Shown here one piece after another: positions 1-35,956 of a stretch of DNA of 35,956 nucleotides. Position 1 is the stretch's first letter. Every line of letters starts with the position of its first letter. Both the position numbers and the translations under genes were made by a program. This DNA comes from Aquificaceae bacterium (GTDB taxonomy: Bacteria; Aquificota; Aquificia; Aquificales; Aquificaceae), in assembly GCA_025057455.1 (NCBI GenBank), contig JANWWY010000014.1, forward strand, positions 1 to 35,956, written 5' to 3'. A model generated the notes under the pieces. That model made no database searches. It had not been told where the DNA came from and saw only the letters and a list, made by a program, of their open reading frames with translations.

Positions 1-29
1 AAGAATCTCTATGTAATATACCCAAGACC

Positions 30-674
30 TCATAGCCTTCCTATAAGATAGTTCCAGATTAGGAGAATGGGTGGGAATATTATCCTTCCCAACACACCCG
101 TAAAGAGTAGAAGGGTTATGGCAAGAAAGCCAAACATTTCAAACCTGTAAAAAAGTTCCCAGTATTTCACGGAGAAAAAGCTCATAACAGCCCTACTTCC
201 GTCAAGGGGAGGTATGGGTATAGCGTTGAAGAAGGCAAGCACGAGGTTTACAAGTACCGACTTTGCGGAGAATAGGGCAAGGGGTAAAAGCACGCTCTCT
301 CCCAGAAAGTCTAAATAGCCCTGGGTTATAAGCCTATACAGGAGAGCAAAAAGGAGAGCAAGAAAAAAATTCATGCCTATACCAGCAATAGACACAAAAA
401 AAGTGCCAACTCTTAGGTTTCTAAATCGCAGAGGGTTTATGGGAACTGGCTTAGCCCATCCAAAGAGTATAGGAGAACCTACCAGTATCAAAAGCCCGGG
501 CAAAAGTATAGTGCCCAGTGGGTCTATATGAGGTATAGGGTTTAGCGTCAGCCTACCAAATTCCTTTGCGGTAGAATCACCCATTTTGTAAGCCATCCAG
601 CCGTGGGCATACTCGTGGAGTATAACCGCCATCATTATAGCTGGTATGGCAACTATAGCTTCTTGAAGGTCCAT
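30..674 (-). CDS. M50-family membrane zinc metalloprotease (site-2 protease family)
   Basis: Predicted integral inner-membrane zinc protease of the small SpoIVFB-like branch of family M50, about 214 aa. The zinc motif HEYAH is at residues 20-24 inside the first hydrophobic segment, and a distal NAIPIPPLDG motif (about 150-160) supplies the third ligand Asp; both hallmarks are intact. Most of the rest is hydrophobic. There is no PDZ domain, so it is not a full RseP. I chose the ATG at 674 over a TTG one codon upstream because it overlaps the stop of the preceding flavoprotein gene as TGATG, a typical coupled start. It is the last gene of a minus-strand operon that begins near 7826. Family members cleave transmembrane segments of regulators; the substrate here is unknown. 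Family is secure, role is not. Confidence 0.88.
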   Translation of the reverse strand: MDLQEAIVAIPAIMMAVILHEYAHGWMAYKMGDSTAKEFGRLTLNPIPHIDPLGTILLPGLLILVGSPILFGWAKPVPINPLRFRNLRVGTFFVSIAGIGMNFFLALLFALLYRLITQGYLDFLGESVLLPLALFSAKSVLVNLVLAFFNAIPIPPLDGSRAVMSFFSVKYWELFYRFEMFGFLAITLLLFTGVLGRIIFPPILLIWNYLIGRL

Positions 675-2380
675 CAATACTTCCTCTCAGCAGGCTGATG
701 ATGGGTTATTCTTACATCTATGTAATCTAACTTAAGAGTGTCCCCTTCCTGTCTAACTATGGTGTGCTTTAAAAAGTTCTCGTCATCTCTTTCAGGATAG
801 TCTTCTCTGTAGTGTCCCCCTCTGGATTCTTTCCTGTGTAGTGCACAAAAGGCTACAGCCCTTGCAAGGTGTAGCATGTTCCTGAGTTCAATAAGCTCCA
901 CGAGGTTTGTGTTAAAGACCTTGCTTTTGTCCACGAGTGGAATTCTTTCCCACCTTTGCAAAAGCTCAGAGAGTTCTTCAAAGGCGGACTGCAAGGAAGT
1001 TTCATCCCTGAATATACCCATCTTTTCCCACGTTATCTCGCCCATTCTTCTTCTTATGTGAGCCAACTTTTCGTTGCCCTCCCTTTTTACAAGATGCTCT
1101 ACGAATTCCAAGCCCTTTTTCTCTTCCCCATCCGTGAGTTCTAAAAAGTCCACCTGCTTTACGTACTCCCTTGCGGATATTCCGCAGAATTTGCCAAAAA
1201 CCAAGAGCTCTATGAGTGAGTTGCCCCCCAACCTGTTAGCGCCGTGGACAGAAACACAGGCACATTCACCCACAGCGTACAAACCTTCCATGGGTGTGGA
1301 GGAAGTCATGTAGTTTTCCACATGCACGCCACCCATGCAATAGTGAGCTGTGGGTCTTATGGGAACTGGGTCGTAAACTGGGTCCACGCCTTCAAAATCT
1401 ATGGCAAGCTGACGCACTTGAGGAAGCCTTTCTTTTATCTTTTCTTCACCTAAGTGTCTAAGGTCCAGAAGCACGTAGGCAGAAGTGCCTTCGCCAAAGC
1501 CTCTACCTTCTCTTATTTCGTACTCTATAGCCCTTGAGACCATATCCCTTGGTGCAAGCTCCATTTTTTCTGGTGCATACCTTGCCATAAAACGCTCGCC
1601 TAGCTTGTTTATAAGATAACCACCTTCCCCTCTACAGGCTTCTGAAAGGAGAATGCCCGTCTTGGCAAGACCGGTGGGATGAAACTGTATAAACTCTACG
1701 TCTTTAAGAGGAAGACCATTTAAAAGGGCAACCGCTACACCGTCCCCAGTGTTGCCTATGGCATTTGTGCTTCTTTGCCAGTATATGCGCGCAAAGCCCC
1801 CCGTAGCCAATATTACCGCCTTTGCCTTAAGGTTTATCACTTCACCGTTTTTTATGTCATAAAGCACAACACCCTTTACCCTTTGTCCGTTGTGAAGAAG
1901 GTCAAGGAGGAAAAATTCGTTGAAAAAGTCTACGTTGTCCCTTGCTAAGGCTTGTTCAAAAAGAGTGTGCAAAAGCACGTGACCAGTCCTGTCTGCGGAA
2001 TAGACAGTCCTCGGGAAAGAGGCACCACCAAAAGGTCTCTGAGCTATCCTCCCATCTTCCATTCTGGAAAAGGGCACACCCCAACGGTCAAGCTCGTAGA
2101 CCACTTCAGGAGCATGCTTGCACATAAAATAAACCGCATCTTGGTCTGCCAAAAAGTCAGAACCCTTTATAGTGTCAAAGGCGTGAGCCTCTGGACTGTC
2201 TTGGGGCACCGCATTGCCCAGCGCTGCATTCAGACCTCCCTGCGCCGCACCCGTGTGCGAGCGCGTAGGATAAACCTTAGAGACAACCGCTACTCTGACG
2301 GATGGGTCTCTTGCGCACTCAATAGCGGCTCGGAGACCTGCACCACCTGCACCTACTACCACCACATCGTAAGCTCTCAT
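674..2380 (-). CDS. sdhA: Succinate dehydrogenase/fumarate reductase flavoprotein subunit
   Basis: FAD-containing catalytic subunit of the SdhA/FrdA family, about 568 aa from the ATG at 2380; a TTG three codons upstream is possible. Visible marks: the dinucleotide fold GAGGAGLRAA (10-19), the SHTGAAQGG motif whose His42 carries covalent FAD in this family, HPTG and HGANRLGGNSL in the capping and substrate region, and a C-terminal helical domain. No iron-sulfur (B) or membrane-anchor gene lies beside it, so partner subunits must be elsewhere. In Aquificales with a reductive TCA cycle this family usually serves fumarate reduction, so frdA is an equally good name. It follows the DUF202 gene after 16 bases and overlaps the protease gene by one base. 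Function class is firm; reaction direction is inferred. Confidence 0.93.
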   Translation of the reverse strand: MRAYDVVVVGAGGAGLRAAIECARDPSVRVAVVSKVYPTRSHTGAAQGGLNAALGNAVPQDSPEAHAFDTIKGSDFLADQDAVYFMCKHAPEVVYELDRWGVPFSRMEDGRIAQRPFGGASFPRTVYSADRTGHVLLHTLFEQALARDNVDFFNEFFLLDLLHNGQRVKGVVLYDIKNGEVINLKAKAVILATGGFARIYWQRSTNAIGNTGDGVAVALLNGLPLKDVEFIQFHPTGLAKTGILLSEACRGEGGYLINKLGERFMARYAPEKMELAPRDMVSRAIEYEIREGRGFGEGTSAYVLLDLRHLGEEKIKERLPQVRQLAIDFEGVDPVYDPVPIRPTAHYCMGGVHVENYMTSSTPMEGLYAVGECACVSVHGANRLGGNSLIELLVFGKFCGISAREYVKQVDFLELTDGEEKKGLEFVEHLVKREGNEKLAHIRRRMGEITWEKMGIFRDETSLQSAFEELSELLQRWERIPLVDKSKVFNTNLVELIELRNMLHLARAVAFCALHRKESRGGHYREDYPERDDENFLKHTIVRQEGDTLKLDYIDVRITHHQPAERKY

Positions 2381-2396
2381 GGCTTTCAATTTTAAC

Positions 2397-3053
2397 TCAA
2401 ATTATTCTAAGCACATAAAAGGTAAGCACAAGACAAACAAAAAGTATGACGATTCCATATACCTTATACAGAACAACGTTCGTCCTGTAATAACCCTTGT
2501 CCACCTTTGCTATAGTGCGATAGAAGTTAAAACCCCCAAGCAACAGCGTTAGAATTCCTATGCCCATCACGAAAAGACCTATGCCAAAAAGTTTTTGATG
2601 GTCTGCACTTATTTGCATTTTAAAAACTCTCTCCAACTGGACAAGGAAAAACTCAAACTTTTCTATTACAAAGCCGAAGACTATAAGGGCTATGGCTGTC
2701 CTGACCCAAGCAAGAAAGGTTCTCTCCGCCGCCATGTATATTCTAGGGTCTGTCACTTCCTTTGGATGCACCGCTATACCTCCTTCTATGTATTTTATGT
2801 CCTTGTGAAATAGAAGTAGTCCAGATACCATAAGAAAAAGACCAAAGAGGGCTGAGCCCTTTGCTACCCAATCAAGCAACAGAGAAACATGAATTCTTTG
2901 AGTGAGCTGTGCCAAGGTTTCAAACTTTCTCAGAAAGACACCAAAGGAAAGGCTATACAGGGAAAGTCTCACGTATCCAAGGTATGTTCTCTCAAGGGAC
3001 ATGTATATGCGAGCATCTCTCGCAGAAGGAAGCCTACCCTTCAAAGGTAGCAT
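2397..3053 (-). CDS. Membrane protein with two DUF202 domains
   Basis: About 218 aa. The signature of DUF202 (YidH family) occurs twice: DARIYMSLERTYLGYVR near residues 13-29 and DPRIYMAAERTFLAWVR near 103-119, each followed by hydrophobic segments. The two halves are clearly alike, so this is an internal tandem duplication of a domain usually found singly in proteins of about 100-130 aa. The second copy keeps the ERTFLAWVRT core better; the first is more diverged. The domain has no established biochemical role. The gene sits 6 bases after the DUF2229 gene and 16 bases before sdhA, so co-transcription is very likely. The ATG at 3053 is used; no strong ribosome site is seen, which suits translational coupling. 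Confidence 0.85.
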   Translation of the reverse strand: MLPLKGRLPSARDARIYMSLERTYLGYVRLSLYSLSFGVFLRKFETLAQLTQRIHVSLLLDWVAKGSALFGLFLMVSGLLLFHKDIKYIEGGIAVHPKEVTDPRIYMAAERTFLAWVRTAIALIVFGFVIEKFEFFLVQLERVFKMQISADHQKLFGIGLFVMGIGILTLLLGGFNFYRTIAKVDKGYYRTNVVLYKVYGIVILFVCLVLTFYVLRII

Positions 3054-3059
3054 TGCAAA

Positions 3060-4151
3060 CTAAAGAAAGAGTTTTTCAGGTAAGGGTGGTAGTCTTCTTA
3101 ACTTTTTCTCTATTATATCCTCCGAATACTTCTCAAGGTAGTAGACTATGGTTTCCACCCTTATCTTTACACTACCCGCAGGCTTTGTTTCATCCAGCTC
3201 GCCAAACTTAAAAAAGAGAGTGCCAGAGCCTTCTACGATTTTTTGCACCGGTGTAAAGGTAGGCTGGTCCATACCACACTCGTAGGAGGAAAGCCTTATA
3301 ACGCCTGTTATCCAAGGAAGCCTCGTAGCAAACTTTGCACCCCATATAATCTCGTTGGTGTTAGAGCTATAAGAAGAAGTCCATACGTCCGATATATCAA
3401 AGGGGCTTTTTATTATGCCTTCTCTAATCTCTTTACCAAAAAGCCAGTCCAAAAGCCAGTCATCTAAAGGCAGATAGTTGTACCATAGCACGGGATAGCC
3501 GTAAACTTGGAACTCTCCATCTATTTCGTGACCTATGCCTGGGTCCATGTGGTAGGGTCTTGCGAGAACAAGTATTGCTGGTCTGTTATTTTTTGCACAC
3601 CATCGCACTACCTCAAGACTTTTTTCCCTCATCCTTTTTTCAAAGCTCTCCAAAGCCTTAAAGCCCTCTTTGACAGCTCTTCCAGTTTCCTCAAGAGTAA
3701 GACCAGGGATTACCTCCTTTAAAGAAGTCCACAGATACTTAGGGAGCAACTCCGCCTCTGCAAAGGGGACGAAGGGAGAGACCATTTTAATACCCCTTTC
3801 CTCAAACACGTTCCCTTCTCTTAGAAAACCCGCCTTTATGTTTTCCACACTCATAAAAACCCTCGTGCAGGATAGTGTGTCCATAACGTGACCCTTAAGG
3901 AAAGAGGGAAGGGAGTATATCATGGGTAGAAATAAGAGGTTTATGTCCTTGTAAAGTAGCTCTCCTATGTGTCCTGCTAATGCCTTTACAGGAAAACAGG
4001 AATCCATGGTTATTCTTCCTTTTCCGTAAGTCCTGTACTGCTCTTCGGAAGTTTCGGAGCTGAAAACAACCTTCCCTACGCCTAAGGCGTTGAAAAAGCC
4101 CACCCAAAACTGGTGAGTTCCCCACACGTTTAGAAAACGGGGTATGCCCAC
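3060..4151 (-). CDS. DUF2229 protein, acyl-CoA dehydratase activase-associated
   Basis: Matches the DUF2229 module that in many anaerobes is fused behind BcrA/HgdC-type activase domains. Seen: an N-terminal VGIPRFLNVW, then SCFPVK followed by a Gly-His pair, LPMIYSLPSF, LARPYHMDPGIGHEID, and Cys residues in SCFPVK, TLSCT, RWCAK and YECGMD that could ligate an iron-sulfur cluster. I prefer the GTG at 4151: homologues start at the KVGIPR strand, an AGAAGG lies 9 bases upstream, and it follows the activase stop by one base. The only upstream ATG (4223) would force a 73-base overlap with the activase. About 363 aa. It acts presumably with the two preceding gene products as part of one redox system; its exact biochemical task is not established. 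Confidence 0.82.
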   Translation of the reverse strand: MGIPRFLNVWGTHQFWVGFFNALGVGKVVFSSETSEEQYRTYGKGRITMDSCFPVKALAGHIGELLYKDINLLFLPMIYSLPSFLKGHVMDTLSCTRVFMSVENIKAGFLREGNVFEERGIKMVSPFVPFAEAELLPKYLWTSLKEVIPGLTLEETGRAVKEGFKALESFEKRMREKSLEVVRWCAKNNRPAILVLARPYHMDPGIGHEIDGEFQVYGYPVLWYNYLPLDDWLLDWLFGKEIREGIIKSPFDISDVWTSSYSSNTNEIIWGAKFATRLPWITGVIRLSSYECGMDQPTFTPVQKIVEGSGTLFFKFGELDETKPAGSVKIRVETIVYYLEKYSEDIIEKKLRRLPPLPEKLFL

Positions 4152-4152
4152 C

Positions 4153-6312
4153 TTAATGGACCTTCTGGACTCTTGTCCTAAAGGCTTCCTTCTTAACAAA
4201 GTCAGCGATGTTAGGAAATTCATGCTTTACCCTCTCCATTTTTTCCTTTACCGCTTTCAGCTCCCTTTCGTCCTCCACAAGCCCCTTGGGGCAGGCATTG
4301 TTCACTATAAGCCTTACCCATCCTGCCTCCAAAGGCACCTTGCTCCAGGGTCTTCCTTCACCTTCACCTATGTAAACGTCTATAAAACTCCTTTGGCAGT
4401 TTACAGGACACCAGCTACATACCGTATCCTTTGAAGTTATAGACCTGTAGGTTAGTTTTTCCACCGCTTCAAAACCTCTAAAGTTAGTTCTTTGGTGCCT
4501 TTTATAGTGCTCAAGAGCCACGAGGGCTGCGCCTATGGCACCCGCCTCACCCGAGTAGGGATGCACATAAACCTCCGCATCTGGCACTTTTGACTTTATA
4601 AAGTCCAACTGAGACTTTACCACCGCAAGGTTTCTGTGCGTTCCGCCTTGCAGTATAAACTTTCTTCCTACCTGAGAGAGGTTGTTTATGTTGCCCGCAT
4701 AGACCCACACGTTAAGGGGAAGCACGTAACAGAGACCAGCGAGTATTTCCTCCGCCTTCCAGCCCTTTCTCTGTTGGTTTACTATGTCGCTTTGTAGGAA
4801 GACTCCGCACCCCATGGTAAAGTTGGGCATAGCCTTTGCGGAAAAGGCCTTGTCCGCAATTTCCGAAAGGGGTATGTTAAACCTCTCTGCCACACCTTGC
4901 AAAAAGGCACCGTTGCCAGAAGAGCACTGAGAGTTTAATCTAAAGTCCACCACAGAACCCTGTCTGATAATCATTACCTTCACATCCACACCACCCACAT
5001 CGCATATGCAGTCCGCATCTGGGAAAAAGTGAAGACCTGCGGTAGCATGAGCTACAGTTTCCACTACTGCCACATCCGCACCCAGTACATCTTTTAGTAA
5101 GTCCTTACCGTAGCCTGTTAGACCAAGGGCTAAAACCCTACCGTTTCCTAAATATTCTCTTATCTGCCTGAAGATTTGCTTTGCGTCCTCGATGGGATTG
5201 CCTTTGCTTAGAGTGTAGCAGGAAAACACGATTTCCTTCTCAGGGGTTATGCAGACAGCCTTTGCGGTGGTTGAGCCAAAATCACAACCTATGACCACCT
5301 CATCTACCTTCTTGGGCACTATCTTGTTCTCTACCACGTAGCTGTATTTTCTCTTGAACTCCTCCAGCTCTTCCAAAGAGCTCACCAGTCCACACTTGCC
5401 TTCCCTTAACTTGCTCTCATACTGCCCTTCGTTTACCCACCAGAGAAGCTTTTCATAACCTGCGTAAACACCGCCATCCTCTTCAAGAGCTGTAAAGACG
5501 CATCCTAATGCTGCGTAGTAAACGGAGTTCTCAGGCACCAAGACCAGCCTCTCCATTTCTTCTCTGCTAAAGTTCCCTATGCCCCTTTCTTGCCAAAGCC
5601 TTTGAAGGTGCACCCTCCAAGCTTCCTGAAGACCTTTAAAAAAGAGGTTAGGACCACCCAAAAGTAAGACCTTTGGTAGTGGGGTGTTCCCCTTTGTAAG
5701 CTGGGATAGGTTCTGATAGACAACTGCCTCAAAAAGGGAGGCTATTATCTCCTCCGTGGCAACGCCAGCCTTTACAAGAGAGTTCACGTCAGCCTCCGCA
5801 AATATGCCACACTTGGCACTTATCCGATGAAGAGTATAGCCTTCATAACCCATCTGGGAAAGCACTTCTGGAGCTATACCAAGCTTTCTGCCTGCCTTTT
5901 CTATGAAGGTGCCCGTTCCTCCGGCGCATACGTTTTGCATGTAGACCTGTCTGTTTTTCTTGCCTTCCTGCTCCTTTATGAATATGGTCTTCATGTCTTC
6001 CCCGCCTATTTCGCTTACGAACCTCACGTCGGGGTGGAGTTTTTCTACTGCAGTGGCAACGGCTACTACCTCCTGGACAAAGCGAGCACCTATGAGCTCA
6101 CCTATAAAACCACCACCAGACCCAGTTATGTACACCCTGTCCCTGCCAGGTTTAAGACCAAAGTTTCCCTCAAGCCTTTGCAAAAACTCTAAGACCTTCT
6201 CCGCCTGCTTTGTGTTGTGCCTCTCGTATGCCTTGTGTATTATGTTTCCCTCTTTGTCTGTCAAAACATACTTGCAGGTGGTGCTACCCACATCTATGCC
6301 TAGAAGGAGCAT
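4153..6312 (-). CDS. Double-domain acyl-CoA dehydratase activase (BcrA/BadF/HgdC family)
   Basis: ATP-dependent electron-injecting activase of 719 aa with two ASKHA domains in one chain. Domain 1 starts GIDVGSTTCKYV (5-16), has GSGGG (64-68) and cluster cysteines C129 (QNVCAGGTGTF) and C168 (SAKCGIFAEAD). Domain 2 starts CDFGSTTAKAV (343-353), with C463 (SQCSSGNGAF) and C502 (MGCGVFLQSD). In single-domain activases a homodimer holds one [4Fe-4S] between two such Cys pairs, so this chain could form the unit alone. The tail adds C632, C635, C639 and C674, possibly a second cluster. It follows the HgdB-like gene after 2 bases and precedes the DUF2229 gene by one. Known members hydrolyse ATP to push an electron onto a dehydratase or double-cubane protein; the partner here should be the 6315-7826 product. 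Confidence 0.92.
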   Translation of the reverse strand: MLLLGIDVGSTTCKYVLTDKEGNIIHKAYERHNTKQAEKVLEFLQRLEGNFGLKPGRDRVYITGSGGGFIGELIGARFVQEVVAVATAVEKLHPDVRFVSEIGGEDMKTIFIKEQEGKKNRQVYMQNVCAGGTGTFIEKAGRKLGIAPEVLSQMGYEGYTLHRISAKCGIFAEADVNSLVKAGVATEEIIASLFEAVVYQNLSQLTKGNTPLPKVLLLGGPNLFFKGLQEAWRVHLQRLWQERGIGNFSREEMERLVLVPENSVYYAALGCVFTALEEDGGVYAGYEKLLWWVNEGQYESKLREGKCGLVSSLEELEEFKRKYSYVVENKIVPKKVDEVVIGCDFGSTTAKAVCITPEKEIVFSCYTLSKGNPIEDAKQIFRQIREYLGNGRVLALGLTGYGKDLLKDVLGADVAVVETVAHATAGLHFFPDADCICDVGGVDVKVMIIRQGSVVDFRLNSQCSSGNGAFLQGVAERFNIPLSEIADKAFSAKAMPNFTMGCGVFLQSDIVNQQRKGWKAEEILAGLCYVLPLNVWVYAGNINNLSQVGRKFILQGGTHRNLAVVKSQLDFIKSKVPDAEVYVHPYSGEAGAIGAALVALEHYKRHQRTNFRGFEAVEKLTYRSITSKDTVCSWCPVNCQRSFIDVYIGEGEGRPWSKVPLEAGWVRLIVNNACPKGLVEDERELKAVKEKMERVKHEFPNIADFVKKEAFRTRVQKVH

Positions 6313-6314
6313 CC

Positions 6315-7826
6315 TTAACCCCTCCCCATCAGCTTTGCTATGTGCATCACGTAGTTGCTGGCAGTGCCCGCATAGCCGTAATGGGGAACCTTGTAAGTAG
6401 CCCTTTTTATCTTTGGATGCTTTTCCTCAAAGTCTCTTATCTCTTCCACCGTCAAACCGGTTTTTTCAAGGACCTCTTCAAATTCTTCCCTTGCCCTTCT
6501 TTTTGCCTCTGTAAGTATCATCTGACACCTAGAGTATGCATGCACCTCCGCATCGCCCTTTATCTCTATGGGTGCATAAAGAAGGTCCGGATAATCGCCC
6601 AATACCTTAGCCATAGCTCCTATAGACATAGTATTGGGTAAACATCCATATGGGGATAGCTCGCATATCATATGAGCCTGCTTGTTCTTATAAGCATACA
6701 GAGCCTTTCCTATAAGCATGTGTCCCTCTCCACCGGCAAGCCTGTAGTGGAAATATGGTCTGGCTAATTCCTTAAGCTTTCTCTGGTCGGGTAGCGGGTT
6801 GGGTATGTTGTTTAGGGCTTCTCTGAGCTTGTCGTACACCCTCCTGTAAAGGTAGGCTATGGTCTGTATGGCAAACTTTTTTGTATAGTACTTCTTTACA
6901 AATCCCTTTGCATCTTCCAGTTTAAAGAGCTCCATGTTTATAAGGTAATCCATCCATACAGCCACAGGCGGTGGAATAACCTCTGCTCCTTCCCTTTCCA
7001 ACCATCTTTTTATGTTGTAGTTTCCATCCCCTTCGTGAGTCTGAAGCCAGAATTCTCCCGTTATCTTTACTCTGGGCTTCACCCTTAACCTATCTACCTC
7101 TACCTCATCCCATAGTTTTCTTACTTCTTTGAGCGCATCCGCAAAGTAGTCAGTAAAGACATGCCAAAGAAGGGAATCCAATTTCTTGCCCTTTATGGGT
7201 CTTTTCTTTAAAGCTTCGTACAGGACTTCTATGCTTTCTTCTACAACTCTATCCGTTTGTCCTTCTTTTACCTCGTAGGGTCTTACTGCGTATTCCATAT
7301 CTGTTATCAGGTCTCCGTAGAACATGGAGTATACAAGTCCGAAGGTCAATGGCATGCTAATTTCAAGACCTCCTCCTGGTGCGGACTGCTCCATCCTAAG
7401 AAGGTCCAAGAGGAAAAGCCTGAAATCCCTTAGGTTTAGACCTTCCAACACCCTCTCATAGGACTCGTGGTACTGTCCAAACCTACACGGTCCACAGGAA
7501 CCTATAGTGACGAATATGTACCTATCCTTTAAGGTTTGCTCTCCTTCCTTTTCCTTTAGGGTCGTAAGGGTTCTTGCCAGGTTTCCGGCGGTAAAGGTGG
7601 TGGGACAGCACGCTCCTACATCTATGAATTCTTTACCTATGTCTAAGTCTTGTCTTTCTATGTTGGGTAGCGGTTGGCTTTTGTACCCTACCCTTTCAAG
7701 AGAGCCCTGTATGAGCCTCTCATGCTTCCATGTAAGACCGCCGAAAAGTATAGTGGTGCTTGGTCTTTCTTCTTTTGTGAAGGGTCTTGGTTTGTAGGCT
7801 TTATAGTGAACTTCTTTTGTTTCCAT
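6315..7826 (-). CDS. HgdB-like iron-sulfur protein (2-hydroxyacyl-CoA dehydratase D-component family)
   Basis: About 503 aa, resembling the HgdB/FldB/double-cubane-cluster-protein superfamily, especially the module found at the C-terminus of giant activase-DUF2229 fusions. Seen: GACCPTTF (C73, C74), GSCGPCRFGQY (C111, C114), ICELSPYGC (C388, C395) and SRC (C434), giving seven Cys as potential cluster ligands. The ATG at 7826 is chosen because AAGGAGG stands just upstream; longer frames lack such a site. It is the first gene of the operon and is followed within 2 bases by the activase. Characterised relatives either dehydrate 2-hydroxyacyl-CoA or, as double-cubane proteins, reduce small molecules; which applies here cannot be read from sequence. 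Family is well supported, substrate unknown. Confidence 0.82.
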   Translation of the reverse strand: METKEVHYKAYKPRPFTKEERPSTTILFGGLTWKHERLIQGSLERVGYKSQPLPNIERQDLDIGKEFIDVGACCPTTFTAGNLARTLTTLKEKEGEQTLKDRYIFVTIGSCGPCRFGQYHESYERVLEGLNLRDFRLFLLDLLRMEQSAPGGGLEISMPLTFGLVYSMFYGDLITDMEYAVRPYEVKEGQTDRVVEESIEVLYEALKKRPIKGKKLDSLLWHVFTDYFADALKEVRKLWDEVEVDRLRVKPRVKITGEFWLQTHEGDGNYNIKRWLEREGAEVIPPPVAVWMDYLINMELFKLEDAKGFVKKYYTKKFAIQTIAYLYRRVYDKLREALNNIPNPLPDQRKLKELARPYFHYRLAGGEGHMLIGKALYAYKNKQAHMICELSPYGCLPNTMSIGAMAKVLGDYPDLLYAPIEIKGDAEVHAYSRCQMILTEAKRRAREEFEEVLEKTGLTVEEIRDFEEKHPKIKRATYKVPHYGYAGTASNYVMHIAKLMGRG

Positions 7827-7945
7827 TGTGGGCCCTCCTTCTAAGTTTTTATAAAAATTTAAATCACGCAGGGAACGCTTTTTATGTGTTAGGTCATATA
7901 GCTCCGTTGTAGATGTTAGGTTATAGGGCGTGTTATAATACATCC
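7827..7945. promoter_or_regulatory. Divergent control region between the HgdB-like operon and argG
   Basis: A 119-base AT-rich gap. On the plus strand TATAAT (7934-7939) lies 6 bases before the argG ATG. On the minus strand an AAGGAGG ribosome site precedes the ATG at 7826, and a TATAAA-like box lies in the A/T run near 7847-7860. Two direct copies of TGTTAGGT followed by C/T-ATA start at 7887 and 7914, a 27-base period, and could be an operator. No clear -35 box is visible for argG. Confidence 0.5.
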
Positions 7946-9145
7946 ATGGCAAAGAGGGTAATTTTGGCTTATTCTGGGGGTTTAGATACTTCCGTCATAG
8001 TTCGATGGCTCACAGACAGAGGCTACGAAGTAGTAACTTACACTGCAGATGTAGGTCAGGGTGAGGAGCTCTCGGAAATACCCTATAAAGCAAAGGCTTC
8101 CGGTGCAGTGGAAGCCATAGTGGAGGACCTGAAGGAAGAGTTTGCAAGGGAATACTGCTTGCCAACGCTCAGAGCCCTGGCACTGTACGAAGGGAAGTAT
8201 CCCCTTACCGCAAGCCTCTCAAGACCTCTTATAGCAAAGAAGCTGGTAGAACACGCTCAGAGGTTAGGTGCAGACTACATAGCTCACGGTTCTACGGGGA
8301 AGGGAAACGACCAGGTTAGGTTTGAGCTTTCTGCGTGGGCTTTGAACCCTGACATTGAGGTGCTTGCACCCGTCAGAGAATGGGAGTTCCGTTCAAGAGA
8401 GGAGGAGGTAGAGTACGCCTTAAAGCACAAAATACCCGTCAAAGCTACAAAGGAAAAACCTTACTCTATAGACAAAAACCTGTGGGGTATATCCATAGAA
8501 TGCGGTCCCTTAGAAGACCCATGGACAGAACCCCCAGAGGATGCCTTTGAATGGACAACCTCATCAGAAAAAGCACCCGACGAGCCTGAGTATGTAGAAA
8601 TAGAGTTTGAAGAGGGAACACCGATAAGCATAAACGGACAACGATACGAAAAACTTAGTCAGCTTATAATGGACCTAAACCTTATAGCAGGTAAGCACGG
8701 TGTGGGGCGTATAGATATGGTAGAAAACAGGCTTGTAGGAATAAAGAGCAGAGAGGTCTACGAAGCCCCTGGTGCTATTGTCCTGTATGAAGCCTACAGA
8801 GACCTTCTTTCCCTCGTTCTTGATAGGTTTACCTTCCACTACTTTTTGACCCACATCCCTCACGAGTATGCCAAGGTAGTCTACGAAGGTCTTTGGTTCT
8901 CACCACTGAGGTCAGCCTTGGACGCCTTTAACTCAAGCCTCGCTAAATATGTAAACGGAAAGGTAAGGCTAAAGCTGTACAAAGGTAGCGTGCGCGTGGT
9001 AGGAAGGCAGTCTCCACAAAGCCTTTATGTGGAAGACTTGGCAACTTACTCAGAAAAGGATGCTTTTGACCACAGAGCCGGTGCTAGTTTTACCAAGGTT
9101 TTTGGACTCCCTCTGAAAATACTGGGAAGGGTGTCAAAGGGATAA
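7946..9145 (+). CDS. argG: Argininosuccinate synthase
   Basis: Cytosolic enzyme joining citrulline and aspartate with ATP to give argininosuccinate, the penultimate step of arginine synthesis. About 399 aa, normal for the family. The start ATG at 7946 gives the typical N-terminus MAKRVILAYSGGLDTSV with the PP-loop SGGLDTS motif; HGSTGKGNDQVRFE, KEKPYSIDKNLWG and the EAPGA region are present. An upstream ATG at 7913 is rejected because it would add 11 atypical residues. TATAAT ends 6 bases before the ATG and no ribosome site is visible, so the transcript is probably leaderless. aroD follows after one base, so the two are likely co-transcribed. Confidence 0.97.
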   Translation: MAKRVILAYSGGLDTSVIVRWLTDRGYEVVTYTADVGQGEELSEIPYKAKASGAVEAIVEDLKEEFAREYCLPTLRALALYEGKYPLTASLSRPLIAKKLVEHAQRLGADYIAHGSTGKGNDQVRFELSAWALNPDIEVLAPVREWEFRSREEEVEYALKHKIPVKATKEKPYSIDKNLWGISIECGPLEDPWTEPPEDAFEWTTSSEKAPDEPEYVEIEFEEGTPISINGQRYEKLSQLIMDLNLIAGKHGVGRIDMVENRLVGIKSREVYEAPGAIVLYEAYRDLLSLVLDRFTFHYFLTHIPHEYAKVVYEGLWFSPLRSALDAFNSSLAKYVNGKVRLKLYKGSVRVVGRQSPQSLYVEDLATYSEKDAFDHRAGASFTKVFGLPLKILGRVSKG

Positions 9146-9146
9146 A

Positions 9147-9803
9147 ATGCTTATAGCGGTTCCCCTGTCGGACATAGATTTTGACAAGAACTTGCTCCTT
9201 TGTAAAGAAAAGGGTGCGGACATAGTAGAGCTGAGGGTAGACCTTTTTGAAAACAAAGACCCAGAGAATGTTCTAAGTTGCATACACAAAGCCCACGAGA
9301 TTGGCATTCAGACTATACTAACAGTAAGAAGTGAAAGGGAAGGCGGAAAACCAGTAGAAGATAGGTTGGAAATTTTCAATGCATGCTCCCCTCACAGTGA
9401 TTACACAGACATAGAACTTTCCTCTCAGGACATTATCCAGGATGTGAGGGATACGGTAAAGTCCTGGAGTAAAAAGCTGATAGTTTCTTACCACAACTTT
9501 GAGCTTACACCCCCCAACTGGATACTCAAGGACATCTTTAGGGAAGCCAGAAGATGGGGTGCGGACATAGTAAAAATCTCGGTAAAAGCCAACTCTTACG
9601 AGGACGTGGCAAGGTTACTATGCCTTGGAAAAGAGAGTGATGGAGAGAAGATACTCATAGCCATGGGTGAGTATGGAAAGGTCTCTCGTTTGGCAGGTTT
9701 TATTTTCGGCTCCGTTATAACCTATGCCTTTGTGGGGTCTGCAGTGGCACCAGGGCAACTGAGCTTGGAGGATATGGTTGCCCTTAGAAAAATATTTTTT
9801 TAG
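9147..9803 (+). CDS. aroD: 3-dehydroquinate dehydratase, type I
   Basis: Third step of the shikimate pathway (3-dehydroquinate to 3-dehydroshikimate) by a Schiff-base mechanism. About 218 aa, near the usual 220-250. Key residues are in place: VELRVDLF (27-34), LTVRSEREGG (58-67), the catalytic His116 in SYHNFE and the Schiff-base Lys143 in VKISVKA, then MGEYGKVSR and AVAPGQ near the C-terminus. The ATG begins one base after the argG stop and uses the AAAGGG at the end of argG as ribosome site. Pairing with argG is an amino-acid biosynthesis operon without obvious pathway logic. Confidence 0.95.
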   Translation: MLIAVPLSDIDFDKNLLLCKEKGADIVELRVDLFENKDPENVLSCIHKAHEIGIQTILTVRSEREGGKPVEDRLEIFNACSPHSDYTDIELSSQDIIQDVRDTVKSWSKKLIVSYHNFELTPPNWILKDIFREARRWGADIVKISVKANSYEDVARLLCLGKESDGEKILIAMGEYGKVSRLAGFIFGSVITYAFVGSAVAPGQLSLEDMVALRKIFF

Positions 9804-9832
9804 AGTGACAACCTCTTGAGCCTAAATACCTG

Positions 9833-9861
9833 TTGCAAAACTCTATCAAATGTGCTATAGT
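9833..9861 (+). promoter_or_regulatory. Probable sigma-70 promoter of the cytochrome c peroxidase gene
   Basis: TTGCAA (9833-9838) and TATAGT (9856-9861) are separated by exactly 17 bases, and TGC directly before the -10 makes it an extended -10. The start point would be near 9868, giving a leader of about 55 bases before the ATG at 9923, with a strong AAGGAGGT site at 9909-9916. Confidence 0.65.
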
Positions 9862-9868
9862 TTAATTC

Positions 9869-9884
9869 TGTGATGTATATCACT
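9869..9884. promoter_or_regulatory. CRP/FNR-type palindromic operator
   Basis: A perfect inverted repeat GTGAT-4-ATCAC within a 16-base site matching the classical CRP consensus at 14 of 16 positions by eye. It begins one or two bases past the predicted start point of the peroxidase promoter, a position that suggests repression or roadblock rather than activation. The binding protein is not in this window. Confidence 0.5.
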
Positions 9885-9922
9885 TATTGTAACATTAAGA
9901 AAACTTATAAGGAGGTGGTCTC

Positions 9923-11038
9923 ATGAGGAAACTGCTCCTGATTACTGCAGTGGTAGGCACTGCTCTTGTAGGTGCTGGTGTTTATGCCCAGAGCAAGGGT
10001 AAGACCCAAGCTCAACAACCTAAAGACGAGGACGCTCAGCTTTTGGAACAGGCAAGAAAGCTCTTTCAGCCACTTCCAGAAGTAGCCAACAACCCCAAAA
10101 ACCCAATAACAAAAGAAAAGGTAGAGCTTGGTAAAATGCTCTACCATGAACCAAGGCTTTCAAAGAGTGGTCTTATAAGTTGTAATACCTGCCATAATCT
10201 CGCTTCTTACGGTGTTGATAATCTTCCCACTTCCGTAGGTCACGGGTGGGCTATAGGTCCCAGAAACGCCCCAACGGTCTACAACGCCGCCCTTCACAGT
10301 GCCCAATTCTGGGATGGAAGGGCAAAGGATGTAGAGGAGCAGGCGCTTGGTCCTATTCTCAACCCCATAGAGATGGCTATGCCTTCAGAAAAAGAGGTTA
10401 TAGAGAGGCTCAAGTCCATACCAGAGTATGTGGAAATGTTCAAAAAAGCGTTCCCCAACGAAAAGGAGCCACTTAGATATGAAAATGTAGGCAAGGCTAT
10501 AGCTGCCTTTGAAAGAACTCTCATGACACCTTCAAGGTTTGATGAATTCCTCAAAGGAAACACTAAAGCACTTACTCCAGAAGAAAAGAAAGGTCTTAAG
10601 CTCTTCATAGAAGTAGGCTGTGCGTCCTGTCACAATGGTCCTGCTCTGGGCGGTAACGCCTTCTTTAAGTTTGGTCAGTTTGTGGACTATTGGAAGGCGA
10701 CAGCTCCTTACGTGACCATAGATAAGCCTACAATACCCGTAGACCTTGGAAGGTTTGGAGTAACAAAGAAGGAGGAGGACATGTTTGTCTTCAAGTCCCC
10801 TTCCTTGAGGAACGTGGAAAGAACATACCCCTACTTCCACGATGGAAGCGTATGGAAGCTTGAGGATGCGGTAAAGATAATGGCGCAGACCCAGCTCAAC
10901 AGAAAGCTAACTGACGAAGAGACACGCTACATAGTTGCTTTTCTTAAATCCCTAACGGGTCAAATACCAAAGCATGCCCTTGAGTTGCCAGTTTTACCGG
11001 CTTCAACCGCCAAAACACCCACCCCTTCTCTCAGATAA
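9923..11038 (+). CDS. ccpA: Di-haem cytochrome c peroxidase (CcpA/MauG family)
   Basis: Periplasmic enzyme that reduces hydrogen peroxide with electrons from cytochrome c. 371 aa with a signal peptide (charged start, hydrophobic residues 4-20, cleavage near AQS). Two haem c sites: CNTCH (87-91) and CASCH (233-237). W130 in FWDGR, E150 in NPIEMAMP and M320 in KIMAQTQ correspond to the conserved inter-haem Trp, distal Glu and high-potential haem Met ligand of bacterial peroxidases. The ribosome site AAGGAGGT is strong. It stands alone between a promoter with a CRP/FNR-like site and a GC-rich hairpin, so it is probably monocistronic and redox- or oxygen-regulated. A MauG-like role is less likely because no amine dehydrogenase genes are near. 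Confidence 0.93.
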   Translation: MRKLLLITAVVGTALVGAGVYAQSKGKTQAQQPKDEDAQLLEQARKLFQPLPEVANNPKNPITKEKVELGKMLYHEPRLSKSGLISCNTCHNLASYGVDNLPTSVGHGWAIGPRNAPTVYNAALHSAQFWDGRAKDVEEQALGPILNPIEMAMPSEKEVIERLKSIPEYVEMFKKAFPNEKEPLRYENVGKAIAAFERTLMTPSRFDEFLKGNTKALTPEEKKGLKLFIEVGCASCHNGPALGGNAFFKFGQFVDYWKATAPYVTIDKPTIPVDLGRFGVTKKEEDMFVFKSPSLRNVERTYPYFHDGSVWKLEDAVKIMAQTQLNRKLTDEETRYIVAFLKSLTGQIPKHALELPVLPASTAKTPTPSLR

Positions 11039-11043
11039 ACCTC

Positions 11044-11061
11044 AAGCCCCGCCCGGGGCTT
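11044..11061 (+). terminator. GC-rich hairpin after the peroxidase gene
   Basis: Perfect 7-bp stem AAGCCCC/GGGGCTT with a GCCC loop starting five bases after the peroxidase stop. There is no T-run after it, so it may be a weak or factor-assisted terminator or an mRNA 3' stabiliser. Its last base begins the TATGAT box of the next gene. Confidence 0.5.
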
Positions 11062-11074
11062 ATGATATATAAAG

Positions 11075-11842
11075 ATGCTTAACCGAACGCTCCTTTTTGG
11101 GGAAGGACTTTTTGAAACAATAAGATGGAAACCCTCTGAGGAAAAGCTAAAGCTTCATTATAATAGGCTTTTAACCTCTGCACAAGCCTTAGGTATTCCT
11201 TGTCCTTCTTTTGAGGAGTTTTTTAATGAGCTTATGGAAGCCGTTTCCAATCATGACGGACTTTACGTAAAGTATGTCCTTCTTTCCAAGGGTGGCGACT
11301 ATTTAGCGGACAGCCCCGAAGAATACGGAAAGCTCATAGTTGTAAAAGACCTAAAACCTCAACCATCAAGTGTAAGCCTTTGTCTGTCTCCATACAGGAG
11401 ACACTCTTCTGACCCAGTGTGTAGGCACAAGACCACCTCTTACCTTTTTAACCTTTTGGTCAAGAGGGATGCAATAAACAGAGGCTTCTGGGACGGTGTA
11501 ATAGTCAGCGAAAAGGGTCATGTCTGCGAAACATCAACATCAAACCTCTTGCTAGTGAAGGGTTCAAGGCTGTTTACGCCTGCGAGGGACTCTGGACTTT
11601 TGTGGGGAACAACCATTGAGTTTTTGAGGAGAAGATTAACTATAGAGGAAGAATATATAAGTTTGGACCATTTGGAAAAGTACGACGGTGTTTTTGTTAT
11701 AAATTCCCTCCTGCTTTGTGGAGTTGTGGAGAGTATAGAAGGGAAAGCCCTAAGGGTAGACCTTCAAGCCTACGGAGAAATCAGGAATATCCTAAAAGAC
11801 TGCCTATGGCTTCCGCCAGAAGCATATCCTCAGGATAGGTAA
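11075..11842 (+). CDS. pabC: Class IV aminotransferase fold enzyme, probable aminodeoxychorismate lyase
   Basis: PLP enzyme of the PabC/IlvE/DAAT fold, 255 aa. Seen: LLFGEGLFETIR (6-17), the catalytic Lys in RHKTTSYLFN, ETSTSNLLLV and a SGLLWGTT phosphate-binding loop. The pattern fits 4-amino-4-deoxychorismate lyase (p-aminobenzoate for folate) better than branched-chain aminotransferase, which is longer. I cannot exclude a D-amino-acid aminotransferase-like activity. TATGAT (11061-11066) ends 8 bases before the ATG and there is no ribosome site, so the mRNA may be leaderless. Its last 62 bases overlap the 3' end of ispD on the other strand, an unusually long convergent overlap. Confidence 0.8.
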   Translation: MLNRTLLFGEGLFETIRWKPSEEKLKLHYNRLLTSAQALGIPCPSFEEFFNELMEAVSNHDGLYVKYVLLSKGGDYLADSPEEYGKLIVVKDLKPQPSSVSLCLSPYRRHSSDPVCRHKTTSYLFNLLVKRDAINRGFWDGVIVSEKGHVCETSTSNLLLVKGSRLFTPARDSGLLWGTTIEFLRRRLTIEEEYISLDHLEKYDGVFVINSLLLCGVVESIEGKALRVDLQAYGEIRNILKDCLWLPPEAYPQDR

Positions 11843-12425
11843 TCTTTATGTTAGTAAACTCACCGTGGACTACGCCGACCTTATAGCCGTATCTTTCTAA
11901 GAGCTGTGCATCGTCCGTTGCAAAGAAGCCCTCGTTCCTGCTTCTAAAGTGGCACTCAAGAAGCACCTTTCTTCTAAAAGCCTGTGGAGTTTGAGAAAGC
12001 CAAAGGTTACTCCTGTCCACAGTCTCCGTAACCATTCCATGAACTACTCTCTTTACCGTGTCCCTCACGGGTACAGCGGGAATTTTTCCATCAAAATCTC
12101 CAAGCTCCGCCACTTTCTTAAAAAGCTCTATGCTTGCGAAAGGTCTCGCACAGTCATGCACTAAAACTATATCGCCCTTAGCCTCAAGCAAAGCGTTAAA
12201 AACTGAATCTTGCCTTTCCTTTCCGCCGGGCACCTCTTTTATTCCTTGGGGAAGTCTAAACCTTTCCATATCCTCAGAAGGTAAAACCAGCAAAGTTTCG
12301 TCAAAAATGCCGAGTAGTTTTTCAAGAGTGTGCATGAAAAGAGGCTTACCGAAAAGCTTTTCAAACTGCTTTTTTCTACCAAAACGCTTCCCCTCGCCCG
12401 CAGACAGGAGTATAAGGCTTATCAT
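11781..12425 (-). CDS. ispD: 2-C-methyl-D-erythritol 4-phosphate cytidylyltransferase
   Basis: Third step of the MEP isoprenoid pathway: MEP + CTP to CDP-methylerythritol. 214 aa, slightly shorter than the usual 225-235. Motifs: LSAGEGKRFG with GKKKQF-like residues near the start for CTP binding, VLVHDCARPF, AVPVRDTVKRV, SQTPQAF, TDDAQLLERYG and the final KITYPEDMLLAEA. The ATG overlaps the stop of the 119-aa gene as ATGA, so it is translationally coupled. Its C-terminal 20 residues, including the conserved ITYPEDM motif, are encoded opposite the end of pabC. Confidence 0.95.
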   Translation of the reverse strand: MISLILLSAGEGKRFGRKKQFEKLFGKPLFMHTLEKLLGIFDETLLVLPSEDMERFRLPQGIKEVPGGKERQDSVFNALLEAKGDIVLVHDCARPFASIELFKKVAELGDFDGKIPAVPVRDTVKRVVHGMVTETVDRSNLWLSQTPQAFRRKVLLECHFRSRNEGFFATDDAQLLERYGYKVGVVHGEFTNIKITYPEDMLLAEAIGSLLGYS

Positions 12426-12781
12426 TCTTCCTTTAGCTTTTCTATCCTCTCCGCTATGCTATTTTCCAAATCCTTCATTACGGGATTTTCATAAGAGAAA
12501 ATATACTGACCATCTTTATCCAAAACCATGCCCAAAAGCTTAAGACCCTTGACCTCGTTTTCTAAGGTCTCCCTTGTAACCCCGTCTAAGAACTTCTTTA
12601 TGCTTTCCGTATCCTCCATGTTTACCCTGATGTCTACAAGCTCCAGACTCTCCTCATCAAGCAAACTCTCCTGATGGGGGGCATACACACAGTAAAAAGT
12701 GTACTCTCCCGCATCAACTTTTGCCTTTAGGTTTTCAAAGAGCCTTTCCACATAGGCTCTAACCTGATGTCTTACGCTCAT
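12422..12781 (-). CDS. Conserved-looking hypothetical protein, 119 aa
   Basis: I do not recognise a family. The product is charged and soluble, with an N-terminal amphipathic helix (HQVRAYVERLFENLKAKVD), a mixed middle (YTFYCVYAPH, LVDIRVNM) and a C-terminal acidic helical tail ending EKLKEE. No signal peptide, membrane segment or Cys motif is seen. It starts 9 bases after the aldehyde dehydrogenase stop and ends in an ATGA overlap with ispD, so it is a middle gene of an operon. A TAAAAT box formed over the dehydrogenase stop lies 6 bases before its ATG and no ribosome site is visible, so an extra internal leaderless start is possible. Reading-frame use and tight packing support a real gene. 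Confidence 0.7.
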   Translation of the reverse strand: MSVRHQVRAYVERLFENLKAKVDAGEYTFYCVYAPHQESLLDEESLELVDIRVNMEDTESIKKFLDGVTRETLENEVKGLKLLGMVLDKDGQYIFSYENPVMKDLENSIAERIEKLKEE

Positions 12782-12790
12782 AGGAATATT

Positions 12791-14218
12791 TTAGCTCAAA
12801 TCAAAAAGAACCATTTTTATCTCTGTGTAATCTTCAATGGCAAACCTTGGACCTTCCCTTCCTATGCCAGAGAACTTTACACCACCGTAAGGCATGTGGT
12901 CAGCTCTGAAGTTGGGACCCTCGTTTATGAGAACACCTCCTGCCTTTATCTTTCTTATGCACTCCCAAGCTACGCCTATATCCTTTGTAAACACACCTAC
13001 CTGAAGACCGTATTCAGACTCGTTGACCATGTTTATGGCTTCTTCTATTTCCCTGTATGGGTTTACAACCACTACGGGTGCGAAGGCTTCCTCTCTATAG
13101 AGTTTAACGTGGGTTGGTACAAGAGATACTATCGTGGGGGAGAGAAGAGGGGTTTTTTCTTCTTTGACCACACCGCCGGCTATTAGCTTTGCCCCTTCCT
13201 GCGTTGCCTCCTCTATCCATTCCTGAATCCTCTGAACCTCAGAAACCGCTATCATAGGTCCTACATCGGTGTCTTCTTCCATAGGGTCTCCCAACTTTAA
13301 TTTGTTGACAGCCTCCCTTAGCTCTTCCAAAAATCTCTGAAAGAGCTCCTCATGGACAAGTACTCTTTGAACTGAGATGCATACCTGCCCCGCAATGGCA
13401 TAGCCACCCAGCACTGTCTTTTGAACCGCTTTTTTAAGGTCTCCATCCCTGTGTAGAATTATGGCAGAGTTTGAGCCAAGCTCTAAGACTACTTTCTTTA
13501 TGCCCGCCTGTTTTGCTATGAGCTCGCCCACTTTCCTACTTCCAGTGAAAGATACGACCCTTACATCGGGATGGGTTGTCATAGCTCTGCCTACGTCGCC
13601 ATAGCCCGGTAGTATGCTTAGAGCCTTAGGAGGTAGACCTGCCTCAAGAAGCACCTCGCCCAGCATAAGAGGTGTAAGAGGAGTTCTTTCCGATGGCTTG
13701 AGGATAACCGCATTGCCACAGGCCAGGGCTGGTGCCACCTTGTGCATGGAAAGGTTAAGAGGGAAGTTAAAGGGTGTTATGGCCGAGACTATTCCTACAG
13801 GCTCGCGCACATAAAAACCCACCTTACCCTTTCCGTTGGGATGGGCATCCAGAGGAATCACTTCCCCTCCCACTCGCTTGGCTTCCTCTGCGGAGAATAT
13901 GAGAGTCTGTATAGCCCTCTGGACTTCCGTTCTTGCTTCCCTTATGGTTTTCCCAACTTCTAAAACTAAGGTCTTTGCAAACTCTTCCGCCCTTTGGCTG
14001 AGTATCTGACTTGCTTTTATAAGTATGCTGTACCTTTCGTAAGGTGTGAGGGAAGCCATATACCTATGTCCTTCTTTGGCAAGCTCTATTGCCCTGCTTA
14101 CATCCTCTTCGTTAGCCTTTGAGACCTCCGCTACCTTTTGTCCATTGTAGGGATATATGACGGGCATGCCTTCTTCCCTTGAGACCCACTCACCGCCTAA
14201 CAAAAAAGCCTTCTTCAT
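12791..14218 (-). CDS. Aldehyde dehydrogenase family protein
   Basis: NAD(P)-dependent aldehyde oxidation, 475 aa, full length. Seen: ITPFNFPLN and ILKPSERTP (cofactor-binding Lys), [11 protein letters not shown], the general base in LELGSN, the nucleophile Cys in GQVCISVQR, the EEAFAPV cofactor Glu, and the C-terminal [15 protein letters not shown]. The GQVCISVQR variant resembles lactaldehyde/glyceraldehyde-type and phosphonoacetaldehyde-type members more than betaine aldehyde dehydrogenases, but substrate cannot be decided. It heads an operon with the 119-aa gene and ispD and starts only 22 bases from the divergent tyrS. On its strand TAAAAT ends 8 bases before the ATG and no ribosome site is seen. 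Confidence 0.9.
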
Positions 14219-14240
14219 AGTTTATAATTTTAAACCCAGC
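14219..14240. promoter_or_regulatory. 22-base bidirectional promoter core, aldehyde dehydrogenase / tyrS
   Basis: The entire gap between the two ATGs is one AT-rich patch. TATAAT (14223-14228) faces tyrS; a minus-strand TAAAAT over 14227-14232 faces the dehydrogenase. Neither start has a ribosome site, and any -35 elements must lie inside the opposite gene. Confidence 0.45.
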
Positions 14241-15434
14241 ATGCTCAGTCCAGAAAAACAGCTACAGATAATAAGACAGGGAACCGTAGAAATCATAGAG
14301 GAAGAGGAGCTCCTCAAAAAGCTCAAAGAAGGAAGACCGCTACGCATAAAGGCTGGTTTTGACCCAACAGCTCCAGACCTTCACTTAGGCCACTCTGTTT
14401 TACTTCAAAAGCTCAGGCAGTTTCAACAGCTTGGACATGAGGTGTTTTTTGTAATAGGGGATTTTACCGCCATGATAGGGGACCCAACTGGAAGGAGCGA
14501 AACAAGACCCCCTCTTAGCAGGGAAGAGGTGCTAAAAAACGCACAGACCTACGAGCATCAGGTTTTCAAGGTGCTTTTGCCAGAAAAGACCAGCATAGTC
14601 TTTAATAGCTCTTGGCTCTCAAGCCTTGGCACGGAGGGAATTATAAAGCTCTCAGCCCAGTATACGGTGGCAAGGATGCTGGAAAGGGACGACTTTTCCA
14701 AGCGTTTCAGAGAGGGCATTCCCATTTACATACACGAATTCCTTTATCCTCTGCTTCAGGGCTATGACTCGGTTTTCCTTAAGGCTGATGTGGAGCTGGG
14801 TGGAACAGACCAGAAGTTCAACCTCTTGGTAGGCAGAGACCTCCAGAGAGCCTTTGGGCAAGAACCACAGGTATGCGTAACCTTGCCTCTTCTTGTTGGA
14901 CTTGACGGAGTTAGAAAAATGTCCAAGTCCTACGGCAACTATGTGGGACTTACAGAAGAGCCAAACCAGATGTTTGGAAAGCTCATGTCCATATCTGACG
15001 ACCTCATGTGGGATTACTATTTGCTACTTACAGACTATACACAAGAGCAGATAGAAGAGTTAAAAACGCACATGCATCCTATGGAAGCAAAGAAAAGGTT
15101 AGCTTATTACATAGTTTCCCGCTACCACTCAGAAGAGGAAGCAAAGAGAGCCCAGGAGTTTTTTGAGAAGACCTTTTCGTATAGGGAGTTTCCCGAAGAT
15201 GCACCCGCTATACAGGTAAGAAAGGGTTATCGTCAAAAGGCCTATGAGCTTCTCTTTGAGCTTGGAATAGAACCTTCAAAGAACTCCGCAAGAAGACTTA
15301 TAGAGGGTGGTGGTTTAAAGATAAATGGGCAAAAGATAGAAGACCCAAACAGGGATATAGAGGTCAGTGAAGAGCTTAGGCTTCAGGTGGGGAAAAAACG
15401 CTTTTACAAGATTGTGCCTATTGAGGAAACTTAA
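14241..15434 (+). CDS. tyrS: Tyrosyl-tRNA synthetase
   Basis: Charges tRNA-Tyr with tyrosine in the cytosol. 397 aa from the ATG at 14241; the upstream part of the open frame overlaps the divergent dehydrogenase and is rejected. Class I signatures: HLGH (48-51, HIGH motif), the [13 protein letters not shown] region and KMSKS in [11 protein letters not shown]-terminal S4 RNA-binding domain ([14 protein letters not shown]) is present. The HLGH/KMSKS combination is that of the TyrZ-like bacterial branch. TATAAT ends 12 bases before the ATG, giving a predicted leader of only about 6 bases. The stop overlaps the convergent ftsL-like gene by 17 bases. Confidence 0.96.
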
Positions 15435-15666
15435 CTATCTTTACCCTACTCCAGTTTACAGGACCAAAACCCGAAGCTTCCGCATAATTCTTGGCAGTCC
15501 TGTAGTTTACATGCTTCTCAATCTCAGCCTTCAAAATAAGGCTTCTTTCCTTTTCTCTCTTTAGTTCTGAAACCTTCTTGGCGTAATCTTTTGATACCTT
15601 AATGCTGTAAGCGGAATACATAAAGTTTATACCTAAAAGAAAAAGGCAAAGGACTAAATATTTCAT
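15418..15666 (-). CDS. ftsL: FtsL-like small bitopic membrane protein
   Basis: About 82 aa from the ATG at 15666, which overlaps the rsmH stop as ATGA and has GGGGGAG just upstream. One N-terminal membrane segment (residues 3-20), then a heptad-like charged stretch ([20 protein letters not shown]) and a short tail. This size, topology and position directly after rsmH fit the divisome protein FtsL, which is highly diverged in sequence; the call rests on context and architecture, not on a conserved motif. FtsL pairs with FtsB to activate FtsW/FtsI. No ftsI or mur genes follow, since tyrS converges here. Confidence 0.65.
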
Positions 15667-16517
15667 GGTTTCTCCCCCGCTCTTAATTTCGCACTCCTGC
15701 AAGCAGGATTTAAACGTATCTCTTCTATAGTGGGTGTTATCGGCTTTTTTGTCAAGACTTTAAGATGGTTTTTCATAAAGTGCTTCACAATTCTGTCCTC
15801 CAAGGAATGAAAGGATATCACTACAAGCCTTCCGCCAGACCTCAAAAAGGAAAGAGTTTTGCTGAGGGCTATTTCCAAAGACTTTAATTCTTGGTTTACC
15901 TCTATCCTTATAGCCTGAAAGACTCTTGTAGCTGGATGTATTCTACCCACCCTGTAAGGCAGGACAGAGGTAACCACCTGTACCAGCTCTCCTGTGGTTT
16001 CTATGGGTTTTTTTGCCCTTGCCACCACAATAGCCTTGGCTACCCTCTTGGCATAGGGTTCTTCCCCGTATTCCCTAAATATCCTTTCCAGCTCCCTTTC
16101 CGAGTATTGGTTGACTACGTGGTAAGCGGTAAGCCTATCCTCTGGGTTCATCCTCATGTCAAGCCTTTCATCCTTTTGAAAGGAAAAGCCCCTGGGACTT
16201 TTAAGCTGAAGCATGGAAACGCCAAGGTCAAAGAGGAAGCCATCCACCTCAGACACACCTTCCATTCTAAGGACTTGGTCAAGCTCCGAAAAGTTGGCAT
16301 GGTAAAGGCTAAACTTCCCTTCAAAGGCTTTAAGGTTATCCTCTGCAAGCTCTAAGGCTTGTGGGTCCCTATCAATACCAATGACTATGGCTTGAGGATT
16401 TTTTTCCAGTATGCTTTTCGCGTGCCCACCAAGTCCCACTGTACAATCCACATAGAGTTTTCCACCGTTACCTAAAAGGAGGTCAACGGCCTCTTTCAAT
16501 AGAACTGGTATGTGCAT
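15663..16517 (-). CDS. rsmH: 16S rRNA (cytosine-1402-N4)-methyltransferase
   Basis: SAM-dependent methylation of C1402 in the decoding centre (MraW). About 284 aa. Motifs: [13 protein letters not shown] start, [17 protein letters not shown] loop, [41 protein letters not shown] and [15 protein letters not shown]. The ATG at 16517 overlaps the rnhB stop as TGATG and gives the typical N-terminus; a TTG one codon upstream is not needed. It leads into the ftsL-like gene, the usual mraW-ftsL order. Confidence 0.96.
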
Positions 16518-17113
16518 CAATCAAAGAGCCTTAGCTGCTTTACCGGGGAGAAACTCCTCCTGTGTATTGGGCTTTCCCTGTAAAGGTTCAGGGCTTTTAT
16601 GTGCTCTTTGGTAGCATAACCTTTGTGTTTTGCAAAGTTGTAATGAGGGAAAAACTGATGGTACGTTTCCATTATTCTGTCCCTTAGGACCTTTGCCACT
16701 ACGCTGGCACAGGCACAGCTCAAACTTTTCTCATCACCTTTTGTAAGTGGCAAACACTCGTAGCCTTCCACAGGCAGGTAATCACTGATGACCGCATGAA
16801 ACTGTTGCTTTATGTCTGCCAATGCCCTCTTGAAGGCAATCTGATTAGCCATGAGTATGCCTACTCTGTCTATTAGGCTGGAGTCTACCACAGCGGTGCC
16901 TATGGCTAAAGCTTTAGACTTAATAACTTTGTAAGCTTCTTCCCTTTCTGTTGACGTCATTGCCTTTGAGTCTTTTTTTATAAAAGGCTCTGTGAAGGGA
17001 GGGAGGACAACCGCACAGGCAACAAGAGGTCCAGCCAGAGGTCCTCTACCAGCTTCGTCCACACCCGCCACAAGAAGACCTCTTTCCCAAAAGGAAATTT
17101 CATACTCTATCAT
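16517..17113 (-). CDS. rnhB: Ribonuclease HII
   Basis: Removes ribonucleotides from DNA and RNA of RNA-DNA hybrids. 198 aa, typical. The catalytic block [21 protein letters not shown] (about 16-36) with the DEAGRG motif is intact, as are [14 protein letters not shown] and [14 protein letters not shown]. The ATG overlaps the rplS stop as ATGA. The order rplS-rnhB is common in bacteria, so this is a conserved operon segment. Confidence 0.96.
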
Positions 17114-17487
17114 GCCTTCTTCTTTAGTTCCCAGGGTTTTATTTCCCTTATTTTACCTACAGCCTCTTTACCCTTGTATTTGCGCAAGAAGTAAAGCTTG
17201 GACCTTCTCACCTTACCGTATTTTATAAGTTCTATCTTTTCTATACTTGGAGAGTAGAAAGGAAAGGTTCTCTCTATGCCTACACCGTAAGATTCCTTTC
17301 TTACAGTGAAGGTTTTTCCCATACCGCTTCCCTTTATCCTAATAACTATACCCTCAAAGGGTTGTACCCTTTCCTTCTCACCCTCTACTATCCTGTAATG
17401 CACTCTAACGGTGTCACCTACTTTAAAGTCTGGATATTGTTTCTCTGGAAGGTACAACTTCTCAATGTCATGAATAAGACCACTCAT
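17110..17487 (-). CDS. rplS: 50S ribosomal protein L19
   Basis: Protein at the 30S-50S interface. 125 aa. Recognised from [63 protein letters not shown]. The ATG at 17487 has a strong GAGGAGG site. It heads the rplS-rnhB-rsmH-ftsL-like operon. The tail ends PWELKKKA. Confidence 0.97.
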
Positions 17488-17520
17488 GTTAAAGACCTCC
17501 TCTTTGGCTTAAGAGTTGTA

Positions 17521-17529
17521 ATTATAGCA
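17521..17529 (-). promoter_or_regulatory. Extended -10 promoter of the rplS operon
   Basis: Minus-strand TGCTATAAT, an extended -10 element, predicts a start about 25-30 bases before the rplS ATG, leaving room for the GAGGAGG ribosome site. No good -35 is seen. The same TGCTATAAT occurs before epmA. Confidence 0.55.
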
Positions 17530-17538
17530 CAAATCTCC

Positions 17539-17544
17539 TATAAT
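17539..17544 (+). promoter_or_regulatory. -10 box of the GGDEF gene
   Basis: TATAAT 31 bases before the ATG at 17576, predicting a leader of about 25 bases with no recognisable ribosome site. It is back to back with the rplS promoter. Confidence 0.4.
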
Positions 17545-17575
17545 ATAAGATATAAGCGTATCCTACCCATCTACT

Positions 17576-19153
17576 ATGGATTACTCAGTCCTAAACCTTA
17601 TACCAGAGCCGGTGCTGATAATAGATGAAAATTACAGAGTAGTTTTCGCAAACGATAAGGCAAAGGAGGTTTACGGGGAAGGTTCTGATGCCTGTTACGG
17701 TTTTACCTACGCTTTTGATGTTCCATGCAGGGAAAAGGAGGGATATCCCTGTCCTGTAGAAAACATAAAAAAATATGGTTCCGCAAGGTCTGGCGTAATA
17801 CACGTGCACAGAACCAAAAAGGGTGAAAGATATGTTTACGTGCTAACTTCTTACGAACAAAGGCAAGGCATATACGTAGAAGTCCACATAGACCTCTTTG
17901 ATATGGCTCAAGCACTCCGTTTAAGCGGGCAGAGAACTGAGCTTCTTTTTTCTTCGGGTCCTGTCGTCTTTTTTCTGTGGAAGAGAGAGAAGGGGTGGCC
18001 TGTTGAATTTGTCTCCCCCAATGTGGTGGACCTTCTCGGATATTCAACGGAGGATTTTACCTCAGGACTCATAAGATACGCCGAACTTATTCATCCTGAG
18101 GATATAGAGAGGGTAAGGGAAGAGGTAGAACGATACACAGAGGAGCTTAAACCTTCCTGGACGCATGCGGACTACAGAATAAGAAGAAGGGATGGGAGTT
18201 ACATATGGGTGCTGGACCATACTGTTCCCATTTTGGACGAAAGAGGTCAAGTGGTAGGGTACTATGGCTATGTGCTAAACATAACAGAAAAACACGAGAA
18301 GGAAGAGCTTTTTCACATCCTTGCGGAATCAAACCCTTTTGCAGTCTTATTGTATGATTTTATGAACAACAGAATACTCTACGCAAACATAAACGCACAA
18401 AAGCTCTTCGGGTACAGCATACAGGAGCTTCTAAGCCACCCAAACCCTATAACTCTCATACACGAAAAGGATAGACACAAAGCCTTAGAGAGCATCACAA
18501 AAAGAAAAGAAGGATATGAGGGCCCAATAAGCTACAGCATGAGGGTAATAACCAAGAAGGGTAAACTAAAGTGGGTTAAACTCTCTTCAATCACGACCCA
18601 TTACCTTGGGAGAAAAGTTTCAGTAATAACCCTCATAGACATATCCAGAGAGGTAAAAAGGGAGAAAAAGCTTACATGGCTTGCTACAAGAGACCAATTA
18701 ACTGGTGCCCTTAATAGGCATGCGCTACTTCACGATTTTGAGCACCTTATAACACAAGCCAAGAGATATAATAACCCCTTTTCCATAATTATCTTTGATA
18801 TAGACAACTTTAAGGCTATAAACGATAAGTATGGGCATTTGGTGGGCGATAGGGTCTTAAAGGAGATTGCCCATCGTGTTAAAAAGAGTCTAAGAAAAAG
18901 CGACCTTTTTGCAAGATGGGGCGGTGAGGAGTTTCTTATTCTTCTCCCTATGACCTCAGAGCCTCATGCACCAGCAGAAAAGATAAGAAGAGCGGTAGAG
19001 GAATCTAGTCTCTGCGACCATGTAAAGGTAACCATATCTCTCGGAGCAACCACATACAAAGGTGGGGACACTATAAACAGCATGTTGATGAGAGCGGATG
19101 AAGCCCTTTACAGAGCAAAGAATGAGGGAAAAAACAAGGTAGTGGTGCTTTAA
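17576..19153 (+). CDS. Diguanylate cyclase with three PAS domains
   Basis: Predicted cytosolic c-di-GMP synthase, 525 aa, no membrane segment. PAS1 about 5-108, PAS2 about 125-240 (ending [17 protein letters not shown], a PAC-like tail), PAS3 about 243-360, GGDEF about 365-525. The cyclase looks active: GGEEF at 449-453, [14 protein letters not shown] metal and substrate residues at 408-421. An RxxD inhibitory site (RKSD, 440-443) lies exactly five residues before GGEEF, so product inhibition is likely. PAS1 carries three Cys (C40, C51, C59) in a PC...PCP-type loop seen in other PAS sensors; a metal or redox role is possible but unproven. No EAL domain. Its TAA interlocks with the purE stop on the other strand. 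Confidence 0.94.
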
Positions 19154-19644
19154 AGTTGCCCCTTCAATCCCTCGTTCATTTCTTCCACTTTTTGCCTAAG
19201 GACCTCCTGATAGTTTCTTAGTTTTGTCTCCAATTCTGGATATTTTACGGAAAGGATTCTTACAGCCAATAGTCCTGCGTTGATGCCGTTTCCTATACCC
19301 ACGGTTGCCACTGGCACACCAGCAGGCATCTGAACTATGGAGTATAGAGAGTCCAAACCGCCTAAGTGTTTGGAGGGTATAGGCACACCAATCACGGGCA
19401 ATGTGGTCATGCTTGCGGTCATACCAGGAAGATGTGCTGCGCCGCCGGCCCCAGCTATTATAACCTCTACACCCCTATCCCTTGCACTCCTTGCATATTC
19501 GTACATGAGCTCCGGTGTGCGATGGGCAGAGACTACTTTAACCTCGCATGATACTTCAAACTCTCTCAAAATCTCATAGGCGGGCTTTAACCATTCCCAG
19601 TCGGAAATGCTACCCATGATTATACCTACAATAGGTTTCATCAT
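19150..19644 (-). CDS. purE: N5-carboxyaminoimidazole ribonucleotide mutase
   Basis: Purine synthesis: N5-CAIR to CAIR (class I PurE). 164 aa from the ATG at 19644; the next codon is also ATG. The conserved [37 protein letters not shown] and [30 protein letters not shown] are all present. The longer open frame upstream is rejected because it reads into the divergent gene. purK is not adjacent. TAAAAT on the minus strand (19652-19657) ends 7 bases before the ATG and no ribosome site is seen, so leaderless translation is predicted. Its stop shares a TTAA with the GGDEF gene stop. Confidence 0.96.
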
Positions 19645-19660
19645 GCCTATAATTTTATCT
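19645..19660. promoter_or_regulatory. 16-base divergent promoter core, purE / coiled-coil gene
   Basis: Only 16 bases separate two divergent ATGs. TATAAT (19648-19653) sits 7 bases before the plus-strand ATG; minus-strand TAAAAT (19652-19657) sits 7 bases before the purE ATG. The two hexamers overlap by two bases. There is no room for a leader or ribosome site on either side. Confidence 0.55.
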
Positions 19661-20020
19661 ATGAAGGATTTCCAAAGGGAAATATCTGAGCTGGAAGAAA
19701 GCTTCTGGATAAAACGCATGAAATTGGTCTCCCAGTATAAAAAGCTTCAGGAAGCCAAAGAAAAGGTGAAGGAGGTGGAAAGACTAATAGAAGAAAGGTT
19801 GTGCGTGGACATAGAGAGCCTATATCAGCTAATTGAAGAGGGTGAAAATACACAAGACAATTTGGAGGGTCAGCCCCTAAAAGAGCTTTTCAAAAAACTG
19901 AAGGAAACTAAAAAGGAGATAGAAGACATGGAAAGAGAAGTTTTGGACATAGACAAGGAAATAGACCAAGCCTTTGATATGATAAAAGAGTACAGAAAAT
20001 GTATTCAGGAGATGTCATGA
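19661..20020 (+). CDS. Coiled-coil protein, 119 aa, unknown function
   Basis: Not recognised. From the ATG at 19661 the product is almost wholly helical and charged: one coiled-coil segment about 1-48, a short break around a Cys ([16 protein letters not shown]), and a second about 68-115, suggesting a helical hairpin. It ends in Cys-rich-free text KCIQEMS. TATAAT ends 7 bases before the ATG, and no ribosome site is visible. Its stop overlaps the ferredoxin start as ATGA, so the two are translationally coupled and may work together. Extending the frame upstream would overlap purE and is not supported. Confidence 0.75.
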
Positions 20021-20556
20021 AAAGACCCATTATGCTCATAGACCTTGATCGTTGTATAGGTTGTCTTTCTTGTGAAGTTGCCTGTAAGCAAGAAAAGGGT
20101 ATAGAAAACTTTGGCATAAGACCCATGAAGGTTTTCAGAGTTGGTGGTTTAGGTGAGAAGGCTGACGCCTTTTTCCTCCCTATGAACTGTTTTCACTGCG
20201 AGCCTGCCCCTTGTGTTTATGCCTGCCCCACATCAGCTATGAGAAAAAGACAAGATGGTATAGTTTACGTGGAGGAACTAAGATGCATAGGTTGTAAGGC
20301 GTGCATAATAGCCTGTCCTTACGGAGCCATAGCCTTTAACCCAGAAACCATGAAAGTGGAAAAGTGTGATTATTGCTACAAAAGAGTAGATAATGGGCTT
20401 TTGCCCTCTTGCGTATCCAAGTGCGTGACCAACTGTCTGTATTTTGTGCAGGTGGAGGATGTTCCAAAGGAAAGGCACACTGCAAAGAGGATAGACTCTG
20501 ACCTGTACAAAGAACTCTTTTGCTGGAGGTCAGAAAAGGAGCTTTCTGAGGTCTAA
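20017..20556 (+). CDS. Four-cluster 4Fe-4S ferredoxin, DmsB/HycB/NrfC type
   Basis: Electron-transfer subunit of about 179 aa with sixteen Cys arranged for four [4Fe-4S] clusters: CxxCxxCxxxC at 13-23, C58/C61/C66/C70, CxxCxxCxxxC at 90-100, and C117/C120/C132/C136. This is the architecture of iron-sulfur subunits of molybdopterin oxidoreductases and hydrogenase or formate dehydrogenase complexes. No catalytic or membrane-anchor subunit is in the window, and there is no Tat signal, so it is probably cytoplasmic. The ATG at 20017 has CAGGAG upstream and overlaps the preceding stop; an in-frame ATG at 19999 is less likely. The 3' end overlaps pilD by 27 bases. Confidence 0.88.
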   Translation: MKRPIMLIDLDRCIGCLSCEVACKQEKGIENFGIRPMKVFRVGGLGEKADAFFLPMNCFHCEPAPCVYACPTSAMRKRQDGIVYVEELRCIGCKACIIACPYGAIAFNPETMKVEKCDYCYKRVDNGLLPSCVSKCVTNCLYFVQVEDVPKERHTAKRIDSDLYKELFCWRSEKELSEV

Positions 20557-21285
20557 AAGCACGCCCGCAAAGACGCCAAGGGAAAGAAAGGGACCAAAGG
20601 GAACTGCAAACTGCAAAGTTCTGTTCTTTATGATAATCGGAAGTGCGTACAAAAGCCCAAAGATTGAACCGAGAAAAACGGCGTACATTACACCCCAAAT
20701 ACCTACCACAGAGCCTATAAAGGCCATAAGCTTCACATCCCCAAAGCCCAAACCTTCCACCTTACGAACCTTTACATAGTAAAGGTACAGGGTAAGAAAG
20801 AGCCCACCACCCACCAAAGCCCCCGCAAGGCTTTCTACTACGCTAAAGTCCCTACGGAAAAGTGAGCTAATCACACCAAAGGCAAGACCGCCTATTGTGA
20901 GACTATCCGGAAGCAAGAAGGTATCCCAGTCTATAAGGCTTGCCACCAAAAGAATTGAAAAAAATACAAAGAAAACGAAGGCTGTGTAGGGCTCTTGAAA
21001 CTTAAGCTTGCATAGGACAGCAAGAAAACCGCTGGAAGCCTCCACTAAAGGATACCTTATAGGGATGGGTGCCCCGCAGTGCCTGCACTTACCCCTCAGG
21101 AGAAGGTAGGATATTAGAGGAATGTTGTCATACCAACTTATCTTTTTCTTACAATGGGGACAATGGGATGGTGGTGTAATTATGGAGAGGTTTCTGGGCA
21201 GTCTATGTATAACCACGTTGTAAAAACTCCCCAGTATAGCACCAAGGATAAACAAAAGTGCATATTCCATAGCTTGAAGTGGCAT
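20530..21285 (-). CDS. pilD: Prepilin peptidase / N-methyltransferase
   Basis: Inner-membrane aspartic protease that cleaves and N-methylates type IV pilins or type II secretion pseudopilins. About 251 aa. Seen: GSFYNVVIHRLP, the cytoplasmic Cys tetrad CPHC (42-45) and CRHC (67-70), and the two catalytic Asp regions (IDWDTFLLPDSL and GFGDVKL), set in about eight hydrophobic segments. The ATG at 21285 is used; a GTG one codon upstream or an ATG at 21270 is possible. Pilus genes are probably near: a PilP/GspC-like gene starts at 35657. Confidence 0.94.
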   Translation of the reverse strand: MPLQAMEYALLFILGAILGSFYNVVIHRLPRNLSIITPPSHCPHCKKKISWYDNIPLISYLLLRGKCRHCGAPIPIRYPLVEASSGFLAVLCKLKFQEPYTAFVFFVFFSILLVASLIDWDTFLLPDSLTIGGLAFGVISSLFRRDFSVVESLAGALVGGGLFLTLYLYYVKVRKVEGLGFGDVKLMAFIGSVVGIWGVMYAVFLGSIFGLLYALPIIIKNRTLQFAVPFGPFLSLGVFAGVLLDLRKLLF

Positions 21286-21309
21286 CACTGTGGTATAAAA
21301 TTATAAGTC
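21286..21309. promoter_or_regulatory. Divergent promoter core, pilD / thioredoxin-fold lipoprotein
   Basis: A 24-base gap. TATAAA (21294-21299) lies 10 bases before the plus ATG at 21310; minus-strand TATAAT (21300-21305) lies 14 bases before the pilD ATG. No ribosome sites are visible, so very short leaders are expected. Confidence 0.4.
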
Positions 21310-21783
21310 ATGAGAAGGCTTTTCACGCTTATTCTTGCCCTTTTTGTCTTTTCTTGTCAGGAAAAAAGCAGGGACAAGTCAGAAATAAGAAGCCTACTGC
21401 CTCAGAATGAATATGCTATGCTAATCGTGGAAAGTGAAGGCTGTATATATTGCAAACAACTCAAAAAAGACTTGCAAGGTCAAACCCTTTCACATGAAAT
21501 AAATGGACTGGACGTATACAGCATACTCTACGAGAGCAACGCGAGGGTAAGGTACGTTTTAAAGGGACAGGAGCACGTAAGCACAGAGGAAGAGCTGGCA
21601 AAGTCTCTAAAGGTTAACTCTTTTCCTCAAGTATTCTTTTACGACAGACAAGGTAATATCATCCTTCATCTGCCGGGGTATCAACCGCCCAAGGTCCTTG
21701 CATGTAGCATAAGGTACGTAAAGGAAGAAAAGTATAAACAGTATGACTATATGGATTATCTCAAGTCGGGGGAATGCATATAG
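21310..21783 (+). CDS. Thioredoxin-fold lipoprotein, SoxW-like
   Basis: About 157 aa. The N-terminus has a short hydrophobic stretch ending VFSC, a plausible lipobox with the lipidated Cys at residue 16, so it is likely anchored on the periplasmic face. The redox motif CIYC near residue 47-50 follows AMLIVESEG, and a cis-Pro segment SFPQVFFYD fits the thioredoxin fold. This resembles SoxW/DsbE-type thiol-disulfide proteins, but no sox genes are in the window. Two further Cys lie near the C-terminus. It overlaps the gph start by 10 bases, so the two are probably one transcript. Confidence 0.78.
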   Translation: MRRLFTLILALFVFSCQEKSRDKSEIRSLLPQNEYAMLIVESEGCIYCKQLKKDLQGQTLSHEINGLDVYSILYESNARVRYVLKGQEHVSTEEELAKSLKVNSFPQVFFYDRQGNIILHLPGYQPPKVLACSIRYVKEEKYKQYDYMDYLKSGECI

Positions 21784-22400
21784 AGGTTGTTCTCTTTGAC
21801 CTGGATGGAACTCTCATAGATTCTTACAAGGATATAGGCACACACCTAAACAGGACGCTAAGGCATTTTGGAAGGGAAGAGATAGAAATAGAGAGCGTGA
21901 GGCATATGGTGGGTGGTGGTGCAAGGGAACTTTTAAGAAGGTTTTTCTCCAATGGTAGCCTTGAGGAAGCCTTGCGAGTTTTCAAAGACTACTACATGAA
22001 AGAGCCAGTATTGCATACAAAGCCCTACGAAGGTATTGTAGAGCTTTTAGAATACCTAAAGGGTAAGGGAATGAGGCTTGCGGTAGTTACCAACAAAATG
22101 GAGGGGCTTTCCAGAGTTATACTAGAAAAGCTTGGTCTTTTAGGTTATTTCCACATAGTGGTAGGGGGTGATACTTATCCTGAGAAAAAGCCCTCACCTC
22201 TGCCACTTCTCCAGTCTCTGAAGCGAATGCAGTCCAACCCTGAAGAAGCTATTATGATAGGTGATACAGAGGCAGACATGAAAGCAGGGAGGTTAGCAGG
22301 TACAAAGAGAGGGTTGGCCCTTTGGGGTTATGTAAAGCTGATAGAAGAAGTGCCCGATTACAGCTTTAAAACACCCATGGAGGTAAAGGAGCTAATATGA
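21774..22400 (+). CDS. gph: HAD-family phosphatase, probable phosphoglycolate phosphatase
   Basis: 208 aa HAD hydrolase with motif I FDLDGT (nucleophile Asp), motif II in VVTNK, motif III Lys in KKPSPLPLL and motif IV GDTEADMKAG; the helical cap lies between about 20 and 90. This matches Gph/PGP-type enzymes that remove phosphate from 2-phosphoglycolate, but related HAD phosphatases with other substrates look alike. It overlaps the preceding gene by 10 bases. Its last codons form the left arm of a terminator hairpin. Confidence 0.85.
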   Translation: MHIEVVLFDLDGTLIDSYKDIGTHLNRTLRHFGREEIEIESVRHMVGGGARELLRRFFSNGSLEEALRVFKDYYMKEPVLHTKPYEGIVELLEYLKGKGMRLAVVTNKMEGLSRVILEKLGLLGYFHIVVGGDTYPEKKPSPLPLLQSLKRMQSNPEEAIMIGDTEADMKAGRLAGTKRGLALWGYVKLIEEVPDYSFKTPMEVKELI

Positions 22401-22430
22401 CTTTTTGCCTCTGTATTAGCTCGATGTTTT
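22389..22430 (+). terminator. Rho-independent-like terminator at the gph end
   Basis: Perfect 9-bp inverted repeat GAGCTAATA (22389-22397) / TATTAGCTC (22414-22422) with a 16-base loop, followed by GATGTTTT. The left arm contains the last gph codons. It lies at the only convergent junction in the window that does not overlap, and could act from both sides. Confidence 0.55.
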
Positions 22431-22466
22431 GAGAAGGCTAATTTAGCGACCTAATGGATAACAGAA

Positions 22467-22673
22467 CTACTCCTCGGGTACTTCTCTGGTGGATGTATAC
22501 TTGACGGTGTAGACTATAACAAATCCATCTATGCCGTGTTCTCTGGCAAGGGTAGTTTCTACCTCTAAGACCTCACCGCCCTCCTGTTCTATTGTGGACA
22601 AAACCTCGTTGAGCTTTTCTGTTATTTCTACATCATTACCCTCTAAGGCGACCACCATGCATCTATATGCCAT
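22467..22673 (-). CDS. Small protein, 68 aa, unknown function
   Basis: From the ATG at 22673, one base after the epmA stop. Predicted beta-alpha-beta pattern: MAYRCMVVALEG, a helix (ITEKLNEVLSTIEQEG), then VLEVETTLAREHG and a strand FVIVYTVKY. No Cys motif, signal peptide or membrane segment. It weakly recalls small sporulation-type Cse60-like proteins in pattern, but I would not assign that. Tight coupling to epmA and a clean coding pattern argue that it is real. The longer open frame upstream is rejected because it reads back into epmA. Confidence 0.68.
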   Translation of the reverse strand: MAYRCMVVALEGNDVEITEKLNEVLSTIEQEGGEVLEVETTLAREHGIDGFVIVYTVKYTSTREVPEE

Positions 22674-22674
22674 A

Positions 22675-23544
22675 TTAAAAGTATATATCTTCCAGACTAT
22701 CAAGTCCTTTGTAAACCATAAAAAGACGGTCAAGACCTATGGAACATCCTGCGCACGGTGGAAAATCCTCGTAGGCTTTTAGTAGCTCCTCGTCTATGGG
22801 GAGGTCTCTGTTGCCTCTGTATTCCTCCATCCTCCTTTTTATAACCTGTAAGTCTGTTTCTTCTGTCCATCCGTTGGCTATCTCTACGCCCTTTATGTAA
22901 AGTTCAAACCTCTCTGCATATCCGTCTTTTATCTTTGCGTAGGAGCTCAGCCTCTGTGGAAAGTGGGTTATAAACTCTGGCATATCTATGCCCAGATACC
23001 TTTCTACCTGTATGTATATTCTAAAGAAGAGGCTTTCCCAATCCTCCTTTTCGTCAAACTCGTATCCGTAGGTAATGAGGTTGTTTTTGAAGATTTCCTC
23101 ATCTTCTGAGAGCACCACGCCCGCATATTCCTCAAAGGCATGCTCAAGCCTGGTAATGCGATAATCCTTGCTAATGCCAAGGAAAGAGAGAAGCTTACCT
23201 ATTTCCTCTATTAGGTATCTGTAGTCTGCGTCCAGCTTATACCACTCAAGCATACTAAACTCAACCTTGTGAAGCCTTCCACACTCGTTGTTCCTAAATA
23301 CCCTTGTTATCTGGAATACATCCCTCTTGTGTTTTGAGAGGAGTTTTTTCATGGAAAACTCAGGAGATGTTTGAAGCCATAGGCGTTTTTCCCTTCCACA
23401 CTCCCCTATTCTTACCTCAATAGGCTCCACATTAAGGTCTATGTTAGGATAGGGTAGGAGTATGGGCGTGTAAACTTCCAAGTATCCCTTTTCTACGAAA
23501 AAGTTTCTGACCTTTTGAATAAATTGAGACCACTCTTGTAGCAT
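22675..23544 (-). CDS. epmA: EF-P lysine lysyltransferase (LysRS-like, PoxA/GenX family)
   Basis: Class II lysyl-tRNA synthetase catalytic core without the N-terminal anticodon-binding domain, about 289 aa, the form called EpmA/PoxA/GenX, which attaches (beta-)lysine to elongation factor P. Seen: RNFFVEKGYLEVYTPILLP, motif 2 ITRVFRNNE followed by HKVEFSMLEWY, and motif 3 GCSIGLDRLFMVY. The ATG at 23544 is chosen because any longer frame runs through the tRNA-His gene. TGCTATAAT ends 7 bases before this ATG, predicting a leaderless transcript starting just past the tRNA. efp and epmB are not in the window. The 68-aa gene follows after one base. Confidence 0.9.
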   Translation of the reverse strand: MLQEWSQFIQKVRNFFVEKGYLEVYTPILLPYPNIDLNVEPIEVRIGECGREKRLWLQTSPEFSMKKLLSKHKRDVFQITRVFRNNECGRLHKVEFSMLEWYKLDADYRYLIEEIGKLLSFLGISKDYRITRLEHAFEEYAGVVLSEDEEIFKNNLITYGYEFDEKEDWESLFFRIYIQVERYLGIDMPEFITHFPQRLSSYAKIKDGYAERFELYIKGVEIANGWTEETDLQVIKRRMEEYRGNRDLPIDEELLKAYEDFPPCAGCSIGLDRLFMVYKGLDSLEDIYF

Positions 23545-23551
23545 CTTAAGG

Positions 23552-23560
23552 ATTATAGCA
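23552..23560 (-). promoter_or_regulatory. Extended -10 promoter of epmA
   Basis: Minus-strand TGCTATAAT fills the space directly after the CCA end of tRNA-His; the hexamer ends 7 bases before the epmA ATG. Any -35 lies within the tRNA gene. Confidence 0.5.
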
Positions 23561-23637
23561 TGGGGAGAGCGACGGGAGTCGAACCCGCGACCCGTGGATC
23601 CACAGTCCACTGCTCTGCCAGCTGAGCTACGCTCTCC
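23561..23637 (-). tRNA. tRNA-His (anticodon GTG)
   Basis: Full cloverleaf on the minus strand. The acceptor GAGAGCG pairs with CGCTCTC; U8-A9; D arm GCTC/GAGC; anticodon stem GTGGA/TCCAC with loop CTGTGGA, so the anticodon is GTG; T arm GCGGG-TTCGACT-CCCGT. The gene encodes the His-specific extra G at position -1, opposite C73, and the CCA end. It lies between rsmE and epmA. Confidence 0.97.
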
Positions 23638-23652
23638 TACTGCGAATTAATT

Positions 23653-23681
23653 ATTATAGTCCTATCCTTAGATTCCTGCAA
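23653..23681 (-). promoter_or_regulatory. Promoter of tRNA-His
   Basis: Minus-strand TTGCAG and TATAAT separated by exactly 17 bases. The -35 lies inside the 3' end of rsmE. The predicted start is about 8 bases before the mature tRNA 5' end. Confidence 0.6.
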
Positions 23682-24366
23682 GGTTCATAATAAGTGCAAC
23701 CGCTATTGCACCCGCCATCTCAGACCTAAAAATGTAAGGTTTAAGCAGTAGTGGTAAGAAACCTCTACTTTTAAGAAGTTCTACTTCCTCCTTTGTAAAG
23801 CCACCTTCCGGACCAACGACCACGCTGTAGCTACTCGCCTTTAAGTTTATTTCCCTTATGGTGAGGTTGCCAGTAAAGTTTTCCAGTAGCAGTGGAACCT
23901 CTACAGTGGGTTTTAGGTCTTCCAGCCTTATAGGCGGGGAAATTTCCATGGGTTTTGGTCTTTTGCACTGTTTGAAAGATGCAAGGCTTATCCTTTTCCA
24001 CCTTTCTATCTTTTCTTCAACCTTTCCCTTTACCTGAAAGCCCCTCCTGCACAGTACTGGAGTCAGTTTAAGAGCACCTGCCTGACTAGACCTATCCACC
24101 ACCTCATCCATTAGCCCAAGCTCTGTTGGTACACACTGATATAGGAAAACTTCAGGTTTTGGCAGTGATACCTTTATCTCACGGACTATGGTGCAGAGGG
24201 CGTGGTCTTTTTTTATCTCATATAGCCGGACCAAAAATAACCTATCTTCACAAAAGACCTCAATCTCTTCACCTTTGTTTATTCTTAGAGCTTTTAGATG
24301 CTTAAATTCTGAGCCCGATATGGTAAAAAAATCACCCTTCTTGCCAGTGCATATGAGTCTTTCCAT
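23668..24366 (-). CDS. rsmE: 16S rRNA (uracil-1498-N3)-methyltransferase
   Basis: SPOUT-class methyltransferase acting on U1498 of 16S rRNA. 232 aa, typical of the family. N-terminal PUA-like part (HLKALRINKGEEIEVF) and the C-terminal knot with VVGPEGGFTKEEVELL and ILRSEMA-like PYIFRSEMAGAIAV. It follows hup after a 31-base gap that holds a GC-rich hairpin. No clear ribosome site precedes the ATG at 24366. Confidence 0.95.
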   Translation of the reverse strand: MERLICTGKKGDFFTISGSEFKHLKALRINKGEEIEVFCEDRLFLVRLYEIKKDHALCTIVREIKVSLPKPEVFLYQCVPTELGLMDEVVDRSSQAGALKLTPVLCRRGFQVKGKVEEKIERWKRISLASFKQCKRPKPMEISPPIRLEDLKPTVEVPLLLENFTGNLTIREINLKASSYSVVVGPEGGFTKEEVELLKSRGFLPLLLKPYIFRSEMAGAIAVALIMNLAGI

Positions 24367-24372
24367 GAAGAC

Positions 24373-24389
24373 GGCGGGGAGAACCCGCC
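24373..24389 (-). terminator. GC-rich hairpin between hup and rsmE
   Basis: Perfect 6-bp stem GGCGGG/CCCGCC with a 5-base loop, just after the hup stop on the minus strand, with no T-run. It may attenuate read-through into rsmE or protect the hup mRNA 3' end. Confidence 0.4.
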
Positions 24390-24397
24390 CTGAAGGC

Positions 24398-24670
24398 TTA
24401 CTTAATGGAGTCTCTTAGTTCTTTTGCAGGCCTGAAGACAACCACTTTTCTGGCTGGAATTTTAATCTCCGCACCAGTTCTCGGATTGCGGCCCTTCCTC
24501 TCTGCCCTCACCCTTACGTTGAATATGCCAAACCCTGGCACCGCTACCCTTTCACCCTTTTTTAAGGCACCGGAAACCGCTTCTATGGCCGCTTTTAAAG
24601 CAGCGTCAGCCTGCTTTTTGGTGATACCTGCCCCTTTGGCTATGGCTGAAACAAGTTCCGCTTTGGTCAT
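24398..24670 (-). CDS. hup: DNA-binding protein HU
   Basis: Histone-like nucleoid protein, 90 aa from the ATG at 24670, which has a strong AAGGAGG site. Seen: MTKAELVSAIAKGAGITKKQ, the GFGIFNVRVRAERKGRNPRTG arm with its DNA-intercalating Pro, and VVVFRPAKELRD. IHF cannot be wholly excluded, but HU is standard. Upstream residues of the open frame are not used. A sigma-70-type promoter lies upstream, as expected for an abundant protein. Confidence 0.96.
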   Translation of the reverse strand: MTKAELVSAIAKGAGITKKQADAALKAAIEAVSGALKKGERVAVPGFGIFNVRVRAERKGRNPRTGAEIKIPARKVVVFRPAKELRDSIK

Positions 24671-24701
24671 GGTATTCCCTCCTTGAAGGTTTTTCTTGCA
24701 G

Positions 24702-24729
24702 TTTATAATCATATATCAAATCAAGTCAA
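24702..24729 (-). promoter_or_regulatory. Promoter of hup
   Basis: Minus-strand TTGACT and TATAAA separated by 16 bases, giving a leader of about 25 bases with the AAGGAGG ribosome site. Confidence 0.6.
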
Positions 24730-24758
24730 TATGCAAGAGTATTTTTAGGATTTTTGAG

Positions 24759-25181
24759 ATGAGAGGTTTGATTTTCGCCATTCTTGCAAGCTTTGTGTGG
24801 GGAACAGCACCAGTGCTGTTTAAAATAGGTTTGAAGGGTAATGTGTCCCCGATTACCGCCTTGGTGTTTCATAATCTATCCGCTTTTCTGCTTGCTTTGT
24901 TTTTCGTGATAGTTGGCGGTATGAAAATAATCCATCCCATCAGAGAACTTTTCTTTATAGCTATGGGTGGTATTATGTCTGGCTTTTTAGGTCTTTTCTT
25001 CTTCTTTAAGGCACTGAAAGAGGGTGAGGTTTCCGTTGTAGCCCCTGTTGCTTCAACATCACCCCTTTGGGGAGCTTTAATTGCCTTCCTCTTTCTTGGC
25101 GAACCCTTCAGCTTGCTTAGGGCTTTTGGTATACTTCTGGTTGTATGCGGTATAGCTTTAATAAGCTTATCCTCAAGATAA
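24759..25181 (+). CDS. Single EamA-domain membrane protein (half-size DMT transporter)
   Basis: About 140 aa, all hydrophobic, with five predicted membrane segments and the EamA pattern: an N-terminal ASFVWGTAPVLFK and a C-terminal VAPVASTSPLWGALIAFLFLGEP followed by GILLVVCGIALI. Usual EamA transporters have two such domains (about 300 aa), so this is a one-domain form that would need to dimerise. The ATG at 24759 has a weak AGGA upstream; the open frame before it is not typical of the family. It overlaps lnt by 37 bases on the same strand. Substrate unknown. Confidence 0.82.
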   Translation: MRGLIFAILASFVWGTAPVLFKIGLKGNVSPITALVFHNLSAFLLALFFVIVGGMKIIHPIRELFFIAMGGIMSGFLGLFFFFKALKEGEVSVVAPVASTSPLWGALIAFLFLGEPFSLLRAFGILLVVCGIALISLSSR

Positions 25182-26503
25182 TACTGTCTATTTCTGCGGG
25201 TTCTTTACTATATTTGTCCTTTTCTAAGTATGAATTGTGGTTCTTGTCTTTGCCAGCCATTGTGTCCCTTTTTGTTATAAAGGAGGGCTACTTTTGGCTT
25301 TTTACAGGTTTTGTCTTTTTCTTTATGTCTTTAAGGTGTTCTGGCATTGCAGCCATAGAATTTGGTGGTGTTCATCCTTTGGTTTTTTATGTGCTTTATA
25401 CCCTCTTTGTTGTGTTTTTGAGCCTGTATCAGTTTTATGCACCATTTAAGTTGTGGGAGAGGTTTTTTAGAAGACACGAGTGGTCCTTGCCCTTGCTCTA
25501 TGTATTCTTTGAGGTTTTGAGGTCTTACTTTCCCTTTGGTGGTTTTCCTTGGTTAATCATAGGTTCCCTATCTGTTTACGTGCCCATAATAAGGGACAGC
25601 CTACTTTATCTAAATGTTTACTTTCAGAGCCTCCTTATTCTCCTTAGTGCCCTTTTCATAGCTAAAAGAAGTTTAAAGCCTTTGTTCTTTCTTTGGGTTT
25701 TCTTCCTGTCCTTTGGCATACTTGCCATATATAAAAAGGAAGAGAGCATGCAAAAGGCTCATAGGACAAAGGTTGCACTGGTGCAAACCGCCGTGCCCCA
25801 GCAGGATAAACTCAGCAGAGAAGCCTTTGCCAAGTACGGCGACCGCATACTGGATTTAATAGAGGAAGCCGTAGACAAAGGAGCAGACATTGTGGTGCTT
25901 CCTGAGTCCGCCCTTCACTTTTTCTACTCTGAGGAGGATAACGACCAAAATATGAGACTAAGGAGCTTGAGCTTTAAAACTCCCATACTTGTTGGTCTTA
26001 TAGATTTGAGAGATGGTCTAAGACCGTACAACTCTATCTATCTTTTGGCTAATGGCACTGCGGTAGGTCATTACGATAAGATAAGACTCTTTCCCATAGG
26101 AGAATACATGCCTTGGCCCTTTGGCTTTCTTAAAGAGTTTTTCCCAGCCATAGCGGGCATAGATTACGTGCCCGGAAACAAAAAGGAACCCTTAGAGTAT
26201 GGAAATATGAAAATAGCAACGCCTATATGTTTTGAGGTGGCTTACTATGACTTGGTAAGGGATATATCAAAAGGGGCAAACATTATAGCGGTGCTTACCA
26301 ACGATGGTTGGTTTAAGGACTCAGACTGCACCCACCAACACTACCTCTGGGCAAGGGTAAGAGCGTTGGAAAACGGGAAGTATTTACTATGGGTAAACAA
26401 CACGGGAGATACTGGTGTAGTGGACCACCGTGGAAGGGTAATCTCTAAGATGCCCTACATGAAGAGAGGGGTAAGCCTCCATGAGGTCTGGCTTATTGAC
26501 TAA
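25145..26503 (+). CDS. lnt: Apolipoprotein N-acyltransferase
   Basis: Inner-membrane enzyme adding the third acyl chain to lipoproteins. 452 aa, somewhat shorter than the E. coli protein. Six or so N-terminal membrane segments are followed by a nitrilase-like periplasmic domain with the catalytic triad E254 (LPESAL), K312 (YDKIRL) and C362 (TPICFE). The N-terminus overlaps the EamA gene by 37 bases; no other start fits because the first membrane helix begins at residue 9. It overlaps pgsA by 23 bases, so EamA-lnt-pgsA is one operon. Presence of Lnt fits a diderm cell with lipoproteins such as the one at 21310. Confidence 0.95.
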   Translation: MRYSFNKLILKIILSISAGSLLYLSFSKYELWFLSLPAIVSLFVIKEGYFWLFTGFVFFFMSLRCSGIAAIEFGGVHPLVFYVLYTLFVVFLSLYQFYAPFKLWERFFRRHEWSLPLLYVFFEVLRSYFPFGGFPWLIIGSLSVYVPIIRDSLLYLNVYFQSLLILLSALFIAKRSLKPLFFLWVFFLSFGILAIYKKEESMQKAHRTKVALVQTAVPQQDKLSREAFAKYGDRILDLIEEAVDKGADIVVLPESALHFFYSEEDNDQNMRLRSLSFKTPILVGLIDLRDGLRPYNSIYLLANGTAVGHYDKIRLFPIGEYMPWPFGFLKEFFPAIAGIDYVPGNKKEPLEYGNMKIATPICFEVAYYDLVRDISKGANIIAVLTNDGWFKDSDCTHQHYLWARVRALENGKYLLWVNNTGDTGVVDHRGRVISKMPYMKRGVSLHEVWLID

Positions 26504-27011
26504 TTTACCCAATCTCATATCCCTTTCAAGGCTTCTTTTTAGCCCTCTAATTCTTCTCCTCTCTGAGAAGTTTCTTTTGTTTGCCTTTACCCTCTTGGCC
26601 CTTTCCGATGCTTTGGATGGTTTTCTGGCGCGAAGGCTCAAAGCACAGACAGAACTGGGTAAAGTCCTTGACCCTCTTGCGGATAAAGTTATGATACTTT
26701 TCGGACTCTTGGTTTGCGTTTATAAGGTGGAAAGATTGCCCGAGTGGCTTTTTTACATGTCCCTTTCAAGGGATGTTTTTCTACTCATAGGGGCATCAGT
26801 TCTGACTGTAAAAATAGGAAAAGTTCCAAAGTCCAGACCTTTGGGGAAAGCCTACACTTTCTTTTTTTCTGGACTGATTGTTCTGTGTCTGTATAACTTT
26901 CCCGTCCCATGGCTACACTGGTTTGCAGTCCTTTTGTTGTTTGCTTCTTGGTTTGACTACACGGTTACAGGATTTAGAATTCTCAAAAGTCAAACTTTCT
27001 CCTTATCCTAA
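26481..27011 (+). CDS. pgsA: CDP-diacylglycerol-glycerol-3-phosphate 3-phosphatidyltransferase
   Basis: Makes phosphatidylglycerol phosphate in the inner membrane. 176 aa with the CDP-alcohol phosphotransferase motif D43xxDG(47)xxAR(51)x8G60xxxD64xxxD68 complete, and about five membrane helices. The ATG lies within the end of lnt, with GAGAGGGG upstream. A related CDP-alcohol transferase such as phosphatidylserine synthase is less likely because of length and start motif NLPNLISLSR. The 3' end overlaps tamB by 29 bases. Confidence 0.92.
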   Translation: MRSGLLTNLPNLISLSRLLFSPLILLLSEKFLLFAFTLLALSDALDGFLARRLKAQTELGKVLDPLADKVMILFGLLVCVYKVERLPEWLFYMSLSRDVFLLIGASVLTVKIGKVPKSRPLGKAYTFFFSGLIVLCLYNFPVPWLHWFAVLLLFASWFDYTVTGFRILKSQTFSLS

Positions 27012-30000
27012 CACGAACCTCTTGAGACCTATCGGAGTATATCCTTCCTCCTATTGAGGTGCCAGGTGTGAGCTTTGCCTCACCGCCCGTGTAGGTCTCC
27101 TTTGGATTTCTCAAAGTGCTTTGTCTGTGCTCTACTGATATCCTTTCTGTTATATCCTTTGATATGGTGGCATTTATGCCTACTTCGCCAGTAGGGGACA
27201 ATGCTGGCGAGACTTGAAGCTTTACATCCACACCCGTCAATCTTCTCGCTCCCTTTAAAATACCGCTTACCTGTGGTATTTGACTTACAAGAGCACCTGC
27301 TACAGGGATTAGCCCTTCTCCCTCTTGACTTCCCAACACTAAAGCTGTAAGCACCTCTCTTGAATCCCTTGGCGGTTCAGACCTTACCAAAACCTTGGGA
27401 TACTGGGGATTGCCTTTGACGTCAATGAGTATGCTGTAGTCTGGAGTTAGTGTAACGAGGCTAAGGTCAATATGGCTCTCTTTGGGTGTATAGCTTAATT
27501 CCCCTCTCCTCACGTAAAAGGTCTTTTCAAAGTATTTTAGGTTTCCACCCTTGAAGTAGGCTTTTAGTTTGTAGTCTGGCTCATAGAGCGTCTCCTTTAA
27601 GCTTGCCACGATGTCTGCGTACAAAAAGCCTTCGGGAAGGTTTATCCTTATTGGCTCCGTTGAACTTATGTTTATGTTTAAGCTTACCCTTTTGTAGCTT
27701 TCCAGTGGTGTGGTTTTACCTCTTGTCCATTTTTGAAGGTTTAAAAAGCCGAAAGTGTAAAAATCTCCACCTATGTTGACGTTTTTGTAGTCAGACCAGA
27801 TGTTGCCCTTACCAGATAGAAAGAGGCTTGCCTTTAGGTTTTCATTTCTGTAAATTACAGGTAGCTGTGTCAAATCAAAGTTTACCCTTGAATTTTTCTG
27901 GTCGCCAGAGAAGCTTGCCAGCAAAGAGGCTTTTTGATTTCCGTACAGCTTCAAATGTCCCGAAAGGCTATTGTTCTTAAAGCCAAGTTCAAAGGACCCC
28001 TGTAACGGGACCGATACGTATCTGGACCTTAAGACCAGTTTGCCTGCCTTTGCCCACAGATTCAGACCAGATTTGTCATACTGCAGTTTGTAAGCCAAAG
28101 TACCTTCCCCATCCGCTAAAACTCTACTCCTTATGAGGGAGAACATCTTTTCTAGGTTTACGTAGCCTTCCGACCATGCAAGGAGGGCTTGTTTGTATTT
28201 CACCTTTAAATAGCCTTCTATAGCGCCAGAGAGCTTACCCTCTACATGTACTTCGCCATCTTTATATTCACCCGTACTGAAATCTATCCTTGACAGGGTT
28301 TGACCCCCTACGGTCATTAGCACAGGACCAAGATATAGCTTCCCCGCACTTCTGTCTCCGTCAACCTTTATGCCGTCCACCTTCAAGGCTATAAGCCCAT
28401 CCTTAAGAGTAAAGCCCTCCACGAAGCCTTTAACTCTATCCTTTTCCGCTGAAAGTTGTGCCTTCAGGGGGAAAGAAAGATTCTTGTAACTGCCAGAGCC
28501 AGAAAGAAGGGCATTCAACTGATTGCCCACACCCTTTAGGCTGTAGGTGGAAGCTATGCTCAGGTCCCCTACCCTATGCTTTATAGAGCCCTCAAAGCTG
28601 TAGCTACCATCCTTGAAGCTGTACTGCCCCTTCCCCCTTAGGTCTTCCCCAAGGTCAAAGGACAGGTGCAAACTCTCGCCCTCTACTCTACCGTTAAAGC
28701 TTCCATTCCTGTAATAGAGACCTAAGAGGCGAGCTTCCTCGAGCCTTCCGTCAAAAAAACCAGAAAGGTGGTCAGCCTTTTTCCGTACGTCAAAATTTAC
28801 GCCCACGCTCGAGGATACACTTTCCCTTGAAAAATGTCCCTGTAGTTTTCCAGAAACCACTAATGAATCTCCTTCAAGTTTTAAGGCTATATCGCCCATC
28901 AGAGACCTAAAGTCCATGCCCCTGTAGAACACATTCATACCGGTCATGGACAGCTTTCCGGAAAAGCTCTTGTCTTTTATGCTACCGCTACCTGTCATGG
29001 AAAAGTTTTCCCCCAAAAGCCTTGTGTTGTACCTCTCTCCCTCCAATTCCAAGTTATAATCCACCGCACCTATGAAAATGTCCTTGTAGGTAGCCTTAGA
29101 AAGCTTTCCGCCACCTCTAAGATAGAGAGTGCCTTCACGAAGTGCTAAAAGACCAGAGTAGGAAAGCCAGAAGGAAAACCCATCCCTGTTTACGGGGTAA
29201 TTCATGATGGTCAAATCCCCTCTTACATCTTTATTGAGAAATGCACCCCTAAAGCTCACAGAAAAGGGTTGTGTTGCGGAGAGCTCTATATGCCCTTTTG
29301 GCACCTCTTTGTAATCAAGGTCTAACCTAAGGCTTACATTCATAAGGTCTTGTTGGTCTACCCTTAAGTTGGGTGCTTGAGCTTGAAGGATGAGACTGTT
29401 TTTATTCCTATCTAACCACAAATTTCCGCTTGCGAAGCCCAAGACAGCGCTTTTGACACCCAAAAGTTTACTGTCTACTAAAAGTCCGCTAAATTCAGCC
29501 CGAAGCACTTTATCCCTTAGTGAGTAATCTAAAGTCAGCATAGTGTTTGAATCCCCTATGTTGGCACTTATATGACTTTTTTCCCTCCACTCCCAAAGAT
29601 AGTTCCCCCTTACGCTCAAGTTTGTGTAGCTTCTTCTACCCTTTACTTCCAGACTTTCCAGATAGCCTGAGAAGTCAGCTCTTATTTTCGTATATTCGAG
29701 GTTTCCCTTAAGCTTAAGCCCAAGGGCTCCCACGTGGAAGTTTTTGCCTTCTATGGGCATTACCTTTCCATCCGCTTCAAAGCTACCCTTTTTCCCTTTC
29801 CATATACCCCTCACTCTAAAGCTGTAGTAATTGCTTCTTACCTCAGCACCGTCCAAGTAAAAAACATCTCCTTCTGTGCGAGCCTTGTGTAGGAAAACCT
29901 CAAGGTAATGCGAGGTTCTCCCGTGCATCCAGTAAACTTTAGTCCAATCCTTGGAGGATACGTTGCCCGCCTTCAATAGGGTTTCTGGAACAAAAAGGGT

Positions 30001-30381
30001 AAAACTTTCCCCGTGAGGCACATAATTGATGGATACGTACAAACTTCCAACCCTTAGGTTAAGCCTGTTTGCAAGCCTTGTGAGGTTTGAAAAGTCGTAA
30101 TCGAAGGGCTTTTCTGAAGGTGGTCTTTTGGAAACCTCTATGAAGCTGACCTCCGTAGCCTCAATTTGCCATGGCTTTATGGAAATGCCCTTCAAAAACA
30201 GATGATAATCTATCTGATTCCTGGGTACATACAGAAGAATTTCCCCAAGCTTGAGACCATGCTCGAAGCTAAAGCCTACGCCCTCTACATCCCACTCTAT
30301 TCTCTTGACAGCTATGTACGGCTTTACAAGAATAAAGTAAAGGGCAAGAAGAAACAAGACTATATACCCTAATACACGCAT
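26983..30381 (-). CDS. tamB: TamB-like translocation and assembly module protein
   Basis: 1132-aa AsmA-like bridge protein. One N-terminal membrane anchor (residues 3-22), then a very long repetitive beta-rich body with many K/G/S-rich strands, and a C-terminal DUF490/TamB domain (about 800-1132) including YEPDYKLKAYFKGG, RRGELSYTP, LVRSEPPRDSREVLTALVLGS and the terminal IRRKFDF with final Phe. In known diderms TamB spans the periplasm and carries phospholipids or assists outer-membrane protein insertion with TamA. No tamA/bamA is in the window. The ATG at 30381 has GAGGG upstream. Confidence 0.9.
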   Translation of the reverse strand: MRVLGYIVLFLLALYFILVKPYIAVKRIEWDVEGVGFSFEHGLKLGEILLYVPRNQIDYHLFLKGISIKPWQIEATEVSFIEVSKRPPSEKPFDYDFSNLTRLANRLNLRVGSLYVSINYVPHGESFTLFVPETLLKAGNVSSKDWTKVYWMHGRTSHYLEVFLHKARTEGDVFYLDGAEVRSNYYSFRVRGIWKGKKGSFEADGKVMPIEGKNFHVGALGLKLKGNLEYTKIRADFSGYLESLEVKGRRSYTNLSVRGNYLWEWREKSHISANIGDSNTMLTLDYSLRDKVLRAEFSGLLVDSKLLGVKSAVLGFASGNLWLDRNKNSLILQAQAPNLRVDQQDLMNVSLRLDLDYKEVPKGHIELSATQPFSVSFRGAFLNKDVRGDLTIMNYPVNRDGFSFWLSYSGLLALREGTLYLRGGGKLSKATYKDIFIGAVDYNLELEGERYNTRLLGENFSMTGSGSIKDKSFSGKLSMTGMNVFYRGMDFRSLMGDIALKLEGDSLVVSGKLQGHFSRESVSSSVGVNFDVRKKADHLSGFFDGRLEEARLLGLYYRNGSFNGRVEGESLHLSFDLGEDLRGKGQYSFKDGSYSFEGSIKHRVGDLSIASTYSLKGVGNQLNALLSGSGSYKNLSFPLKAQLSAEKDRVKGFVEGFTLKDGLIALKVDGIKVDGDRSAGKLYLGPVLMTVGGQTLSRIDFSTGEYKDGEVHVEGKLSGAIEGYLKVKYKQALLAWSEGYVNLEKMFSLIRSRVLADGEGTLAYKLQYDKSGLNLWAKAGKLVLRSRYVSVPLQGSFELGFKNNSLSGHLKLYGNQKASLLASFSGDQKNSRVNFDLTQLPVIYRNENLKASLFLSGKGNIWSDYKNVNIGGDFYTFGFLNLQKWTRGKTTPLESYKRVSLNINISSTEPIRINLPEGFLYADIVASLKETLYEPDYKLKAYFKGGNLKYFEKTFYVRRGELSYTPKESHIDLSLVTLTPDYSILIDVKGNPQYPKVLVRSEPPRDSREVLTALVLGSQEGEGLIPVAGALVSQIPQVSGILKGARRLTGVDVKLQVSPALSPTGEVGINATISKDITERISVEHRQSTLRNPKETYTGGEAKLTPGTSIGGRIYSDRSQEVRVRIRRKFDF

Positions 30382-30443
30382 CCCTCGGGGTTATTTTAAC
30401 CTTAAAAACCCCAGTTTTAGGGCAGTTGGGTTATTATATTGCT
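30382..30443. promoter_or_regulatory. Divergent promoter region, tamB / plsY
   Basis: A 62-base AT-rich gap. TATTAT (30432-30437) lies 6 bases before the plsY ATG. On the minus strand TAAAAT occurs about 10-15 bases before the tamB ATG. No inverted repeat is seen. Confidence 0.4.
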
Positions 30444-31028
30444 ATGGACAGTCTCCTGCTTGTTCTTTTTGCCTACTTATACGGTTCTATTCTCTTTGGA
30501 GAGCATATAGCTCGTTGGAAGGGCATTGACATAAGGTCTGTTGGCAGTGGAAATGTGGGAGCTACAAACGTGGGGAGAGTTCTGGGCAAAAGGTATGCGG
30601 TCATTGTTTTTTTACTTGATTTTTCCAAGGGCTTTGTGCCTATGGTGCTTGCAAGGCTTTACTTTGGGCTTGAAGAATGGACTGCCTTTTTTGTGGGAAT
30701 TGCCAGCCTCTTAGGGCATATGTATCCAATATTTCATGGATTTAGTGGTGGGAAGGGGGTAGCCACTGCCTTTGGAGTTCTGTCAGCTCTTTCACCTTTG
30801 ATAGCCATACTTTCCATCGCCTTCTGGGGTATTGTTTTCAAGTGGAAGGGTATTGTATCCCTTGCCTCCTTGAGCGCTTCTGCCCTTGCGGTTATACTTT
30901 TGCTACTTTCCGGCTATCCCTTTAAGATTTTTTTGATGGGGCTTGTGATGCTCCTTCTTATAGTTTACAAGCATAAGGAAAACATAAAGAGGCTTTTGGA
31001 AGGCACAGAATACCGATTTAGGACATGA
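30444..31028 (+). CDS. plsY: Acyl-phosphate:glycerol-3-phosphate acyltransferase
   Basis: First acylation in phospholipid synthesis, using acyl-phosphate. About 194 aa, multi-pass. Motifs: GSGNVGATNVGRVLGK (motif 1), GHMYPIFHGFSGGKGVAT (motif 2) and YKHKENIKRLLEG (motif 3), all intact. The ATG at 30444 is preferred over an upstream TTG. TATTAT ends 6 bases before it and no ribosome site is visible, so leaderless initiation is predicted. The stop overlaps the next gene as ATGA. Confidence 0.95.
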   Translation: MDSLLLVLFAYLYGSILFGEHIARWKGIDIRSVGSGNVGATNVGRVLGKRYAVIVFLLDFSKGFVPMVLARLYFGLEEWTAFFVGIASLLGHMYPIFHGFSGGKGVATAFGVLSALSPLIAILSIAFWGIVFKWKGIVSLASLSASALAVILLLLSGYPFKIFLMGLVMLLLIVYKHKENIKRLLEGTEYRFRT

Positions 31029-32437
31029 CCTACGTGCTTTTATTCAATCTCCTTTTAGTGCTTTTTAGGGTTTTATACGTGCTTTTCTATCCCCTTGACC
31101 TTACACCAGAGGAAGCCCAGTATTGGGATTGGTCAAGACATCTTGACCTTAGCTACTACTCCAAGCCACCTATGGTGGCATACATGAACTTTCTAACGAG
31201 AGAGCTTTTTGGCACTTCCGAGATTTCTGTTAGGATAACCCCCATCCTGCTTTCCTTTTTACTTTCCATACTAACGTACTTTTTCGTAAAGAGGGTTTTT
31301 GACCACAGGTCTGCCATTATAGCTTCCACACTTCCACAGCTAACAGTAGGCTTCAGCATAAACTCAATTCTGATGACCACGGACGCACCCTTTATATTCT
31401 TCTGGTCATTGACGCTTATGGTTCTTTTTTTTGCCTTTGAGAGAAATTCCCTTTTTCTTTGGCTTCTTTCTGGAATTCTTGCTGGGCTTTCCTTTTTGAG
31501 TAAGTATCCTGCGGTTTTTCTCCTTCCCTCTGCGCTGCTTTATGCCTTTTTCTACAGAAGGCATTTGATGAAAGATTCCAAGCCTTACGCAAGCCTAATA
31601 CCTGCTTTTTTACTTAGCCTCCCGGTTCTTTACTGGAACTACAAAAACGACTTTGTATCTTTTAAGCACGTTTCTACTCTTGCGAGCAAGTCCGCAAGCC
31701 TTATAAACCTGAACAGCTTCTTAGAGTTTCTCTTGGGTCAAGCCCTCCTGCTTTCCCTAATTCCCTTCTTTCTGCTCTTTCGTGTTTGGCTCAAAGGGCT
31801 AAAGGAAAACAAGAGTGCCTTTTTTGTAGCCTCTTCCTTGCCAGCGTTTTTATTCTTTGCTGGTCTTTCCCTCTTTAAGAAGGTGGAGGCTAACTGGGCT
31901 GGCTTTGGATACTTTGGAGCCCTTGTGCTTTTGAGCGTTTACCTGTCAAAGAGTAGACTTTTGATACCTACCTATGCTTTAGGCCTGCTTTTCTTCGTTT
32001 TTCTTCACTTTACGCCTCTGTTTGACCTCGTAGGTCTTGTAATTCCTCCTAATAAGGACCCTGCCAAGGCTGGCATAGGCTGGCAGGAGCTCGGCAGTCT
32101 GGTAAGCCAGTTAAGACAGGAGGAAGAAAAGATAGTAAGCCCACACTACCAAATAAGCGCAGAGCTCGCCTTCTACGTTAAGGGCAATCCAAGAACCTAC
32201 TGTGTAAACCTTGGAAGGCGTATGAACCAGTATGACCTTTGGAAGAAAAACTACGAGGGTGATGCCATATTTGTAGACTATAGACCCATAGACTACAGGG
32301 TTTTATCCGCAAGTGGTGGTATAATGGAGGAGAGGGAGTATAGGGTTTTTTGGAGAGGTAAGGAGATAAGAAGGTTTTACGTGTACAAGCTCCGAAACTT
32401 AAGAAGATTGGAGGAAAGCATGCCTGGGAGTTATTAG
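31025..32437 (+). CDS. Glycosyltransferase family 39/83-like (ArnT/PMT type)
   Basis: 470 aa with about eleven or twelve membrane helices. After the first helix comes DLTPEEAQYWDWSRHLDLSYYSKPP, the acidic loop typical of GT-C enzymes of the ArnT/PMT family, with SILMTTDAPFIFF later and a soluble C-terminal tail. These use polyprenyl-phosphate sugars to glycosylate lipid A, cell-wall polymers or proteins on the periplasmic side. The acceptor here is unknown. It is coupled to plsY by an ATGA overlap. Function class is good, exact donor is not. Confidence 0.88.
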   Translation: MTYVLLFNLLLVLFRVLYVLFYPLDLTPEEAQYWDWSRHLDLSYYSKPPMVAYMNFLTRELFGTSEISVRITPILLSFLLSILTYFFVKRVFDHRSAIIASTLPQLTVGFSINSILMTTDAPFIFFWSLTLMVLFFAFERNSLFLWLLSGILAGLSFLSKYPAVFLLPSALLYAFFYRRHLMKDSKPYASLIPAFLLSLPVLYWNYKNDFVSFKHVSTLASKSASLINLNSFLEFLLGQALLLSLIPFFLLFRVWLKGLKENKSAFFVASSLPAFLFFAGLSLFKKVEANWAGFGYFGALVLLSVYLSKSRLLIPTYALGLLFFVFLHFTPLFDLVGLVIPPNKDPAKAGIGWQELGSLVSQLRQEEEKIVSPHYQISAELAFYVKGNPRTYCVNLGRRMNQYDLWKKNYEGDAIFVDYRPIDYRVLSASGGIMEEREYRVFWRGKEIRRFYVYKLRNLRRLEESMPGSY

Positions 32438-32456
32438 GCTTTTCCTAAGCCTGTAT

Positions 32457-33236
32457 ATGGTGGGCTTCTTTGCTTACTATCTTCTTCCCATAGAGTTTGT
32501 GGGACACGTACACCACTCCATAGGTGGACCCGCACCCTATCCTTTTCAAAAACAGTGTGCCTACGTGATAAACACAAAAACAGTATTTAACAGTCCACTT
32601 GGAAATCCAAGAAGGTTAGATGAGGAGCTAAAAGGCAGAGGCTTGATAGCCCATCAGCTCCAAGAGCAAACCATAGGCTACAGGGAGCTCGGGCTTTTAA
32701 GGTGGTCCGCCTATCTTATGTTTGAATACATACCCAAAAGGCTTTTGCTGGAAAAACCTTCTGACCCTTATAGTCTAATAGGCAACGAGAAATGCCTACC
32801 TATAGCCTCGGATATACCCGTGCTTTTTTCCGTATGGAGCTTAGACTTTCCCAATTACGGTTTTATACTGGGTAGCAGGAAAAACTTGCTGTATGCGGAC
32901 AGCTGTGAAGAAAGTGCTTTTCAAAGCTATTTCATACCCTACACAGGCTCCGGAAGATTAGAAGTTTATGTGTATTCCCATAGAGGCTTTAGCTTTCCAG
33001 GGGAGAGCTTTAAGACACCTGGGACGCTTACGGTAAATCTCTTTGAAAGGAGGTCTCTGTTGTTTGTTCTCAAGGACGGCACAGTTTACAGAGTTTTTGA
33101 CCAAAGGTCCATAAAGGAAAGGCTTTCTGAAGCCGGAATTTATCAGGTTTTTGGTTATACCTACAAGTTCAAACTGTGGAGGCTATACTTTGGGCTTAGG
33201 TTTCTGTTCTGCACACCACCCTTCTACGCTATGTAA
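32457..33236 (+). CDS. Unknown protein, possible signal-anchored periplasmic protein, 259 aa
   Basis: I do not recognise a family with confidence. From the ATG at 32457 the N-terminus MVGFFAYYLLPIEFV is only half a membrane helix. In frame upstream, a CTG at 32424 has GGAGG 9 bases before it and would complete a helix of about 25 residues, overlapping the glycosyltransferase gene by 14 bases. GHVHHSIGG after the helix recalls the first metal-binding His motif of PHP phosphoesterases, but later PHP motifs are not evident. The C-terminal half is beta-rich (LEVYVYSHRGFSFPG, LLFVLKDGTVYRVF). Third in an apparent operon with plsY and the glycosyltransferase. The 3' end overlaps recG by 13 bases. 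Confidence 0.68.
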   Translation: MVGFFAYYLLPIEFVGHVHHSIGGPAPYPFQKQCAYVINTKTVFNSPLGNPRRLDEELKGRGLIAHQLQEQTIGYRELGLLRWSAYLMFEYIPKRLLLEKPSDPYSLIGNEKCLPIASDIPVLFSVWSLDFPNYGFILGSRKNLLYADSCEESAFQSYFIPYTGSGRLEVYVYSHRGFSFPGESFKTPGTLTVNLFERRSLLFVLKDGTVYRVFDQRSIKERLSEAGIYQVFGYTYKFKLWRLYFGLRFLFCTPPFYAM

Positions 33237-35596
33237 GACAGGTCCATCTTATCACCGTATCGGTGCAAGAGAAGCCTTTTGAGGTCTGGGTATTTTTCAA
33301 AGCCTGCACCATCCCTCATTAGCCACAGGGCATCCTCCTTTGCCATCTCAAGTAGGGCTCTGTCCTGAGCTCTGCCTAAGTTTGCCACCCAAAAGCCAAA
33401 GTAACCCGATTGAGACTCACCTAAAAGCTCGCCAGGACCCCTCAGCTTCATGTCCTCCTCCGCTATTTCAAAGCCGTCGTTGGACCTTACCAAAACCCTA
33501 AGCCTCTTTATGGCATCTTCGTCTTCCTTTATTTCATCTGGCACGAGAAGATAGCAGTAGCTTTGAAGGTCGGACCTTCCCACTCTACCCCTTAGCTGAT
33601 GGAGCTGTGATAGACCAAACCTGTGGGCTGATTCTACTATCATGAGCGTTGCATCTGGCACATCCACGCCAACCTCTACCACCGTAGTAGATACGAGCAC
33701 GTCTCCCTCCCTTTTGAAACTTTCCATAACTTGTCTTTTTTCTTCGTCCTTTAGCCTGCCGTGCATAAGAAGCACCTTTTTGTCGGGCAGAAGCCCTTTC
33801 CAGCGCTCGTATTCCTGAACGGCGGACTTAAGCTGCAACTTTTCAGACTCTTCTATAAGAGGGTATATTACGTATACTTTGTGTCCCTTTGAGAGCTCTT
33901 CCTTTACATGCCTGAGCACCTTCTCAAACTCGGAGTCGAAGACCAGACGGGTTATCACTGGTTTTCTTCCGCTTGGCATTTGGTCTATCACCGACAGGTC
34001 CAAGTCTCCATAGATGGAAAGAGCCAAGGTTCTCGGTATGGGTGTGGCACTCATTACAAGGCAGTGAGGATAGTAGCCTTTGCCCTTTTCAAGAAGTAGT
34101 CTTCTTTGAAGGACACCAAAGCGGTGCTGTTCGTCTATGACCACAAAGGCAAGGTTGTTAAATTCTATGCCTTCCTGTATGAGAGCATGCGTGCCAAGTA
34201 TTACTTTTATGTTCCCCATCCTTATGTGGTTTAAAAGGCTTTTCCTTAGACTACCTTTTACGGAGCCAGTAAGCAAGCCAACCCTTACGCCGAGCGGTTC
34301 CAAAAATCTTTTGAAGTTCTCGTAGTGTTGCTGAGCAAGTATCTCCGTGGGAACCATTATGGCACTTTGGTATCCTTCCTTGGCAAAGGCATAGGCTACA
34401 GCCATGGCAACCACGGTTTTACCGCTTCCCACGTCCCCCTGTAAAAGTCTGTTCATAGGCTTTGAGCTTTTTACATCCTGTAGGATTTCCTCTACCGCTC
34501 TTTTCTGAGCCTCTGTAAGGTTGAAGGGAAGGCTTTTGGTAAACTCCTTCAAGCTTTCCTCTGCTCTCTTTAAACCTATGGCCGGTAGGGCTTTTACTTG
34601 AGCTTTCGTTAGTTGTAAGACCAGCTGAAAAAGGAACAGGTCTTCGTAGATGAGCCTTTTTTGAAATGGGGTAGAGAAGCTGTTAAGCTCTTCTTCCGAA
34701 AAGGCTGTGGGTTTGTGAACCAAGTAAAGACTTTCCGCTATTTGGGGTAACCCCCTTTTCTTGAGAAGCTCCTCTGGTATGTATTCTGGCATATACTTGG
34801 CAAGCTCAGACAGCTTTGAAAGAGCCCTTCTTACGAGCTCATGCCTTCTTTTTACGGATATGCTCTTTAGCTCTCCTTCTACCCTTATGTAGTAAAAGGG
34901 AAGTATTTTTCCAGATTCTTCTTCCCTTAGTACTTCTGGATGAACCATGTATTTTTCGCCCCTGTACTCTTTGAGCTTTCCATATACGATAAGCTCCTGA
35001 CCCTTCTTGAAGGCATAGAGAGGTCTTTGGTCTTTGTAGCGAAACCTTAAATACACTTTGCCCGTTCCGTCCTCGCACTCTACCCAGGCTGGATACTTTT
35101 CCTCTGGGTTGTAGCCCGTCTGGAGCACCCTAACCTTTATTGCCACCTTCTGTCCCGGCTTTGTAGTCTTTACAGATGCTCTCAGCCTTCTATCTTCATA
35201 GCGCATGGGCACAAACCAGAGGGTTGTGTATAAATCTCTTATTCCAAAGGCTTTTAGGCTTTTCTTTTCCTTTTCATCAAGAATTTTCAAATCCTCTAAG
35301 GGCTTGAAGAAGGCAGTTATAGGTTTTTTCTCAACGTGAGAGAAGTCCACCTCCAAAATACGGATTGGCTCAGAAAGCCTTTTCTGTAGCTCCTTTAGAA
35401 CCCCCTTTCTTTTTTCAAAGGGAAGTCGGTCAAACTCCTTAAGAAGGTCAAGATAAGAAGGCTCAAGGAACTCTTTAAGAAGGTTAAAAAGGTATATACC
35501 AACGCCTATGCTTCTTCTTAGCTTAAAGTAATCCCTCTCGGAAAGCTCTGCTACAAGGCTTTTTGCCCTCTGCAGTCTATCCTGAACTTCCTCCAT
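33224..35596 (-). CDS. recG: ATP-dependent DNA helicase RecG
   Basis: Branch-migration helicase that remodels stalled forks and recombination junctions. 790 aa, longer than E. coli RecG (693) mainly by an N-terminal helical extension of about 100 residues, as in other thermophiles. Wedge/OB domain with FFKPLEDLKILDEKEKKSLKAFGIRDLYTTLWF-type entry; Walker A GDVGSGKT; DEQHRFG (DExH box); SATPIPRTLA; VSTTVVEVGVDVP; and the HQLRGRVGRS arginine finger region followed by the TRG motif. The ATG at 35596 is used; GATAAT lies 17 bases upstream. Confidence 0.96.
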   Translation of the reverse strand: MEEVQDRLQRAKSLVAELSERDYFKLRRSIGVGIYLFNLLKEFLEPSYLDLLKEFDRLPFEKRKGVLKELQKRLSEPIRILEVDFSHVEKKPITAFFKPLEDLKILDEKEKKSLKAFGIRDLYTTLWFVPMRYEDRRLRASVKTTKPGQKVAIKVRVLQTGYNPEEKYPAWVECEDGTGKVYLRFRYKDQRPLYAFKKGQELIVYGKLKEYRGEKYMVHPEVLREEESGKILPFYYIRVEGELKSISVKRRHELVRRALSKLSELAKYMPEYIPEELLKKRGLPQIAESLYLVHKPTAFSEEELNSFSTPFQKRLIYEDLFLFQLVLQLTKAQVKALPAIGLKRAEESLKEFTKSLPFNLTEAQKRAVEEILQDVKSSKPMNRLLQGDVGSGKTVVAMAVAYAFAKEGYQSAIMVPTEILAQQHYENFKRFLEPLGVRVGLLTGSVKGSLRKSLLNHIRMGNIKVILGTHALIQEGIEFNNLAFVVIDEQHRFGVLQRRLLLEKGKGYYPHCLVMSATPIPRTLALSIYGDLDLSVIDQMPSGRKPVITRLVFDSEFEKVLRHVKEELSKGHKVYVIYPLIEESEKLQLKSAVQEYERWKGLLPDKKVLLMHGRLKDEEKRQVMESFKREGDVLVSTTVVEVGVDVPDATLMIVESAHRFGLSQLHQLRGRVGRSDLQSYCYLLVPDEIKEDEDAIKRLRVLVRSNDGFEIAEEDMKLRGPGELLGESQSGYFGFWVANLGRAQDRALLEMAKEDALWLMRDGAGFEKYPDLKRLLLHRYGDKMDLSYIA

Positions 35597-35643
35597 GGTG
35601 GTAATCTTAAACTATTATCCTACTTTTGGCGTTCCAGATAAAC

Positions 35644-35649
35644 TATAAT
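35644..35649 (+). promoter_or_regulatory. -10 box of the PilP/GspC-like gene
   Basis: TATAAT exactly 7 bases before the ATG at 35657, with no ribosome site between; predicts a leaderless or nearly leaderless mRNA. Confidence 0.45.
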
Positions 35650-35656
35650 TACTCTC

Positions 35657-35956
35657 ATGCGTTTTCTTACGGTTTGTATTCTTAGCATATCTATCTGTCA
35701 TGCCTCGGTAGATGCCATACTTGAAAACTATCCCTTCTCTCCCAACAGAAGGTATGGCCCCTCTGCGCAGCAGTCTAATAAAAAGTTAGAGGAAGTAAGG
35801 GTTGTGGGTTATGTGCAAAAAGGGGCAAAGACCTACATTTTCCTGAGGTCCGAGGGTAAGCTAAGGAAGGTTAAGGTAGGAGATGAGCTTGATGGTGTGA
35901 GGCTGGTCGGAGTGCGGAGAGGCTTTCTTCTCCTTGGGGATGGGAATGAAATAAAG
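35657..35956 (+). CDS. Partial PilP/GspC-like periplasmic protein (3' end outside window)
   Basis: Open from an ATG at 35657 to the window edge, 100 codons, no stop. It starts with a short signal-like hydrophobic segment (FLTVCILSISICHAS), then a linker rich in Ser/Asn/Gln, then VVGYVQKGAKTYIFL, KVKVGDELDGVRLVGVRRGFLLL and DGNEIK. That pattern (a small beta domain with V.VGD..dG..l..I..  residues) is the HR/PilP fold of type II secretion GspC and type IV pilus PilP. The match is by eye, so treat it as probable. It starts divergently from recG and may open a pilus or secretion operon, which would fit pilD at 20530. Confidence 0.65.
   Translation, partial: MRFLTVCILSISICHASVDAILENYPFSPNRRYGPSAQQSNKKLEEVRVVGYVQKGAKTYIFLRSEGKLRKVKVGDELDGVRLVGVRRGFLLLGDGNEIK

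Follow-up and report, generated by a model that had tools for sequence, protein, structure and literature searches.

The three adjacent genes at positions 3060–7826 of the window, i.e., the whole 35,956-nucleotide stretch of Aquificaceae DNA analysed here, very probably specify a glycerol ester reductase of the PlsA/Ger family in split form. Judged from its sequence, this three-gene variant, in which the last module comes first, is a known kind of enzyme in a distinct arrangement. Homology suggests, as the likely function, that ester bonds of phospholipids, the presumed substrate, are reduced to alkyl ethers with electrons from ferredoxin and energy from ATP.

All three genes lie side by side, just as an earlier note on this DNA had described, and are on the minus strand (open reading frames 7826–6315, 6312–4153 and 4223–3060). 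The first, P1 (6315..7826, 503 aa), is a PlsR/Red2-type reductase subunit of the BCR/HAD fold, assigned from its open reading frame, PlsA homology, fold and cysteine counts; it matched no Pfam family up to E 10 and no NCBIfam family. The second, P2 (4153..6312, 719 aa), is a fused double activase (ASKHA ATPases) with a C-terminal four-cysteine linker; a Pfam search found two BcrAD_BadFG stretches (PF01869, 2.2e-72), and the activase halves span 5614..6309 (residues ~2–233) and 4510..5295 (residues ~340–601), followed by the linker at 4291..4419 (CxxCx3C...CPKG). The third, P3 (3060..4223, 387 aa), matched DUF2229 (PF09989, 4.9e-47) and no other Pfam family, and by PlsA homology and fold is a Red1-type reductase subunit. 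The labels "double activase" and "DUF2229" given earlier are thus borne out by PF01869, found twice in P2, and PF09989 in P3. The gene junctions, described earlier as gaps of 1–2 bases, fared unevenly: P1 and P2 are indeed 2 bases apart, whereas the single base placed between P2 and P3 is probably an error, as it depends on a P3 start at 4151 that is probably too late. An N-terminal extension of P3 from 4223 is conserved at two loci (L135 and L141) where P3 does not adjoin P2; therefore, the start at 4223 is the more likely one on sequence grounds, and P2 and P3 would then overlap by 71 bp.

Promoter and terminator scans of the locus gave results near chance level. A gene for a double DUF202 membrane protein, recognised by Pfam (2397..3053, minus strand), begins 6 bp downstream of P3 and is perhaps co-transcribed with it, although it is not tied to the three-gene system. 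This gene belongs to a block on the same strand (window positions 30–3053) that also encodes an SdhA/FrdA flavoprotein and an M50 peptidase; the block lies near P3 in three congeners (G006, G010 and G013), with a predicted transporter-like gene between, and does not adjoin P3 at some other loci. The host genome (1.42 Mb, 66 contigs, 99.7% complete), which among named organisms is closest to Hydrogenobacter and Thermocrinis, contains a single P1 and a single DUF2229 gene, i.e., the system is single-copy, and no activase other than P2 was found in it.

P2, P3 and P1 match, in that order, along one-chain homologues from Listeria (1475 aa), Haliovirga (1449 aa) and Collinsella (1479 aa), confirming the earlier statement that the modules form one giant chain elsewhere and are split here. 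In the Listeria PlsA homologue, the matches cover residues 1–640 (P2, E 1e-98), 670–986 (P3, E 3e-30) and 994–1412 (P1, E 1e-26). PlsA has the module order Act1-Act2-Red1-Red2, the final member of which C. perfringens makes as a protein of its own, PlsR (PMC12838417); Listeria is reported to possess plsA/plsR orthologues (PMC9702350). The three one-chain proteins follow the PlsA module order, and the collinear match therefore identifies the three genes as PlsA/Ger in pieces, with the PlsR-like piece first. The identity to these one-chain proteins is only 22–32%, and the comparison set consists of generically annotated homologues, with no experimentally tested Ger or PlsA sequence among them. 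DUF2229 was also matched in two control genomes, those of Thermotoga maritima and Lactococcus lactis, which harbour tested enzymes or close relatives of those enzymes. In the literature examined on PlsA and Ger, no three-gene-type enzyme appears to have been put to an experimental test, and a literature search for DUF2229 found no functional paper. Plasmalogens are the product of PlsA/PlsR, whereas expression of the homologous Ger in E. coli yields saturated alkyl glycerols (PMC11150832). With PlsA/Ger as collinear homologues, the likely substrate is therefore the ester bond of membrane glycerolipids. The earlier note had suspected a substrate other than a hydroxyacyl-CoA but had missed these homologues. 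A lipid ester substrate would also explain the presence of such a system in an aerobic or microaerobic autotroph.

The ether lipids of Aquificales have served as hot-spring biomarkers for decades. Straight-chain glycerol monoethers are known from Hydrogenobacter thermophilus (PMC3111988) and Thermocrinis albus (PMC3035279), other Aquificales lipids include diethers (PMC4339782), and Acidobacteria make both mono- and diethers (PMC10087280). The genome of T. albus carries P1-P2-P3, so that ether lipids are on record for a species with the genes as well as for the genus Hydrogenobacter, the window's own organism being represented by a draft assembly. In the literature examined, whose scope did not include the founding survey of Ger genes, no gene for ether lipids in Aquificales is named and the three-gene variant is not described; we do not claim priority. 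A PlsA-type plasmalogen synthase, which stops at the vinyl ether and makes no saturated alkyl ethers, is the alternative that survives best, since alkyl- and vinyl-ether makers, i.e., Ger and PlsA, are inseparable by sequence (PMC13274423) and the homologues compared here are annotated generically. However, the monoethers reported for Hydrogenobacter and Thermocrinis are alkyl rather than alkenyl (PMC3111988, PMC3035279). In addition, the Ger enzymes of Thermotoga and Desulfatibacillum, which make alkyl ethers and have been expressed, are built with two activation domains ("BB") (PMC13274423, PMC11150832, PMC8788747), a feature that goes with alkyl ethers more than with vinyl ethers (PMC13274423). 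A synthase that halts at the vinyl ether is thus improbable, and a Ger-like outcome is preferred.

Of 61 Aquificales genomes, 26 contain P1, 26 contain DUF2229 and 25 contain both, so that the two occur together in 25 of 27 genomes, both exceptions being draft assemblies. P1 and P2 are adjacent at 12 of the 13 Aquificaceae loci examined. P3 is unlinked from P1-P2 in three genomes (two of one genus, and G012), all of which still keep the three genes, which argues for one functional unit. The closest relatives outside Aquificaceae are in Acidobacteria (60–65% identity), followed by Planctomycetes, Spirochaetes, Ignavibacteria and others, and most occurrences of the three-gene form are in Aquificaceae and Acidobacteria. 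This form makes up a single branch of the tree (SH-aLRT 91), within which the Aquificaceae group together (support 99) along with one contig labelled "Acidobacteria bacterium" (L030, RFFP01000033.1). The P1 of this contig is 83% identical to that of the window and falls inside the Hydrogenobacter group; the contig is probably a mislabelled Aquificaceae genome. A gammaproteobacterial MAG (L054) carries a deep-branching three-gene version with all seven P1 cysteines. The Aquifex system (L134 in genome G016, which we take to be Aquifex aeolicus) is cut at different points, with genes for a TetR regulator, an activase (611 aa), a linker fused to DUF2229, and Red2; it is ~40–50% identical, and the tree places its origin apart from that of the Hydrogenobacter type.

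Every cysteine conserved in PlsA is kept in the three proteins, i.e., four in the activase, four in the linker (CxxCx3C...C) and three in each reductase half. In P2, eight cysteines are invariant in 29/29 sequences, three one-chain PlsA homologues included: Cys129 and Cys168 in the first activase half, Cys463 and Cys502 in the second, and Cys632, 635, 639 and 674 in the linker. An alignment of P2 to the activases HgdC (1hux), 4eht and 9gai places Cys463 and Cys502 at cysteines of the solved HgdC, and the four-cysteine linker is, from its motif, a probable extra [4Fe–4S] site. In P3, C52, C95 and C292 (numbered from the start at 4151) are invariant in all 33 family sequences and the three one-chain sequences, and in P1, C73, C114 and C395 are invariant in 46/46 sequences, one-chain proteins included. 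A three-cysteine pattern of this kind binds one [4Fe–4S] cluster in HadB and BzdO (PMC11971306).

P1 contains further cysteines beyond this trio. C111 is present in most relatives, whereas C74, C388 and C434 occur in the three-gene clade only, and the P1 counterpart in a clade with P2 and P3 fused has Cys 73, 111, 114 and 395 only. The seven cysteines of P1 singled out in the earlier note are thus real, being invariant in 35/35 sequences of the three-gene clade, versus three in common with one-chain PlsA. Because the seven-cysteine type is confined to one branch of the tree, C74, C388 and C434 were gained or lost jointly. The extra cysteines could form a further cluster site or structural pairs; C388 lies mid-strand and C434 in the last helix, and the two could equally form a disulfide. 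Rather speculatively, the Red2 of the three-gene clade might possess a larger or second Fe–S site absent from one-chain PlsA, with ligands unlike those of DCCP and BzdN, that supplies extra electrons for alkyl ethers or confers O2 tolerance.

The neighbouring genes offer no strong clue beyond TetR, transporter and, at three loci, squalene-pathway-like genes. A TetR-type regulator is directly upstream at L133 (12963–13562), L134 (11236–11775), L032–L038, L048, L059 and L066; in the window no TetR gene is directly upstream, where argG is divergent. In facultative anaerobes, a TetR gene is likewise reported upstream of the pls genes (PMC9702350). MFS transporter genes, all of one kind, are directly upstream of P1 in Thermocrinis (L131:2138–3481) and in several Acidobacteria (L029, L040, L043, L049 and L057). 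Squalene/phytoene-synthase-like and FAD-desaturase-like genes, hpnCDE-like by eye, are upstream of P1 at three Ignavibacteria/Bacteroidetes loci (L083, L088 and L090), where they were recognised by sequence, and end ~20 bases before P1 in L088 and L090. PF10520, the aerobic plasmalogen desaturase, had no match anywhere searched, which is uninformative. These squalene-pathway-like neighbours, together with the deep divergence from the one-chain enzymes, the lack of a Pfam family for P1 and its extra cysteines, would suit a reductase or dehydratase that has common ancestry with PlsA/Ger and acts on another substrate, e.g., a CoA ester, an isoprenoid or a biosynthetic intermediate. However, none of the cysteines that serve catalysis and electron transfer in PlsA is missing, the groups that carry the genes make ether lipids, and squalene-pathway and TetR neighbours also fit membrane-lipid metabolism, suggesting that such a change of substrate is very unlikely and that the glycerolipid ester remains the preferred one.

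AlphaFold2 models of P1 and P3 (mean pLDDT 87) match well only the BCR/HAD/DCCP family, i.e., both subunits are predicted to fold like benzoyl-CoA reductases and 2-hydroxyacyl-CoA dehydratases. The P3 model reaches Z 14.0 to HadBC (3o3n_B), with the first unrelated match at 8.3, and the P1 model reaches Z 10.4 to HadBC, with the first unrelated match at 5.2. Profile searches of P1 and P3 against PDB sequences gave no match, which shows only that no close relative has been solved. The HH alignment of P3 to the BCR/HAD profile is weak (E 1.3e-4) and in register at Cys292, and that of P1, shifted in register, failed (E 0.059). The description of P1 as "HgdB-like" therefore holds for its modelled fold but not for its sequence, for which no Pfam, NCBIfam or PDB profile match was found.

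By Foldseek, the top four matches of P1 are DCCP chains, while by VIA-align Z, DCCP ties with HadBC and BzdN. This ranking, together with seven cysteines that are all invariant within their clade, could point to a double-cubane reductase for small molecules, of the type that DCCP represents, an option that the earlier note had thought plausible. However, the ligand positions speak against the known form of this enzyme. Six cysteines are common to DCCP and BzdN (C76, C114, C144, C309, C341 and C374 in DCCP), and of this set the HAD-type trio alone has counterparts, in P1 and likewise in P3 (3/6 in each), with correspondence judged by motif and secondary-structure element rather than by model coordinates. 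P1 and P3 both lack cysteine at the three extra DCCP/BzdN positions and so do not have the known double-cubane ligand set; a canonical double-cubane enzyme was rejected on these ligand positions. Moreover, DCCP consists of a single short protein and is served by a single short activase, in contrast to the two different reductase subunits, double activase and PlsA linker found here, and the known PlsA/Ger relatives act on lipids; small-molecule reduction of the DCCP kind is very improbable. Fermentative 2-hydroxyacyl-CoA dehydration, which the earlier note had rightly considered unexpected, was rejected, as P1 has no Pfam match and no HGD-D (PF06050) protein scored over the cut-off in the 61 Aquificales genomes, which makes a dehydratase or benzoyl-CoA reductase of the classical type unlikely.

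The earlier description of an ATP-dependent, low-potential system agrees with the membership of these proteins in the BCR/HAD radical-enzyme superfamily. For PlsA, the proposed mechanism consists of two sequential electron reductions, protonation and dehydration (PMC8788747). By analogy with such systems, we infer the electron donor, cluster content, substrate and product of the split glycerol ester reductase as follows. Reduced ferredoxin would feed electrons to the fused activase pair of P2, which would hold one bridging [4Fe–4S] cluster, with electron entry perhaps via the four-cysteine linker. ATP hydrolysis would raise each electron to a very low potential and deliver it to a heterodimer of P3 (Red1) and P1 (Red2), each carrying a HAD-type three-cysteine [4Fe–4S] site. 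The fatty acyl ester carbonyl of a membrane glycerophospholipid would then be reduced via a ketyl-type radical, and this intermediate would be protonated and dehydrated to give a vinyl ether, which would probably be reduced further to the saturated alkyl ether.

The PlsA/Ger enzyme family is known mainly from anaerobes, and temperature proxies based on branched tetraethers derive from the phylum Acidobacteria. The present assignment would extend the family to Aquificaceae and many Acidobacteria, and through the P1-P2-P3 operon the heat-stable ether lipids of Aquificaceae, known for a long time, gain a genetic explanation that can be tested. The subunit split and the seven-cysteine Red2 sequences could explain both the O2 tolerance and the outcome of alkyl versus alkenyl ethers.

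The three-gene system resembles four known systems to different degrees. First, Ger of Thermotoga maritima (Tmari_0479) and Desulfatibacillum alkenivorans, whose hosts make saturated alkyl glycerol ethers, likewise has two activation domains and two BCR/HAD-type reductase domains, a likeness drawn at the level of domains; however, Ger is one chain in strict anaerobes, whereas here three genes, with Red2 first and with seven cysteines in Red2, occur in Aquificaceae. Second, PlsA or PlsA-PlsR (Clostridium perfringens, Enterococcus, Lactococcus and the Listeria homologue) has all modules collinear with the same linker and cysteine trios, and the separate PlsR of C. perfringens parallels P1; however, PlsA/PlsR yields a vinyl ether, its activase and DUF2229 parts form one protein where the present system has two genes, and the gene order differs. 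Third, class I benzoyl-CoA reductase BzdNO-PQ and the dehydratase HadBC are alike in subunit fold, three-cysteine [4Fe–4S] site and activase ATPase, whereas they act on CoA esters, have separate short activases and show no sequence-level match to P1 or P3. Fourth, DCCP (6eno) with DCCP-R is alike in fold and activase-driven electron transfer, whereas DCCP uses six cysteines for an [8Fe–9S] cluster, versus the three-cysteine trio here, and has neither the linker nor a second, different subunit.
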